Positions 1 through 52,463 of a DNA stretch of 52,463 bases are shown here, piece by piece. The DNA is taken from the NCBI RefSeq assembly GCF_022690685.1, contig NZ_JALCYY010000040.1:1-52463 (forward strand). The letters run 5' to 3'. A program made the position numbers and the translations under genes. Within the stretch, counting starts at the first letter, position 1; the number at the start of each line of letters is the position of its first letter. Origin of the DNA: Anaeromyxobacter terrae. GTDB lineage: Bacteria > Myxococcota > Myxococcia > Myxococcales > Anaeromyxobacteraceae. The notes under the pieces were generated by a model. It did no database searches and was not told the origin of the DNA. It worked only from the letters and a program-made list of their open reading frames with translations.

Positions 1-2
1 CG

Positions 3-656
3 CCCGCCGCGCCCGCCGCGCTCTCGCCCGAGCGCGCCCTCGCCCCTCGCAGCCAGGCGCCGGTCGCCGCCGCCGGCGAGAGCACCCCCGTGCTCGGCCA
101 GGAGCCGGCCGCGGCCTGGTTCGCCGAGCCGGAGTGGCGCGTCGCGACGCTCCTCGGCGGGGAGTTCGGCCTCGGCGACGCGAGCTACGACGCGCTGAAG
201 CTCCGCATCGACGCGGAGCGTACGGTGCGCGCGCTCTCCCCGCGCGCGGCGCTCGGCTTCGTCGTCTCCGCCGGCGTGCTGCACGCGTCGGACTCCCAGG
301 CCGTCGCGGTGCCGATGATGGGCACGGTCTCGATGGAGTGGGGCGCGAACCTGTTCGAGGTCGTCCCCTCGGCCCGGGTGACCTACGCGCTCGCCCCGAA
401 GCTCTGGGTGAACGCCGACGCCGGCCTCGGCGTCGCGTACACCGCCGCCTCCGGCTCCGTCGACGTCCCCGGCCTCGGGCGAATCGAGCCGGTCTCGGGC
501 GGCCTCGCCGGCGTCCTGCGGCTTGCCGGTGGGCTCGCGTTCGCGCCGACCCCGAACGTCCGCGTCGGAGCCCAGCTCGTCGGGTTCGACGTGCGGTTCG
601 GCGACGGCGTCGGCTCCGCCTTCTCGTTCCTCGTGTCCGCGAGCCACCGCCTGTGA
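3..656 (+). CDS. outer-membrane beta-barrel-like protein, 5' partial
   Basis: The reading frame is open from the window edge, so the N-terminus and any signal peptide lie outside. The visible start is Pro/Ala-rich (PAAPAALSPERALAPRSQAP), like an exported linker. It is followed by about 190 residues of alternating polar/hydrophobic stretches rich in Gly, Ala, Val and aromatics (VNADAGLGVAYTAASG, VRVGAQLVGFDVRFG), and it ends in a short strand finishing SASHRL. This is the usual look of a small outer-membrane barrel. An internal GTG at 90 could be mistaken for a start, but the frame continues upstream. The next gene begins 17 bases downstream and is of the same type, so the two are probably co-transcribed. 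Exact family not recognised. Confidence 0.6.
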   Translation, partial: PAAPAALSPERALAPRSQAPVAAAGESTPVLGQEPAAAWFAEPEWRVATLLGGEFGLGDASYDALKLRIDAERTVRALSPRAALGFVVSAGVLHASDSQAVAVPMMGTVSMEWGANLFEVVPSARVTYALAPKLWVNADAGLGVAYTAASGSVDVPGLGRIEPVSGGLAGVLRLAGGLAFAPTPNVRVGAQLVGFDVRFGDGVGSAFSFLVSASHRL

Positions 657-673
657 GCTCCGGAGGACCCGCC

Positions 674-1318
674 ATGAAGATCCCCCATCTCGCCCGCGCG
701 CTCGTCGCCCTCGCCCTCGCCGGCGCGGCCGGCGCCGCCGCCGCCCAGTCCGGTGCGATCCCCCTGCCGCCGCCGCCCGCGGGCACCTCCCGCCTCGCGA
801 CGCCTCCTCCCGGCGCGCGCGATCCGCTGCGCGCCGCCGCGCTCCTCGGCTTCGCCCGCAGCCAGGACGGCGGCGACCTCTCCCCCATGCTGCGGGTCGA
901 GGGCGTCCTGCCGCTCTCCCGCACGCCCGCTGGGCTCTCCGTCGGGCTCGTCGCGCCGCTGCGGGTCGTCTACCTGCGGCCGGAGGAGACGGAGGGCATC
1001 GAGACGAGCGGGGTCAGCTTCGAGGTCACGCCGGGCGTGCGGCTCGCGCTGCCGCTCCGCGGCGGGAAGGCCGCGGTCCGCGCCGACGCCGGCGTGGGCG
1101 TCGTCCACCACCGCGTGACCGTCCTCGTCGACCAGGTGTTCGTCGGCCGGATCCGCCAGACCGAGACCTCCACCGCCGGCATCTTCCGCCTCGGCCTCGG
1201 CGGCAGCGTCGCCCTCACGCCCACGCTCGTCCTGGATCTCGAGCCCCTCTCCGTCGGCTACGACCTCGACGGCGGCGCCGACTGGTCGTTCGCGGCCGGC
1301 GTCTCGTTCCGGCTGTAG
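674..1318 (+). CDS. exported outer-membrane beta-barrel-like protein
   Basis: 214 residues. ATG at 674 follows an SD-like GGAGG. A clear Sec signal peptide covers about residues 1-24 (ALVALALAGAAGAAAAQS), with cleavage likely after AAA. A Pro-rich linker follows (IPLPPPPAGTS), then alternating amphipathic strands ending in DWSFAAGVSFRL, an aromatic-terminated beta-signal typical of outer-membrane proteins. It lies 17 bases after another barrel-like gene and 12 bases before a surface lipoprotein gene, so the three probably form one transcription unit. Function unknown. The barrel call is from composition and termini, not from a recognised family. Confidence 0.65.
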   Translation: MKIPHLARALVALALAGAAGAAAAQSGAIPLPPPPAGTSRLATPPPGARDPLRAAALLGFARSQDGGDLSPMLRVEGVLPLSRTPAGLSVGLVAPLRVVYLRPEETEGIETSGVSFEVTPGVRLALPLRGGKAAVRADAGVGVVHHRVTVLVDQVFVGRIRQTETSTAGIFRLGLGGSVALTPTLVLDLEPLSVGYDLDGGADWSFAAGVSFRL

Positions 1319-1330
1319 GAGCCAACCGCC

Positions 1331-3463
1331 ATGCGCCTCCCCACGAGCACGAAGCTCGCCGTCGCCCTCGCCGCCCTCCTCGCCGCGGCGTGCCAGAAGG
1401 ACACGATCACCGCCCCCGAGGCCTCCTGCCGCCCGACCGGAACGGCCTGCGGCGAGAACACCGACTGCTGCTCCTACGGCTGCGTCCAGGGCGTCTGCAT
1501 GCGCAACCCGCTCGAGGGCGGGATGTGCAAGAACACCGACGACTGCGGCTTCCCGCGCGTGTGCGTCGCGAACCACTGCACGAGCGAGGTGCAGTGCCGC
1601 GTCGACGGCGACACGTGCGGCTTCTCGAACGACTGCTGCAGCGGCCTCTGCCGCATCGACACGAACACCTGCGCCCCCGATCGCGCGCCCGTCGCCGACG
1701 CGGGCGCGGACGCGACGGTCCCGCGCCACGTGCTCTTCACCCTCTCGAACGCGAGCACCGATCTGGACGGCACCGCGCTCGAGTACACCTGGTCGCTCAA
1801 GGTGCCGGTGGGCTCCACGACCGCGGTGCTCTCGAGCACCACCGCCGCGACGCCCTCCTTCACGCCCGACGTGACCGGCCCGTACGAGGTGACGCTCACC
1901 GTCTCGGACGGCTTCCTCACGGCCACGGACACGGTGGTCGTCACGGCGATCAACACGGCGCCGGCGGTGACGGTCACCGTCCCCGCCACCCAGTCGCGGA
2001 ACGTCCAGTTCACGGCGCAGGGGACCGTGGCGGACGCCGACGGGGATCCGCTCGAGTGCAGCTGGACGGTGACGCCGCCGGGCGGCACCGCGCAGCCTTA
2101 CGGCACGCCCGGCTCCTGCCGCGGCGCCGTCTCGCTGCCCGTCACCTGCGGACCGACCCCCGCGGACGAGGGCGCCTGGGTGGTCACGCTCGCCGCGAGC
2201 GACGGCGTGAACGTCACGGCGGTCGAGAAGACCGTCACCTGCGTGAACGACGCCCCCGTCGCCGAGGCAGGCCCGGCCCGCGCGGTGAACCGCACCGCGA
2301 CGCCCGCGGTCACCCCCGCGGTCACGACGCAGGGCAGCGCCACGGACCGGAACCAGGACACGACGTTCACCTGGAGCTGGACGGTCGTCTCGACCCCCGC
2401 GGGCAGCGGCGTGACGAGCGGCTCGCTCACCGGCGCGGACACCGCGAGCGCGAGCTTCGTCCCCGACGCGCTCGGCGACTACGTCCTCCAGGCCACGGTG
2501 TGCGACCGCGAGGCGTCCTGCACGAGCGACACCGTGACGGTGACCTCGTACCCGCACATCCAGGACCTCGGCCACGAGGTGCGCGACGCCGAGTACGCCG
2601 CCGGCAAGATCGTCCTCGTCGGCGCCGACCCGTCGGTCGCCGGCGGGGGCAAGCTCTGGGTGCTGGACGCCTCCACCGGCAACGAGACCGCGAGCCTCGC
2701 GCTCGCGACGGCGCCGAACGTGGTCGGCGTGCTCGCGTCCGGGGCGACCGCGGTGGTCGGCGACGATGTCTGGTTGCGGGTCGTCTCGCTCGGCGCGACG
2801 CCCGCCGTCACGAGCTCGATCTCCGCCAACTTCCAGGTGAGCGACCTCGCCGCCGTCACTGCGCGACACGTGTTCGTCTTCCCGAAGACGACCGGCCAGT
2901 GGATCGGGGATCTCGACACGAGCAACGGCGCGCTCACGACGCGCGGCGTGTACGGCACCGCGGGGGCGGCGGATCCGACGGACCCGAACCGCTTCTACGT
3001 GGCGAACGGCAGCTCCGTCGAGCAGTGGGTGCTGCAGAACAGCGGCGACCTCCTCCATCTCGGCACGGCGTCGGGGTGCACCTCGGCCCGGCTCTGGGTG
3101 GAGCAGAACGGCAACCACCTCTTCTCGACCTGCAACCAGATCTACTCGACGGCGGACTACCTCTCCGCGTCGATGGGATCGTTCCCGGGGGTGACCTCGG
3201 TGCGGTTCGCGCACGCGGACGCCTCCGGCAACGTGGCGCTGCTCGACACGACCGCCACGGCCATCCACCGCTACGACGCCTCCTTCGTGGCGCTCCCGGG
3301 CGCCGCCACCGAGCCCATCCCCGTCTGGGCGGAGGCCAGCGCGCCGTACGCCGCGCAGGGCCTGTTCGTCTTCCTCGCCCCTGACGGCAGCCGGAAGGCG
3401 ATCGTGAAGGCGACGCTCGCCGACCTGACCGTCCACTACGGCCTCGTGACGTTCGGCCCCTGA
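1331..3463 (+). CDS. lipoprotein with Cys-rich, PKD-like and propeller-like regions
   Basis: 710 residues. The N-terminus carries a lipoprotein signal with lipobox LAAAC, acylated Cys near residue 21. Residues about 30-115 are a Cys-rich segment with repeated C-x(5-6)-C-C-style spacing (CGENTDCCSYGC, CGFSNDCCSGLC), like the disulfide-rich repeats common in myxobacterial surface proteins. About 115-405 are three PKD/Ig-like beta domains separated by APVADAG / APAVTV / APVAEAG boundaries. The last 300 residues have repeated short beta segments (ANGSSVEQWVL, GNHLFSTCNQIYS), probably a beta-propeller. Such proteins usually sit on the outer leaflet of the outer membrane and bind surface ligands; the ligand here is unknown. 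It follows two barrel genes in the same operon, and a strong GC hairpin follows the stop. Confidence 0.7.
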   Translation: MRLPTSTKLAVALAALLAAACQKDTITAPEASCRPTGTACGENTDCCSYGCVQGVCMRNPLEGGMCKNTDDCGFPRVCVANHCTSEVQCRVDGDTCGFSNDCCSGLCRIDTNTCAPDRAPVADAGADATVPRHVLFTLSNASTDLDGTALEYTWSLKVPVGSTTAVLSSTTAATPSFTPDVTGPYEVTLTVSDGFLTATDTVVVTAINTAPAVTVTVPATQSRNVQFTAQGTVADADGDPLECSWTVTPPGGTAQPYGTPGSCRGAVSLPVTCGPTPADEGAWVVTLAASDGVNVTAVEKTVTCVNDAPVAEAGPARAVNRTATPAVTPAVTTQGSATDRNQDTTFTWSWTVVSTPAGSGVTSGSLTGADTASASFVPDALGDYVLQATVCDREASCTSDTVTVTSYPHIQDLGHEVRDAEYAAGKIVLVGADPSVAGGGKLWVLDASTGNETASLALATAPNVVGVLASGATAVVGDDVWLRVVSLGATPAVTSSISANFQVSDLAAVTARHVFVFPKTTGQWIGDLDTSNGALTTRGVYGTAGAADPTDPNRFYVANGSSVEQWVLQNSGDLLHLGTASGCTSARLWVEQNGNHLFSTCNQIYSTADYLSASMGSFPGVTSVRFAHADASGNVALLDTTATAIHRYDASFVALPGAATEPIPVWAEASAPYAAQGLFVFLAPDGSRKAIVKATLADLTVHYGLVTFGP

Positions 3464-3472
3464 CCCGCGGCG

Positions 3473-3500
3473 GCGGGCCCCCGCGCCGCCGGGGGCCCGC
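3473..3500 (+). terminator. GC-rich hairpin after lipoprotein operon
   Basis: A perfect 10-bp stem (GCGGGCCCCC / GGGGGCCCGC) with an 8-base loop begins 9 bases after the stop codon at 3463. There is no T-tract, so it could act as a transcription stop with Rho or as an mRNA 3' end stabiliser. Confidence 0.45.
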
Positions 3501-3545
3501 GCCACGATCCGGACCCGGGCGCAGGGCTGCGCTACACTCCGCGGC

Positions 3546-3851
3546 ATGCTCAAGCTCCTCGCGATCCTGCGCTCGATCTTCCTCGTCTTCATCGTCGGGT
3601 ACACGGTCCGTGCGACACCTTTCATCGGGGAGGTGTCGCGCACCTTCGACGAGCAGTACGCCCGCTGCGCCACGGGGCTGGGCCTCCTCCTGCGGGCGGC
3701 CTGGATCGCCATCGCCTGGATCGCCTTCGAGACGGCGATCGGCTGGTGGCTCGCGACGCGCGCCGCCCGCGCCTCGCGCGCCGCGAAGCTCGGCGTGGAC
3801 GTGCCGAAGGGCGGCGGCGAGCCGCCGTTCGCGCCGCCGGGCCACCGGTAG
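3546..3851 (+). CDS. small membrane protein, unknown function
   Basis: 101 residues. Two hydrophobic segments are visible: about residues 4-22 (LLAILRSIFLVFIVGYTV) and about 44-70 (GLGLLLRAAWIAIAWIAFETAIGWWLA). The tail is basic and then Pro/Gly-rich. No SD is seen. Instead a -10-like TACACT (3533-3538) lies 7 bases before the ATG, as expected for a leaderless mRNA. The deacetylase-like gene starts 4 bases after the stop, so the two are probably coupled. No family recognised; it is more probably a real gene than chance because of its codon composition and membrane topology. Confidence 0.6.
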   Translation: MLKLLAILRSIFLVFIVGYTVRATPFIGEVSRTFDEQYARCATGLGLLLRAAWIAIAWIAFETAIGWWLATRAARASRAAKLGVDVPKGGGEPPFAPPGHR

Positions 3852-3854
3852 CCC

Positions 3855-5633
3855 TTGCTGCGCGCCCGCACCCTCCTCTACCGGCTCCGCTCCTGGCTGC
3901 ACCGCCGGGACGTGAGCGTCTGGTACGACCCGCGCTACCGGCTGCCGCTGTCCGGGCTCGAGGTCGGCGCGGGGATGGAGCCGCGCCGCGCCGACTTCGT
4001 GATGTGGTGGCTGCGCGAGTGCGGCGCGGTGCCGGCGAGCGCGGTGCACGTGCCCCGGCGTATCGCCTACGACGACCTCGCGCGCGTCCACACGCCCGAG
4101 CTGCTCGAGTCGCTCGGGCGGCCCGCGACGATGGCGCACATCTTCGCGGTGGACCCGTCCGACGTGCCGGTGGACGAGGTCATGACCACCATCCGGCTCG
4201 CCTGCGGCGCCACCCTCGCCGCGGCGCGCGACACGCTCCGGACGAAGCACCCCGCGCTGAACCTGCTCGGCGGGTTCCATCACGCGGCGCCCGGAGCGGC
4301 CGGCGGCTTCTGCCCCGTCAACGACGTCGCGGTCGCGGTGGCGGCGCTGCGGAGCGAGGGCTTCTCGGGCCGGGTCGCGGTGCTCGACCTCGACGCCCAC
4401 CCGCCCGACGGCATCGCCGCCTGCCTGGCCGGAGACAGGAAGCGCTGGATCGGCTCGATCTCCGGGTCCGACTGGGGCCCGCTCGAGGAGGTGGACGAGA
4501 CGGTGCTGCCGGAGGGGACCGGCGACGCGGGGTACCTCGAGGCGCTCACCGGGCTGCTCGACCGGATGCCGCGCCCGCAGCTCGCCTTCGTCCTCGCCGG
4601 CGGCGACGTGCTCGAGGGCGATCGCTTCGGGAAGCTCGGGCTCACCCTCGAGGGCGTCCGGGAGCGCGATCTCCTCGTCGCGACCGAGCTCGACGGCGTC
4701 CCGACGGTGTGGCTGCCTGCCGGCGGATACTCCACTCGCGCGTGGCGCGTGCTCGCCGGCACCGGGATGGCCCTCGCGGCGGGCTCCTCGGAGCCCATCC
4801 CGGCCGACTACGACCCCCTCGGCGCGCGCTTCACCTTCCTGTCGCGCGAGATGTCACCGGGCGAGCTCACCGACGCGGGCGAGCTCACGGCCGACGACCT
4901 CGAGGAGGCGCTCGGGATCCGCCCGCAGCGGCAGCGCCTCCTGCTCGGCTTCTACACCGCCTCGGGGATGGAGCACGCCCTCTTCCGCTACGGGATCTTC
5001 GCGCAGCTCGAGCGCCTCGGGTACCGCCAGTTCCACGTCACGTTCGACTCGACCGGCCTCGGGGAGCGCGTCCGGGTGTACGGCGAGTCGGAGGCCCAGG
5101 AGCACCTGCTCGTGGAGATCGTCCTCGAGCGGAGGCGCGTCCTCGGCGTGGAGGTCCTGTACGTCCACTGGCTCTCGCTGCGGAACCCGCGCGCGCAGTT
5201 CAGCGAGCGGCGGCCGCGCCTCCCCGGACAGGACGTGCCGGGCCTGGGGCTCGCGCGCGAGGCGGGCACGATGCTCGCGCGCATGGCGGTCCGGCTCGGG
5301 CTCGGCGGGGTCGTGTTCCGGCCGGCCCACTTCCACACGGCCTACGCCGCCCGCTACGCGTTCGCCTTCATCGACCCCGAGCGGCAGGGCCGCTTCGACG
5401 CGCTCATCCGCGACCTCGCCCACGTGCCGCTCCTGGAGGCGACGATCGCGGTCGCCGAGGGGCGCGTGCTCATGGACGGGGAGCCGTACACGTGGGAGGC
5501 GGACGAGATGGCCTACTGGCTCCGCGAGTCGCCCGCCGACGCGGGCGAGGTGGAGCGCGAGCGGGAGCGGGTGCGGTTCTCGCTCGTCCCGCGCCCCGCG
5601 CCGGCGGGCTCGCCGGCGCCGCCCGGCCCCTGA
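3855..5633 (+). CDS. histone deacetylase-fold protein with C-terminal extension
   Basis: 592 residues from a TTG start 4 bases after the upstream gene. Residues about 20-320 match the histone deacetylase/acetylpolyamine amidohydrolase fold. His-His pair: GGFHHA (H142, H143). Zinc ligands: D178 and H182 in DLDAHPPDG, and D251 in GGDVLEGD. Transition-state Tyr: Y292 in PAGGYS. All catalytic positions appear kept, although the usual HHGDG is HPPDG. The remaining 270 residues form an extra region rich in aromatic and charged residues (RQRLLLGFYTASGMEHALF) that I do not recognise. The family removes acetyl groups from lysines or polyamines in the cytoplasm; the substrate here is unknown. It converges on the TlpA-like gene with 10 bases between. 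Confidence 0.75.
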   Translation: MLRARTLLYRLRSWLHRRDVSVWYDPRYRLPLSGLEVGAGMEPRRADFVMWWLRECGAVPASAVHVPRRIAYDDLARVHTPELLESLGRPATMAHIFAVDPSDVPVDEVMTTIRLACGATLAAARDTLRTKHPALNLLGGFHHAAPGAAGGFCPVNDVAVAVAALRSEGFSGRVAVLDLDAHPPDGIAACLAGDRKRWIGSISGSDWGPLEEVDETVLPEGTGDAGYLEALTGLLDRMPRPQLAFVLAGGDVLEGDRFGKLGLTLEGVRERDLLVATELDGVPTVWLPAGGYSTRAWRVLAGTGMALAAGSSEPIPADYDPLGARFTFLSREMSPGELTDAGELTADDLEEALGIRPQRQRLLLGFYTASGMEHALFRYGIFAQLERLGYRQFHVTFDSTGLGERVRVYGESEAQEHLLVEIVLERRRVLGVEVLYVHWLSLRNPRAQFSERRPRLPGQDVPGLGLAREAGTMLARMAVRLGLGGVVFRPAHFHTAYAARYAFAFIDPERQGRFDALIRDLAHVPLLEATIAVAEGRVLMDGEPYTWEADEMAYWLRESPADAGEVERERERVRFSLVPRPAPAGSPAPPGP

Positions 5634-5643
5634 AGCCCCCTGG

Positions 5644-6156
5644 TCACTCCGCGAGCAGCTTGCGGACCTCGCCCTCGAGCTTGCGCCCCTCCGCCACGTC
5701 GTACCCCAGGTGGACGGAGCGGACGACCCCGGCGCGGTCCACGAGGAGGGTCGTGGGCAGCCGGCTGATCGAGAACGGCGCCGACAGCCGCCCACCCCCG
5801 CGGTCCCACAGGACGGGGAACGACACCGGGGTCCCGGAGAGGAACGCCTCCACCATGGCGCGGTCCTCGTCGAACGCCACGCCGTAGACTGCGAGCCCCT
5901 GCGCGCCGTAGTCGCGGGCGAGCCGGTCGAGGAGGGGGAGCTGCTCGCGGCACGGCTCGCACCAGCTCGCCCAGAAGTCGATGACCCGCACCTTCCCGCC
6001 GGAGGCGTCCTCGACCCGCACCTCCCGCCCCGCGAGGTCCTCCGCGGTGAGATCCGCGCGCTGGCCGATCAGGGGGGAGCGCGAGGGCGCGGGGCGCCCC
6101 CCGGCGCAGGCGGTGGCGAGGAGGCCGAGGAGAAGGAGAGCGCGGCGCATCGTCAC
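5644..6156 (-). CDS. TlpA-like thioredoxin-fold lipoprotein
   Basis: 170 residues from GTG at 6156; an ATG two codons in (6150) is an alternative start. The N-terminus is a lipoprotein signal with lipobox ATAC (Cys17). A thioredoxin-fold domain follows, with the redox motif WCEPC (Cys66, Cys69) after FWAS, and the cis-Pro in the segment SRLPTTLLVD. TlpA/ResA-type proteins reduce periplasmic disulfides, for example in apocytochrome c before heme attachment. The divergent neighbour is a barrel plus 12-heme cytochrome operon, so a role in maturing that cytochrome is a reasonable inference, though general thiol-disulfide work is equally possible. Confidence 0.85.
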   Translation of the reverse strand: MTMRRALLLLGLLATACAGGRPAPSRSPLIGQRADLTAEDLAGREVRVEDASGGKVRVIDFWASWCEPCREQLPLLDRLARDYGAQGLAVYGVAFDEDRAMVEAFLSGTPVSFPVLWDRGGGRLSAPFSISRLPTTLLVDRAGVVRSVHLGYDVAEGRKLEGEVRKLLAE

Positions 6157-6419
6157 ATCATAATCGGGGCCGGTCGTTACTTCCGGACGCGTGTCGAACC
6201 GTCCGCCGAGGCGCCGATTTCACCCTGCGTCGGTCTTCGCGCGCCGCCCGAGCGCGATGCCGTAAATCCCGCACCATGACGGAGGTTTCCGGGGTGTAAA
6301 TGATCTTCGACAAGATTGGCCGGCGTGGCCTGTGGCATCGTCCGCGGAACTCCGCGGCCGGTGGCCGGCGCATCCGCCGAGCCTTGCCGCGACGCACCCA
6401 CGCTCGAGGTGAGCTCCTG

Positions 6420-7751
6420 ATGCGCAACATCACACCAGTCATCGCCCTCGGGCTGGCGCTCTTCGCCGGTCCGACGGTGCGGGCGGACACGGTCGACGTG
6501 ACCTCGACCACCCTCCTCACCGTGGGTGAGCAGACGCGCGGCGGCGTGCCGGGCGAGAAGCCCGAGCTCGTCACCGTCGCCCCCGCGTACGAGATCCTCA
6601 ACATCGCGGCGCGGGGCGTGACGAACCCGATCGCGAAGGACCTGCAGCTCGTGGTCTCGACGTGGGGCTCGTACGAGCTCGCCGATCGGCGCTGGGACAA
6701 CGGGACGGGCTCGGACCTGACCGGCGACGTCATGACGGGCTACCTCTCGGGCCGCCTGCTCGGCGACGCGCTGACGCTCCGGCTCGGCCGCGCGCACGTC
6801 ATGACCGGCGTCGCGCGGATGATCCAGCTCGACGGCGGCGAGGCGATCGTGACCCTGCCGTTCGGCGTTCGCCTCTCCGGCTACGCCGGCGCGCCCGTGT
6901 CGCAGCGGTTCGGCACGCGCAGCGGCGTCCGGAGCTGGAACCCGGTCGCGGGCGATCTCGCCTACGGCGGGCGCGCGGCCGTCTTCGTTCCCATCTCGGG
7001 TTACGCGGGACGCGGCCTCGACGTCGGCGCCTCTGCGAACTTCGTCGAGGACGGCGGCGACCCCGTCCGGCAGGAGGTCGGCGCGGACTTCCGCCTCCAG
7101 CCGCTCGCGAAGAACCTCACCCTCTCCGGCTTCGGCTCCTACAGCCTCTACGACGAGCGGTTCTCGGAGGGGAACGCCGCGGTGAGCTGGACGGTGCAGC
7201 CGCGGCTGCACCTCACCGCCGACTGGCGCTTCACCGCGCCCGACCTCTTCCTCGCGCGGAACTCCATCCTCTCCGTCTTCTCCACCGAGCGCCGCAACGA
7301 CATCGGCGGCGGCGTCCGGTACGAGCTGCAGCACGGCCTCGAGGTCGGCGCGGACTACCACCTCGCCATCGAGCCGGGGGAGGACGGCGACTTCTACGGA
7401 CACATCGTGGAGGCGAGCCTCGACTGGGAGCGCGGCCACACCTCTGCGGGCGGCGAGGTCTTCTACCGGGACCAGCTCGAGAACGGCTACGTCGGCGGCC
7501 GCCTCTTCGGGCGCCAGGACCTCGGCAAGCTCTTCGCCGCCGCGGACGTGCTTGGGTACTTCTTCCGCGAGCAGGTGAACGGCGAGGACTACTCGATCTC
7601 CGGCACCCTCACGGCGGGCGTCGAGCTCGCCAAGGGCTTCAGCGCCGTCATCGCGGGGCGCGCCGGGATGACCCCCTTCCTGGAGCAGACGTACGACGTC
7701 ATGGCGAAGCTCGTTTACAACCAGACCTACCGCATCCGGGAGGTGCGCTAA
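6420..7751 (+). CDS. outer-membrane porin-like barrel paired with multiheme cytochrome
   Basis: 443 residues from ATG 6420, chosen because it begins a clean Sec signal peptide (ITPVIALGLALFAGPTVRA) after a GAGGTGAG ribosome site. An upstream in-frame ATG at 6300 would add 40 basic residues with no signal character. The mature part is long alternating beta-strand sequence with many Tyr/Arg/Gly and ends YNQTYRIREVR. No CxxCH or CxxC motif is seen. The stop overlaps the start of the dodecaheme lipoprotein (TAATG), so the two are translationally coupled. This matches the logic of porin-cytochrome conduits that carry electrons across the outer membrane in metal-respiring bacteria. Similarity to MtrB or the Geobacter Omb proteins cannot be judged by eye. 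Confidence 0.7.
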   Translation: MRNITPVIALGLALFAGPTVRADTVDVTSTTLLTVGEQTRGGVPGEKPELVTVAPAYEILNIAARGVTNPIAKDLQLVVSTWGSYELADRRWDNGTGSDLTGDVMTGYLSGRLLGDALTLRLGRAHVMTGVARMIQLDGGEAIVTLPFGVRLSGYAGAPVSQRFGTRSGVRSWNPVAGDLAYGGRAAVFVPISGYAGRGLDVGASANFVEDGGDPVRQEVGADFRLQPLAKNLTLSGFGSYSLYDERFSEGNAAVSWTVQPRLHLTADWRFTAPDLFLARNSILSVFSTERRNDIGGGVRYELQHGLEVGADYHLAIEPGEDGDFYGHIVEASLDWERGHTSAGGEVFYRDQLENGYVGGRLFGRQDLGKLFAAADVLGYFFREQVNGEDYSISGTLTAGVELAKGFSAVIAGRAGMTPFLEQTYDVMAKLVYNQTYRIREVR

Positions 7752-8797
7752 TGAACCGCACGCTCCCCGTCGTCCTCGCCGCCGCGCTCGCCCTGGCGGG
7801 CTGCAGCGCGAAGGCGAAGAAGGTCGAGAAGGAAGAGAAGGCGCAGCGGCCCGAGACGGAGTTCGTTCACTCGATCCACGTCGACCAGGGCATCGAGTGC
7901 AAGGACTGCCACGCCGGGATCGACAAGGCGACCTCGCTCGCCGAGCGGCACCTGCCCGCCACCGACAAGTGCAAGGAGTGTCACGACGACAAGACCGCGC
8001 CGAAGCCCGCCGCGATCGAGCCGCGCGTCCACTTCTCGCACGCGAAGCACCTCGGCCAGGCCGCGGTGAAGGGCAAGTGCGACACCTGCCACAAGAAGCT
8101 CCCGGAGGCCGGTGAGCCGGCCTGGTCGCCGCCGATGGACATCTGCACCTCGTGTCACAAGCACCAGACCGACTTCAACGAGGGCCGCTGCCGGCCCTGC
8201 CACGTCGACCTGAAGGGCTACTTCCCCGAGCGCGCGTACGCGCACAAGGGCGACTGGCTCCGCCTCCACGGCCCGCTCGCGCGCCCGAGCGCGGAGAGCT
8301 GCGCGCAGTGCCACGACCAGACCTACTGCTCGCAGTGCCACTCGCCGACCACGGCCGCCGCCCGCCCCTCGATCATCTTCCCCGAGGAGGTGAAGCGGGA
8401 CTTCATCCACCGCGGTGACTACGTCTCGCGCCACATGATCGAGGCCGCCCAGGATCCGGCGAGCTGCTCGCGCTGCCACGGCAAGAAGTACTGCGAGTCC
8501 TGCCACGAGCAGCAGAACCTGACGAAGCTCTTCTCCGGCTCGCGGGTCCCCGCGACGCACGAGAAGGCGGGGTGGGTGAACGACCGCGCGAGCGGGAACT
8601 TCCACGGCGACGCCGCCCGGCGCGACGTCTCGAGCTGCGCCGCGTGCCACGATCAGGGCGCCGACTCGGTCTGCGTGCTCTGTCACCAGGTCGGCGGGAG
8701 CGGCGGGAACCCGCACCCGAAGACGTTCCTCCGTAAGCACGACACGGACGACCGCCGGAACAACACGATGTGCGCGGCCTGCCACCACGGCACCTAG
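7751..8797 (+). CDS. dodecaheme c-type cytochrome lipoprotein
   Basis: 348 residues with a lipobox LAGC (Cys18), so it is probably lipid-anchored. Twelve CxxCH heme-attachment sites are visible, with first cysteines at about residues 50, 74, 110, 132, 147, 184, 193, 239, 248, 297, 308 and 341. Many extra His residues (FVHSIH, VHFSHAKH) could serve as distal ligands, as in cytochrome c3/c7-type folds. One heme per 29 residues is very dense. It starts inside the stop of the upstream barrel gene and ends at a canonical terminator, so it is the last gene of a two-gene operon. Likely role: electron transfer through or at the outer membrane with the barrel. Which side of the membrane it faces is not decided by sequence. 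Confidence 0.9.
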   Translation: MNRTLPVVLAAALALAGCSAKAKKVEKEEKAQRPETEFVHSIHVDQGIECKDCHAGIDKATSLAERHLPATDKCKECHDDKTAPKPAAIEPRVHFSHAKHLGQAAVKGKCDTCHKKLPEAGEPAWSPPMDICTSCHKHQTDFNEGRCRPCHVDLKGYFPERAYAHKGDWLRLHGPLARPSAESCAQCHDQTYCSQCHSPTTAAARPSIIFPEEVKRDFIHRGDYVSRHMIEAAQDPASCSRCHGKKYCESCHEQQNLTKLFSGSRVPATHEKAGWVNDRASGNFHGDAARRDVSSCAACHDQGADSVCVLCHQVGGSGGNPHPKTFLRKHDTDDRRNNTMCAACHHGT

Positions 8798-8822
8798 CAG
8801 AGCCGAGCTGAGCTGAACGAGA

Positions 8823-8859
8823 AGGCCCGGTCGCGAGAGCGGCCGGGCCTCTTGCTTTT
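8823..8859 (+). terminator. intrinsic terminator after cytochrome gene
   Basis: 12-bp stem (AGGCCCGGTCGC / GCGGCCGGGCCT, one G-T pair) closed by a GAGA tetraloop and followed by the T-rich CTTGCTTTT. It lies 26 bases after the cytochrome stop. This is the only textbook Rho-independent terminator seen in the window. Confidence 0.9.
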
Positions 8860-8899
8860 CGGGGGAGCGTCTCGACGCGTGGAGCGCGAGCCGTCGGGG

Positions 8900-10327
8900 T
8901 CAGCGCTTCCCGAGCTTCTCGAGCAGCTTCCCCCAGATCCCGCCGAACGCGCCGTTCGACATGGCGACGACGGCGTCGCCCGCGCGGGCGGCCGCGGCGA
9001 TCGCCGGGACCATCTCGTCGACCGTCGCGAAGGCGCGGGCGGGCTTGCCGGCGGCGGAGAGGTCGCGGACGAGGGCGTCCACGTCGAGCCGCTCGCTCTC
9101 CGGCACGCGGTCCGTGGGCGCGGGCCGGAGCAGGAACACCTCCGCGGCGTCCGCCCAGGTCTCCTTCGCGGCGTACTCGCGCTGGTGCAGGTTCCGCCGG
9201 CTCGTGTTGGAGCGCGGCTCGAACGCGGCGAGGAGGCGCGCGCCGGGATAGGCCCCGCGGATCGCCGCGAGCGTCTTCTGCACGGCCCGGGGGTGGTGGG
9301 CGAAGTCGTCGATCACCGTGACGCCGCCCGCCTTGCCGCGCACCTCCTGGCGGCGCTTCACGCCGTGGAAGGCGCCGAGGCCCGAGGCGATCTCCGCCGG
9401 GGAGAGCCCGAGCGCGGTGGCCGCCGCGGCGACGCCGAGCGCGTTCTCGACGTTGTGGGCGCCGCCCACCGGGAGGAGCACCTCGGCGAGCGGGTCGCCC
9501 TTGCGCACGAGCGTGAAGCGGGCGCCGTCGGGCGAGAGCGCGAGGCCGCGCGCCTCCCAGTCCGCCCCAGGGCGATCGACCGAGTAGGTCTCGACGCGGC
9601 AGCGCGCGCCGCGCGCGATGCGCAGCACGCTCTCGTAGCTCGCGCAGGCGGCGAGGAACCCGTCCTGGGGGACGATCTCCACGAACCGCTCGAACGCGCT
9701 CTCGTAGTGCGCCTCGTCGCGATAGATGTCGGCGTGGTCGAGCTCGCAGCTCGTGAAGATCGCGGTGCGCGGGCGGTAGTGGAGGAACTTGGGCCCCTTG
9801 TCGAAGTAGGCCGTGTCGTACTCGTCCCCCTCGACCGCGAAGTGCGGGCCCGCGCCGAGCCGGTAGTTCGAGTCGAAGTCGCGCGTCACCCCGCCCACGA
9901 GGAACGAGGGGTCGCGACCGGCGTGGTGCAGGAGGAAGCCCATCATCGCCGAGGTGGTCGTCTTCCCGTGCGTCCCCACCACCACGACGCCGTGCCGCGG
10001 ACCGATGAACGCCTCGCCGAGCGCCTGCGGGAACGAGACGTGCGCGAGGCCACGCTCGCGCATCGCCGCCGCCTCGGGGTTCACGCTGCGGACGACGTTG
10101 CCGACCACGACGAGATCCGGCCGGGCGCGCTCGAGGTTCTCGGCGCGGTAGGGCGTCATCACCTCGATGCCCCAGCGCTCGAGCTGGGTGGACATGGGCG
10201 GGTAGACGTTCTCGTCCGAGCCCGTCACCGCGTAGCCCGCCGCCTTGAGCATCCCGGCGAACGAGCCCATGCCGGTGCCCGCCACGCCGATGAGGTGGAT
10301 GCGCTTCACCTGGGACCAGTCGATCAC
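8900..10327 (-). CDS. mpl: UDP-MurNAc:L-Ala-gamma-D-Glu-meso-DAP ligase (Mpl)
   Basis: 475 residues, the usual length for Mpl. It attaches recycled murein tripeptide to UDP-MurNAc in the cytoplasm using ATP. An N-terminal Rossmann-like Mur domain begins IHLIGVAGTGMGSFAGMLK. The ATP-binding P-loop GTHGKTTT is at residues 118-125. The segments DEYDTAYFDKGPKF and FTSCELDHADIY are characteristic of Mpl rather than MurC. The Mur C-terminal domain has DDFAHHPRAV and FEPRSNTSR. It is the third gene on the minus strand after ldcA and a serine hydrolase, with 72 bases to the latter, forming a murein-recycling group. Confidence 0.93.
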   Translation of the reverse strand: MIDWSQVKRIHLIGVAGTGMGSFAGMLKAAGYAVTGSDENVYPPMSTQLERWGIEVMTPYRAENLERARPDLVVVGNVVRSVNPEAAAMRERGLAHVSFPQALGEAFIGPRHGVVVVGTHGKTTTSAMMGFLLHHAGRDPSFLVGGVTRDFDSNYRLGAGPHFAVEGDEYDTAYFDKGPKFLHYRPRTAIFTSCELDHADIYRDEAHYESAFERFVEIVPQDGFLAACASYESVLRIARGARCRVETYSVDRPGADWEARGLALSPDGARFTLVRKGDPLAEVLLPVGGAHNVENALGVAAAATALGLSPAEIASGLGAFHGVKRRQEVRGKAGGVTVIDDFAHHPRAVQKTLAAIRGAYPGARLLAAFEPRSNTSRRNLHQREYAAKETWADAAEVFLLRPAPTDRVPESERLDVDALVRDLSAAGKPARAFATVDEMVPAIAAAARAGDAVVAMSNGAFGGIWGKLLEKLGKR

Positions 10328-10399
10328 GCGGAGGGCTCCTGAAGTGGGACGAGGGCGGGCGACGAGTGTGACGGGGGCGAACGCGACGAGCGTGAGGAC

Positions 10400-11584
10400 C
10401 TACCCGATCCCCAGCCCCTCCGCCACCGCGTCATGGAACCGGCGGCGCAGCTCGCGGATTCGCGGCTTGTCCGACTTTCCGGTGGGGTGGACGTGGTTCG
10501 TGAGCAGCGCGCAGACCACCCCCGCGTCCAGATCGATCCACAGCGAGCAGCCGGTGTAGCCGAGGTGGCCGATGGCGCCGCGGGGGCCGCGCCCGAGGCG
10601 GCTGCCGATGGCCGGCTCCGCACCGCTCGGCGTGTCCCAGCCGAGGGCGCGCCCGCTGCCGGGCGTCGCGGTGTCGCGGCGGGCGAACTCCGCGGCGGCG
10701 TCGGACGGGATGGGGCCGCGGCCGCCCGAGAGCGCATCGAGCCAGGCCTGGCCGAACGCGGCGACGTCCGACGCGGTGGAGAAGAGGCCCGCGTGCCCAC
10801 CCACCCCGCCCATCGCCCAGGCGTTGTCGTCGTTCACGGCCCCGCACAGCACCTCGCGCCGAGGCGCGCTCCGGCCGGTGGGGACGAAGGTCCGGCCGTC
10901 GGCGCGGGCGCGCGCGCGGGCAGGGTCGGCGCCGTCGAGGAAGCCCGTCGACGCGAGGCCCAGCGGCCCGAACACGCGCCGCTCGGCGAGCCCGGCGAGC
11001 GACGCCCCGGCGAGCGCCTCGACGGCGAGGCCGAGCGCGATGAAGCCGGGATCGCAGTAGGCGGCCCGCGCGCCGGGCGGCGCCTCGAGCGGCTCGGCGA
11101 GGACGAGCTCCCGCACGATCGCGCGGCCCCGGATCGCGGCGGCGGCGAGGGAAGGCGGCGGAGGCCGCTCGCCGGGGGGCAGGAACGCCTGCCCGGCGAC
11201 CGGATCGCGCGCGGCGCTCTCGAAGTAGGGCCGCCACTCCGGGAGCCCGCTCGCGTGCGCGAGCAGGTGGCGCGCGCTGACCGCGCCCTTGCCGCCCGCC
11301 TCGAACCCGGGGAGCGTCTCCGCGACCGGCGCGTCGAGCCTGAGCGCGCCCGCCTGGGCGAGCTGCGCCGCGAGCGTGGTCGTCGCCATCACCTTGGTGA
11401 GCGAGGCGACGTCGAAGAGATCGTCGCGGCGGAGGGCGCGGGGCCCGGGCGCGTCGAGCGCGCCGTGGCAGCTCGCGTGGACCCGCCGGCCGCGGGCGAA
11501 CACCTCGGCCGAAAGCGCGCCGGCGACGCCGTCGCGGAGGCCGGCCTGGAGCACGGCCACGACGGGCGGGAGCACCGGGGTCAC
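10400..11584 (-). CDS. beta-lactamase-fold serine hydrolase
   Basis: 394 residues from GTG 11584. That GTG overlaps the stop of ldcA by four bases (GTGA), which fixes the start. The class C beta-lactamase/DD-peptidase fold is shown by the active-site SxxK (SLTK, Ser61 and Lys64), an AYCDPGF motif in the place of Tyr-x-Asn, and GHLGYTG near the C-terminus in the place of the K/H-T/S-G box. No signal peptide is visible, so it is probably cytoplasmic. Position between L,D-carboxypeptidase and Mpl suggests it trims or deacylates recycled muropeptides, but the family also includes esterases and true beta-lactamases; substrate unproven. Confidence 0.8.
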   Translation of the reverse strand: MTPVLPPVVAVLQAGLRDGVAGALSAEVFARGRRVHASCHGALDAPGPRALRRDDLFDVASLTKVMATTTLAAQLAQAGALRLDAPVAETLPGFEAGGKGAVSARHLLAHASGLPEWRPYFESAARDPVAGQAFLPPGERPPPPSLAAAAIRGRAIVRELVLAEPLEAPPGARAAYCDPGFIALGLAVEALAGASLAGLAERRVFGPLGLASTGFLDGADPARARARADGRTFVPTGRSAPRREVLCGAVNDDNAWAMGGVGGHAGLFSTASDVAAFGQAWLDALSGGRGPIPSDAAAEFARRDTATPGSGRALGWDTPSGAEPAIGSRLGRGPRGAIGHLGYTGCSLWIDLDAGVVCALLTNHVHPTGKSDKPRIRELRRRFHDAVAEGLGIG

Positions 11585-12537
11585 GCGACGCCCCCCTCCC
11601 CGCCCGTCCAGCCGTCGAACTCGAGCCGCGGCGCACCGCCCTCGCCTGGCGCCGGGGCGATGAGCGTCGCCCGCGCCCCGAGCGGGAGCGCGAAGTTCGC
11701 GTCTTCGTGCCCGGCGGAGAGGCCCTCGATCGCGGGGACGCCGAGCGCGAGGATCGCCTCCCGGACGACGTCCGCGCCGTGCGCGTTCTGGTCGTCGCAG
11801 CCGGTGAGCTGGCCCACCGCGATGCCGGCGACGCCACGGAACGCGCCGGCGAGGGCGAGGTGCGTGAGGTAGCGGTCGAGCCGGTAGGGCTTCTCGGCGA
11901 CGTCCTCGAGGAAGAGGATCGCGCCCTCGAGGCGCGGCGCGTAGGGCGTGCCGGCGAGGTGCGAGAGCAGCGTGAGCGAGCCGCCGAGGAGCGGGCCGGA
12001 GGCGCGCCCGGGCCGCACGCTGGCGCACCCGGCGAGACCCGCGCCCGGCGCGGGCGGGGCGCCGCCCGCGGGCGGCGCGCTCCGCCGGAGCAGCGCCTCG
12101 AGGTGGACGAGCGCCTCCTCGGGGAGCCGCGCGAGCTGGGTCACTCCCGGCCCGTGCACGGTCGCGAGCCCGGCGCGGTTCAGGAGCGCGTGCAGCGCGG
12201 TGACGTCGGAGAAGCCGACGAGGAGCTTCGGATGGGCGAGGAGCGGCGCCGGATCGATCGCCGGGAGGAGGCGCATCGCCCCGTACCCGCCGCGCGCGCA
12301 AATGATCGCCCGCGCCTCCGGATCGGCCACCGCCTCGCGCCACTCGTCCGCGCGGCGGGCGTCGTCGCCGGCGAGGTAGCGCCAGCGGGCCGCGACGTCG
12401 GCGCGCATGCGCGGCCGGAGCCCGAGCCGCGCGGAGAGCACCGTGAGCCCGCGCTCGAACGGCTCCGGGTCGAACGAGCTCGAGGGGGCGATGACGCGGA
12501 CGACGTCTCCGGGACGCAGCGCGGGCGGGAGGATCAC
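11581..12537 (-). CDS. ldcA: muramoyltetrapeptide L,D-carboxypeptidase (LdcA)
   Basis: 318 residues from GTG 12537, chosen because the family's N-terminal LRPGDVVRVIAPSS begins just after it. Family S66: catalytic Ser110 in GFSDVTALH, Glu211 in FLEDV and His277 in SAGHEDAN are all present, and ARGGYGAMRLLP is conserved. It removes the terminal D-Ala from recycled murein tetrapeptide, giving the tripeptide that Mpl ligates. First gene of the minus-strand operon; its stop overlaps the serine hydrolase start. A Pro/Gly/Ala-rich insert (about residues 153-172) sits in a loop before the Glu. Confidence 0.9.
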   Translation of the reverse strand: MILPPALRPGDVVRVIAPSSSFDPEPFERGLTVLSARLGLRPRMRADVAARWRYLAGDDARRADEWREAVADPEARAIICARGGYGAMRLLPAIDPAPLLAHPKLLVGFSDVTALHALLNRAGLATVHGPGVTQLARLPEEALVHLEALLRRSAPPAGGAPPAPGAGLAGCASVRPGRASGPLLGGSLTLLSHLAGTPYAPRLEGAILFLEDVAEKPYRLDRYLTHLALAGAFRGVAGIAVGQLTGCDDQNAHGADVVREAILALGVPAIEGLSAGHEDANFALPLGARATLIAPAPGEGGAPRLEFDGWTGGEGGVA

Positions 12538-12760
12538 GGCGAGCGGGAGGATAACCGCGTGCGGGGGTCCGGTCGAGGAGCCGCGCCGCACCGCGTCACG
12601 AGTGATCGCCTCGCCCGACGGGCAGGGCGACGATCGCCGCCCCACTCGGGACCGGCTTTCGCTACGCTGCTCTGAGAATCTGTTTCGGCTACACCCACGG
12701 ATATCCCCGCTCTTCAGCGGTCCGCCGCGGGCCGGCGCCCGGGAGCAAAGGAGTCGCGTC

Positions 12761-14656
12761 ATGAAGAACCCGCAGGAGCTCGAGGGCGAGGTCTTCCCCC
12801 CTTCCGCCGAGGTCGTCGCCCAGGCCCGCGTGAAGGACTGGGAAACGCTCGCGCGCCGCGCCGAAGACGATCTCGAGGGCTTCTGGGGGGCCGAGGCCGA
12901 GGAGCTCGAGTGGTACCGCAAGTGGGACAAGGTCCTCGACCAGTCCGAGAAGCCCTTCTTCAAGTGGTTCAAGGGCGCCCAGACGAACATCGTCCACAAC
13001 TGCCTCGACCGCCACCAGCGCACCTGGCGGAAGAACAAGCTCTCGCTCGTGTGGGTCGGCGAGAAGGGCGAGGTCCGCACCTACTCGTACTTCGCCCTGA
13101 ACCGCGACGTCTCGAAGTTCGCGAACGTCCTCAAGGCGATGGGGGTGAAGAAGGGCGATCGCGTCACGATCTACATGCCGCGCATCCCCGAGATCGTCAT
13201 CGCGATGCTGGCGACCGCGAAGATCGGGGCGATCCACTCGGTCGTCTACGGCGGGTTCTCCGTCGACGCGCTGCAGGGGCGCATCGAGGACTCCGAGTCG
13301 AAGGTCGTCCTGACCGCCGACGGCGGCTTCATGAACGGCAAGGTCGTCGAGCTCAAGAAGATCGTCGACGACGCGGTCCGGCGCTGCCCGACCGTCGAGA
13401 CGGTGATCGTCGTGCAGCGCACCGGGCACGAGGTGCGGATGGAGCCGGGGCGCGACTACTGGTACCACGAGCTCATGAAGCTCCCCCTCGCCACGGGCAA
13501 CTGCCCGACCGAGGTGATGGAGTCGTCCGACCCGCTCTACGTGCTCTACACGTCCGGCACGACCGGCAAGCCCAAGGGGCTCATCCACGGGCACGGCGGC
13601 TACATGGTCGGGATCTACTCGACGCTCAAGTACGTCTTCGACGTGAAGGACGAGGACCGCTACTGGTGCGCCGCGGATCCGGGCTGGGTCACCGGACACA
13701 GCTACATCGTGTACGGGCCGCTGCTCATGGGCGCGACGACGTTCATCTACGAGGGCGCCCCGACCTATCCGTACCCGAACCGCTGGTGGTCGCTCGTCGA
13801 GAAGTACGGCATCACGATCCTCTACACCGCGCCGACGGCGATCCGCGGCCTCATGCGCTTCGGCGAGTCGTGGCCGAACCGCCACGACCTCTCGACGCTG
13901 CGGATCCTCGGCTCGGTCGGCGAGCCGATCAACCCCGAGGCGTGGAAGTGGTACCACCGCGTCATCGGGAAGGGCCGCTGCCCGATCATGGACACCTGGT
14001 GGCAGACCGAGACCGGGATGTTCCAGATCACCCCGATCCCGACGCTCCCGCTCAAGCCCGGGTCCGCGGCGAAGCCGTTCTTCGGGCAGGTGGCGTCGAT
14101 CCTCGACGAGCAGGGCAAGGCCGTCCCCGACGGCGAGGAGGGCTACCTCGTCCTCGAGAAGCCGTGGCCGGCGATGGCGATGACCATCTACCGGGACCCG
14201 GAGCGGTTCGTGCGCACGTACTGGGGCAAGTACCCCGGCAAGTACATGGCGGGCGACTCCGCCAAGCGCGATCGCGACGGGTACTTCTGGGTGATCGGGC
14301 GGACCGACGACGTGATCAAGGTGTCGGGCTACCGGCTCGGCACCGCGGAGATCGAGAGCGCCCTCGTCGCCCACCCGGCCATCGCGGAGGCGGCCGTGAT
14401 CGGCCTGCCCCACGAGGTGAAGGGACAGGCGATCCACTGCTACTGCCTGCTCCGCCAGGGCTTCAAGCCGAGCCCCGAGCTCGAGGACGAGGTGAAGAAC
14501 CACGTCGCCCAGCACCTCGGCCCCATCGTCCGGCCCGAGAAGGTGACCTTCGTCGACGCGCTGCCGAAGACCCGCTCCGGCAAGATCATGCGCCGCGTGC
14601 TGAAGGCCCGCGCGCAGGGCCTCCCGGAGGGCGACGTGTCGACCCTGGAGGAGTGA
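12761..14656 (+). CDS. acs: acetyl-CoA synthetase (AMP-forming)
   Basis: 631 residues. ATG 12761 lies 7 bases after a strong AAAGGAG; the frame extends further upstream but without homologous sequence. It activates acetate to acetyl-CoA through acetyl-AMP. Motifs: adenylation P-loop YTSGTTGKPKG (263-273), the pocket and core motif DTWWQTETG (411-419) whose Trp limits the substrate to acetate, GRTDDVIKVSGYRLGTAEIE at the hinge, and the catalytic Lys608 in RSGKIMRR, the lysine acetylated by Pat-type regulators in other bacteria. Two genes follow closely (PerM-like, FKBP). Propionyl-CoA synthetase is less likely. Confidence 0.93.
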   Translation: MKNPQELEGEVFPPSAEVVAQARVKDWETLARRAEDDLEGFWGAEAEELEWYRKWDKVLDQSEKPFFKWFKGAQTNIVHNCLDRHQRTWRKNKLSLVWVGEKGEVRTYSYFALNRDVSKFANVLKAMGVKKGDRVTIYMPRIPEIVIAMLATAKIGAIHSVVYGGFSVDALQGRIEDSESKVVLTADGGFMNGKVVELKKIVDDAVRRCPTVETVIVVQRTGHEVRMEPGRDYWYHELMKLPLATGNCPTEVMESSDPLYVLYTSGTTGKPKGLIHGHGGYMVGIYSTLKYVFDVKDEDRYWCAADPGWVTGHSYIVYGPLLMGATTFIYEGAPTYPYPNRWWSLVEKYGITILYTAPTAIRGLMRFGESWPNRHDLSTLRILGSVGEPINPEAWKWYHRVIGKGRCPIMDTWWQTETGMFQITPIPTLPLKPGSAAKPFFGQVASILDEQGKAVPDGEEGYLVLEKPWPAMAMTIYRDPERFVRTYWGKYPGKYMAGDSAKRDRDGYFWVIGRTDDVIKVSGYRLGTAEIESALVAHPAIAEAAVIGLPHEVKGQAIHCYCLLRQGFKPSPELEDEVKNHVAQHLGPIVRPEKVTFVDALPKTRSGKIMRRVLKARAQGLPEGDVSTLEE

Positions 14657-14684
14657 GGACTTTCGGGCGGCGCCCGGCTGGACG

Positions 14685-15941
14685 ATGGGGGATACTCGCG
14701 CGCCGATGGCGTACCGCGCACCGCTCTGGAAGAGACCTCGCGCGCAGCTCTTCGCGCTCACCGCGGTGGTCTGGGCGCTCGTCCTCGCGATCTTCGTGAT
14801 CGCCTGGCCGGTGCTGCTGCCCTTCGTGCTCGCGGCGCTCGCGGCCTACGTGCTCGATCCGCTCATCTCGCGGCTCGCGCGGACGCGCGTCGCCGGGCGC
14901 GCCGTCCCGCGCTGGGCCGCGGTGCTCGTCGTGTACGTCGCGCTCGGCGCGCTCGCGTACCTCGCCGGCGTCTCGATCCTGCCGCAGATCTACCGCGAGG
15001 CGGTCCGCGGCCTCGTCGAGCTGCGCGACTTCCTCGCCGGCATCACGCCCGAGAAGATCCAGGGCTGGGTGCGCGGGATGGACGCGTTCCTCGAGCGCTA
15101 CGGCATCCCCGTCGACCTGCTGCCCTACGAGGGGCCTCGCCAGGGCGGGGCGCGCTTCTCCGTGGACCTCGCGGCGGGGATCGCGGACGCGCTGCACGAC
15201 GCGAGCGAGGGGATGCGGGGCCGCGTCGGCGACGTGGTCACGTTCTCGCGCGTGCTCCTCGCCGGAACGATCCAGACGCTGTTCTTCTGCATCCTGCTCT
15301 TCATGCTCACCGCGTTCATCTCGATGGACGCGCCGCGCATCGTGCGGTTCTTCGAGTCCCTCGTCCCGGCCAACCTGCGCGACGACTTCCGGCGCCTCCT
15401 GCGCGGCATCGACTCGGGGCTGTCCGGCGTCGTGCGCGGCCAGCTCACGATCATGCTCGTGAACGGCGTGCTCACGCTCGTCGGCCTCCTCCTCATCCCG
15501 GTGCCGTTCGCGTTCGCGCTCGGCGCGCTCGCGACCGTCCTCTACGTCGTCCCGATCTTCGGCACGATCCTCTCCTCGGTCCCGATCGTGCTGCTCGCCC
15601 TCACCGCCGGGGGCCTCTCGAAGGCCGCCCTGGCGCTCGGGTGGATCCTCGTCATCCACGCGCTCGAGGCGTACGTCCTGAACCCCAAGATCATGGGGGA
15701 CGCCTCGAAGATCCACCCCGTGCTCATCGTCCTCGCGCTCGTCATTGGCGAGCGCACCTGGGGGCTCGTCGGCGCGCTGCTCGCGGTTCCGGTGGCGAGC
15801 GTCGTGGTCGCGATCTTCAGGTTCCTGCACCGCAAGCTGGCGGAGCTCGACGCTCGCGCCGCCGAGGCTCGAGCGGTGCCCGCAGCGACCCCGCAGGACG
15901 CGGCGCTCGAAGCGCCGCGCACGAAAGGAAGCTCCACATGA
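14685..15941 (+). CDS. AI-2E/PerM family membrane transporter
   Basis: 418 residues from ATG 14685; an ATG at 14706 is an alternative. Inner-membrane protein with about eight hydrophobic segments. It has the family pattern: two N-terminal helices (LFALTAVVWALVLAIFVIAW, LPFVLAALAAYVLDPLISRL), a soluble middle (about 95-190), and a C-terminal block with TVLYVVPIFGTILSS, YVLNPKIMGD and LVIGERTWGLVGALLAVPVA. These are hallmarks of the UPF0118/PerM family. Members have been linked to AI-2 export, Na+/H+ exchange or permease roles; substrate not predictable here. It lies 28 bases after acs, and its stop overlaps the FKBP start (ATGA). A charged Ala-rich tail ends the protein. Confidence 0.85.
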   Translation: MGDTRAPMAYRAPLWKRPRAQLFALTAVVWALVLAIFVIAWPVLLPFVLAALAAYVLDPLISRLARTRVAGRAVPRWAAVLVVYVALGALAYLAGVSILPQIYREAVRGLVELRDFLAGITPEKIQGWVRGMDAFLERYGIPVDLLPYEGPRQGGARFSVDLAAGIADALHDASEGMRGRVGDVVTFSRVLLAGTIQTLFFCILLFMLTAFISMDAPRIVRFFESLVPANLRDDFRRLLRGIDSGLSGVVRGQLTIMLVNGVLTLVGLLLIPVPFAFALGALATVLYVVPIFGTILSSVPIVLLALTAGGLSKAALALGWILVIHALEAYVLNPKIMGDASKIHPVLIVLALVIGERTWGLVGALLAVPVASVVVAIFRFLHRKLAELDARAAEARAVPAATPQDAALEAPRTKGSST

Positions 15942-16675
15942 GAAAGTCACTCGCCCTGCTCGCCGCGCTCACGCTCGGGACCTCCGCGCACGCTCAGGGG
16001 GGCAAGGCCCCCGAGAAGAAGCCCGCGCCCGCGCCGGCCGCCGCCGCCGCCGAGAAGAAGGAGAGCCCGGCGGACACCGAGAAGACGCTCTACTCCGTCG
16101 GCCTCGCGGTCGCGAACAGCCTGCAGGTGTTCGCGCTCACCCCCGCCGAGCTCGAGATCGTCATGAAGGGCATCCGCGACGGCGCCACGGGCAAGGCGAA
16201 GACGGACCTCGATCCCAAGACGGGCCAGGCGGTGAACGACTTCGCGCGCTCGCGCATGGAGAAGGCGAACGCGGTCGCGTCCGCCAAGGAGAAGGAGACC
16301 GGCCCGGCGTACCTCGCCAAGGCTGCCGGCGAGAAGGGCGCCGTCAAGACCGCGTCCGGCGCCGTCGTCATCCCGATCAAGGAGGGCACCGGGGCGAGCC
16401 CGACTGCGGCGGACAAGGTGAAGGTCCACTACACGGGCACCCTCGTGAACGGGAAGGTGTTCGACAGCTCCGTGCAGCGCGGCCAGCCGGCGGAGTTCCC
16501 GCTCGGCGGCGTCATCAAGTGCTGGACGGAGGGGCTCCAGAAGATGAAGGTCGGCGGCAAGGCCAAGCTCGTGTGCCCGTCGGACATCGCCTACGGGGCC
16601 CAGGGCCGGCCGCCCGTCATCCCGGGCAACGCGGTCCTCACGTTCGAGATCGAGCTCCTGGAGATTGTGAAGTAA
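15938..16675 (+). CDS. FKBP-type peptidyl-prolyl isomerase, exported
   Basis: 245 residues. ATG 15938 overlaps the previous stop and follows AAAGGAA. Sec signal peptide about 1-20 (SLALLAALTLGTSAHAQ), a Lys/Ala/Pro-rich linker, an FKBP N-terminal dimerisation-type helical region about 45-135 (YSVGLAVANSLQ), and a C-terminal FKBP domain with VKVHYTGTLVNGKVFDSS, GVIKCWTEGLQKMKVG and IPGNAVLTFEIELLEI. It catalyses cis-trans Pro isomerisation in the periplasm, like FkpA or Mip. It ends the acs-perM-fkp run; a functional link with acs is not evident. Confidence 0.92.
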   Translation: MRKSLALLAALTLGTSAHAQGGKAPEKKPAPAPAAAAAEKKESPADTEKTLYSVGLAVANSLQVFALTPAELEIVMKGIRDGATGKAKTDLDPKTGQAVNDFARSRMEKANAVASAKEKETGPAYLAKAAGEKGAVKTASGAVVIPIKEGTGASPTAADKVKVHYTGTLVNGKVFDSSVQRGQPAEFPLGGVIKCWTEGLQKMKVGGKAKLVCPSDIAYGAQGRPPVIPGNAVLTFEIELLEIVK

Positions 16676-16808
16676 GCGCGCGGCCCCGGCCCCGTCGACG
16701 GCTCCCGCCGGCGGGGCGGCCTGCCTCCGAAGGACCCCACCCGGGCCTCCGCTGCCTCGTGGGTCGCCCCGCTCCGCGGCTCCCATTCGGCGTTACGGTT
16801 CGTTCGCC

Positions 16809-17450
16809 ATGGCCGACGAACTCATCCTCTACGGCAGCGACGGCTGGACGAGCCCCTACGTCTTCTCCGCGTTCGTCACCCTCCAGGAAAAGGGGGTGCC
16901 GTTCCGGATGGAGCTCCTCTCGCTGGAACGCCGGGAGCACCTGCGCCCGGAGTACGCCGACGCGTCGCTCACCGGGCGCGTCCCGGCGCTGCGCCACGGG
17001 GACTTCTGGCTCGCCGAGTCCTCGGCGATCGACGAGTACGTGGACGAGGCGTTCGGCCCGCCGCACCCACGCCTCTACCCCGCCGACGTCCGCGCCCGCG
17101 CGCGCGTCCGCATGATCCAGGCGTTCGTCCGGAGCGACCTCGGAGCCCTCCGCGTGGAGCGGCCCACCTCGACCTTCTTCTCGGGCGAGCCCGCGAAGCC
17201 CTTCACGGCGACCGGGCGCGCCGACGCCGAGCGGCTCGTCCGCATCGCCGACCGCGTGCTGCCCGCCGGGGCGTCGTTCCTCACCGGCGCGTTCACGCCC
17301 GCGGACGCCGACCTCGCGCTCATGCTCCAGCGCCTGGCCGCGAACCACGACCCCTGCCCCGAGCGGCTCGCCGACTACGCGCGAGCCATCTTCGCCCGCC
17401 CCTCCGTCCGCGAGTGGCTCGGGCACACGCGCTGGAAGGACAGGGCCTGA
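16809..17450 (+). CDS. yfcF: glutathione S-transferase, YfcF-like
   Basis: 213 residues, equal to the usual YfcF length. The N-terminal thioredoxin fold has SPYVFSAFVTLQEKGVPF and RVPALRHGDFWLAESSAIDEY (the ESSAI glutathione-contact motif). The helical C-terminal domain has RARVRMIQAFVRSDLGALR and PADADLALMLQRLA, closely following the E. coli YfcF pattern as remembered. It transfers glutathione to, or reduces, peroxides and electrophiles in the cytoplasm. The start ATG lies 9 bases after a -10-like TACGGT, so the leader is short. The neighbour is a flavin-binding stress protein. Confidence 0.85.
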   Translation: MADELILYGSDGWTSPYVFSAFVTLQEKGVPFRMELLSLERREHLRPEYADASLTGRVPALRHGDFWLAESSAIDEYVDEAFGPPHPRLYPADVRARARVRMIQAFVRSDLGALRVERPTSTFFSGEPAKPFTATGRADAERLVRIADRVLPAGASFLTGAFTPADADLALMLQRLAANHDPCPERLADYARAIFARPSVREWLGHTRWKDRA

Positions 17451-17462
17451 CCGGCCCCAACC

Positions 17463-17482
17463 GGCGCGCGTCCGCGCGCGCC
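17463..17482 (+). terminator. GC hairpin after GST gene
   Basis: 8-bp perfect stem GGCGCGCG / CGCGCGCC with a TCCG tetraloop, 12 bases after the GST stop, without a T-tract. It may mark the transcript end or a 3' stabilising structure. Confidence 0.35.
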
Positions 17483-17502
17483 CCCGGATCCATGATTCGA
17501 AC

Positions 17503-17946
17503 ATGGCCGCCGACGATCCCCACGGGTACGCCAAGCTCCTCTCCGGCTACCGGACCGCGATCCTGACGACGCGCGGCGCGGAGGACGGCCACCTCCACGC
17601 CCGCCCGATGGCGATGCGCCAGCAGGTCCGCGGCGAGGAGATCTGGTTCGCGACCTCGCTCGCCTCGAGCAAGTGCAAGGACCTCGAGGCCGATCCCCGC
17701 TGCGCGCTCGTCTTCTTCGACGCCGCCGACGGGACGACGGTCTCCGTGTCCGGCCGCGGCGAGGTGCTGAAGGACAAGAAGCTCGCGCAGGAGCTGTGGG
17801 ATCCGTCGTGGGTGCGCTGGTTCCCCGAGGGCCCGGAGCAGCGCGAGCTCGCGCTCCTGCGCGTCATCCCCGAGCACGTCGAGCGGTGCGACGGCCGGAC
17901 CGGGAAGCTCGAGGTGCTGTTCAGCGCAGCCCGGCGGCGGGGCTGA
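17503..17946 (+). CDS. pyridoxamine 5'-phosphate oxidase-like flavin-binding protein
   Basis: 147 residues. Split-barrel fold of the general stress protein 26 type: opening ILTTRGAEDGHLHARPMAM, then EIWFATSLASSKCKDLEADPRCALVFFD, then VSVSGRGEVLKDKKLAQELW and a C-terminal strand. These are FMN- or F420-binding positions in the family. It probably binds a flavin in the cytoplasm and acts in stress response. It is too short and too diverged to be the vitamin B6 enzyme PdxH itself. Single gene, with a 0.9 kb low-coding stretch after it. Confidence 0.85.
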   Translation: MAADDPHGYAKLLSGYRTAILTTRGAEDGHLHARPMAMRQQVRGEEIWFATSLASSKCKDLEADPRCALVFFDAADGTTVSVSGRGEVLKDKKLAQELWDPSWVRWFPEGPEQRELALLRVIPEHVERCDGRTGKLEVLFSAARRRG

Positions 17947-17996
17947 AGCTGTCGGGGCTCCACTCATCACATTTCAGGGCCGACCGCCCGGAGGGC

Positions 17997-18020
17997 CGTA
18001 CGCCGTTGGACCGGCGTATG
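17997..18020 (+). other. hairpin downstream of the flavin-binding protein gene
   Basis: Stem CGTACGCCG / CGGCGTATG (9 bp with one G-T pair), loop TTGGAC, 50 bases after the stop at 17946. No T-tract. It could end the upstream transcript or be part of an unannotated RNA. Confidence 0.35.
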
Positions 18021-18512
18021 GATGCGCACATCGGACTCGGGCATCGACGAGGTGGGATCCCGCTGTCGAGCATTGTTCCGAGCGGCCCAGCCGGAGTGGC
18101 GGGTGCAGGCGAGCGTCTATTCACCGAGAGTCTTGCCGTGGGCGCTCGCGCCCACGCGCGGAGGCGAGCCCGGAAGCGGCGCAGGCGCCTGCGTTGGATT
18201 CACTGAACGTAACAACTATCGCCAGAGGTAGCGCCGGTCGTCTTACGCGCTTCATGGCGATGTGAACAATTGGTCCCAGTTGCGGTGCGTGAAGAACGCC
18301 CTTGACTACTCCCCGCCGAAATTTCGCTCCGGGGTTCGAGGCGGCGCGACAGAGCCACTCACGCGCGCGCACCTGGGCCTGGCGCGCGCGTTCGACCGCG
18401 GCAGGGGGTCGCCGAGGGCACACCGAGAATAGCCGCACTCGCACGAGCCTGGAGGGCTTCCGGAGCTCCCGAAAAATGCGTGTTACGAAGGGTGCATCTG
18501 GAGGTGCACTCC

Positions 18513-18803
18513 ATGTCTTCGCTCGCCCCCGCTTCCCTCGACTCGAACGTCCTCGCCGTTCGCCTGCGCGAGCGGAAGCGACGGCACTCCGGCCGCCCGT
18601 TGCGGCGCCCGCCACCGCCAAGCTTCCGAACCCGTGACCCAGGTCCCCACGGTCACGCTCGTCGTGTCTTGCCGCCCTCCGAAGGGCGCTTTCCCGGACG
18701 GCGCGTGCTCACCCCGTCGATGCCCCAACCGCCGCGCGCGCTGGGCCGCTCGTCGAACGGCAACCGCGTGCACGGTCGGTCAGCCTCAGGATGTGATGAA
18801 TGA
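18513..18803 (+). CDS. doubtful small ORF, possible gene remnant
   Basis: 96 residues from ATG 18513, preceded by a good GGAGG 8 bases upstream that lies in a GTGCA...TGCAC hairpin (18492-18509). The first 20 or so codons look coding (SSLAPASLDSNVLAVRLRER, mostly G/C third positions). The rest is Pro/Arg-rich and codon quality falls, so it may be a truncated gene. No family recognised. Confidence 0.25.
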   Translation: MSSLAPASLDSNVLAVRLRERKRRHSGRPLRRPPPPSFRTRDPGPHGHARRVLPPSEGRFPGRRVLTPSMPQPPRALGRSSNGNRVHGRSASGCDE

Positions 18804-18806
18804 TGA

Positions 18807-18841
18807 GGGCTGCGCCCCCCCCCGCTCGCCGGGTCCCGTGC
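18807..18841. repeat. dispersed intergenic repeat, copy 1
   Basis: GGGCTGCGCCCCC followed by GCTCGCCGGGTCCCGTGC (18824-18841). The same two blocks in the same order occur at 24471-24541, interrupted there by a hairpin. Both copies lie just beyond the 3' end of a minus-strand gene. Confidence 0.55.
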
Positions 18842-18853
18842 TCCGACGGCGGA

Positions 18854-19963
18854 TCAGGCCTTCGTCGCCGCCCTGAGGAACGTCGCGAGCTCGTTCAGCG
18901 CGCGCGCCTCGCGGTCGACCTCGCGCGTCGAGGCGAGCGTGTCGTCGGTCGAGTGGGCGATCTCGTTCATCGCCTTCAGCACCTGCTCGATCGCGCCCTC
19001 CTGCTGCTGCGCGACCCGGGCGATCTCCCGCGCCGCGCGGGAGGACTCCGAGAGCGCGGTCGCGAGCCCGCGGATCGTCTCGGCGGTGCGGGTCGCGGTC
19101 GCCGCCCCGAGCTGGGCGTGCGCGATGCCCCCCTCCGCCGCGCTCACCGCATCGAGCATCGCCCGGTGGACGTCCGACAGGGTCTGGCGCGCGTGGGCGG
19201 CGGCGCTGCGGGTCTCGGCGCCCTGCCGCCGCAGCCGCTCGGCGACGTCCCCGGGCCCCTCCGTGCCGGAGCCGGCGCGGGCCGCGATCCCGGCGGCGCC
19301 CTCCGCGAGCTGCTCGGAGCGATCCGCCACGTCGCGCAGGAGGTCGCCGAGGTCGTAGACGTCGCGCATCCGCGCGTCGAGCGCCTCGATCTGCCGCGAC
19401 AGGCCGCGGACCTCCTCCGCGAGCCGCAGGAGCTCCGCGCCGGAGGCCTCCGCCTGCGCGAGGCCCTGCGCGCTCTGGCGCTCCGCCTGGACGGCGAGAC
19501 CGATGACCGTCTCGGCGGTGAGCGCGGCGGAGCTGGCGCTCAGGGAGAGCTGGTTCATCGCGGCCGTGGTCTCGCGGACGCCCGCGGCGGCCTCGGAGGT
19601 GGTCCGGGTGAAGGCAGCCACGTTCCCGAGGAGCCCCTGCGCAACGAGGGAGAGCTCCTTCGCGGTCCGATCGAAGCTCTCGCGGCGCGCCTGCTCCAGC
19701 CGGACGATCTCGTCGCTCTGGCGCAGGATCTCCGCGCTCTGGCGGACGAGCTCGTCGTGCTGCCGCTCCACGAGCTTGCCGATCGCGCCGAGGACGAACG
19801 GCGTCGTGTCCATGAGCCAGAGGAGCGGCTGGTGCAGGTGCGTGCGGAGGAGCGCGTCGGGCGTGAGCGTGCCCAGGTGGCGATAGGCCTCGACGAACGT
19901 CGCGACCACGGGCAGCCCCACGCCGATGAGCGCGCCATACCAGTCGTAGCCGAGCCGCTTCAT
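18854..19963 (-). CDS. chemoreceptor-like protein with degenerate signalling tip
   Basis: 369 residues from ATG 19963; the frame runs further upstream but only as basic non-membrane sequence. Two membrane segments (about 8-26, LIGVGLPVVATFVEAY, and 46-64) leave a periplasmic loop of only about 20 residues. There is no HAMP domain. The rest (65-369) is a long Ala/Glu/Arg-rich coiled coil of the MCP signalling type. The region that should form the CheA/CheW-binding hairpin (about 215-250) reads RSEQLAEGAAGIAARAG then PGDVAERLRRQGAE, where receptors have the NAAIEAARAGE...GFAVVA-EVR...LAE signature. It aligns in register but the key residues are gone. It may be a decoy, a dimerisation partner or a non-chemotactic scaffold. 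Divergent from a canonical receptor gene. Confidence 0.7.
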   Translation of the reverse strand: MKRLGYDWYGALIGVGLPVVATFVEAYRHLGTLTPDALLRTHLHQPLLWLMDTTPFVLGAIGKLVERQHDELVRQSAEILRQSDEIVRLEQARRESFDRTAKELSLVAQGLLGNVAAFTRTTSEAAAGVRETTAAMNQLSLSASSAALTAETVIGLAVQAERQSAQGLAQAEASGAELLRLAEEVRGLSRQIEALDARMRDVYDLGDLLRDVADRSEQLAEGAAGIAARAGSGTEGPGDVAERLRRQGAETRSAAAHARQTLSDVHRAMLDAVSAAEGGIAHAQLGAATATRTAETIRGLATALSESSRAAREIARVAQQQEGAIEQVLKAMNEIAHSTDDTLASTREVDREARALNELATFLRAATKA

Positions 19964-20175
19964 GTCGCCGCCGTCCTCCGGATCCGGTCGCCGCCGGATT
20001 GTGCTGCAACGCCTCCCGCCCCGCCACACTCCCGACCGGCCGCCCGCGCGCCGCGCGGTCGCGCCCGAGCTCCTGGGGGCACCTGCACTCCCCCACACCC
20101 CCTGGCCGGTATGGGCCGAGGCATTCCCCGGCTCCTCGGGCCTGCGGGCGGGCGGTGCTATCCTCCGCGCGCGCC

Positions 20176-21780
20176 ATGCGCCCGCTCGCCCTCTCGTTCC
20201 GCCAGAAGATCGTCGCCCCCTCGCTCATCGCGGCCGTCGCGACGCTGCTCGCGACCGGGGTCTCTTCCCGGCTCTCGTCGTCGGCCGCCGACGAGCTCCG
20301 CCGCGTGGAGACCCGGGAGTTCCCCACCCTCCAGCTCTTCCAGGACCTGGAGGGCAGCCTCGCGAGGGTGCAGCGGCAGCTCCAGGACGCGTCGGAGCAG
20401 CGCGACGCGAGCGCGCTCGAGGCGGCCGACGTGCTCCAGGAGGACCTCCTCGCGCGGCTCGCCGCCGCTCCGACGAGCTCCGTGGAGGACGATCGGGCCG
20501 CGACGCTCGTCGACGGGATCCAGGGCTGGTACGGCGTGGCCCGAGCGCGTGCGGCGGCGCGCGTGCGGGCCGAGACCGCCCCGGCGGACGACGCCGCGAC
20601 GCGCGCGGTGTCGACCCGGTACCTCGCCGTGAAGGAGGCGCTCGCGGCGGAGACGCGGCGCGCGCGCGAGGCGATGGCGAGCGGGTTCGAGGCGGCGCGG
20701 GCGCTCCAGCGCCGCGCCGTCGTGGCGAGCGCCGCGATCCTGCTCGCGGCGGCCGTGGGCTCCGCCGTGCTCGCCTGGGTCCTCGCCTGGCGCCTCTCGC
20801 GCCCGGTGCTGGCGCTCAACCGCGCCGCGCTCCGCATCGCCGACGGCGATCTCACGCACGACATCGACCTGCGCACCGGCGACGAGATCGGGACGCTCGC
20901 CTTCAGCTTCCGGCGCATGACCGAGCGGCTCCGCCAGATCGTCGCCGCGCTCAAGACCTCGTCCGGCGAGCTCGGGCGCGCCGCGGAGCGGCTCGCGGAG
21001 CACGCCCGGGCGCAGAACGCGATCCTCGAGCGGCAGGCGGCGGGGGTCTCGGAGACGAGCGCGACGACGCGGGAGCTCGAGCAGACCTCCGCCGTCGCGG
21101 CGAGCCGCGCGGCCTCCGTGCTCGACGTGGCGCGGCGCGCGGCGGAGCTCTCCAGCGAGGGACAGTCCGCCGCCGAGGAGAGCGTGGAGGGGCTGCGTCG
21201 GATCCAGGCGGCGGTCGGGGAGATCCTCGGGCGCTCGTCGCGGCTCCTCGACCAGACGCAGCAGGTGAGCGACATCGTGGAGAGCGTCCGCGATCTCTCG
21301 GTGCAGTCGCACGTCCTCTCCATGAACGCCTCCATCGAGGCGGCGCGCGCCGGCGAGGCGGGCAAGGGGTTCGGCGTGGTCGCCTCCGAGGTGCGCGCCC
21401 TCGCCGAGCAGTCCGGCCAGAGCGCGGGCCGCATCGCCCGGATCGTCGAGGACATCGTGGGCGCGGTGCGGGCGACGCTCGACACGACCGAGAGCGGGAC
21501 GCGCGGGATGGAGGGCTCGGTCGCGCGGATCCGCGCCTCCGGCGAGAGCCTGCGGGAGATCGGCGCGTTCGTGCGGGAGACGAGCGACGCGGCGCTGCAG
21601 ATCGCGACCGCGGTCCAGCAGCAGTCGCAAGGGGTCGCGCAGATCGCGGGCGCGATGCGGGACCTCGACCGCGGGATGGAGGAGACGGTCGCGCGCGTGC
21701 AGGTGCTGCAGGGGGCCGCGCAGGAGCTGACCGCGACCGCCGCGCGCATCTCGGCGATCGCGGACGGGTTCCGGGTGTAG
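20176..21780 (+). CDS. methyl-accepting chemotaxis protein
   Basis: 534 residues from ATG 20176. First membrane segment about 11-30, periplasmic sensor region about 31-178 (helical, four-helix-bundle-like), second membrane segment about 181-205, HAMP about 203-258 (RPVLALNRAALRIADGDLTH), then the cytoplasmic coiled coil. The signalling tip at about 376-410 is well kept (LSMNASIEAARAGEAGKG then FGVVASEVRALAEQS), so it should bind CheA/CheW. The ligand is unknown. A -10-like TATCCT at 20159-20164 lies 11 bases before the ATG. The divergent neighbour is a receptor-like protein with a degraded tip. Confidence 0.92.
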   Translation: MRPLALSFRQKIVAPSLIAAVATLLATGVSSRLSSSAADELRRVETREFPTLQLFQDLEGSLARVQRQLQDASEQRDASALEAADVLQEDLLARLAAAPTSSVEDDRAATLVDGIQGWYGVARARAAARVRAETAPADDAATRAVSTRYLAVKEALAAETRRAREAMASGFEAARALQRRAVVASAAILLAAAVGSAVLAWVLAWRLSRPVLALNRAALRIADGDLTHDIDLRTGDEIGTLAFSFRRMTERLRQIVAALKTSSGELGRAAERLAEHARAQNAILERQAAGVSETSATTRELEQTSAVAASRAASVLDVARRAAELSSEGQSAAEESVEGLRRIQAAVGEILGRSSRLLDQTQQVSDIVESVRDLSVQSHVLSMNASIEAARAGEAGKGFGVVASEVRALAEQSGQSAGRIARIVEDIVGAVRATLDTTESGTRGMEGSVARIRASGESLREIGAFVRETSDAALQIATAVQQQSQGVAQIAGAMRDLDRGMEETVARVQVLQGAAQELTATAARISAIADGFRV

Positions 21781-21894
21781 GCGAGTCGCGCCCGCCGGAG
21801 CGCGCGGGAGACGCCCTCGGCGCCGCCGCGCAGGCTGCGGGCGCCGGACGGCGCTGGCGCCGGCAGCCGGCGCGCGGTACGAAAGCCTCCGCCC

Positions 21895-24456
21895 ATGACC
21901 ACCGCCGCCGCCACCCCGGGCGAGGCCCCCCTCGCCGCGCTCCTCCCGTCGCAGGGCGAGACGCTCGCTCCGGACGCCGTGCTCGACCGCTTCGTCTCGT
22001 GGGTGGGCGCGACCGGCCTCACGCTCTACCCGCACCAGGAGGAGGCGATCCTCCAGCTCCTCGACGAGCGCCACCTGGTCCTCAACACGCCCACGGGCTC
22101 GGGCAAGTCGCTCGTCGCGACGTTCCTGCACTTCCAGGCGATGGCGGCGGGGAAGCGGTCCTTCTACACCTGCCCGATCAAGGCGCTCGTCAACGAGAAG
22201 TTCTTCGACCTGTGCCGCCTGTTCGGACCGGACAACGTGGGGATGATGACGGGCGACGCGGCGGTGAACCGCGACGCGCCCATCGTCTGCTGCACCGCCG
22301 AGATCCTCATGAACCTCGCCGTGCGCGAGGCGGACCCGCGCGTGGACGCGGTCGTCATGGACGAGTTCCACTACTACGGGGACCGGGAGCGCGGCGTCGC
22401 CTGGCAGGTGCCGCTCCTCGCCCTCGAGGGCACGCGCTTCCTCCTCATGTCCGCGACGCTCGGCGACACGCGGGCGATCGAGGACTCGCTCCGGCAGGTG
22501 ACGGGGCGCGAGGTCTCGGCGGTGCGCAACGCGGCGCGCCCGGTGCCGCTCGAGTACGAGTACCGCGAGACGCCGCTGCACGAGACGATCGAGGCGCTCG
22601 TCACCTCGAGCCGCGCCCCCATCTACCTCGTCAACTTCACGCAGCGCGCCGCGGCCGAGCAGGCGCAGAACCTCATGAGCGCCAACTTCTCCTCCAAGGA
22701 GGAGAAGGCGCGCATCGCCGCGATGCTCGAGGGCGTGCGCTTCGACTCGCCCTACGGCAAGGACCTGCAGCGCTTCCTCCGGCACGGCATCGGGCTCCAC
22801 CACGCCGGGCTCCTCCCCAAGTACCGGCTCCTCGTCGAGAAGCTCGCCCAGGGCGGGCTCCTCAAGGTCGTGTCGGGGACCGACACGCTCGGCATGGGCG
22901 TGAACATCCCCATCCGCACGGTGCTGTTCACCCAGCTCTGCAAGTTCGACGGCCAGAAGACGGCGATCCTCTCGGCGCGCGACTTCCACCAGATCGCCGG
23001 GCGCGCCGGGCGCAAGGGGTTCGACGAGCGCGGCTTCGTGGTGGCGCAGGCGCCCGAGCACGTCATCGAGAACAAGCGGCTCGCCGAGAAGGCCGCCGCG
23101 GGCAAGAAGGTGGTGAAGAAGCAGCCGCCGACGAAGGGCTACGTCCACTTCGACAGGAGCACCTTCGAGAAGCTCATCCAGAAGGAGCCGGAGCCGCTCG
23201 AGAGCCGGTTCGATCCGACCTTCGGCCTCCTCGTGAACCTCCTGCAGAGCGAGACCTCGCGGGTCGGCGGCGGCTACGGCCGCCTCGTCGAGCTCATCGC
23301 GCGCTCGCACGGGAACGACCACGTCCGCGCGAAGCACCGCCGGCTCGCGGCGCAGCGGTTCCGCACGCTCCGCGGGGCGGGGCTCGTGGACGTCCGCCGC
23401 GTCGAGGGGTACCGCGGCGCGTACGTGCGCCCCTCGCGCGGCCTGCAGAAGGACTTCTCGCTCTTCCAGACGCTCGCGCTGTACCTGCTCGACACGCTCC
23501 CGCGGATCCCCGCCGAGCGCGAGACCTACGCTCTCGACGTCCTCTCGACCGTCGAGTCGATCCTCGAGGACCCGGACGTCATCCTCTGGAAGCAGCTCGA
23601 TCGGGCGCGCGGCGAGGCGGTCGCGGAGATGAAGGCGAAGGGGATGGAGTACGACGAGCGGATGAAGGAGCTCGAGAACGTCGAGTACCCGAAGCCCAAC
23701 CGCGACTTCGTCTACGCCACGTTCAACGAGTTCGCCGCGAAGCACCCCTGGGTCGGGCAGGAGAACATCCGCCCGAAGTCGGTCGCCCGCGAGATGGTCG
23801 AGCGGTTCATGACCTTCGGCGACTACGTGCGGGAGTACGAGCTGCAGCGCTCCGAGGGGCTCGTCCTGCGCTACCTCTCCGAGACCTACAAGACGCTCGT
23901 GCAGACCGTGCCGGAGACCTACCGCGACGACGCGCTCCTCGACGTCATCGCCTTCCTGCGCGCCACGGTGCGGGGCGTCGACTCGTCGCTCATCGACGAG
24001 TGGGAGCGGATGCGCGACCCGGCGTACCAGGCGCGGGCGGTCGACGCGCGGGCCGCCGTCGCGGAGACGCTCGGGCCGCCGCCGGTCTGGGCCGATCCGC
24101 GCGCGTTCGCCGCGCGGATCCGCACCGAGCTGCACGCGCTGCTCGTCGCGCTCGCCCGCAAGGACGCGGCCGCCGCGCTCGCCGCGCTCGCGCCGGGCGG
24201 CGACTGGACGCCGGCCGGCCTCGAGGAAGCGATGGCGCCGTACTGGGCCGAGCACCCTCGGATCGACACGACCCCCGCCGCGCGCCGGCCGCACAACACG
24301 TTCGTGAAGGAGCTCGGGCCGCGGCGCTGGGAGGCGGTCCAGCGGATCGTGGACGAGAAGGGCGAGGTCGACTGGATGATCCAGTGCGAGATCGACCTCA
24401 CCTCCCCGCGGGAGCCGGACCTGCCGCTGCTCTCGCTCGTGCGCGTGGGGGGTTAA
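21895..24456 (+). CDS. Ski2-like DEAD/DEAH helicase with DUF3516-type C-terminus
   Basis: 853 residues. Superfamily 2 RNA helicase core: YPHQEEAI (Q-like motif), PTGSGKS (66-72, ATP binding), DEFHYY (156-161, motif II), SAT (186-188), LHHAGLLPKYR and QIAGRAGRKG (motif VI, 366-375). This is the pattern of the Ski2/Mtr4 group rather than RhlE-type proteins. The C-terminal half (about 430-853) is the long helical region found in the bacterial DUF3516 helicases, with VEYPKPNRDFVYATFNEF. Likely role: ATP-driven unwinding of structured RNA; partner unknown. Short leader: TACGAA (21878-21883) lies 11 bases before the ATG. Ends before a strong hairpin. Confidence 0.88.
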   Translation: MTTAAATPGEAPLAALLPSQGETLAPDAVLDRFVSWVGATGLTLYPHQEEAILQLLDERHLVLNTPTGSGKSLVATFLHFQAMAAGKRSFYTCPIKALVNEKFFDLCRLFGPDNVGMMTGDAAVNRDAPIVCCTAEILMNLAVREADPRVDAVVMDEFHYYGDRERGVAWQVPLLALEGTRFLLMSATLGDTRAIEDSLRQVTGREVSAVRNAARPVPLEYEYRETPLHETIEALVTSSRAPIYLVNFTQRAAAEQAQNLMSANFSSKEEKARIAAMLEGVRFDSPYGKDLQRFLRHGIGLHHAGLLPKYRLLVEKLAQGGLLKVVSGTDTLGMGVNIPIRTVLFTQLCKFDGQKTAILSARDFHQIAGRAGRKGFDERGFVVAQAPEHVIENKRLAEKAAAGKKVVKKQPPTKGYVHFDRSTFEKLIQKEPEPLESRFDPTFGLLVNLLQSETSRVGGGYGRLVELIARSHGNDHVRAKHRRLAAQRFRTLRGAGLVDVRRVEGYRGAYVRPSRGLQKDFSLFQTLALYLLDTLPRIPAERETYALDVLSTVESILEDPDVILWKQLDRARGEAVAEMKAKGMEYDERMKELENVEYPKPNRDFVYATFNEFAAKHPWVGQENIRPKSVAREMVERFMTFGDYVREYELQRSEGLVLRYLSETYKTLVQTVPETYRDDALLDVIAFLRATVRGVDSSLIDEWERMRDPAYQARAVDARAAVAETLGPPPVWADPRAFAARIRTELHALLVALARKDAAAALAALAPGGDWTPAGLEEAMAPYWAEHPRIDTTPAARRPHNTFVKELGPRRWEAVQRIVDEKGEVDWMIQCEIDLTSPREPDLPLLSLVRVGG

Positions 24457-24470
24457 AGGGCCGCGCACGG

Positions 24471-24541
24471 GGGCTGCGCCCCCGCCCCGCCGACGGCCGG
24501 GCCGTCGTCGGGGCCCCACCCCTGCTCGCCGGGTCCCGTGC
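24471..24541. repeat. dispersed intergenic repeat, copy 2
   Basis: GGGCTGCGCCCCC near 24471 and GCTCGCCGGGTCCCGTGC at 24524-24541, the same blocks as at 18807-18841, here separated by a 13-bp hairpin. It lies between convergent genes (helicase and LolA-like). Confidence 0.55.
24485..24513. terminator. strong hairpin between convergent genes
   Basis: Stem CCCCGCCGACGGC / GCCGTCGTCGGGG: 13 positions with one mismatch, loop CGG. It is 28 bases after the helicase stop and about 90 bases after the end of the opposing LolA-like gene, so it may stop transcription from both sides. No T-tract. Confidence 0.5.
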
Positions 24542-24606
24542 GCCGCCGCGTGGCGGCTTCGCCGCGAATGCGGCGGCGCCCCGGCGCGCTCGCTTCGCTC
24601 GCGGAG

Positions 24607-25362
24607 CTACGGCCGGAACAGCTCGGGCGGGAAGGAACCGGGGAACTCGACGCGCGAGAGCACCGTCTCCCCGGTCGTCTTCCCGTTCGCCCAGTTCTCC
24701 TCGTGGAACGGCACGAGCACGCCGTCCACGGTGCGGAAGTCCGAGTAGGTCGTGATGAACTCGACGGGCGACGGCCCGGCGCGGCTCCCCCGCGAGCGCA
24801 GGATCCGGCCGGAGTCGGGGTCGATCGCCGCCTCGACGACGAACCCGGGCGCGAGCTCGAGCGCGAGGACCCGCAGCGTCTTGCCCCCGAGCGCGAGCGT
24901 GCCGCGCGCCGTCACCTTCGCCCCCGGCGCGGCGAGCTGCGCGGGCAGGTCGATGCGCGCCGCCTGCAGGATCATCGAATCGAGGAGCGGCCCCGTGACC
25001 TCCTGCCCCTGACGCCACCCGCGCGCGCCGTCGAGCACGCGGATCTCCGCGCCCTGCGCGTCGCCGAACGCCACCTCGACGCGCAGCCGGCCGGGGCGCG
25101 AATAGGCACGGCCGATGCGGCCCGGGCCGCCCGGGTGCAGGAGCGAGGTCACCGTCCCCTCGTGCAGGCTCGTCGCGGCGCGCGCGACGGCCGCCTCGCC
25201 GCCGTAGGCCTCGACGCAGCGCCGGACGAGCGCCGCGACCTCGCGGGGGAGCGGGGCGCCCTTCGCGGCGGAGGAGCGCTCCGGCGCCGGCGCTGCCGGC
25301 CGGGCCTTCGCGCCCGGACCGGTGGCAGTGGCGAGCAGGAGGACGAGCGGGAGGGTGAGCAA
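24607..25362 (-). CDS. exported LolA-like protein
   Basis: 251 residues from TTG 25362, chosen because GAGG lies 6 bases upstream and a signal peptide starts at once (LTLPLVLLLATATGPGAKA). The longer frame upstream has no coding character. The mature part is an all-beta, half-barrel-like sequence with GRIGRAYSRPGRLRVEVAFG, GARGWRQGQEV, TLALGGKTLRVLALEL and the closing FITTYSDFRTVDGVLVPF, a pattern common in LolA/LppX-fold domains also attached to M16 peptidases. It probably binds lipid or lipoprotein in the periplasm, but it is alone here and its client is unknown. Confidence 0.65.
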   Translation of the reverse strand: MLTLPLVLLLATATGPGAKARPAAPAPERSSAAKGAPLPREVAALVRRCVEAYGGEAAVARAATSLHEGTVTSLLHPGGPGRIGRAYSRPGRLRVEVAFGDAQGAEIRVLDGARGWRQGQEVTGPLLDSMILQAARIDLPAQLAAPGAKVTARGTLALGGKTLRVLALELAPGFVVEAAIDPDSGRILRSRGSRAGPSPVEFITTYSDFRTVDGVLVPFHEENWANGKTTGETVLSRVEFPGSFPPELFRP

Positions 25363-25462
25363 GGGGTTCCTCGGGAGCGGGGGGGAGGGCGCGAGTGTCC
25401 TCTGTCCGGCGGGGCGAGCGCAAACGGTGGCCGCTCGCGCCCCGGAGGTGCACCGTTCCCGG

Positions 25463-25777
25463 GTGACCGAGCTCCTCGGCTGGCTCAGCTCCGCCATCCT
25501 CGTCGCGACCCTCGCGAAGCAGGTGCACAAGCAGTGGAAGGAGGGCACGAGCGAGGGCGTCTCGCGCTGGCTCTTCGTGGGGCAGATCGCCGCCTCGACC
25601 GGCTTCACGATCTACAGCGCCCTCGTCGGCAACCCCGTGTTCGTCGCGACGAACGCGATCCTCCTCGGGAGCGGGGTGCTGGGGCTCCTCATCGTCCTCC
25701 GCCACCGGCGCCGGGATCGCCGGGCTCGGGCTCTGGGTAGGTCACCCGGCGCCCCTCCATCCGCGCGAACGGCGTGA
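25463..25777 (+). CDS. SemiSWEET-type small membrane transporter
   Basis: 104 residues from GTG 25463. Three membrane helices form a single triple-helix bundle: about 3-20 (LLGWLSSAILVATLAKQ), 32-52 (SRWLFVGQIAASTGFTIYS) and 57-80 (PVFVATNAILLGSGVLGLLIV). The KQVHKQWKEGTSEGVSRWL stretch and the Asn in the third helix (VATN) fit bacterial SemiSWEETs, which dimerise to move sugars or related solutes. The C-terminal Arg-rich tail is encoded in an 89-base overlap with the convergent DUF488 gene. Substrate unknown. Confidence 0.75.
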   Translation: MTELLGWLSSAILVATLAKQVHKQWKEGTSEGVSRWLFVGQIAASTGFTIYSALVGNPVFVATNAILLGSGVLGLLIVLRHRRRDRRARALGRSPGAPPSARTA

Positions 25778-26306
25778 GCCGGTGTGGCCGCGTCCGGCCC
25801 CGCCCCACGATGTGGCGGACGACCACCCCGTGCGCCAGCAGCGCGTCGGCGATGAGCGAGCGGTGGCACCGCCACGGGACCGCCTCCGCGCACAGGATCG
25901 CGACGGGGCCCTCGCGGGCGACGGAGCGGAGCTGGACGAGGCCCTCCTCGAACTCCGGCGTCGCCATGTGGTCCGCGTAGCCGCGGAAGCTCGCGTTCCG
26001 CCAGCCCGCGTTGGGCGAGTCCTTGCGCGCGCGCCGGAGGCCGCCGAGCGCCGGCAGGTGCTGGTAGCCGATGCCCGCGGCCGCGAGCGCGCGCGCGAGC
26101 GCCGGTCCCTCGTACTGCGGGTTCGCGCGCGAGCGCGGGATGGTCCGGACGTCCGCCACGGTGACGACGTCCGCGCCCCGCAGCAGCTCGACGAGCTCGG
26201 CGATCGGCCGGGTGGAGTGGCCGATGGCGAGGACCTGCGCCTTCCCCCACCCCGGGGCGGCCCGCGGGCGGCGTTCGCGTTCCTCCTCCATGCGGAGCCA
26301 TCTCAT
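25689..26306 (-). CDS. DUF488 family protein
   Basis: 205 residues from ATG 26306, which has GGAGG 12 bases upstream; ATG 26291 is an alternative. DUF488 pattern: QVLAIGHSTRPIAELVELL at the start, VADVRTIPRSRANPQY, LPALGG, and the conserved LCAEAVPWRCHRSLIADAL with the Cys/Glu and Cys-His-Arg that may form an active site. Biochemical function not established. It converges with SemiSWEET (89-base overlap) and diverges from the selenoprotein gene. A second DUF488 gene is at 43859-44290. Confidence 0.85.
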   Translation of the reverse strand: MRWLRMEEERERRPRAAPGWGKAQVLAIGHSTRPIAELVELLRGADVVTVADVRTIPRSRANPQYEGPALARALAAAGIGYQHLPALGGLRRARKDSPNAGWRNASFRGYADHMATPEFEEGLVQLRSVAREGPVAILCAEAVPWRCHRSLIADALLAHGVVVRHIVGRGRTRPHRLTPFARMEGRRVTYPEPEPGDPGAGGGGR

Positions 26307-26427
26307 GGACGACGCAGCCTCCGGGGTAAAGCCCGGGACGGGGCCCCTCGCGTTCTCTTCCCCGCGGGGCGCCGGCGGCGTACTGAGCTCCCGAACCCTC
26401 CACGCGAAGCAGGGCTCCAACGCACCC

Positions 26428-26748
26428 ATGACCAGCGCCTCCGACCCCATCATCGAGATCGAGCCCCGCGCCCGCGAGACGCTCCTCGCCCTCGCGGGCA
26501 CGGGCGAGCATGCCCAGTACGTCCGGATCCACGTCGGGCGTGGCTGAGGGGGCGTGAGCTTCAACCTGTCTCTGGACGAGACGGCCGACCCGCAGCGCGA
26601 CGTGGTGATCGAGGAGGCCGGGATCCGCTTCCTGGCGGAGGCGCGCCAGCGGGATCTCGTGAACGGGCTCCGCATCGAGGTCCAGCGCGTCTTCGGGCGC
26701 GAGGGGCTCGTCGCCTACAGCCCCCGGCTGGAGCCGGGCGGCTGCTGA
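26428..26748 (+). CDS. HesB/IscA-like selenoprotein (UGA = Sec at codon 40)
   Basis: Read with TGA at 26545-26547 as selenocysteine, the frame gives 106 residues from ATG 26428. The sequence YVRIHVGRG-U-GGVSFNLSLDE aligns with the A-type iron-sulfur carrier motif around the first conserved Cys (LRLGVRTSGC-SGMAYVLEF in E. coli IscA), so Sec replaces that Cys. Downstream DVVIEEAGIRFLAEARQR fits the IscA DIVFEDKGVKVVVDGKS region. The C-terminal CGC pair is reduced to a single Cys106 (PGGC). A bacterial SECIS-like hairpin lies 18 bases after the UGA. HesB-like proteins are a reported bacterial selenoprotein family. A simple reading would split this into two ORFs of 39 and about 64 codons. Likely role: redox or Fe-S/metal binding; not shown for this member. 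Confidence 0.85.
26566..26584 (+). promoter_or_regulatory. bacterial SECIS-like hairpin
   Basis: Stem CTGTCTC / GAGACGG (7 bp with one G-U pair), apical loop TGGAC. The first loop G (26574) is 27 bases after the UGA at 26545-26547. A 16-37 base spacing and a G in the first two loop positions are the published features of bacterial SECIS elements, which recruit SelB with Sec-tRNA. Confidence 0.8.
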
Positions 26749-26765
26749 AGCCGGCTGCTGAAGCC
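26740..26765 (+). repeat. 13-bp tandem duplication over the selenoprotein stop codon
   Basis: GGCTGCTGAAGCC occurs twice without a gap (26740-26752 and 26753-26765). The first copy holds the final Gly-Cys codons and the stop. The second also supplies the start of the downstream hairpin stem. Confidence 0.9.
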
Positions 26766-26790
26766 CCGCCCGCCGCCGCGCTGGGGCTTC
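26760..26790 (+). terminator. hairpin after selenoprotein gene
   Basis: Perfect 8-bp stem GAAGCCCC / GGGGCTTC with a 15-base loop, 11 bases after the stop at 26748. Followed by TCACG, so there is no strong T-tract. Confidence 0.45.
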
Positions 26791-26848
26791 TCACGCGGCG
26801 ACGATGGGGCGGACGCTCGCCTCCTACCGAGGTCCGCGGGACCCGCGA

Positions 26849-26878
26849 TTGACAACGACCCAGCCTCGGCAGCATAAG
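26849..26878 (+). promoter_or_regulatory. sigma70-like promoter for the 117-residue hypothetical gene
   Basis: Consensus -35 TTGACA (26849-26854), 18-base spacer, -10-like CATAAG (26873-26878). Transcription would begin within a few bases of the ATG at 26888, giving a leaderless or nearly leaderless mRNA. Confidence 0.55.
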
Positions 26879-26887
26879 TTCCCGCCG

Positions 26888-27241
26888 ATGCTGGGTAAAC
26901 GCAACGAACCGAAACGATGGCCCCGCGGGCAGAAGTTCACGCTCTCCGCGGAGGGCGCTGACGTCGAGGCGGCCTACCGGAACGTCGTCGCGGAGTCGCG
27001 CGCGAGCGGCCGCGCCGCCCTCGACGCCGCGCTCGCCGCGTGGGCCGGGCCGCACCGCGTGACGCCTGCGGACGGGATCGTGCTCGCGGAGCTCCGCGGC
27101 AAGCGGCTCGGGGTCCCGGATCTCGTCCGGGAGCTCGAGGCCGCGGGCATCGCCGCCGACGAGGTGCGCGCCTCGCTCGAGCGGCTCGTCGCAGCCGGCG
27201 TGGTGGCCCCGATCCCGCTCGCGTCCCAGCTCGGGAACTGA
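26888..27241 (+). CDS. hypothetical protein, possible winged-helix fold
   Basis: 117 residues from ATG 26888; no SD, but a good promoter ends just upstream. The N-terminus is basic (MLGKRNEPKRWPRGQKF). The remainder looks alpha-helical with a late segment VPDLVRELEAAGIAADEVRASLERLVAAGVV that reads like the recognition part of a winged helix or ArsR/MarR-type small domain. No family recognised. It converges on the ArfB-like gene, 21 bases away. Confidence 0.6.
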   Translation: MLGKRNEPKRWPRGQKFTLSAEGADVEAAYRNVVAESRASGRAALDAALAAWAGPHRVTPADGIVLAELRGKRLGVPDLVRELEAAGIAADEVRASLERLVAAGVVAPIPLASQLGN

Positions 27242-27262
27242 CGCGGGGTCGTCTGGCGGGCG

Positions 27263-27631
27263 TTAGTCCCACCCTCTCCGCGTCGCCTTCCGCTCCCCGC
27301 GCCGCTTCTTCTCGGTGATGCGCCGCTCCTTCGAGCCGCGCGTGGGCTTCGTCGGCCGGCGCGGCTTGGGCCGGTGAGCGAGCGCGCCGAGCCGGTCGCG
27401 CAGGCGCGCGAGCGCGGCCTCGCGGTTCTGGAGCTGGCTGCGCCGCTCCGTCGCGGTGACCGTCACGCCGGTGGGACCGTGGACGAGCCGCACGGCGCTC
27501 TCCGTCTTGTTGCGGTGCTGACCGCCGGGACCGCTGCCCACGAAGAACGACTCCTCGCACTCGGCGAGCAGCGCCGCGTCGGGGAGCGCGAGGGCGCGGC
27601 GGGCGCTGGCGCGGAGCTCGTCGGAAATCAC
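27263..27631 (-). CDS. release-factor-like GGQ peptidyl-tRNA hydrolase (ArfB-like)
   Basis: 122 residues from GTG 27631, fixed by GGAGG 6 bases upstream. The GGQ loop [13 protein letters not shown] (GGQ at 36-38) hydrolyses peptidyl-tRNA. The basic C-terminal tail ([19 protein letters not shown]) is the type that ArfB/YaeJ inserts in the empty mRNA channel of stalled ribosomes. No codon-recognition domain, so it is not RF1/RF2. Likely role: rescue of non-stop ribosomes. The N-terminal 30 residues differ from E. coli ArfB, so a related short RF-like subgroup is possible. Confidence 0.85.
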
Positions 27632-27798
27632 GCGGTCCTCCGGTTCGGTCGGGCGGAGAGTACGCGCGGTCGGCCCGGAGCGGGAGCCCTCGCGCCGCCG
27701 TCTGCGGCGAGGTGCGCGCGCGCGCCGAGCGCCTCCGTTCGCCGCACCTGTCGGCGAAGGAGCGAGCGAGCGCACGATTGACCGGACGCGGGTCCTCC

Positions 27799-29406
27799 GT
27801 GATCATCCGCCGCACCCTCATGGCGCTCGCCCACCCGCGGAAGGTCGCAATCACCCTCGTCGCCCTCGTCGCGGCGACCGCCGGCCTGATGCTCTACAAG
27901 GTCCGCGCGCTCGGGTACTCGCTCGCGGACGTCCTGCCGGTGCGCCAGTACGAGGTCTCCTACGCGCTGCGGCTCGACGGGCACGGCGGCGACGTGCGCG
28001 TGCGGACCTTCCTCCCGGCGAGCGACGCGCGGCAGACGATCTCCGACGAGCGGACCGAGTCCACGGGGTTCCACCTGTCGCAGGTCCTCGACGGCCCGAA
28101 CCGGGTCGCGACCTGGGTCGGCGCGCAGGTGCCGGACGGGGCCGCGATCCGGCACACCGTCAAGATCGTGCCGCGGCGGGTCTCGTACACGATCCCCGCC
28201 GATCTCCCCGTCCCCACCTCCTACCCGGCCTCGACGGCGGCGGCGCTCCGCCCGGAGAAGGAGATCCAGGTGGACGCGCCGGAGATCGCGGACACCCTCG
28301 CGCGCATCGGCGCGGACCGCGGGCCGGTCATGGAGCGGCTGCGGCGGATCCACGACTTCGCCCACGGGCTCACGTCCCGGCCGTTCAAGGGGACCACCGA
28401 CGCGCTCACCGCGCTGCGCCTGGGCGAGGCGAGCTGCAACGGCAAGAGCCGCCTCTTCGTCGCGCTCGCGCGCGCCACGGGCATCCCGGCGCGCCTGGTC
28501 GGCGGGCTCATCCTGGAGCCCGGCTCGAAGCGCACCTCGCACCAGTGGGTCGAGGCGTACGTCTCCGGCCACTGGATCCCGTTCTGCCCGACGAACGATC
28601 ACTTCGCCGAGCTGCCGGAGCGCTACCTCACGCTCTACTACGGCGACGAGGTCCTGTTCCGGCACACCTCGGACGTGAACTTCGACTACCGGTTCGAGAT
28701 CCGCACGCAGCTCGTCCCGTCGCCGCGCGCGAAGGCGTCCTTCACCTTCCTCGACGTGTGGGGCCTGTTCGATCGCCTGAAGCTGCCGTTCAGCCTGCTC
28801 CGGACGATCCTCATGCTCCCCATCGGCGCGCTCCTCACCGTGCTCTTCCGGAACGTCGTCGGCATGCCGACCTACGGCACGTTCCTGCCTGCGCTGCTCG
28901 CCGCCGCGGCGGGCGAGACCGGCGCCGGCTTCGGCGCGCTCGCGGTGCTCATCGTCGTCGCCGCGGTCGCGACCGCGCGCTGGGCCGTGGCGCGGCTCGA
29001 GCTCCTCCACTCGCCCACCCTCGCGATCCTCCTCTGCGCAGTGGTCGTCACGCTCGTCGGCACCTCGATGCTCGCGGATCGGCTCGGCATCGCCGGGCTC
29101 ACGCACGTCACGATGTTCCCGATCGCGGTGCTCGCCATCTGCGCGGAGCGCTTCTACCTGTCGCTCACCGAGCACGGGCCGCGCGCGGCGGGGAAGGAGC
29201 TCGTGGGCACGCTCGTCGTGATGCTCGCCTGCTACGTGGTGATGAACTCGCTCGCGCTGCAGGTGCTCGTCATCGGGTTCCCGGAGGTGCTCCTGCTCGC
29301 CGTCGCGGCGAACGTCTACCTCGGGCGCTGGGTGGGGATGCGGCTCAGCGAGTACCGGAGGTTCCGCGGGCTGCTCGGGGCCGGAGCGCCGGGGGGCGCC
29401 CCGTGA
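27799..29406 (+). CDS. transglutaminase-like domain fused to 7 membrane helices
   Basis: 535 residues from GTG 27799; ATG 27820 is an alternative. One N-terminal membrane anchor (about 16-34), a periplasmic transglutaminase-like domain (about 165-285), and a C-terminal block of about seven hydrophobic segments (about 330-510). This matches the known 'inactive transglutaminase fused to 7 TM helices' family, which occurs beside ATP-grasp ligases. The domain keeps Cys213 (ASCNGKS) and His248 (TSHQW), but the usual Asp of W-x-x-x-D-P-T is Cys263 (HWIPFCPT). It is the first gene of a five-gene operon, and its stop overlaps the next start (GTGA). Proposed in the literature to work with the ligase in peptide modification; not shown here. 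Confidence 0.85.
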
Positions 29407-30356
29407 GCCTCCTCGCCGCCGCGCGCGATCGCATCCGTGCGCTCCTCGCCCGCCGCGAGGCGGTGTACGGCATCAACCGCCGCAACCTCGTCCTCGTCTA
29501 CCCGAACAACGACCGGCGCGACTACCCGCTCGCCGACGACAAGCTCCTCGCGAAGGAGCGCTTCGCCGCGGCGGGGGTGCCGGTGCCGGAGACGCTCGCG
29601 GTGTGCGACGGGCTCTTCGCGGTGCCCGGCGTCGTGGAGGCGCTGCGCGGGAGGTCGCGCTTCGTCGTGAAGCCGGCGAACGGCTCGGGCGGCGGCGGGA
29701 TCCTCGTCGCCGGCGAGTGGCTCCCCGACGCCGGCGGCTGGCGCCGCGCGGGCGGCGCGCTCCTCACCCCGCGCGAGCTTGCGCGCCACCTCGCCGACGT
29801 GGTCTTCGGGGTCCACTCGAACCAGCTCGAGGACCGGGCCTTCGTCGAGGGCCGCGTCGAGCCGCACGCGCTGTTCGCCGCGCTGTGGGCGGACGGGCTC
29901 TGCGACGTGCGCGTCATCACGCTGCGCGGCGAGCCGGTGCTCTCGATGATCCGCGTGCCCACCGCCGAGTCGGGCGGGCGCGCGAACCTGCACCAGGGGG
30001 GCCTCGGCATCGCGGTGGATCTCGCTACCGGGCACACCTCCCGCGCGCTCCACCACGGCCGCGCCGTGGAGCGTCACCCGGAGTCCGGGGCGCCCTTGCT
30101 CGGGCTCGCCCTGCCCCGCTGGCCGGAGATCCTCGAGGTCGCGCGCCGGGCCGCGCGAGCGGTGCCGCTCGGCTACCTCGGCGTGGACGTGGTGGTCGAC
30201 CGCGAGCGCGGCCCGCTCGTCCTCGAGATCAACGCCCGCCCCGGGCTCGAGATCCAGAACGTCACCGGCCGGGCGCTCGGGGACGCGCTCGCGGCGCTCG
30301 CGGACGCGCCGAGCGGGCTCCCCGAGCCGCGCGCCGCAGGCGGGAGCGCCGCATGA
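29403..30356 (+). CDS. ATP-grasp alpha-L-glutamate ligase-like protein
   Basis: 317 residues from GTG 29403. ATP-grasp fold related to RimK: ATP-binding Lys90 with glycine loop (FVVKPANGSGGGGI, 87-100), DVRVITLRGEPVLSMIRVP, and the magnesium-binding LEINARPGLEIQN with Glu275 and Asn277. The family forms amide bonds between an acyl-phosphate-activated acid (often glutamate) and an amine. No signal or membrane segment, so cytoplasmic. It is coupled to the 7TM transglutaminase gene upstream and to the TPR gene downstream (ATGA overlap). Substrate unknown. Confidence 0.88.
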   Translation: MSLLAAARDRIRALLARREAVYGINRRNLVLVYPNNDRRDYPLADDKLLAKERFAAAGVPVPETLAVCDGLFAVPGVVEALRGRSRFVVKPANGSGGGGILVAGEWLPDAGGWRRAGGALLTPRELARHLADVVFGVHSNQLEDRAFVEGRVEPHALFAALWADGLCDVRVITLRGEPVLSMIRVPTAESGGRANLHQGGLGIAVDLATGHTSRALHHGRAVERHPESGAPLLGLALPRWPEILEVARRAARAVPLGYLGVDVVVDRERGPLVLEINARPGLEIQNVTGRALGDALAALADAPSGLPEPRAAGGSAA

Positions 30357-32287
30357 ACCGCCTCGTCCTCGATCGTCTCTGGCCCATGCTGGTGTTCCTC
30401 GGCGCGCTGCTCGCCGGCGCGCTCGCGCTCGAGAGCTTCGCGGCGCGGCGCGGCAACGACGCGCTCGTCATCTCCATCGCGGGGGACGAGGAGGCGCTGG
30501 GCGACGACGGCGACGCGCCCGCCCCCGCGAGCGCCGGGGACGACGCGCCCGTCTCGGACGCGCACGCGCGCGCGCGGCGCGCCGCGCGCCGCGGAGAGCA
30601 GGCGGAGGCGCTGAAGCTCTACGAGGCCGCGCTCGCGGCGAGCCCGGGCGCCGCCGCGGTCGAGGAGGAGCTCGGCGCGGTGCTCCTCGCGGCGGGCGAC
30701 CCGGCGAAGGCGCTCCCGCACCTGGTGCGCGCGGAGCAGCTCGGGCCCGGGCCGCAGCGCGCGCTCCACGTCGGGCTCGCCCGCGCGCGCCTCGACGACC
30801 TGGACGGCGCCGAGCGCGATCTCCGTCGCTCCCTCGCGCAGCGGCCCACGGGCTACGCGCGCGTCGCGCTCGGGAACCTGCTGCGACGGCGCGGCGATCC
30901 CGCCGGCGCCATCGCGATCCTCGAGCCCGCCGCGGCGTCCGGCTCGAACGAGGACCGCGCTCGCGCCCTCGTCGCGCTCGGCGCGGCGGAGCTCGCGGCC
31001 GGACGGCGCGAGAGCGCGGAGCGGCGCTTCTCGAAGGCCGTCGAGTACGCGCCCGCGCGCGCCGAGATCCTGCTCGGCACCGCGCGCGCCTGGCTCGGCA
31101 CCAGCTCCGCCCAGGACGCTCACCGCGCCGTGCAGGTGCTCCTCCGCGCCGCCGAGGTGGCGCCGGACCTCGCCGCGGTGTACGCGCTGCTCGGGCGCGC
31201 GCACGAGCGGGCCGACGAGACGCCCGCGGCGCTCGAGGCGTACGACCGCGCGCTCCGGCTCGACCCCTCCCAGCGGTACGCGCGCCGGCGCCTGCTGCGC
31301 CTCGCGCTCCAGGCCCGTGACTTCGCCCGCGCGCGCCACGAGGCGGACCGGCTCGTCGCCGACGCGCCGCAGGAGCCGGAGCACCAGTTCCTCGTCGCGC
31401 TCGTCGCCGATCGCGACGGCCGCGACGACGACGCGCGCCGGGCCTACCGCAAGGCGATCGAGGTCGCGAAGGGCGACTACCCCGAGGCCTACCTGAACCT
31501 GGGGGTGCTCGAGAAGCGCGCGGGCGACGCGGCCGCCGCGCGCGCCGCCTACGGCGAGGCCCTGCGCCTGCGCCCCGCGTACGGCGCCGCCTGGGTGAAC
31601 CTCGGCAAGCTGGAGGAGGCGGGCGGCGATCGCGCCGCGGCCGAGGCCGCGTACCGCAAGGCGATCGCCCTCGACGAGAAGTACGCGGCGGCGTGGCTCG
31701 CGCTCGGGCAGCTCCAGTCGGAGGCGGGGAGCTACGACGACGCGCGGGCCTCGCTCGGGCGCGCGCTCGCGGCGCGCCCGGGGTACGACGCCGCGCAGCT
31801 CTCCCTCGGCGTCGCCGCGGTGCGCGCCGGAAGGCCCGACGAGGCGATCGCCGCGTATCAGGCGGTGCTCGCCCGCTCGCCGCGGAGCGTCTCGGCCTGG
31901 TACGACCTCGCGCTCGTGCTCCAGGAGGTCTCCCGGCGCGACGAGGCGCGCGACGCCCTCGCCCACGCGCTCGCGATCGACCCCGGCCACGCGCCCTCCC
32001 AGCGCGCGCTCGCCGAGCTCCACCTCGACGCCGGCCGGACGGCGGACGCGCGGAAGGCCTTCGAGGAGCTCCTCGACCTCGTCCCCGGCGACGTCGAGGC
32101 GCGCGCGGCGCTCGCGGAGATCGCCGCCCGCGAAGGGAACCGCACCGCCTGCGAGACGGCCGCGCGGCGGCTCCTCGCCGAGGCCCCGAAGGACCCCGCC
32201 GTCCAGGCCCTGCCGTCGCGATGCGCGGGCGCCGCCTCGCACATCCCCACCCCCAGGCCCGTCCCCACCACCGCCGTCGCACCCTAG
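30353..32287 (+). CDS. membrane-anchored TPR protein
   Basis: 644 residues. One N-terminal membrane anchor (about 9-28, LWPMLVFLGALLAGALALES), an acidic linker, then about fifteen TPR units from residue 70 to the end, with typical pairs such as AYLNLGVLEKRAGDAAAARAA and AWVNLGKLEEAGGDRAAAEAA. The ending is Pro-rich. TPR arrays are protein-binding scaffolds; this one most likely faces the periplasm. It starts in the ligase stop codon and is followed after 21 bases by a repeat lipoprotein gene, so it could link the inner-membrane and outer-membrane parts of the same system. Confidence 0.85.
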   Translation: MNRLVLDRLWPMLVFLGALLAGALALESFAARRGNDALVISIAGDEEALGDDGDAPAPASAGDDAPVSDAHARARRAARRGEQAEALKLYEAALAASPGAAAVEEELGAVLLAAGDPAKALPHLVRAEQLGPGPQRALHVGLARARLDDLDGAERDLRRSLAQRPTGYARVALGNLLRRRGDPAGAIAILEPAAASGSNEDRARALVALGAAELAAGRRESAERRFSKAVEYAPARAEILLGTARAWLGTSSAQDAHRAVQVLLRAAEVAPDLAAVYALLGRAHERADETPAALEAYDRALRLDPSQRYARRRLLRLALQARDFARARHEADRLVADAPQEPEHQFLVALVADRDGRDDDARRAYRKAIEVAKGDYPEAYLNLGVLEKRAGDAAAARAAYGEALRLRPAYGAAWVNLGKLEEAGGDRAAAEAAYRKAIALDEKYAAAWLALGQLQSEAGSYDDARASLGRALAARPGYDAAQLSLGVAAVRAGRPDEAIAAYQAVLARSPRSVSAWYDLALVLQEVSRRDEARDALAHALAIDPGHAPSQRALAELHLDAGRTADARKAFEELLDLVPGDVEARAALAEIAAREGNRTACETAARRLLAEAPKDPAVQALPSRCAGAASHIPTPRPVPTTAVAP

Positions 32288-32308
32288 CCTCGCCCGAAGG
32301 AGCTTCAC

Positions 32309-33526
32309 GTGCCCAAGCCTCACCTCGAGATCTCGTCCGGCCTCCTCGGCTGCGCCGTCCTCGCGGCCCTCGCGCTCGCGTGCAGCGGCGGGCAGAAGAG
32401 CCCGAGCGCGCCGGGCGGGGTCCCGATCGATCCCAACCGCCCCGGCGACTCGCTCTTCGCCGAGGGGCTCGCGCTCTACGACGCCGCCAACGCCGCCGCG
32501 AGCGAGGCGCGCACGCTGGCCCCGACCGACGCCGCCGCGAGCGCCGCGAAGGCAGCCCTCGCGCTCCAGGACTACGCGGACGCGCGCGCCAGGTTCGACG
32601 CCCTCCCGGTCCAGTTCCCGACCTCGATCCGGCTCGACAACGCCGCGTACCTCGCCGGTCGCTGCAGCTACGAGCGCGGCACGCTCGGCGGTGATCCCGC
32701 CGAGTTCCAGGACGCGGTGGCGCGCCTCGACGCGATGCTGGCGGCCTTCCCCGCCTCTCCCTTCATCGACAACGCCGCCTACTTCGACGGCCGCGCCCGC
32801 TTCCAGCTCGGGGACTACGCCACGGCGCGCCCGCAGTTCGAGCGGTCGCTCGCGGCGGGCCCGACCGGCACCTACGCGGACAACGCGCAGTACTACCTCG
32901 GCCGCTGCGACTTCGAGCTAGGGCTCGCGCTCGCGGGCGCGGGGGACGGGCTCGGCGCGATCGCGAAGCTCGACCTCGCCGAGGCGGAGCTGCAGGTCGT
33001 TCCGACCACGAGCACGTACTACGACAACGCGCAGTACTACCTCGGGCGGAGCTACCTCGCGGAGCCGGTGAACGCCACGGCCACCTTCACCGGGCTCTCC
33101 ACCGCCGAGGCGGCGGCGCGCAAGGCCAACCTCGAGGCAGCGGTCGCGGCGTTCGAGCGGACGCTGGCGGTGCCTGCGTCGAGCTACGCAGGCTCCGCCC
33201 AGTACTGGCTCGGCCGCGCCCGCTACGCGCACGCGTTCTACTACGCCAGCGCCGGGCTCGACCCCGCGGACCTCGCCGCGGCCGCCGGCGCGTTCCGCGC
33301 CGTCCCGGCGACGAACACCTACGCGGACAACGCGCTCCACTACCTGGCGCGCACCTACGTGAACTCGACCTGGCAGTTCTGCACCACCCCGCGCGCGTCG
33401 GATCCCGCCCCGGCCTCCGCCTGCGCGGCCTACGCGAAGCTCTCCGCCGACTTCCCCTCGAGCACCTACGTCTCGTCGACGGCGACCTACCTCGCCGCCG
33501 CGACCCCGCCGTGCCTCTGCCCGTGA
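32309..33526 (+). CDS. TPR-like repeat lipoprotein
   Basis: 405 residues from GTG 32309 after AAGGAGC. Lipoprotein signal with lipobox LALAC (Cys25). The mature part is built of helical hairpin repeats of about 40-60 residues carrying a shared signature: DNAAYLAGRCSYERG, DNAAYFDGRARFQLG, DNAQYYLGRCDFELG, DNAQYYLGRSYL and DNALHYLARTYV. This is the BamD/YbgF/AlgK-like style of tetratricopeptide lipoprotein. It should sit on the inner face of the outer membrane. The next gene, 14 bases on, is an outer-membrane barrel, a pairing known from polymer secretion systems (AlgK with AlgE). Confidence 0.8.
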   Translation: MPKPHLEISSGLLGCAVLAALALACSGGQKSPSAPGGVPIDPNRPGDSLFAEGLALYDAANAAASEARTLAPTDAAASAAKAALALQDYADARARFDALPVQFPTSIRLDNAAYLAGRCSYERGTLGGDPAEFQDAVARLDAMLAAFPASPFIDNAAYFDGRARFQLGDYATARPQFERSLAAGPTGTYADNAQYYLGRCDFELGLALAGAGDGLGAIAKLDLAEAELQVVPTTSTYYDNAQYYLGRSYLAEPVNATATFTGLSTAEAAARKANLEAAVAAFERTLAVPASSYAGSAQYWLGRARYAHAFYYASAGLDPADLAAAAGAFRAVPATNTYADNALHYLARTYVNSTWQFCTTPRASDPAPASACAAYAKLSADFPSSTYVSSTATYLAAATPPCLCP

Positions 33527-33540
33527 CAAGGAACCCCGCG

Positions 33541-34734
33541 ATGATCCGCGCCCTCGCCGCCCTCTCCGCCCTCGCCCTCCTCGTCGCCGCGCCCCCCGCC
33601 GCGGCCGCCGACGCCGCGCCGCAGTGGACCCTCGACGCGCGCGCCGGCGTGTACGCGGGCGCCTTCGACGGCTACGGCGTCCGGCGCGACTCGGGCGCGC
33701 TCGCCCTCGCCGAGGGGGCCCTCACGCCCGAGCTCCGGAGCGGCGCCTTCCAGCTCGCCCTGCCCGTCCGCTTCGCGCACCGGCAGACCTTCGGCGCGAC
33801 GCTGTCCGAGACCACCGGCTCGGTGGGCGTCGAGCCCGAGTACCGGGTCCTGAAGCGGCTCAGGCTCGGGGCGGAGGCGTCGATCGGGGGCGCGTATCGG
33901 CCCGGCTGGGAGGACCTGTACCAGCGCGACGCGCTCGGCAACATGCCCGGCACCGACCGCTACGGGTACCTCACCTGGCGCGCCGGGGTGAACCTCTACG
34001 CGACCCCCGTGGCGCACCAGCACCTCCGGCTCAAGTACCGCTACGTCTCGTACTCCTACGCCCAGGACCCCAACTTCGATCCCGCCGTGCCGATGCACCT
34101 CACCCCGCGCGACAACGGCCAGCATCAGCTCGAGGCCTCGTGGCGGATCCTGGGCGAGCGCTACGCGACGGCGTTCCGGGTGGACTACGTCCACCGTCAG
34201 GACTTCACGCTCCTCGCGCGAGACGCGCGCACCGGCGCCACGAGCGGGAACCCGGAGCAGGAGCTCGACACGGTCGAGCCGTCGGTGGAGGTCGAGCTCT
34301 CCAGGCTCGGCGGCGCGGTCGACGTGTCGCTCCGCTACGGGTACGAGGTCCAGCGCGACGCGTTCCAGGGCTACTACTCCTACCAGGGGCAGCACCCGCG
34401 CCTCCTCGTGAAGTCCCCGCTCACCGAGCGGCTCGAGGCCCAGCTCCGCGCCGAGGCGTGGCTGCGGGGGTACGGGCCGGACTCGAAGGCGAACACGTCG
34501 GACGGGGCGCGGCTCTACGACCGCCGGCTCGCGCTCGGCGGCGAGCTGCGCTACGCGCTCGCGGGCGGCCTCGCGCTGCGCGCCGAGGCCGAGTGGGTGA
34601 CGCGCGACACGAACTACCCGGACTACGTCCCCGGCGTCTATCCGGCCGGCCGCTTCTACGACATCCGCTGGAGCTACGACAACGTGCGCGCCATCGCCGG
34701 CCTCGAGTGGCGCATGCCGCGCGCGAGCCGCTGA
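33541..34734 (+). CDS. outer-membrane beta-barrel protein
   Basis: 397 residues from ATG 33541, preferred over the upstream in-frame ATG at 33511 because a Sec signal peptide starts here (RALAALSALALLVAAPPAAAA). The mature chain is alternating beta sequence dense in Tyr, Arg and Gly (LRLKYRYVSYSYAQDPNF, VDVSLRYGYEVQRDAFQ) and ends AIAGLEWRMPRASR. Perhaps 14-18 strands. It is the last gene of the five-gene operon and is followed by a hairpin. Likely a porin-like channel or secretion outlet for the operon; family not recognised. Confidence 0.75.
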   Translation: MIRALAALSALALLVAAPPAAAADAAPQWTLDARAGVYAGAFDGYGVRRDSGALALAEGALTPELRSGAFQLALPVRFAHRQTFGATLSETTGSVGVEPEYRVLKRLRLGAEASIGGAYRPGWEDLYQRDALGNMPGTDRYGYLTWRAGVNLYATPVAHQHLRLKYRYVSYSYAQDPNFDPAVPMHLTPRDNGQHQLEASWRILGERYATAFRVDYVHRQDFTLLARDARTGATSGNPEQELDTVEPSVEVELSRLGGAVDVSLRYGYEVQRDAFQGYYSYQGQHPRLLVKSPLTERLEAQLRAEAWLRGYGPDSKANTSDGARLYDRRLALGGELRYALAGGLALRAEAEWVTRDTNYPDYVPGVYPAGRFYDIRWSYDNVRAIAGLEWRMPRASR

Positions 34735-34761
34735 GGGTCGCAGAGGGGGCGCCGGGGCCCA

Positions 34762-34800
34762 GGTGCCACCGCGGCCGGCCTCGCCGCGCGCGGTGGCGCC
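34762..34800 (+). terminator. hairpin at the end of the five-gene operon
   Basis: 12-bp stem GGTGCCACCGCG / CGCGGTGGCGCC (one G-T pair) with a 15-base loop, 27 bases after the barrel stop. No T-tract follows. Confidence 0.5.
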
Positions 34801-34830
34801 CGGGCGGCGCGGTTCGGTTAGGCTACGCGG

Positions 34831-35586
34831 GTGTCCCGCCGCGGCGTCCGCGTCACCGATCCCTCCCGCTGGGTCTTCAACCGGCTCGCGGAGCCCTACC
34901 GGCAGCGGCCGGGCTACCCGCCGCCGCTCGTCTCGCGGCTCCTCGCGCTCGCGGGCGGTTCGGGGGCGCGCGTCGCGGACCTCGGCGCCGGGACCGGGCA
35001 GCTCGCGCTGCCGCTCGCGGCGCTCGGCGCGGAGGTGTTCGCGGTCGAGCCGGCGCGCGCCATGCTCGACGTCCTCACCGCCGAGGGCGCCCCGCGCGTC
35101 ACCGCGGTGCACGCCGCCGCCGAGGAGACCGGCCTCCCGGACGGCGCGTTCGAGCTCGTCGTCCTCGCGGACGCGCTGCAGTGGGTGGATCCCGAGCGCG
35201 GCGGGCGGGAGGCGGCTCGGCTCCTCGCGCCCACGGGCGTCCTCGCGGTCGTGACCCCGCGCCTCGCGGACACCCCGTTCCTCGCCGCGCTCTCGGCGCG
35301 CATCGCCGCCGCGAACTTCAAGGCCCGCCCCGCGCCGCCGCCCGTCGGCCTCCTCTTCTCCGTCGCGGGGCTGGGCGCGCCGGTGTCCGAGCGGTTCGAG
35401 GCCGAGGAGGAGCTCACCCCGTCGCGGCTCGACGCCGTGCTGCGGTCGCTCTCCTACGTCGGTCCGGCGCTCGGCGAGACCGCCCTCGCGGCGCTCCTCG
35501 CCGACGGGCGCGCCCTCGCGGACGCCCACGGCGGGGCGGTGTGGCGGCGCGAGCTCGCGCTCGCGTGGGCGAGGCGAGGCGGTTAG
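34831..35586 (+). CDS. class I SAM-dependent methyltransferase
   Basis: 251 residues from GTG 34831. The SAM-binding motif ADLGAGTGQLALPLA is at about 49-63, the acidic residue after beta-2 is in FAVEPARAML, and VVLADALQWVDPERG is motif IV of the UbiE/Methyltransf_11 type. Substrate cannot be inferred. A -10-like TAGGCT (34819-34824) lies 6 bases before the GTG with no SD, suggesting a leaderless mRNA. It converges on the DUF482 gene. Confidence 0.85.
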   Translation: MSRRGVRVTDPSRWVFNRLAEPYRQRPGYPPPLVSRLLALAGGSGARVADLGAGTGQLALPLAALGAEVFAVEPARAMLDVLTAEGAPRVTAVHAAAEETGLPDGAFELVVLADALQWVDPERGGREAARLLAPTGVLAVVTPRLADTPFLAALSARIAAANFKARPAPPPVGLLFSVAGLGAPVSERFEAEEELTPSRLDAVLRSLSYVGPALGETALAALLADGRALADAHGGAVWRRELALAWARRGG

Positions 35587-35599
35587 CCCTCCCTCACCC

Positions 35600-36766
35600 T
35601 CACCCCCCGAGCCGCGGGTGCTCCTCGCGCCAGCGCCGCACCGCGAGGAGCCGCTCCTGCCGCTCGTCCGCGAGGTGGCGTCGCACGGCGCCGTCGAGGC
35701 GCGCGTCGAGGTGGAGGTGGGCGCTCCAGGTCTCCGCCGGCTCGAAGCCGCGCGCGACCTTGTGCTCCCCGCCGGCGCCGCCCTCGAACACGCGGGTGCC
35801 CCGCCGGATGCACTCGTCGATGGAGTGGTACAGCGCGACGTTGAAGTGCAGGAACGGGTGGGACTCGACGCAGCCCCAGTAGCGCCCGTAGAGCCGGTCG
35901 GGGCCGGCGAGATTGAACGCCATGCCGACGAGCTTCCCCTCGCGCCGGGCCTCGACCACCTCCACCGCCTCGGGGAGCCACGCGAGGGCGCGCTCGTAGA
36001 AGCCGAGGTTCACGAAGCGCATCCCCCACACCATGCGGTCCGTCGAGGCGCGGTGGAGCCGGTAGCAGGCGCGGGCCCAGCCCTCCGGGTCGCGCGAGAG
36101 CTCGTCGCCGCGGACCGTGCGGATCGCGATCCCCTGGCGCGCCGGCGCCGCCCGCTCGCGGCGGATGGCGTTCCGGCGCTTGGAGGGGAAGCGCGCGAGG
36201 AACTCCTCGGGCGAGGCGTAGCCCTCGTTCCGCCAATGGTACTGGAAGTCCACGCGCAGGACGAGCCCGACCTCCTCGAGCTCGCGGGCCTCCTCCGCGT
36301 CGGCGAAGAGCACGTGGAGGCCGTGCGCGCCCTCGTCCTCGGCGACCCGCCGCGCGCCGGCGAGGAGCGCCGCGACGAGCGCGCGCCGGTCCTCGCCGGG
36401 GGCGGCCAGGATTCGCCTCCCGGTCGCCGGAGTGAACGGGACCGCGAGGACGAGCTTGGGGTAGTACGGGATCCCGGCGCGCTCCGCCGCCGCCGCCCAC
36501 TCCCAGTCGCGCGAGAAGTCTCCGTCGGAGCCGCCCTTCAGGTAGGCAGGCGCGGCGGCGACGAGCGTCCCGCCGCGGCGGAGGGCGAGGTGCCGCGGGC
36601 GCCAGCCGGTGCGCGGGGACGCCGAGCCGCTCTCCTCCATCGCGCGCAGGAACGCGTGGCGCACGAACGGGCTCGCGCGGGCCGGTTCGTGGGCGAGGAG
36701 CGCGTCCCACTCCGCGGCGGGGAGCTCCGAGATCGAGGCGTGTGCGGTGAGGGAGAGGCCGGTCAC
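35600..36766 (-). CDS. DUF482/GNAT-like protein
   Basis: 388 residues from GTG 36766, usual length for the DUF482 family (often called peptidoglycan-biosynthesis or GNAT-family proteins). Signatures: WDALLAHEPARASPFVRHAFL at the start, PYYPKLVLAVPFTPATGRRIL, FPSKRRNAIRRERAAP, FYERALAWLPEAVEVVEARR and HPFLHFNVALYHSIDECIRR, ending GGAGGEHKVARGF. Two tandem GNAT folds are expected, as in FemX-type aminoacyl transferases. Activity not established. Single gene between convergent and divergent neighbours. Confidence 0.85.
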   Translation of the reverse strand: MTGLSLTAHASISELPAAEWDALLAHEPARASPFVRHAFLRAMEESGSASPRTGWRPRHLALRRGGTLVAAAPAYLKGGSDGDFSRDWEWAAAAERAGIPYYPKLVLAVPFTPATGRRILAAPGEDRRALVAALLAGARRVAEDEGAHGLHVLFADAEEARELEEVGLVLRVDFQYHWRNEGYASPEEFLARFPSKRRNAIRRERAAPARQGIAIRTVRGDELSRDPEGWARACYRLHRASTDRMVWGMRFVNLGFYERALAWLPEAVEVVEARREGKLVGMAFNLAGPDRLYGRYWGCVESHPFLHFNVALYHSIDECIRRGTRVFEGGAGGEHKVARGFEPAETWSAHLHLDARLDGAVRRHLADERQERLLAVRRWREEHPRLGG

Positions 36767-36889
36767 GGGCGGTTCTTAGCGCTGGCGCGCCGTCTGCCGC
36801 AACGCGGCACGGCCGGCCGCTCGCCCTACACGGGACGCCCCGCGCACCTCGCGTCGGTGCGGGGCGTCCATTACTACCTTCGCCCCAAG

Positions 36890-37867
36890 ATGCGCCTCGC
36901 GACCTTACGTGATGGGAGCCGCGACGGTCGGCTCGTGGTGGTGCACCGGGACGGCGCTGCGTACGCCGACGCCTCCGGCATCGCGCCGACCTTGCAGGCC
37001 GCGCTCGACGGCTGGGAGGCGTGCGAGCCCGCGCTGCGGGCCCTCGCCGAGTCGGTCGACGCCGGCAAGGTGCACCTCGCGCCGCTCGAGCCGGGCCGCC
37101 TCCTTTCGCCCTTGCCGCGCGCTTTCGAGTGGGTGGACGGCTCGGCCTACCTGAACCACGTGCGCCTCGTCCGCAGGGCGCGCGGCGCGGAGCCGCCGCC
37201 CACCCTCGAGCAGGATCCCCTCGTCTACCAGGGCGGCTCCGGCGTGCTGCTCGCGCCGCGCGAGGACATCCCACTCCCCGATCCGGCCTGGGGCATGGAC
37301 TTCGAGGCGGAGGTCTGCGTCGTGCTCGGCGACGTGCCGCGCGGCGTCGCGGCGGCGGACGCGGAGCGGTACGTCCGGCTCGTCTGCCTCGCGAACGACG
37401 TCACCCACCGGAACCTCGTCCCGCCCGAGCTCGCGAAGGGCTTCGGCTTCTTCCAGTCGAAGCCGGCGACCGCGTTCTCTCCGTTCGCCGTCACGCCCGA
37501 CGAGCTCGGCGGCGCCTGGCGGGGCGGCCGGCTCCACCTGCGCATGACGGTGCGCTGGAACGGCGAGCGGGTCGGCGACGTCGAGACCGGGCCCGAGATG
37601 CACTTCTCCTTCCACGACCTGCTCCGCCACGTCGCGAAGACGCGCGCCTTCACCGCCGGCACGATCCTCGGCAGCGGCACGGTCTCCAACGCCGACCGCG
37701 CCCGCGGCTACTCCTGCATCGCCGAGCAGCGCGCGCTCGAGATGATCGACCACGGCGCGCCGCGGACGCGGTTCCTCGCGCCCGGCGATCGGGTCGAGAT
37801 CGAGGTGCGCGACGCCGCCGGTCGGAACGTCTTCGGCACCATCGACCAGAAGGTGGTGACGCCGTGA
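36890..37867 (+). CDS. fumarylacetoacetate hydrolase family protein
   Basis: 325 residues from ATG 36890. FAH fold: VYQGGSGVLLAPREDIPLP, metal-binding DFEAEVCVVLGDV, LANDVTHRNLVPPELAKGFGF, and GTILGSGTVSNADRARG. It cleaves fumarylacetoacetate to fumarate and acetoacetate, the last step of tyrosine breakdown. The start is the first ATG with homologous sequence. It leads a run of maiA, hpd and hmgA with overlaps of four bases to maiA. Related acylpyruvate hydrolases exist, but the context strongly favours the tyrosine pathway. Confidence 0.88.
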   Translation: MRLATLRDGSRDGRLVVVHRDGAAYADASGIAPTLQAALDGWEACEPALRALAESVDAGKVHLAPLEPGRLLSPLPRAFEWVDGSAYLNHVRLVRRARGAEPPPTLEQDPLVYQGGSGVLLAPREDIPLPDPAWGMDFEAEVCVVLGDVPRGVAAADAERYVRLVCLANDVTHRNLVPPELAKGFGFFQSKPATAFSPFAVTPDELGGAWRGGRLHLRMTVRWNGERVGDVETGPEMHFSFHDLLRHVAKTRAFTAGTILGSGTVSNADRARGYSCIAEQRALEMIDHGAPRTRFLAPGDRVEIEVRDAAGRNVFGTIDQKVVTP

Positions 37868-38522
37868 TCCGGCTCTACTCCTACTGGCGCTCCTCCTCGG
37901 CCTGGCGCGTGCGGATCGGCCTCGCGCTGAAGGGGCTCGCGTACGAGTACGCGCCGGTGAACCTCCTCGCCCAGGAGCAGTTCGGCCCGGACTACCAGGC
38001 GCGCAGCCCGATGGCGCAGGTGCCGGTGCTCGAGGTGTCGGAGCACGGGTACTCCGTGCGGCTCGCGCAGTCGATGGCGATCCTGGAGTGGCTCGACGAG
38101 CGCTACCCGCAGGCGCCGCTCCTGCCGCGCGACCTCGACGGGCGGGCGCGGGTCCGCGCCCTCGCCGAGCACGTGAACTCGGGCATCCAGCCGCTGCAGA
38201 ACGCGATCGTGCTGCGCACCCTCCGCGAGAAGCTGCCCGGCTACGAGAAGGAGTGGGCCGCGCTCTGGATCCGGCGAGGCCTCGAGGCGCTCGAGCGCGC
38301 CCTGCAGGACGACGAGACGGGCCGCTTCTGCCACGGCGACGCGCCCGGGCTCGCCGACTGCTACCTCGTGCCCCAGCTCTACAACGCGCGCCGGTTCTCG
38401 CTGGACCTCGCGCCCTACCCCACGCTCTTGCGGATCGAGGAGGCCTGCGCGGCGCTCGCGCCGTTCCAGGACGCCCACCCCGACCGCCAGCCCGACGCAC
38501 CGCCACCGGATCGGAGGACGCC

Positions 38523-38526
<4 letters not shown>
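37864..38526 (+). CDS. maiA: maleylacetoacetate isomerase
   Basis: 220 residues from GTG 37864, overlapping the previous stop (GTGA). Zeta-class GST with the active-site SSAWRVRIGLALKG (family SSxxxRVRI), PMAQVPVLEV, LAQSMAILEWLDERYP and a helical domain with VNSGIQPLQN. It isomerises maleylacetoacetate to fumarylacetoacetate using glutathione. The extreme C-terminus is Pro-rich and overlaps the hpd start (ATGA). Confidence 0.93.
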
Positions 38527-39695
<1,169 letters not shown>

Positions 39696-39708
39696 CGCGG
39701 ACGCCGCC

Positions 39709-40866
39709 ATGCTCGACCGGCTGGTACAGGGAGAGGTGCCGCGGAAGCACCACATCGCGTTCCGGGACGCCGGCGGCCGGCTCCTGCACGAGGAGGCGTT
39801 CACGCGCGCCGGGTTCGACGGTCCGTACACGCTCGCCTACCACCGCCACAGGCCGCACGCGACGCACGCCGCGGAGGTCCGCCACGGCTTCACGCTCCCG
39901 CAGGCCGCGCCGCCCCGGGCGCTCCTGAAGCGGCACTACCGCACGCAGGACCTGCGCGCGCCGTCCGGCCCGGCGGTGGACGCGCGCGTCCCGTTCCTCT
40001 TCAACGCCGACGTGGTGGCGGGCCTCGCGACGCCCACCGCCGAGGACCCGGTCTACTTCTCGAACGGCGACGGCGACGACCTGTTCTTCGTGTTCGAGGG
40101 CGGCGGGCTCCTCCGCACGCCGCTCGGCGACCTCCGCTTCGCGAAGGACGACTACGTCTACGTGCCGAAGGGCCTCCTCCACCGGTTCGTGCCGGATCCC
40201 GGTCCGCAGCGCTGGCTCTCGCTCGAGTTCCCGGGCGGCGTCCACCTGCCCTCCCAGTGGCGGAACGACACCGGGCAGCTCCGCATGGACGCCCCCTACT
40301 CGCACCGCGACTTCCGCCGGGTGGAGTGGAAGGGGCCGATGGACGAGGGGATCCGCGAGCTCCTCGTGAAGCGCGCGGGCGCGTTCCACGGCTTCCGCTT
40401 CGACGAGTCGCCGCTCGACGTGGTCGGCTGGGACGGCGCGGTCTACCCCTTCGCCTTCCCGATCCTGAACTTCCAGCCGCGCGCCGGGCTCGTGCACCTG
40501 CCGCCCACCTGGCACGGCACCTTCGCCGCGCGCGGCGCGCTCGTCTGCTCGTTCGTGCCGCGCGTGGTGGACTTCCACCCCGAGGCGATCCCCTGCCCGT
40601 ACCCCCACGCCTCGGTGGACGTGGACGAGCTCCTCTTCTACGTCCGCGGCGAGTTCACCTCTCGGCGCGGCGTGGGCCCGGGCTCGATCTCGCACCACCC
40701 GGCGGGCGTGATGCACGGCCCGCACCCGGGCGCCTACGAGGGCTCGATCGGCGCGCGCACGACGACCGAGCTCGCCGTCATGCTCGACTGCTACCTCCCG
40801 CTCGCCGCGACCCCCGCGGCGCTCGAGGTCGAGGACCCGGGCTACCAGGAGAGCTTCGTCCGCTGA
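39709..40866 (+). CDS. hmgA: homogentisate 1,2-dioxygenase
   Basis: 385 residues, cupin fold. It begins LVQGEVPRKHHIAFRDAGG, typical of the shorter bacterial form. Iron-site sequence near the C-terminus: SISHHPAGVMHGPHPGAYEG, preceded by the first-cupin segment FVFEGGGLLRTPLG. It opens homogentisate to maleylacetoacetate, the substrate of maiA two genes upstream. The last 89 bases overlap, in opposite orientation, the gene ending at 40778. Confidence 0.93.
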   Translation: MLDRLVQGEVPRKHHIAFRDAGGRLLHEEAFTRAGFDGPYTLAYHRHRPHATHAAEVRHGFTLPQAAPPRALLKRHYRTQDLRAPSGPAVDARVPFLFNADVVAGLATPTAEDPVYFSNGDGDDLFFVFEGGGLLRTPLGDLRFAKDDYVYVPKGLLHRFVPDPGPQRWLSLEFPGGVHLPSQWRNDTGQLRMDAPYSHRDFRRVEWKGPMDEGIRELLVKRAGAFHGFRFDESPLDVVGWDGAVYPFAFPILNFQPRAGLVHLPPTWHGTFAARGALVCSFVPRVVDFHPEAIPCPYPHASVDVDELLFYVRGEFTSRRGVGPGSISHHPAGVMHGPHPGAYEGSIGARTTTELAVMLDCYLPLAATPAALEVEDPGYQESFVR

Positions 40867-41554
40867 CGGCCGCCTTGGATCGCGGCCGCGAGGCCGCCTT
40901 CGCGCGCGGCGCGGTCACCACCTTGGCGCGCGGCGCGGCCGCGGCCGCCCTCGCGTGCGGTGTGGGCTCCGGCGCGCGCGCGGCCTCCTCCTCGCCGGCC
41001 TCCGCGCCCTCGCCGCCCTCGCCGGGCGCCGACACCGGCGGCGCGCCGCGCGAAAGCTCGAGCAGCCGCTCGGTGGAGATGGGGATCTTGAGGCCGCGCC
41101 CGCCGTTCTCGAGGAACAGGCGCAGCCCGTACTCGTAGTGGCGCTTCACGGCGTTCAGGATCGACTCGTAGATCGGCTGGAGCTGCTCGGGCGTCGGCGC
41201 CGCGACCTCGAAGTCCTCGAAGCCGAACAGGCTCACGATGTAGCGGGTGTCGAGCTTCTTGAAGCGCACGCGCAGGAGGATCGAGTCGCGCGCGCGCGGC
41301 TCCTCGATCGCGAGGCGCAGGCCGACGTGCCAGAACGCGTCCGCGTCGAGGTGCATCGCGTCCTCGATCCGGTGCGTCGGCGCCTCGGGCGCGTCGCCGG
41401 GGAGCGGCTCGTAGGTGACGAGCTCGCGCGGCCAGCCGGCGTACTCCATGAAGCCGCGCGACAGCGTCGCGGCGAACAGCACGCACTCGGAGCGGTACGC
41501 GGCGAACCGGGAGCGGGCGTCCTCGAGCGTCTGGCAGAGCTGCTGGTATCTCAC
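40778..41554 (-). CDS. unknown protein with basic low-complexity tail
   Basis: 258 residues from GTG 41554, preferred over GTG 41560 because GGAGG ends 5 bases before 41554 but abuts 41560. Residues 1-165 look like a folded domain (RYQQLCQTLEDARSRFAAYR, FGFEDFEVAAPTPEQLQP, YESILNAVKRHYEYGLRLFL) that I do not recognise. The rest is an acidic patch (GGEGAEAGEEEAA) and then an Ala/Arg/Lys/Pro-rich tail (APRAKVVTAPRAKAASRPRS) like histone-H1-type DNA-binding tails. The tail's 3' part is antisense to the end of hmgA. Divergent from alr. Confidence 0.6.
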   Translation of the reverse strand: MRYQQLCQTLEDARSRFAAYRSECVLFAATLSRGFMEYAGWPRELVTYEPLPGDAPEAPTHRIEDAMHLDADAFWHVGLRLAIEEPRARDSILLRVRFKKLDTRYIVSLFGFEDFEVAAPTPEQLQPIYESILNAVKRHYEYGLRLFLENGGRGLKIPISTERLLELSRGAPPVSAPGEGGEGAEAGEEEAARAPEPTPHARAAAAAPRAKVVTAPRAKAASRPRSKAAVSGRSSPGSPGPRPRAPRGSRRAGGSSRA

Positions 41555-41563
41555 GGACACCTC

Positions 41564-41580
41564 CTACGCACGCGTCGTAG
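41564..41580. promoter_or_regulatory. inverted repeat between divergent genes
   Basis: CTACG-CACGCGT-CGTAG, perfect 5-bp arms around a 7-base centre, directly beside the ribosome site of the minus-strand gene and about 100 bases from alr. It could be an operator; it is short enough to be chance. Confidence 0.25.
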
Positions 41581-41646
41581 CACGCGCGGCCCGGACCTGG
41601 CCGCATCACGCCCGGGCAGGGGAACGGCGGCCGCCCGCTCGCCCCT

Positions 41647-41674
41647 CTGGCAGCGCGGGGCGGCTGGGTATATT
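41647..41674 (+). promoter_or_regulatory. promoter of alr
   Basis: -35-like CTGGCA (41647-41652), 16-base spacer, -10 TATATT (41669-41674). Only 9 bases separate the -10 from the ATG, so the leader would be about 2-3 bases and the mRNA almost leaderless. Confidence 0.55.
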
Positions 41675-41683
41675 GACGGCTCC

Positions 41684-42862
41684 ATGTCCTCGAACCCCTC
41701 CCAGTGGGGCGGCCGGCCGGTCTGGGCCGAGGTCGACCTCGACGCGCTCGCCCACAACGTCCGCCTGCTCGCCGGCCGCGCGGCGCCTGCCCGGCTCTAC
41801 GCCGTGGTGAAGGCCAACGCCTACGGCCACGGCGCGGTGGCCGTGGCGCGCGCGGCGCTCGCCGCCGGCGCCTCCGGGCTGTGCGTGGTCTGCGTGGACG
41901 AGGCGGAGGAGCTCCGCCGCGCCGGCGTGGACGCGCCCATCCTGGTCATCGGCTACACCCCGCCGAGCGACGCCGAGCGCGTGGTCGCGCTCGGCCTCCG
42001 CCCCACGGTCGGCGCCGCCGACGTCGCCGAGGCCCTCGCGGCCGCGGCGAAGCGGCGCGGCGCGGTGGTCCCGTTGCACCTCGAGCTCGAGTCGGGCCTG
42101 AACCGGCACGGCCTCGGCCCCGACGCGCTCGTCGCGCTCGCGACCCGGCTGCGCGAGATCCCGGAGCTCTCCGTCGAGGGCCTCTTCACCCACTTCGCCG
42201 CCGCGGAGGAGGGCGACCAGCGCTTCACGCGCCGGCAGTTCGAGGTGCTGCGCGAGGTCTCCGCGAAGCTCCCCTTCGTCAAGGAGCGCCACTGCTCCGC
42301 CTCGGCGAGCGTCCTCCTCGACCACGAGATGGCGCTCGAGGTGGTGCGGACCGGCCTCTCGATGTACGGCTACCGGCCGGCGCCGTGGTGCGGCACCGAC
42401 GCGGAGCTCGTGCCCGTGCTGTCCTTGCGCAGCCGCATCGCGCGCGTGCTCGAGGTGGAGCGCGGCGCGACGGTCGGCTACGGCCGCACCTGGGCGGCGC
42501 CCCGGCCGTCGCGCATCGCGCTCGTCATGTGCGGCTACGCCGACGGGTACCGGCGCGCGTTCGGCAACCGCGCTCATGTGCTGGTACGCGGGCGCCGCGC
42601 GCCGGTGGTCGGCCGCGTCGCCATGGACATGTGCATGGTGGACGTGACCGCCGTGCCCGACGTTCGCGCGGGAGACGTCGCGACGCTCCTCGGCCGCGAC
42701 GGCGACGAGCGGGTGGACGCCGACGAGCTCGCGTCCCTGGTGGACACGATCTCCTGGGAGATCCTGGCCGGCCTCACCGCCCGCGTGCCGCGGCTCTACC
42801 TCCGCGGCGGCGCGGTCGAGGCGGTGTCGACGCTCGCCGAGCGGGAGCCGAAGGACGCGTAG
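41684..42862 (+). CDS. alr: alanine racemase
   Basis: 392 residues. PLP-dependent: the PLP Lys43 is in YAVVKANAYGHG, the second catalytic base Tyr266 in VGYGRTW, and GRVAMDMCMVDVT is the dimer-face motif. It interconverts L- and D-alanine for peptidoglycan. ATG 41684 follows a -10 box directly. Convergent with the CBS gene 18 bases downstream. It complements the murein-recycling genes at 8.9-12.5 kb, but is a separate unit. Confidence 0.95.
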   Translation: MSSNPSQWGGRPVWAEVDLDALAHNVRLLAGRAAPARLYAVVKANAYGHGAVAVARAALAAGASGLCVVCVDEAEELRRAGVDAPILVIGYTPPSDAERVVALGLRPTVGAADVAEALAAAAKRRGAVVPLHLELESGLNRHGLGPDALVALATRLREIPELSVEGLFTHFAAAEEGDQRFTRRQFEVLREVSAKLPFVKERHCSASASVLLDHEMALEVVRTGLSMYGYRPAPWCGTDAELVPVLSLRSRIARVLEVERGATVGYGRTWAAPRPSRIALVMCGYADGYRRAFGNRAHVLVRGRRAPVVGRVAMDMCMVDVTAVPDVRAGDVATLLGRDGDERVDADELASLVDTISWEILAGLTARVPRLYLRGGAVEAVSTLAEREPKDA

Positions 42863-42880
42863 GCTGCCGCGCAGGCCGCC

Positions 42881-43306
42881 CTAATGCAGCTCCCGCTCCG
42901 AGACGTGCCGCATGGTCTCGGCGGCGCGGCGGTCGTCCTCCTCCTCGACGATGTCGGAGAGGCTGATGACGCCGACGAGCCGCCCCTCCTCGTCCACGAC
43001 CATCATCCGCGACTTGCGGTAGCGCCCCATGAGCTCCTCGGCGGCCTCGATGGGATCGCTGTCGCGGCAGGTGATGATCTCGCGCGTCATCACCGCGCCG
43101 GCCCGTGTCTCGCTCGCGCGGCGGTCCTCGCCGCAGACGCGGAGCGCGAGATCGCGGTCGGTCAGCGCACCGACCGGGTGACCGTCGCGGTCGCAGATCG
43201 GCACGAACCCGATGTTCACCTCGCGCATGCGGCGCGCGACGTCGAGGACCGGATCCGTCTCCCGGAACGTCTCGACCTCGCTCTTCATGACGTCCTGACA
43301 CAGCAT
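42881..43306 (-). CDS. CBS-domain protein
   Basis: 141 residues from ATG 43306, with GGGAGG upstream. Two CBS motifs make one Bateman module: about 7-60 (VMKSEVETFRETDPVLDVAR, GFVPICDRDGHPVGALTDRD) and about 75-130 (VMTREIITCRDSDPIEAAEE, MVVDEEGRLVGVISLSD). Such small proteins bind adenine nucleotides and regulate partners. The partner is not apparent. Divergent from the gene at 43476. Confidence 0.9.
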   Translation of the reverse strand: MLCQDVMKSEVETFRETDPVLDVARRMREVNIGFVPICDRDGHPVGALTDRDLALRVCGEDRRASETRAGAVMTREIITCRDSDPIEAAEELMGRYRKSRMMVVDEEGRLVGVISLSDIVEEEDDRRAAETMRHVSERELH

Positions 43307-43475
43307 GGCGCACCTCCCGTCCCGCGGCGCCCTCCGGCGCTTCCTGGTGCATACGTCCGCGGGAGGGGGCGGGATGCGCCCGCGCGGGGGGAACCCGAGC
43401 TGGTCCCAGGGGGGCGCCCCCACGCTCGCCCCCTCCCCGCCCCCGCGGCGCTCCTCCGCCCGGTATATTCCGAGC

Positions 43476-43862
43476 ATGTCCGTGACCGTCGAGACCGGCA
43501 CCACCCTCGCGTTCGACCGCTTCTGGCGCTGGCTCAAGCGCCACGCGAACTGCATCCTCCGCGCGGGCACGTCCGACGCCTACCTCTACGACCACGAGGA
43601 CCTGCACTGGCACCTCGAGGAGGACGAGGACCGCACGCCGACCATCCAGGTCCTGCGCGGCAAGCAGCTCCTGGGCGAGATCCTCATCGAGGCGCGCGAG
43701 GTGATGTTCGTGCAGGCGATGCCAGATCCCGACGGAGACCAGGGACAGTTCCTGTTCGAGCTCGTCGGGGGCTCCGGCGAGGAGCCGTACGCCGTCTACC
43801 ACGTGGTGGTCGCGCACGGCTTCGACGAGGAGGCCCAGCACCGACCTCAGCTGAAGCAGTGA
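43476..43862 (+). CDS. conserved-looking hypothetical protein, coupled to DUF488
   Basis: 128 residues. Trp/His-rich start (FDRFWRWLKRHANCILRAG), then SDAYLYDHEDLHWHLEEDED, GKQLLGEILIEAREVMFVQA and EEPYAVYHVVVAHGFDEEA. A compact acidic alpha/beta protein, no signal peptide or membrane segment, family not recognised. A -10 TATATT (43464-43469) lies 6 bases before the ATG with no SD, pointing to a leaderless mRNA. Its stop overlaps the second DUF488 gene (GTGA). Confidence 0.7.
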   Translation: MSVTVETGTTLAFDRFWRWLKRHANCILRAGTSDAYLYDHEDLHWHLEEDEDRTPTIQVLRGKQLLGEILIEAREVMFVQAMPDPDGDQGQFLFELVGGSGEEPYAVYHVVVAHGFDEEAQHRPQLKQ

Positions 43863-44290
43863 CCTCCGCCGCGCTCGTCTTCACGATCGGATACGAGGGC
43901 CGCTCGGTGCGAGCCCTCGCGACCCGGCTGCGCGAGGCGCAGGTGACGCGCGTCCTCGACGTCAGGCGATCGGCGCGCTCACCGAAGCCCGGCTTCTCGA
44001 GGGGCCCGCTCGAGCGCGCGCTCGTCGCCGCCGGGTTCGAGTACCGTCACCTTCCCGAGGCGGGGAACCCGTTCCACGCGGAGGCGGCCGCCGACCTCCC
44101 GGGCGTCCTCGCGCGGTACCGCGCCCACCTCGCGGAGCGCCCCGAGGTCGTCCGGGCGGTGCTCGACGCGGCCGCGGGCGAGCGCACCGCGCTCCTCTGC
44201 GCGGAGGCGAACCCGGCGCGCTGCCACCGCTCGGTGCTCGCCGAGGCGCTCGCCGCGGCGGAGCCGCAGGTGCGGGTCGTGCACCTCTGA
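43859..44290 (+). CDS. DUF488 family protein, short paralogue
   Basis: 143 residues from GTG 43859. The DUF488 pattern is VFTIGYEGRSVRALATRLRE, VLDVRRSARSPKPGFS, YRHLPEAGNP and LCAEANPARCHRSVLAEAL. The Cys-Ala-Glu and Cys-His-Arg positions match those of the DUF488 protein encoded at 25689-26306, but this one lacks that protein's N- and C-terminal extensions. Translationally coupled to the unknown gene before it, so the two products may act together. Confidence 0.85.
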   Translation: MTSAALVFTIGYEGRSVRALATRLREAQVTRVLDVRRSARSPKPGFSRGPLERALVAAGFEYRHLPEAGNPFHAEAAADLPGVLARYRAHLAERPEVVRAVLDAAAGERTALLCAEANPARCHRSVLAEALAAAEPQVRVVHL

Positions 44291-44356
44291 CGCTGCGCCA
44301 GGACACGCTCCCCGCGGGCCCGGGCCGCCGGCGAGCTCCCTCGTTAGGAACCGTCC

Positions 44357-45847
44357 GTGACCCCGATGCCGGAGTACGACCGCATGGACGCGCTCGCCCT
44401 CGCCGAGGGCGTGGCGCGCGGCGACTTCACCGCCGCGGAGCTGCTCGAGGCGGCGCTCGCGCGAGCCGACGCACGGAACCCCGGCCTCAACGCCATCGTC
44501 GCCCGCTACGACGACGAGGCCCGCGGCCGCGCACGCGCGCGGCTGCCGGCGGGCCCGCTCTCCGGCGTGCCGTTCCTCGTGAAGGATCTCCTCACCGCCT
44601 GGAAGGATCACCCCGTCACCGCCTCGTCGCGCGCGCTCGCCGGCTTCGTGCCGCGCTTCGACTCGGAGGTGGTGCGCCGGCTGCTCGGCGCCGGGCTCGT
44701 GCTGTTCGGCCAGACCAACACGCCCGAGCTCGGGGTGATGGGCACGACCGAGCCGCGGCTGCGCGGGCCCACGCGGAACCCGTGGAGCCCGGCGCACACT
44801 CCGGGCGGCTCCTCGGGCGGCTCGGCCGCCGCGATCGCCGCGCGCATCGTGCCCGCCGCCCACGGCAACGACGGCGGCGGCTCGCTGCGCATCCCCGCCT
44901 CGTGCTGCGGGATCGTGGGCCTCAAGCCCTCGCGCGGCCGGGTCTCCTTCGCGCCCGCCTACGGCGAGCTCATGAGCGGCCTCGCCATCGAGGGGGTCAT
45001 GACCCGCAGCGTGCGGGACGCCGCCGCGTTCCTCGACGTGCTCGCCGGCCCGGTGGCGGGCGATCCCTACGCCGCGCCGCCGCCCGCGCGGCCGTTCCGT
45101 GAGGAGGTCGGCGCGCCGCCGGAGCGGCTCCGCGTCGCGTTCACGCCCGCGTCGCTGTTCGCCTCACGCACCGACCCCGAGTGCTCCGCCGCGGTCGAGC
45201 GGGCCGTCTCCCTCCTCGCCGACCTCGGCCACGAGGTGGTCGAGGCGCGCCCGGCGTTTCCGCGCGACGCGCTCGTGCACGCCTACCTCGTCGTGCTCTG
45301 CGCGTCGGTCGCCGCCGACGTCGAGCTCATCGCGCGCGCGACCGGCCGGCGGGTGCGGCTCGACGAGCTCGAGCCGGAGACCGCCGCGCTCGTCGCCGGC
45401 GGCCGGCTCCTCGGCGCGAAGGAGCTGGCGCTCGCCGAGCACGAGATGCACCAGGCCGCGCGGAGCGTCGGCGCGTTCATGGAGGCGCACGACGTCCTCG
45501 TCACCTCGACGATGGCGCGGCCGCCGGCGCGGCTCGGAACCCTCGGCGCGCGCCTGCACGAGCGCCTGGCGCTGCGCGCCTTCGCGCGCTTCCCGTCGCG
45601 GCGGATCCTGGATCGGCTGTTCGCGGACATCGGCGGCCGCTCGTTCGAGGCGACCGGCAACACCATGCTCTTCAACCAGACCGGCCAGCCCGCCGTGAGC
45701 GTGCCGCTGCACTGGACCCCCGACGGCCTCCCCGTGGGCGTCCAGCTCGTGGGCCGGTTCGGGGACGAGGCGTCGCTGCTGCGGCTCGCGTCCCAGCTCG
45801 AGGCGGCGCGGCCCTGGGCGAGCCGGGTGCCGCCGGCCGTGGCCTGA
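44357..45847 (+). CDS. amidase-signature family hydrolase
   Basis: 496 residues from GTG 44357. Ser-cisSer-Lys triad: Lys76 (FLVKDLL), cis-Ser in TPGGSSGGSAAA (about 153) and nucleophile Ser176 in DGGGSLRIPA. Usual family length. Hydrolyses amide or ester bonds; members range from GatA to aryl-amidases. No gatB/gatC neighbours, so probably a stand-alone amidase. A -10-like TAGGAA lies 6 bases before the GTG without an SD, again a leaderless-type start. Confidence 0.9.
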   Translation: MTPMPEYDRMDALALAEGVARGDFTAAELLEAALARADARNPGLNAIVARYDDEARGRARARLPAGPLSGVPFLVKDLLTAWKDHPVTASSRALAGFVPRFDSEVVRRLLGAGLVLFGQTNTPELGVMGTTEPRLRGPTRNPWSPAHTPGGSSGGSAAAIAARIVPAAHGNDGGGSLRIPASCCGIVGLKPSRGRVSFAPAYGELMSGLAIEGVMTRSVRDAAAFLDVLAGPVAGDPYAAPPPARPFREEVGAPPERLRVAFTPASLFASRTDPECSAAVERAVSLLADLGHEVVEARPAFPRDALVHAYLVVLCASVAADVELIARATGRRVRLDELEPETAALVAGGRLLGAKELALAEHEMHQAARSVGAFMEAHDVLVTSTMARPPARLGTLGARLHERLALRAFARFPSRRILDRLFADIGGRSFEATGNTMLFNQTGQPAVSVPLHWTPDGLPVGVQLVGRFGDEASLLRLASQLEAARPWASRVPPAVA

Positions 45848-45884
45848 GCGCGGTACCGGCGCGAGGTCACGCCCGAGTGATGCT

Positions 45885-46367
45885 TCACCGCCCTCGCGTG
45901 GCGATCGTCCCCCACCCCGCGAGCGCCTCCCGCACCCGCTCGTAGCCGTCGAGCTCGCGCGGCACGACGATCCCGCGACCGTCGCGGGCCCGCACGGCGA
46001 GTCCGGCGCGGATCTCCTCGATCGCCGCGACGTCGGCGCGGAGGATCCGGACGGGCGGGAAGCCGATCACCGCGCGCCCGATGGCCTCGTCCTCGAGGCC
46101 GATCTCGAACGACGCCCAGCGCGCGCGGAAGCGGCGCATCCGGCGCACGTAGGAGAAGGCGGCGAGGACGAGGAGGAGCGCGAACGGGATGACGAGCGCG
46201 TCGAGGCCGCGGCCGGGATCGCGCAGCCCGGCCCCGTAGGCGGCGAGCACGAGCACCACGACGGCGACGAACGTCGCGAGGAAGCGGCGGTTCATGCGCC
46301 GGGCTGTGGCGCGCGACGCCTCGGGGCGCAGCCGGAAGCGGGACACGGTGCGGTGCTCCATCTCCAT
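45885..46367 (-). CDS. two-helix membrane protein, PH-like domain
   Basis: 160 residues from ATG 46367; ATG 46295 would trim 24 basic residues. Two membrane helices (about 27-45, FLATFVAVVVLVLAAYGAG, and 57-74) are followed by a small cytoplasmic beta domain (FEIGLEDEAIGRAV, ADVAAIEEIRAGLAVRARDG, IVVPRELDGYERVREAL) that has the layout of bacterial PH-like domains. Function unknown. Confidence 0.6.
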   Translation of the reverse strand: MEMEHRTVSRFRLRPEASRATARRMNRRFLATFVAVVVLVLAAYGAGLRDPGRGLDALVIPFALLLVLAAFSYVRRMRRFRARWASFEIGLEDEAIGRAVIGFPPVRILRADVAAIEEIRAGLAVRARDGRGIVVPRELDGYERVREALAGWGTIATRGR

Positions 46368-46542
46368 CGGGCGCGCATGCTACGTCCCGCGCGCGCTGGA
46401 CGCCACCCGGCTGCGTGCGGACGGAACGGCGCCCGGCCGTCCGGCGCTGCCCCCGCGCGCGGGATCCCCGGCTGGACGCCGCGACAAGCTGCCGCGTCCC
46501 TTACGTCGACCGCGCAGTCGCAGCCGTCGAAGGAGGAGCGCC

Positions 46543-46917
46543 ATGCTGGGGAACCGCCATTTCACCGCCATGCTGCCGGTCACCGATGTCGCGCGCGCGC
46601 GACGCTTCTACGAGGAGACGCTCGGCATTCACGCCGGGAGAACCCTGCCGACCGGGGACGTGCTGTACCAGCTCGAGGGAGCGGAGTTCGCGCTCTATCC
46701 GCGCGAGACACCCCCGCAGTCGGATCACACCGCGATGAGCTGGGACGTCCCCGACGTCCGCGCCGAGGTGAAGGATCTCCGCGCCCGCGGCGTGCGCTTC
46801 GAGGACTACCCGGAGCTGCAGACGAAGGACGGGATCCTCGAGAAGGACGGCGAGACCTGCGCCTGGTTCAAGGATCCGGACGGGAACATCCTCTGCATCC
46901 ACCACACCGTGCAGTGA
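46543..46917 (+). CDS. VOC-superfamily (glyoxalase-like) protein
   Basis: 124 residues from ATG 46543 with a strong AAGGAGGAG 7 bases upstream. One vicinal-oxygen-chelate unit: FTAMLPVTDVARARRFYEET, TAMSWDVPDVRAEVKDLR, and the closing WFKDPDGNILCIHHT. His/Glu metal positions are plausible but not certain. Substrate unknown; relatives include glyoxalase I, extradiol dioxygenases and antibiotic-binding proteins. Confidence 0.88.
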   Translation: MLGNRHFTAMLPVTDVARARRFYEETLGIHAGRTLPTGDVLYQLEGAEFALYPRETPPQSDHTAMSWDVPDVRAEVKDLRARGVRFEDYPELQTKDGILEKDGETCAWFKDPDGNILCIHHTVQ

Positions 46918-46947
46918 CGGTCCGGGGCTCCTCGGGTGCCCGGGGCC

Positions 46948-46983
46948 GGGCGCTCGAGGGTGCCCCCGACGGGCCGAGCGCCC
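46948..46983 (+). terminator. hairpin between VOC and oxidoreductase genes
   Basis: Perfect 9-bp stem GGGCGCTCG / CGAGCGCCC with an 18-base loop, 30 bases after the VOC stop. No T-tract. Confidence 0.4.
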
Positions 46984-47037
46984 GCCCGGCCCTCCCGCTA
47001 GGCACGCCCCCGGGCGCCCTGCACACGGCGCCCGCGC

Positions 47038-48654
47038 GTGCCGGTGCGTACCTGGGACGTCATCGTCGTCGGCGGAGGCCACAACGGGCTCGTCCTCGCG
47101 GCCTATCTCGCCCGCGCGGGCGAGCGCGTGCTCGTGCTCGAGGCGCGCGACCGCGTCGGCGGCGCGTGCGTCACCGAGGAGACGTGGCCCGGGTTCAAGG
47201 TCTCCACCGCCGCGTACGTGGTGAGCCTCTTCCGGCCCGAGATCGTCCGCGACCTCGAGCTCGCGCGCCACGGCTACCAGGTGCTGCGCCGCGATCCCTC
47301 CTCGTTCACGCCCCTCCCCGACGGTCGCTCGCTCCTGCTCGGCCCCGACCTCGCCGCGAACCAGCGCGAGGTGGCGAAGCTCTCCGCGCCCGACGCCGCG
47401 CGGCTCCCGGAGTACGAGGCGCAGCTCGAGCGGATCGCCCGCGCCATCGAGCCGACGCTCCTCGAGACGCCGCCCGATCCGTTCTCCCGCCGGCCGCGCG
47501 AGCTGCTGCGCCTCGCGCGGATGGGCGCGCGCTTCCTGCGCCTCGGCAAGGATGGCCCCGCGGCGGTGGAGATTCTCACCGGCGCGGCGCGCGACGTGCT
47601 CGACCGCTGGTTCGAGTCCGACGCGCTCAAGGCGACGCTCGCGACCGACGCGATCATCGGCGCCTGGGCCTCGCCCTCCACCCCCGGCACCGCGTACGTC
47701 CTCTTCCACCACGTGATGGGCGAGGTGGACGGCGCGCGCGGGGTCTGGGGATACGTGCGCGGCGGCATGGGCGCGCTCTCCGAGGCCATCGCCGCGGCGG
47801 CGCGCGCGGCGGGCGCCGAGATCCAGACGAACGCGCGCGTCGAGCGGATCCTCGTGCGCGACGGCGCCGCGCGCGGGGTCGTGCTGGCGGACGGGACGGA
47901 GCTCCTCGCCCGGCGCGTCGCCTCGAACGCCGACGCGACCCGCACGCTCCTCGGCCTGGTCGGCGAGGCGCACCTGCCGCCCGAGGCGGCGGCGCGGGCG
48001 CGGCACATCGACTACGCGAGCGGCTCCGTGAAGATCAACGTCGCGCTCTCCTCCCTGCCCCGGTTCCGCGCGCTGCAGGGCGGCGGCGACCGGCCCGGAC
48101 CGGAGCACCGCGGGACGATCCACGTCGCGCCGTCGATGGACTACCTCGAGCGCGCCTTCGACGACGCGCGCGCGGGGATCCCTTCCCGCGCGCCGGTCCT
48201 CGAGTGCACGCTCCCGTCGGTGGTGGACGATTCCGTCGCGCCCGCCGGCAGGCACCTCATGTCCATGTTCGTGCAGTACGCGCCGTACCGGCTCGCGCAG
48301 GGGAGCTGGGAGGTGGAGCGCGAGCGGTTCGCGGATCGCTGCTTCGAGGCGCTGGAGGAGTACGCGCCCGGCTTCACGGCGTCGGTCGTGGCGCGCGAGG
48401 TCCTCGCCCCTCCCGACCTCGAGCGCCGCTTCGGCCTCACCGGGGGGAACATCTTCCAGGGGGCGATGACGCTCCCGCAGCTCTTCTCGATGCGGCCCAT
48501 GCCCGGGTTCGCCGACTACCGCACGCCCGTCGCGAACCTCTACCTGTGCGGCGCGGCCACGCACCCGGGCGGCGGGGTCATGGGCGCCTGCGGCTACAAC
48601 GCCGCGCGGGAGATGCTGCGCGACCGCCGGCGGTGGCGGCCGCGGCGGCGGTGA
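47038..48654 (+). CDS. FAD-dependent phytoene-desaturase-like oxidoreductase
   Basis: 538 residues from GTG 47038. The N-terminal Rossmann dinucleotide motif VVGGGHNGLVLAAYLARAG leads to LEARDRVGGAC, and the C-terminal FAD motif is YLCGAATHPGGGVMGACGYN. The GYVRGGMGALSEAIAAAARAAG segment is typical of the phytoene dehydrogenase/PYROXD2-like group. It probably oxidises or saturates C-C bonds in a lipid or polyprenoid; no carotenoid genes are nearby, so a carotenoid role is not supported. Confidence 0.85.
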   Translation: MPVRTWDVIVVGGGHNGLVLAAYLARAGERVLVLEARDRVGGACVTEETWPGFKVSTAAYVVSLFRPEIVRDLELARHGYQVLRRDPSSFTPLPDGRSLLLGPDLAANQREVAKLSAPDAARLPEYEAQLERIARAIEPTLLETPPDPFSRRPRELLRLARMGARFLRLGKDGPAAVEILTGAARDVLDRWFESDALKATLATDAIIGAWASPSTPGTAYVLFHHVMGEVDGARGVWGYVRGGMGALSEAIAAAARAAGAEIQTNARVERILVRDGAARGVVLADGTELLARRVASNADATRTLLGLVGEAHLPPEAAARARHIDYASGSVKINVALSSLPRFRALQGGGDRPGPEHRGTIHVAPSMDYLERAFDDARAGIPSRAPVLECTLPSVVDDSVAPAGRHLMSMFVQYAPYRLAQGSWEVERERFADRCFEALEEYAPGFTASVVAREVLAPPDLERRFGLTGGNIFQGAMTLPQLFSMRPMPGFADYRTPVANLYLCGAATHPGGGVMGACGYNAAREMLRDRRRWRPRRR

Positions 48655-48661
48655 GCGTGGG

Positions 48662-49243
48662 TCAGGACGCTCTCGGCGCGACGTGCCGCCGGACGGCCGG
48701 CCGCGACGAGACGCGCTCCGCCCAGCGCGCGAGGCGCACGAAGCCGAGCGCCGCGGGCGAGAGCTCCGGGCGACGCAGCGCGAACGGCGCGAGCGCGATG
48801 TCCGCGAGGCCGTACGCGCCGAGCAGGAACCCGTCCTCCGGGGTCTCGCGCTCGAGGAGCTCGAGCGCGGCGCGCGCCCTCCGCTCGGCCTCGGGCCGGG
48901 CCTCCGGTCCGCCCTTCGCGAGCACCCCGATCGCCGCCGCGAGGGGGGCGATGCGCTCGAACAGGAGCCGCATCCGCGCCCGACCGAGCGCGTCGCGGGG
49001 CACGAGCGGAACCTCGCCGTACCGCTCCTCGAGGTACTGCGCGATGACGAGCGAGTCGGGGATCACCGCGTCGCCGTCGACCAGGATCGGCACGCCGCCG
49101 AGCGGCGGGTTCATCGCGAGCACCTCGGGCGGCTTCCTCGCGAGATCGATCTCGCGCGACTCCCACGCGAGCCCCTTCTCGTCGAGCTGGATGCGGGTGC
49201 GCTGGCAGTACGGGCAGCCCCAGGCGTGCCACAGGGTGAGCAT
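48662..49243 (-). CDS. glutathione S-transferase family protein
   Basis: 193 residues. The thioredoxin-fold N-terminus has a glutaredoxin-like CPYC (Cys10, Cys13) in AWGCPYCQRTRIQLDEKG, then GGVPILVDGDAVIPDSLVIAQYLEERY with the cis-Pro and the glutathione-contact Asp-Ser. The C-terminal helical domain ends FVRLARWAERVSSRPAVRRH. Likely thiol transferase or omega-like GST. Convergent with the FAD oxidoreductase (7 bases). Confidence 0.85.
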   Translation of the reverse strand: MLTLWHAWGCPYCQRTRIQLDEKGLAWESREIDLARKPPEVLAMNPPLGGVPILVDGDAVIPDSLVIAQYLEERYGEVPLVPRDALGRARMRLLFERIAPLAAAIGVLAKGGPEARPEAERRARAALELLERETPEDGFLLGAYGLADIALAPFALRRPELSPAALGFVRLARWAERVSSRPAVRRHVAPRAS

Positions 49244-49294
49244 CGCTTCGTCGTCCTCCGGCCCGATGATCTAGCGGAGGACGGCGCGCGGCGC

Positions 49295-49543
49295 TCACCC
49301 TGGCGGCGGGGGCAGCCCGCGCGCGCTGCGGACGTGCAGCTCGTCGATCTCGAGCCGGCCGATCCGCGCCTCCTTCACCGCGAGCTTCCGGATCGCGAGC
49401 GCCGCGATGGCGACGCTCCCCACGGCGAGCGCGCCGAGGGCGGCGGCGCCGACCGCGATCGCGAACGTCGCCCGCGCGACCCGGGCGGTGGACGGCCTCG
49501 GCCGGAGGAGCCCGCGCCGCTGGAACCTCGCCCGTGCTCTCAT
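49295..49543 (-). CDS. small membrane-anchored hypothetical protein
   Basis: 82 residues from ATG 49543, which has GGGAGGGC 8 bases upstream. Basic N-terminus (RARARFQRRGLLRPRPS), one membrane helix about 24-46 (ATFAIAVGAAALGALAVGSVAIAAL), then an amphipathic segment KLAVKEARIGRLEIDELHVR and a Pro-rich end. The last part resembles a pentapeptide-like/polymorphic beta segment. Function unknown. Confidence 0.55.
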   Translation of the reverse strand: MRARARFQRRGLLRPRPSTARVARATFAIAVGAAALGALAVGSVAIAALAIRKLAVKEARIGRLEIDELHVRSARGLPPPPG

Positions 49544-49762
49544 GGCGTTTTGCCCTCCCGTCCCCTCGCCCCCTCGCACCCCGCTCGCCCCGCCATGCCG
49601 TCCCCCCGTCGTCGATCGCAGGATGTGGCCTTCGCCCGGAAGCGGCCCGCCTGGCTGGACGGGTGCGCGACGCGCTGCCGCGCGCACCGCGCCGAGGTAC
49701 CCCCGTAGACTGGAACCCGCCCACCGTTCCGGGCGGTAGCGTCAAAGCCGTAGGAGGATGCC

Positions 49763-50242
49763 ATGCGGGGGATCGCACTCGATCGCGCCCGCGAGTTCCT
49801 GGCCCAGAAGCGCATCGCGGTGGTCGGGATCTCGCGGAACGAGAAGGACTTCAGCCGGCAGGTGCTGCGCGCGCTCGTGAAGGCGGGCTACGAGGTCGTG
49901 CCGGTGAACCCGGCGCTCGACGTGGCCGAGGGGAAGGCCTGCTACCCACACGTGCAGGACGTGAAGCCGCCGGTGAACGCGGCGCTCCTCCTGACGCCGC
50001 CGACCCAGACCGAGGAGGTGGTGCGCGACTGCGCCCGCGCGGGCGTGCGGTACGTCTGGATGCACCGGGGGGCGGGGGTGGGCGCCGCGAGCGCGGAGGC
50101 GCTGCGCTACTGCGACGCGCACGGGATCTCGGTCGTGACCGATCTCTGTCCGTTCATGGTGCTGCCCGAGACCGGGTTCCCGCACAACATGCACGCGTGG
50201 GCGCGCACGCGGTTCGGCAAGGCGCGCGTCGAGCCCCTCTGA
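49763..50242 (+). CDS. CoA-binding protein, YccU-like
   Basis: 159 residues from ATG 49763 after TAGGAGG. Rossmann CoA-binding domain: RIAVVGISRNEKDFSRQVLR, GYEVVPVNPALDVAEGKACY, AALLLTPPTQTEEVVRDCAR, VWMHRGAG and VVTDLCPFMVLPE. It resembles the CoA-binding half of succinyl-CoA synthetase alpha. Role unknown. Convergent with the next minus-strand gene (6 bases). Confidence 0.88.
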   Translation: MRGIALDRAREFLAQKRIAVVGISRNEKDFSRQVLRALVKAGYEVVPVNPALDVAEGKACYPHVQDVKPPVNAALLLTPPTQTEEVVRDCARAGVRYVWMHRGAGVGAASAEALRYCDAHGISVVTDLCPFMVLPETGFPHNMHAWARTRFGKARVEPL

Positions 50243-50248
50243 CGGCGT

Positions 50249-50932
50249 TCACGGACCGCCAGCGCCGCGGGTCAGCTCCCGCGCCCCGGTCCGGCGCGCG
50301 CGGGCCAGGCCCTCGGCGCGCCGGCGGATCCCGAGGAGCTGCGCCCGCACCATCATGAGCTCCTGCGGCTCGATCATGGCGACGAGCGCGGTGCTGCGGA
50401 GCCCCGGCGGCGCGGCCCCGCGGACGCGCAGCACGAGCCGCGTGGTCTCCGCGTCGACGGGGTAGAGCCCCCACGCCTGCGTGACGAGCGCCTCCCCGTG
50501 CTCGATGCGCAGGACGAGGGAGCGCTCCCGCTCGACCGCGTGCACGGGCCAGCCCGGCGTTCCGCCGATGGGGACCACGTCGCCCGGCCTCAGATCCTGC
50601 CACTCCGGGTGCACCTGCTCCGCGCTCGGCGCGTCGAGGACGCCGAGCGCGCGATCGAGCAGGTCGACGCTGTAGAGCCCCCCGCGCCCGTTCCCCATCT
50701 GCGCGAGCCACGGCCAGATCTCCTCCGGGCGCGCACGGACGGTGATGGCGCGCGTGGAGCGGTAGCGCGGCTTCGGGACGAGCTCGTCGCCGGGCATGGG
50801 CCGGGCGACCTCCTCGTCGGTCGCGCCCCAGCGGCGAAGCCAGGGACGGACGAACGCCGCCCAGCCCGCCACCGCGGCGACCGGCACCGCGACGAGGATC
50901 CCGGCCCGCTTCAGCGTCGTTCGTGCGTCCAT
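50249..50932 (-). CDS. SRPBCC/polyketide-cyclase-like membrane protein
   Basis: 227 residues from ATG 50932. One N-terminal membrane helix (about 9-28, AGILVAVPVAAVAGWAAFVRPW), then a START/SRPBCC-like domain: YRSTRAITVRARPEEIWPWL, AQMGNGRGGLYSVDLLDRAL, PGWPVHAVERERSLVLRIEH and TTRLVLRVRG. It probably binds a small hydrophobic molecule; ligand unknown. Confidence 0.8.
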   Translation of the reverse strand: MDARTTLKRAGILVAVPVAAVAGWAAFVRPWLRRWGATDEEVARPMPGDELVPKPRYRSTRAITVRARPEEIWPWLAQMGNGRGGLYSVDLLDRALGVLDAPSAEQVHPEWQDLRPGDVVPIGGTPGWPVHAVERERSLVLRIEHGEALVTQAWGLYPVDAETTRLVLRVRGAAPPGLRSTALVAMIEPQELMMVRAQLLGIRRRAEGLARARRTGARELTRGAGGP

Positions 50933-51036
50933 GTACCCCCGGTATCGCGCTCCCGGCCGGATCGCTCGCCCCGGGCGCGGCCCCGGCGACGCCGGCAGCC
51001 TCTCGCCCACCCGGCCCCACCCCGAGCGATCGCGCG

Positions 51037-51065
51037 TTGCCCCGGCATGCGCGGCCGGGTATACC
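51037..51065 (+). promoter_or_regulatory. sigma70-like promoter of the DEAD-box helicase gene
   Basis: TTGCCC (51037-51042), 17-base spacer, TATACC (51060-51065). Transcription would start near 51072, giving a leader of about 130 bases before the CTG start. Long leaders are common on cold-regulated DEAD-box mRNAs. Confidence 0.6.
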
Positions 51066-51204
51066 ATCCGCGGCCGTTTCGTTCGTACCGCGCCCGAACG
51101 CCTGTCGCCGGGAGGTGTCCCGGCCCGCGCGGTCCCCCCGTTCAGCCGGCCTCACTTCAAGAGCGCGCCGCGACTCGCCGCGCGCCTCCCACGAGGAGCA
51201 CCCT

Positions 51205-52463
51205 CTGTCGACGTCGAAGTCCTTCGCAGATCTGAAGCTGTCCCGCGAGGCGCTCACCGCGCTCGCGCACGCCGGGTTCGAGCACCCGACCCCCATCCAG
51301 GCCCAGGCCATCCCGCCGGCGCTCGAGGGCCGCGACGTCATCGGCACCGCCGCCACCGGCACCGGCAAGACCGCGGCCTTCCTGCTCCCCATCATCGAGC
51401 GTCTCGCCGGCAAGCCGGCCGGGACGCGGGCGCTCGTGCTCGCGCCCACCCGTGAGCTCGCCGTCCAGATCGGCGAGGAGCTCGAGCGCTTCGGCCGCGG
51501 CCGGCGCGTGCGCGGCGCCGTGATCATCGGCGGCGTCGGCATGGGCGCCCAGGCGGAGGCGTTCCGGGAGCGGCGGGAGATCGTCATCGCGACGCCCGGG
51601 CGGCTCGTCGATCACCTCGAGCAGGGCAACGCCAAGCTCGACGCGATCGAGGTGCTCGTCCTCGACGAGGCCGACCGGATGCTCGACATGGGCTTCAAGC
51701 CCCAGCTCGACCGGATCCTGCGCCGGCTGCCGAAGCAGCGCCAGACGCTGCTCTTCTCCGCCACCACTGCGGGCGAGGTGGCCGACTTCGCGCGCGCGCA
51801 CCTCAAGGATCCGGTACGCGTCGAGGTGGCGCGCAGCGGCACGACCGCGGCCCGCGCCGAGCAGCAGGTGTTCCTCGCGGGCCAGAACGAGAAGCTCCCG
51901 CTCCTGCTCACGCTCCTCGAGCGCGACGACGCCTCGACGCTCGTGTTCACCCGGACGAAGCGGCGGGCGGACAAGATCTGGAAGCACATCGGGCGCGCCG
52001 GCCACAAGGTCGCGCGCATCCACGCCGACCGCTCGCAGGCGCAGCGGCGCATGGCGCTCGACGGCTTCAAGGACGGCACCTACCGCGTGCTCGTCGCGAC
52101 CGACATCGCCGCGCGCGGCATCGACGTCGCCGAGATCGGCCACGTCGTGAACTTCGACCTGCCGCACGTGCCTGAGGACTACGTGCACCGCATCGGCCGC
52201 ACCGCGCGGGCGGCCGCGAGCGGCCGGGCCTCGAGCTTCTCGGCGCCGGAGGAGCGCGACCTCCTCCACGCCATCGAGCGGCTCACGCGCGCGGTGCTGC
52301 CGCGCGCCGAGGTGCCGCGCGACGCGGAGATCTTCCAGGTCGAGCTCGCGCGCGCCGCCTCCGCGCAGAAGGACCCGGGCCCCGCCCAGCCGCGCCAGCG
52401 GCCGCACCCGGCGAAGCCCGCGCGCGCCCGCGGCCGCGCCGAGGGCGGCCGCGCGCAGCGGTC
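51205..52463 (+). CDS. DEAD-box RNA helicase, RhlE-like, 3' partial
   Basis: At least 419 residues, cut by the window edge. The frame matches the family from STSKSFADLKLSREAL on. The only suitable start is CTG 51205, 6 bases after GAGGAG; an in-frame GTG at 51115 would add 30 Arg/Pro/Ser-rich residues. Motifs in order: HPTPIQAQAI (Q), ATGTGKT (I), PTRELA (Ia), TPGRL (Ib), DEAD (II), SAT (III), ARGIDVA (V), HRIGRTAR (VI). The tail becomes Pro/Arg-rich (QPRQRPHPAKPARARGR), an RNA-binding extension. Unwinds RNA in ribosome assembly or decay. Confidence 0.9.
   Translation, partial: MSTSKSFADLKLSREALTALAHAGFEHPTPIQAQAIPPALEGRDVIGTAATGTGKTAAFLLPIIERLAGKPAGTRALVLAPTRELAVQIGEELERFGRGRRVRGAVIIGGVGMGAQAEAFRERREIVIATPGRLVDHLEQGNAKLDAIEVLVLDEADRMLDMGFKPQLDRILRRLPKQRQTLLFSATTAGEVADFARAHLKDPVRVEVARSGTTAARAEQQVFLAGQNEKLPLLLTLLERDDASTLVFTRTKRRADKIWKHIGRAGHKVARIHADRSQAQRRMALDGFKDGTYRVLVATDIAARGIDVAEIGHVVNFDLPHVPEDYVHRIGRTARAAASGRASSFSAPEERDLLHAIERLTRAVLPRAEVPRDAEIFQVELARAASAQKDPGPAQPRQRPHPAKPARARGRAEGGRAQR

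Follow-up and report, generated by a model that had tools for sequence, protein, structure and literature searches.

A zinc-dependent deacylase domain fused to a predicted GNAT-fold domain in Anaeromyxobacter terrae and other Myxococcota

In the 52,463-nucleotide stretch of Anaeromyxobacter terrae DNA analysed here (the window), an open reading frame at positions 3855–5633 of the forward strand encodes a two-domain protein of 592 amino acids, read from a TTG start, and full-length relatives of it exist. Fifty-six of 60 relatives gave a match to this protein, 49 of them through both domains; one match (G059) stopped at residue 404, and the remainder had the deacetylase domain alone or nothing. 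Because the match spans both domains in 49 of the 60, the reading frame is confirmed as real, and a chance reading frame or a frameshift is ruled out. The possibility, raised in the first-pass annotation, that the C-terminal region might be absent in relatives is likewise false. The nearest named locus is that of Anaeromyxobacter soli, with 95% identity over the C-terminal region.

Immediately upstream on the same strand, with its stop 3 nt ahead of the TTG, a gene at 3546–3851 encodes a 101-residue protein with two hydrophobic stretches (19-residue Kyte-Doolittle peaks of 2.07 at residue 1 and 1.72 at residue 43). Downstream, and convergent with the fusion gene, lies a gene for a thioredoxin-like (TlpA-type) protein (5644–6156, reverse strand) whose counterpart at locus L059 matches Redoxin. 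Beyond it, at 6300–8797, are genes for a 483-residue protein with no Pfam match and for a 348-residue protein (start at 7751) with 12 CxxCH haem motifs; these are possibly, as a guess, a porin-cytochrome pair for extracellular electron transfer.

The sole match in a Pfam scan of the 592-residue protein was PF00850 (Hist_deacetyl) at residues 41–297 (3975–4745, forward strand as for all features of the protein below), with an E-value of 2.9e-34 and a score of 119.2 bits against a curated cut-off of 27.9. The earlier claim of an HDAC-fold enzyme is thereby borne out, and this is the only protein of the window's own genome to match PF00850. Its residues were followed in an alignment (A3) of 79 rows, consisting of the window protein and 78 other two-domain proteins; the latter came from a contig scan with a profile of the C-terminal region (A2), which found 122 relatives, of which 80 were retained and 78 gave a long enough two-domain protein. 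The tandem catalytic histidines H142 and H143 lie in GGFHHA (4269–4286) directly behind F141, the foot-pocket gatekeeper (role from PMC13325672). Two zinc ligands, D180 and H182, lie in DLDAHPPDG (residues 178–186; 4386–4412), the third, D251, in AGGD (4596–4607), and the catalytic Y292 in AGGY (4719–4730). D180, H182, D251 and H142 are invariant in the 79 rows, H143 is kept in 78 and Y292 in 77. The zinc and catalytic residues, which seemed to be complete in the first-pass annotation, are thus there in the window protein (H142/H143, D178, D180, H182, D185, D251 and Y292).

The replacement of HHGDG by HPPDG, also remarked on in the first-pass annotation, is a real variant, with P183, P184 and D185 each found in 78 of the 79 rows, which rules out a sequencing slip. 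As it leaves the metal and catalytic residues in place, the change is unlikely to be an inactivating one. HPPDG is confined to one clade, and because nine more distant fusions (L157–L164 and L173) carry HQGDG, HQGNG, HPGDG or HDGDG in its place, the variant looks to be derived with the metal site retained. The deacylase site is broken in 3 of the 79 fusions: in L129, HH has become HG and HPPDG has become HAPVG, and in L077 and L086 the catalytic Tyr is replaced by Arg.

By profile, the nearest solved structure was HDAC11 of Leptospira interrogans (E 1.6e-40), followed by the HDAC-domain protein 9rje (4.1e-36) and then by class I enzymes (about 1e-27). Among the structure matches listed, the same L. 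interrogans enzyme (9gz5; Z 38.0, 2.4 Å, 285 residues aligned) was tied with HdaH of Vibrio cholerae (Z 37.5). With these HDAC11/class IV enzymes the window protein has in common the fold, the zinc and catalytic residues, the gatekeeper Phe in GGxHH, the lack of RPP, and the GGY motif. The gatekeeper stands ahead of HH in 78 of 79 rows, and the window reads LGGFHH, with GGxHH where RPP would be; this, together with the presence of AGGY/GGGY, is the pattern described for long-chain deacylases (PMC11532494, PMC13325672). D103 occupies the place of E94 in HDAC11 and D101 in HDAC8 (as Asp, not Glu); this place is acidic in 74 of 79 rows (46 D, 28 E), and Arg occurs in none of the 79 at the place aligned to Ser94 of L. 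interrogans HDAC11. RPPxHH has been associated with strict deacetylation, and GGxHH in its place with activity on long chains (PMC11532494); replacement of the gatekeeper Phe brought activity down to background, and replacement of E94 mostly lowered it, less so for long chains, although in one enzyme the trend ran the other way (PMC13325672). Given LGGFHH with its gatekeeper, the lack of RPP, and D103 at the E94 place, the deacylase half should work like a long-chain HDAC11-type deacylase. The HPFD motif of HDAC11 loop L1 is absent from the window, which has G40-M41-E42-P43 there, and we therefore liken the protein to HDAC11 in its working with no claim that it belongs to class IV HDAC11 (clade B). 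The window clade differs from HDAC11 also in HPPDG, although the nine more distant fusions all have HxGDG or HxGNG and six of them have LGGGFHH, and in an extra, predicted GNAT-fold domain; the solved chains are 305 and 318 residues long.

The deacylase domain is followed by a helix-bearing linker (residues 311–360; 4785–4934), in which model confidence drops to 64–68 at residues 341–360. Residues 330–592 matched no Pfam or NCBIfam model up to an E-value of 10, and the C-terminal region matched no PDB sequence at E 10. When 77 members of this domain family were scanned with Pfam at E up to 1, none matched a GNAT model; S4 appeared in nine members (best 0.039), DUF4031 in one (0.0045), Tsi3 in two (0.016), and five other weak matches were scattered among them, while an NCBIfam scan of 29 members gave one weak match (0.037). 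Being scattered and weak, these were taken for chance and rejected as the identity of the domain. The earlier statement that the region has no match in the domain libraries was thus correct, and the region is nevertheless conserved.

A full-length AlphaFold2 model was confident (pLDDT 93.4, pTM 0.91), but the structure search with it had only HDAC entries among the matches listed, and because one domain filled the list, the C-terminal half was folded alone. This model (77 sequences; pLDDT 90.7, pTM 0.83) runs through two helices, four strands, a helix, a strand and a helix, which is the order of the GNAT core, and places a predicted GNAT-fold domain at about residues 361–558 (4935–5528). The first nine rows of a Foldseek search were NatD/NAA40 at a probability of 1.00 (E 3.0e-4 to 7.3e-4), and the other matches listed in the top 50 were GNATs, Elp3, p300, ICL2/Rv1916, and 2hv2, whose function is not known. 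The TM-scores were modest (0.25–0.39 by query length, 0.27 for the top match). VIA gave SpNatD at a Z of 9.4 (4.0 Å, 147 residues aligned), a value barely above the level that VIA itself calls common, with five other NatD entries at 8.5–8.8 and toxin GNATs, Elp3, ICL2, Naa enzymes and other GNATs next at 6.9–7.9.

Profile comparisons pointed the same way. In hhalign, the C-terminal profile was compared in three versions with 16 ordinary GNATs encoded in the same genome, at single-comparison E-values of 0.0044, 0.014 and 0.0019; 11 control profiles gave 0.13–0.86. A wider alignment gave 0.0045 and one led by the distant relative L227 gave 2.1e-4, with the same controls at 0.16–0.77. Because the hhalign probabilities were low (3–46%), we count this result as support, not proof. 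L227 itself matched Acetyltransf_7 (PF13508) over the loop stretch at E 0.17, which is below the cut-off. The region covered by the hhalign alignment is PGLGL-helix-strand, equivalent to GNAT motif A, which binds the CoA pyrophosphate (PMC4964394). In the window, the equivalent of this pyrophosphate loop is LPGQDVPGLGL (residues 456–466; 5220–5252), with a helix at 467–480 next to it. H494 (5334–5336), where the helix that replaces GNAT alpha4 begins, is a candidate active-site residue on the basis of its conservation.

Conservation is concentrated here. Q459, P462, G463, G465 and H494 are each present in 79 of 79 A3 rows, and P445, P457, Q459, P462, G463, P490 and A496 (window numbering) are invariant in 29 diverse members. 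A wider set of 42, reaching into other phyla, keeps P457, Q459 and G463 throughout, P462 in 41, H494 in 38 and G465 in 37. The loop and H494 are also unchanged in L129, L077 and L086, whose deacylase sites are broken. The consensus GNAT loop is Q/R-x-x-G-x-G/A, and in many GNATs a Tyr of alpha4 is the general acid. The window has GxG at the aligned place, but Q459 stands four, not three, residues ahead of the first Gly (QxxPGLG), the segment between the strand and the loop is long (strand-to-helix separation of 24 residues), and no conserved counterpart of the Tyr was found in the fusions, 58 of 79 of which have Ala at position 499. Thus, the family has in common with NatD/NAA40 and other GNATs a predicted fold, a strand-loop-helix-strand core and a Gly-x-Gly loop ahead of the helix, and departs from known GNATs in its loop, in a conserved His at the start of the alpha4 equivalent, and in escaping the Pfam GNAT models (0 of 77 members). 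Atypical loops do exist in real GNATs (PMC4964394). Since the fold matches agree with a profile comparison that lands on the GNAT pyrophosphate loop, we take the C-terminal region to be, most likely, a divergent domain of the GNAT fold whose loop is atypical. The region is therefore less foreign than the "unrecognised" of the first-pass annotation, which had also envisaged that it might prove to be a known common domain: the predicted fold is common and its profile support weak but specific, but the family is divergent and has no model of its own.

The gene is present in all 24 genomes of the window's family (window included). Of 147 genomes of the class, 119 have the C-terminal domain and 28 gave no match; for the phylum, the figure is 137 of 195. 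A search of 384 relatives gave 152 matches, with 15 of 189 genomes matching outside the phylum, one of them weakly (G233). Plasmids gave no match at E 1e-3, and none of 47 pattern matches in viral contigs was a relative. A complete HPPDG fusion (L213) occurs in one genome placed outside the phylum (G321), which could be transfer, contamination or taxonomy. A second out-of-phylum locus (L219:1453–3222, reverse strand) encodes a GNAT-like protein with an N-terminal extension of ∼290 residues that has no Pfam match and by eye resembles universal stress protein repeats. Solo GNAT-like proteins of about 300 amino acids exist both inside and outside the phylum, and the domain must thus be able to work without the deacylase. 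A tree of 49 domains grouped every one of its 30 fused rows, together with one solo row (L151), in one supported clade (97/88), which points to a single fusion event. The solo L151 (= L079), in which the deacylase domain has been lost, is sister (97/94) to L153 (= L129), with its broken deacylase site, and the GNAT loop is kept in both. Across 3081 pairs, pairwise identity in one half tracks that in the other (r 0.88), which is no test by itself, the pairs being related.

Of the 24 family genomes, 21 have the 101-residue membrane protein upstream, 19 of them at a gap of −4 to 21 nt and two at 99 and 109 nt; L010 and L012 are without it, and L013 begins at a contig end. At 155 loci, in which many genomes are represented twice and some have little upstream sequence, it was not found outside the family except for one chance-level match (E 8.7). 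The coupling proposed in the first-pass annotation therefore holds within the window's family but at no locus examined of any other, and fused homologues elsewhere have other neighbours. We therefore reject the membrane protein as a general partner, and the suggestion of a membrane-recruited enzyme is weakened. No universal operon partner was found, the neighbours being clade-specific. These genes were called by a simple ORF caller, which missed or misread some, and were identified by Pfam on one representative of each. A hexapeptide-repeat transferase gene follows on the same strand at 17 of 80 loci (Myxococcus/Corallococcus group), within 60 nt in 15 of the 17; among the 80 loci, other groups have PAP2 upstream (13), an SRPBCC protein upstream (10), a divergent DinB-type polymerase (5) or universal stress proteins (2). 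As for the solo genes, in Myxococcaceae they start 0–12 nt past the stop of a GreA/GreB-type gene at 6 of 9 loci as given by the ORF caller (L031–L033, L036, L038 and L039) and are followed by a PhoH-like gene at 9 of 9 (Pfam on L032). In another family, they lie near rplQ, convergently, in three genomes (L204, L205 and L207).

Thus, a zinc deacylase domain whose catalytic residues are intact and a conserved, predicted GNAT-fold domain lie in a single polypeptide. We favor the explanation that it is a bifunctional acyl-group enzyme, consisting of a deacylase and an acyl-CoA-binding, probably acyltransferase, half, to which we assign a probability of about one half on sequence and model evidence. 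In the manner of HDAC11-type enzymes, the N-terminal half would strip peptide or protein amino groups of their medium- or long-chain acyl groups. The C-terminal half would bind acetyl- or acyl-CoA through the LPGQxxPGLGL loop and acylate an amine, which probably belongs to that same substrate or to one linked with it. One protein, its halves presumably held in a fixed mutual arrangement, could in this way swap or balance acylation; in the window lineage, the small membrane protein may tether it. The solo forms and the retention of the loop in fusions with a broken deacylase favor a catalytic, or at least independent, role for the GNAT half over pure regulation or docking, and we count the conservation of the loop into other phyla and the confident whole model in favor of the bifunctional reading. 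Against that reading, we count the atypical loop spacing, the missing Tyr counterpart, the low hhalign probabilities, TM-scores and VIA Z, the lack of HPFD, and the absence of the gene from 28 of 147 genomes of the class. In a more specific and tentative form, which we rather doubt, the protein would be an acyl-exchange enzyme, an HDAC11-type long-chain eraser with a new GNAT writer that adds a different acyl group to the freed amine, fused once and kept across much of Myxococcota.

The same domain could instead be a sensor that binds acyl-CoA and switches the deacylase on or off with no transfer, a possible reading but not a probable one. Its precedent is ICL2 of Mycobacterium tuberculosis, which is likewise a metabolic enzyme followed by a GNAT-like domain described as having no sequence homology to known proteins, and which is activated by binding of acetyl- or propionyl-CoA (PMC6788997). 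ICL2 and Rv1916 are among the fold matches listed, the atypical loop and missing Tyr would suit a non-catalytic site, and a confident two-domain arrangement (pTM 0.91) would suit allostery. However, ICL2 is a different enzyme, and the GNAT-like domain of the window family also stands alone in many genomes and persists where the deacylase is broken (L077, L086 and L129) or lost (L151), neither of which one would expect if its role were purely regulatory. The first-pass annotation had suggested that the C-terminal domain could recognize the deacylase substrate while the 101-residue partner recruits the protein to the membrane. The closeness of that partner (≤21 nt in 19 family genomes) agrees with this, and HDAC enzymes are often targeted by added domains. 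Its absence from every locus of another family, together with the fact that the most conserved stretch is the CoA-loop equivalent, makes this the least probable of the readings, and substrate recognition is, given the predicted GNAT fold, one possible role and not the likeliest. Slightly less improbable, but still unlikely, is that a small molecule (polyamine, amino sugar or lipid head group) is the substrate of the deacylase half and is re-acylated by the GNAT half. HDAC relatives do include hydrolases of polyamines and other small molecules (PMC11532494), PrpH and DmhA are among the structure matches listed, and a hexapeptide-repeat transferase gene closely follows at some loci; but that neighbor is confined to one group, and the position that binds the peptide backbone is acidic in 74 of 79 rows.

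The bifunctional reading has a parallel in Bacillus subtilis, in which AcuC is the eraser partner of AcuA, a GNAT writer thus being paired with an HDAC-fold eraser, although these are separate proteins. AcuA acetylates AcsA (PMC11255334), and AcuC belongs to cluster 2 with class I, whereas the window domain is nearest HDAC11, in cluster 5 (PMC11532494). Among the titles and abstract openings listed, in a search that covered few subscription journals, no paper describes an HDAC-GNAT fusion or such a myxobacterial protein. The Myxococcus GNAT of PMC8556138 is NADP-regulated and is another protein; "fused", "bifunctional" and "deacetylase domain" do not occur in that text.

Both halves are of known folds, as far as sequence and models indicate, and what appears new is the fusion of a deacylase with a GNAT-like family that lacks a model. 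Because it is the sole PF00850 match in its genome and its two domains occur together in 49 of 60 relatives, the fusion protein is likely a main zinc-dependent deacylase of these bacteria. The added domain represents a family without a Pfam or NCBIfam model in the members scanned; it has free-standing members in Myxococcota too, and 15 of 189 genomes of other phyla gave a match to it. The natural solo and deacylase-broken forms are ready controls, and the domain can be made separately. If the acyl-exchange reading were true, the solo GNATs encoded next to greA-type genes would make up a new bacterial acyltransferase class, and if both halves are enzymes, the protein would give a direct handle on the writing and erasing of bacterial protein acylation.

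Follow-up and report, generated by a model that had tools for sequence, protein, structure and literature searches.

A TPR- and barrel-linked branch of the RloB/RloC pair as a candidate trans-envelope system in about ten phyla

Results

Five genes at the Anaeromyxobacter locus

The DNA analyzed here (the window) is a stretch of 52,463 nucleotides from Anaeromyxobacter terrae, in which five genes follow each other on the forward strand. The first gene (27799..29406) encodes an RloB-type protein that matches the family 7TM_transglut (PF14402; 140 bits with a cut-off of 25, E-value 1e-40) as well as Transglut_core (PF01841; 62 bits, above cut-off, 5e-17); relatives begin at a position equal to ATG 27820, which is an alternative start. 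The second gene (29403..30356) encodes an RloC-type ATP-grasp ligase (ATPgrasp_ST, PF14397; 196 bits, 1e-57), for which PF08443 is also above cut-off. The third (30353..32287) encodes a periplasmic TPR protein of 644 amino acids, which matches TPR families down to 2e-43 and carries one N-terminal transmembrane segment (residues 4-31) as inner-membrane anchor. It is followed by the gene of a TPR/YfiO-like repeat lipoprotein (32309..33526; PF13525, 9e-11) with the lipobox ALAC and Ser at position +2, and by that of an outer-membrane β-barrel with a signal peptide (33541..34734). Genes 1 and 2 as well as genes 2 and 3 overlap by 4 bases each, and gaps of 21 and 14 bases precede genes 4 and 5, respectively.

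On re-check, these frames, overlaps, and gaps were exactly those listed in a first-pass annotation made from the letters of the window, which had also named the right kind of protein for all five genes, as judged by Pfam, transmembrane and lipobox analysis, and an AlphaFold2 model of the barrel. The hairpin that it had placed at the end of the unit folds no better than chance (z = -0.35) and lacks a T-run, and a transcription terminator 3' of gene 5 is thus not supported. An Rfam search of the window returned nothing informative. The window RloB shares 94% identity with its A. soli counterpart, and the genome groups with Anaeromyxobacter. Since one complete Anaeromyxobacter genome (G006) lacks PF14402, the operon is not universal even within this genus.

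The gene pair belongs to a separate branch of RloB and RloC

The first two genes, recognized at first pass as a known pair, are relatives of rloB and rloC of Pseudomonas aeruginosa, which were named in 2025 and lie there behind the gene of the secreted, periplasmic retropepsin RloA (PMC12239564). P. aeruginosa without all three RloA proteases fails to grow in low salt, and deletion of either rloB or rloC restores its growth; RloA cleaves poly-glutamate in vitro, and rlo mutants show cell-shape and β-lactam phenotypes (PMC12239564). The authors left the product of RloB and RloC open, and a TPR protein or a barrel is not mentioned (PMC12239564). Judged by their scores, the window proteins are relatives rather than members of the corresponding families, as RloB reaches 132 of the 900 bits needed for NCBIfam RloB (NF052267) and RloC 264 of the 314.2 bits needed for the ligase-like family TIGR02291.

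The usual retropepsin partner had been reported as missing from the window, and we found that RloA (PF05618) is absent from the entire genome. The same family is missing from 16 of 25 genomes with loci in which a TPR gene accompanies the pair (TPR-type loci); in the other nine, the gene is located elsewhere and may be that of RimB. RloA was not found near any TPR-type locus; of 30 classical loci from Gammaproteobacteria, 28 have it next to RloB. In the RloC tree, a single change separates the TPR-type proteins from all others, and the RloA-type proteins form one clade (support 97). Both branches occur together in one genome (G252, loci L227 and L259). By sequence comparison, TPR-type RloBC is a distinct branch rather than an rlo operon of the known kind that lacks one gene.

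Conservation of the locus across phyla

To survey the neighborhood, an alignment of TPR-type RloB was compared to the genomes of 84,980 species, which gave 164 relatives, and 80 loci were kept. These loci are found in Myxococcota, Pseudomonadota, Nitrospirota, Thermodesulfobacteriota, Campylobacterota, Krumholzibacteriota, Bacteroidota, Calditrichota, and Spirochaetota, plus one unplaced record; about ten phyla carry the set of RloB, RloC, TPR protein, and barrel. The TPR gene directly follows rloC in 68 of the 69 loci with room for it, the single exception being L157, where the barrel gene occupies that place. A barrel is encoded downstream in 46 of 57 loci, and in 52 of 57 if other placements and barrel types are counted. 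The barrels of L092, L094, and the spirochaetes belong to another cluster. The spirochaete version is a TPR-barrel fusion encoded just upstream of rloB, whose front part resembles a TPR lipoprotein (hhalign probability 91.6) and whose back part resembles a barrel (97.3). The four Kangiella loci and L114 are left without a barrel, and the barrel profile gave no match in Kangiella species.

Anaeromyxobacter and its relatives among the Myxococcota share the order RloB-RloC-TPR-lipoprotein-barrel, in most cases together with the 4-base overlaps; that between rloC and the TPR gene is found in most loci of Myxococcota. The lipoprotein is the variable part: two are encoded in L071 and L066, its gene lies upstream of rloB in L104, L111, and L131, and none is present between TPR protein and barrel in L036 and L083. 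The five-part set put forward at first pass therefore stands for RloB, RloC, the TPR protein, and the barrel, which are conserved together across phyla, while the lipoprotein is optional. Within Myxococcota, the full-length barrel profile matched 13 of 195 genomes, every one with a TPR-type RloB. This corresponds to 13 of the 16 genomes with TPR-type RloB compared to 0 of 179 others (Fisher p 9e-18, uncorrected for kinship); two of the three TPR-type genomes without the barrel are incomplete assemblies.

A single protein combines RloB and RloC in about 18 of the 80 loci, which belong almost exclusively to Gammaproteobacteria (e.g., Kangiella and Aliikangiella), and Pfam confirmed the fusion in L154. 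The RloC domains of these fusions form one supported clade. Such a fusion argues that RloC acts at RloB and that the RloB C-terminus is cytoplasmic. The proposal that the genes form one envelope-spanning system is supported by the survey and strengthened by the RloB-RloC and the TPR-barrel fusions. A conserved substrate gene does not recur beside the core, the widespread clusters being RloB/C, TPR/lipoprotein, and barrel only.

Retained residues in RloB and RloC

RloB consists of one transmembrane helix, a periplasmic transglutaminase/cysteine-protease-like domain with Cys213 and His248, and a 7TM domain (AlphaFold2 model, pLDDT 91). The periplasmic part matches the fold of 3isr (Z 24.3 over 251 residues), whose Cys and His align with Cys213 and His248 of the model. 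In two PF14402 surveys that were unselected for the Cys, both residues were present in 21 of 21 TPR-type proteins versus 0 of 37 other RloB, so that the transglutaminase Cys and His are lost in RloA-type and other RloB. Pooling all loci gives 89 of 89 versus 0 of 37; since the genome scan used the pattern CNGKSRLF, which contains the Cys, conservation of this residue in its 80 loci is partly selected, and the claim rests on the PF14402 surveys. Asn266 is invariant in TPR-type RloB, and Cys, His, and Asn266 are fixed across phyla in this type, whereas the same sites drift freely in the other branch. Most TPR-type proteins have Asp at the third triad site (position of Asp263), and about a third have Gly or Cys there, the window RloB having Cys; full catalysis by TPR-type RloB is therefore tentative. 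Because the RloC tree has a single split, the link between the Cys-His pair and the TPR gene counts as one evolutionary event. That the catalytic Cys and His are kept here, unlike in the "inactive" domain of the known pair, had escaped the first-pass annotation. Classical loci of Myxococcota (L039, L040, and L064) carry a second transglutaminase gene after rloC, which was considered as a substitute active enzyme and rejected, as it also lacks the Cys.

Alignment of RloC to RimK (5zct) showed that R189, D248, E260, and N262 of the latter have their equivalents in R170, D262, E275, and N277. The columns of the metal ligands D262, E275, and N277 and of the substrate-side R170 are invariant. In P. 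aeruginosa RimK, R189 and N262 touch the poly-glutamate chain (PMC10092738). However, the RimK N-terminal domain, which holds most of the glutamate-chain contacts, is missing from RloC, so that the amino acid may differ and glutamate is a guess. The Pfam family of RloC bears the name "sugar-transfer associated".

Structure of the barrel

Structure prediction for gene 5, as suggested at first pass, gave a barrel of 16 strands (AlphaFold2, pLDDT 88). Pfam yielded a sub-threshold match only and no family above cut-off. The model matches porins and two-partner-secretion barrels, tied at Z near 18-20, with CdiB at the top (Z 20.2, tied with porins) and chitoporin, OprO/OprP, and FhaC fitting equally well; the fold thus does not tell the cargo. 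AlgE, PgaA, and BcsC were not among the structure matches listed, which excludes nothing. An electropositive, polyanion-selective barrel is not supported, because a rough strand-alternation estimate gave a lumen of mixed charge that differs from homologue to homologue, and a polyanion is therefore not indicated. By profile comparison, Myxococcota barrels are tied with barrels of other phyla (probability 99.1). The likeness to AlgK/AlgE drawn at first pass holds for the layout, as a periplasmic TPR protein and an outer-membrane barrel are both present in the window. A closer relation is not indicated by the fold, as the barrel resembles many porins and two-partner-secretion barrels (FhaC/CdiB) equally well, nor by the lumen, which is not consistently basic.

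Discussion

We propose, with a probability of about 0.5, that TPR-type loci encode a trans-envelope assembly line built on RloB and RloC, in which a short amino-acid chain is made in the cytoplasm and passed through both membranes. An amino-acid polymer or peptide tag had also been proposed at first pass, and it is kept here as a hypothesis. Cytoplasmic RloC would join amino acids by ATP-driven amide bonds. The product would probably be a chain of glutamate or a glutamate-like chain, either unattached or linked to a small carrier. RloC may be docked at RloB, with which it is fused in one clade, and the 7TM domain of RloB would move the product across the inner membrane, where the periplasmic Cys-His domain could cut it to length or transfer it to an acceptor. 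Transport through the periplasm would then fall to the anchored TPR protein, together with the lipoprotein where present, and the barrel would release the product or display it on the cell surface. The P. aeruginosa type lacks an outer-membrane outlet, and its RloB domain is dead; there, RloA would trim the product instead. The published epistasis in P. aeruginosa fits a RloC/RloB product that needs handling in the periplasm. More tentatively, the system might be a widespread Gram-negative route for secretion of a non-ribosomal peptide made by an ATP-grasp enzyme, with an inner-membrane protease or transferase finishing the chain and the TPR-barrel pair as outlet, and thereby the amino-acid counterpart of synthase-dependent exopolysaccharide secretion.

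The cell-shape and β-lactam phenotypes of P. aeruginosa rlo mutants (PMC12239564), the likeness of the RloB domain to transglutaminases and pseudomurein endoisopeptidases, and the family name of RloC might also point to modification of the envelope. RloC would in this case add amino acids to a cytoplasmic precursor, such as peptidoglycan or a lipid-linked sugar, and the active domain of RloB would pass them on, without any export, to a periplasmic protein or the cell wall, the TPR protein and the barrel being scaffold only. We consider this rather unlikely, since a dedicated 16-strand barrel that is co-inherited with RloBC is hard to explain without passage across the outer membrane. Alternatively, the Cys-His domain could process or cross-link a secreted protein tagged by RloC, and the TPR-barrel pair would move this cargo in the style of Slam or two-partner secretion. 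No substrate gene recurs beside the core, however, and such surface delivery of a protein appears improbable despite the top match to CdiB, the Slam-like layout of the spirochaete fusion, and a match of the RloB domain to LapG (Z 9.3). Uptake is very improbable: the barrel is porin-like and could import an oligopeptide that RloB carries inward for use by RloC, but a ligase that consumes ATP fits synthesis, and so does the P. aeruginosa epistasis, in which the RloB/C product is harmful without the periplasmic protease (PMC12239564). That the rloBC pair merely neighbors an unrelated TPR-lipoprotein-barrel unit, as the wider gaps after gene 3 and the occasional location of barrel and lipoprotein elsewhere might suggest, is rejected in view of the conservation in about ten phyla, the co-occurrence in Myxococcota, and the 4-base TPR-rloC overlaps there.

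The RloB-RloC pair is already known; for its TPR-and-barrel branch with intact Cys-His, we found no published description as a system in a search mostly confined to openly readable literature, which did not cover the 2009 amidoligase survey of Iyer et al. that may mention part of it. RloB and RloC of P. aeruginosa influence cell shape, biofilm, tolerance of osmotic conditions, and survival of antibiotics (PMC12239564). The branch described here, present in about ten phyla, supplies a possible outlet: it has a TPR protein and an outer-membrane barrel of its own where the known type has a degrading protease. Such an outlet predicts that the product leaves the cell and could be sought in culture supernatants. 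Our data also correct the views that RloB has lost its transglutaminase activity in all cases and that it hardly occurs outside Proteobacteria.

Comparison with known systems

The closest known system is the rloABC operon of P. aeruginosa, which has homologous, adjacent RloB and RloC with the same predicted cell places (PMC12239564). In contrast to it, the window locus lacks RloA, keeps the Cys and His of RloB, and adds the TPR protein, lipoprotein, and barrel, and the two RloCs lie on opposite sides of the single tree split. With rimABK, the likeness lies in the ligase, as the poly-α-glutamate ligase RimK shares with RloC the ATP-grasp class, the metal residues, and the equivalents of R189 and N262. 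RloC, however, is without the N-terminal glutamate-chain-binding domain of RimK and is tied to a membrane protein, and the retropepsin RimB of that system has no counterpart beside it. The putative cysteine protease 3isr from Cytophaga hutchinsonii has the same fold across the entire periplasmic part of RloB, but is soluble, uncharacterized, and without a 7TM domain.

Synthase-dependent exopolysaccharide secretion (AlgK/AlgE, PgaA, BcsC) is alike in its synthesis in the cytoplasm or at the inner membrane, its periplasmic TPR part, and its outer-membrane barrel. PgaA and BcsC are TPR-barrel fusions, which the spirochaete TPR-barrel fusion of TPR-type loci resembles. Here, by contrast, the barrel has no specific match and a mixed lumen charge, Pfam and NCBIfam revealed no glycosyltransferase among the five genes of the window, and an ATP-grasp ligase takes its place.

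Features of RloB and the operon surroundings

The third triad site of RloB (residues 263–266, window 28585–28596) carries a cysteine in Anaeromyxobacter and glycine or aspartate elsewhere, and Asn266, which adjoins this site, is invariant among the TPR-type RloB proteins. Residues 355–511 (window 28861–29331) form the 7TM part, the model of which contains short half-helices, typical of transport folds, and aligns to the NqrD/RnfE membrane subunits with a Z score of ~8. As these are helical bundles, this modelled similarity may have arisen by chance. The operon is flanked by a putative GGQ-motif (ArfB-like) peptidyl-tRNA hydrolase gene (27263–27775, minus strand), a putative SAM methyltransferase gene (34831–35586, plus strand), and a putative acyltransferase gene (35600–36766, minus strand), all three of which look unrelated to it from our reading of the sequence.

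Variation among loci and related systems

The RloB gene is absent from the complete genome G006 of the same genus. In the locus of genome G163 (L073:11669–16069), the lipoprotein and barrel genes are absent, and a gene for an alpha-2-macroglobulin-like lipoprotein follows the TPR gene. Since one gammaproteobacterial genome (G252) harbors both an RloA-type and a TPR-type operon (loci L227 and L259), the two types are not simple replacements of each other. In the classical loci of Myxococcota (L039:6578–15582, L040, and L064), the inactive-type RloB is found without RloA in a conserved gene cluster, with a long S41/PDZ peptidase encoded upstream and a second transglutaminase protein lacking the cysteine, together with a C25 (gingipain-like) peptidase, downstream. 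This cluster may represent a third mode of RloBC-protease pairing. A two-component regulator cluster protein is encoded close upstream of rloB in several loci (L098, L123, L141, L144, and L148), and the rlo genes of V. cholerae are controlled by VxrB (PMC12239564).
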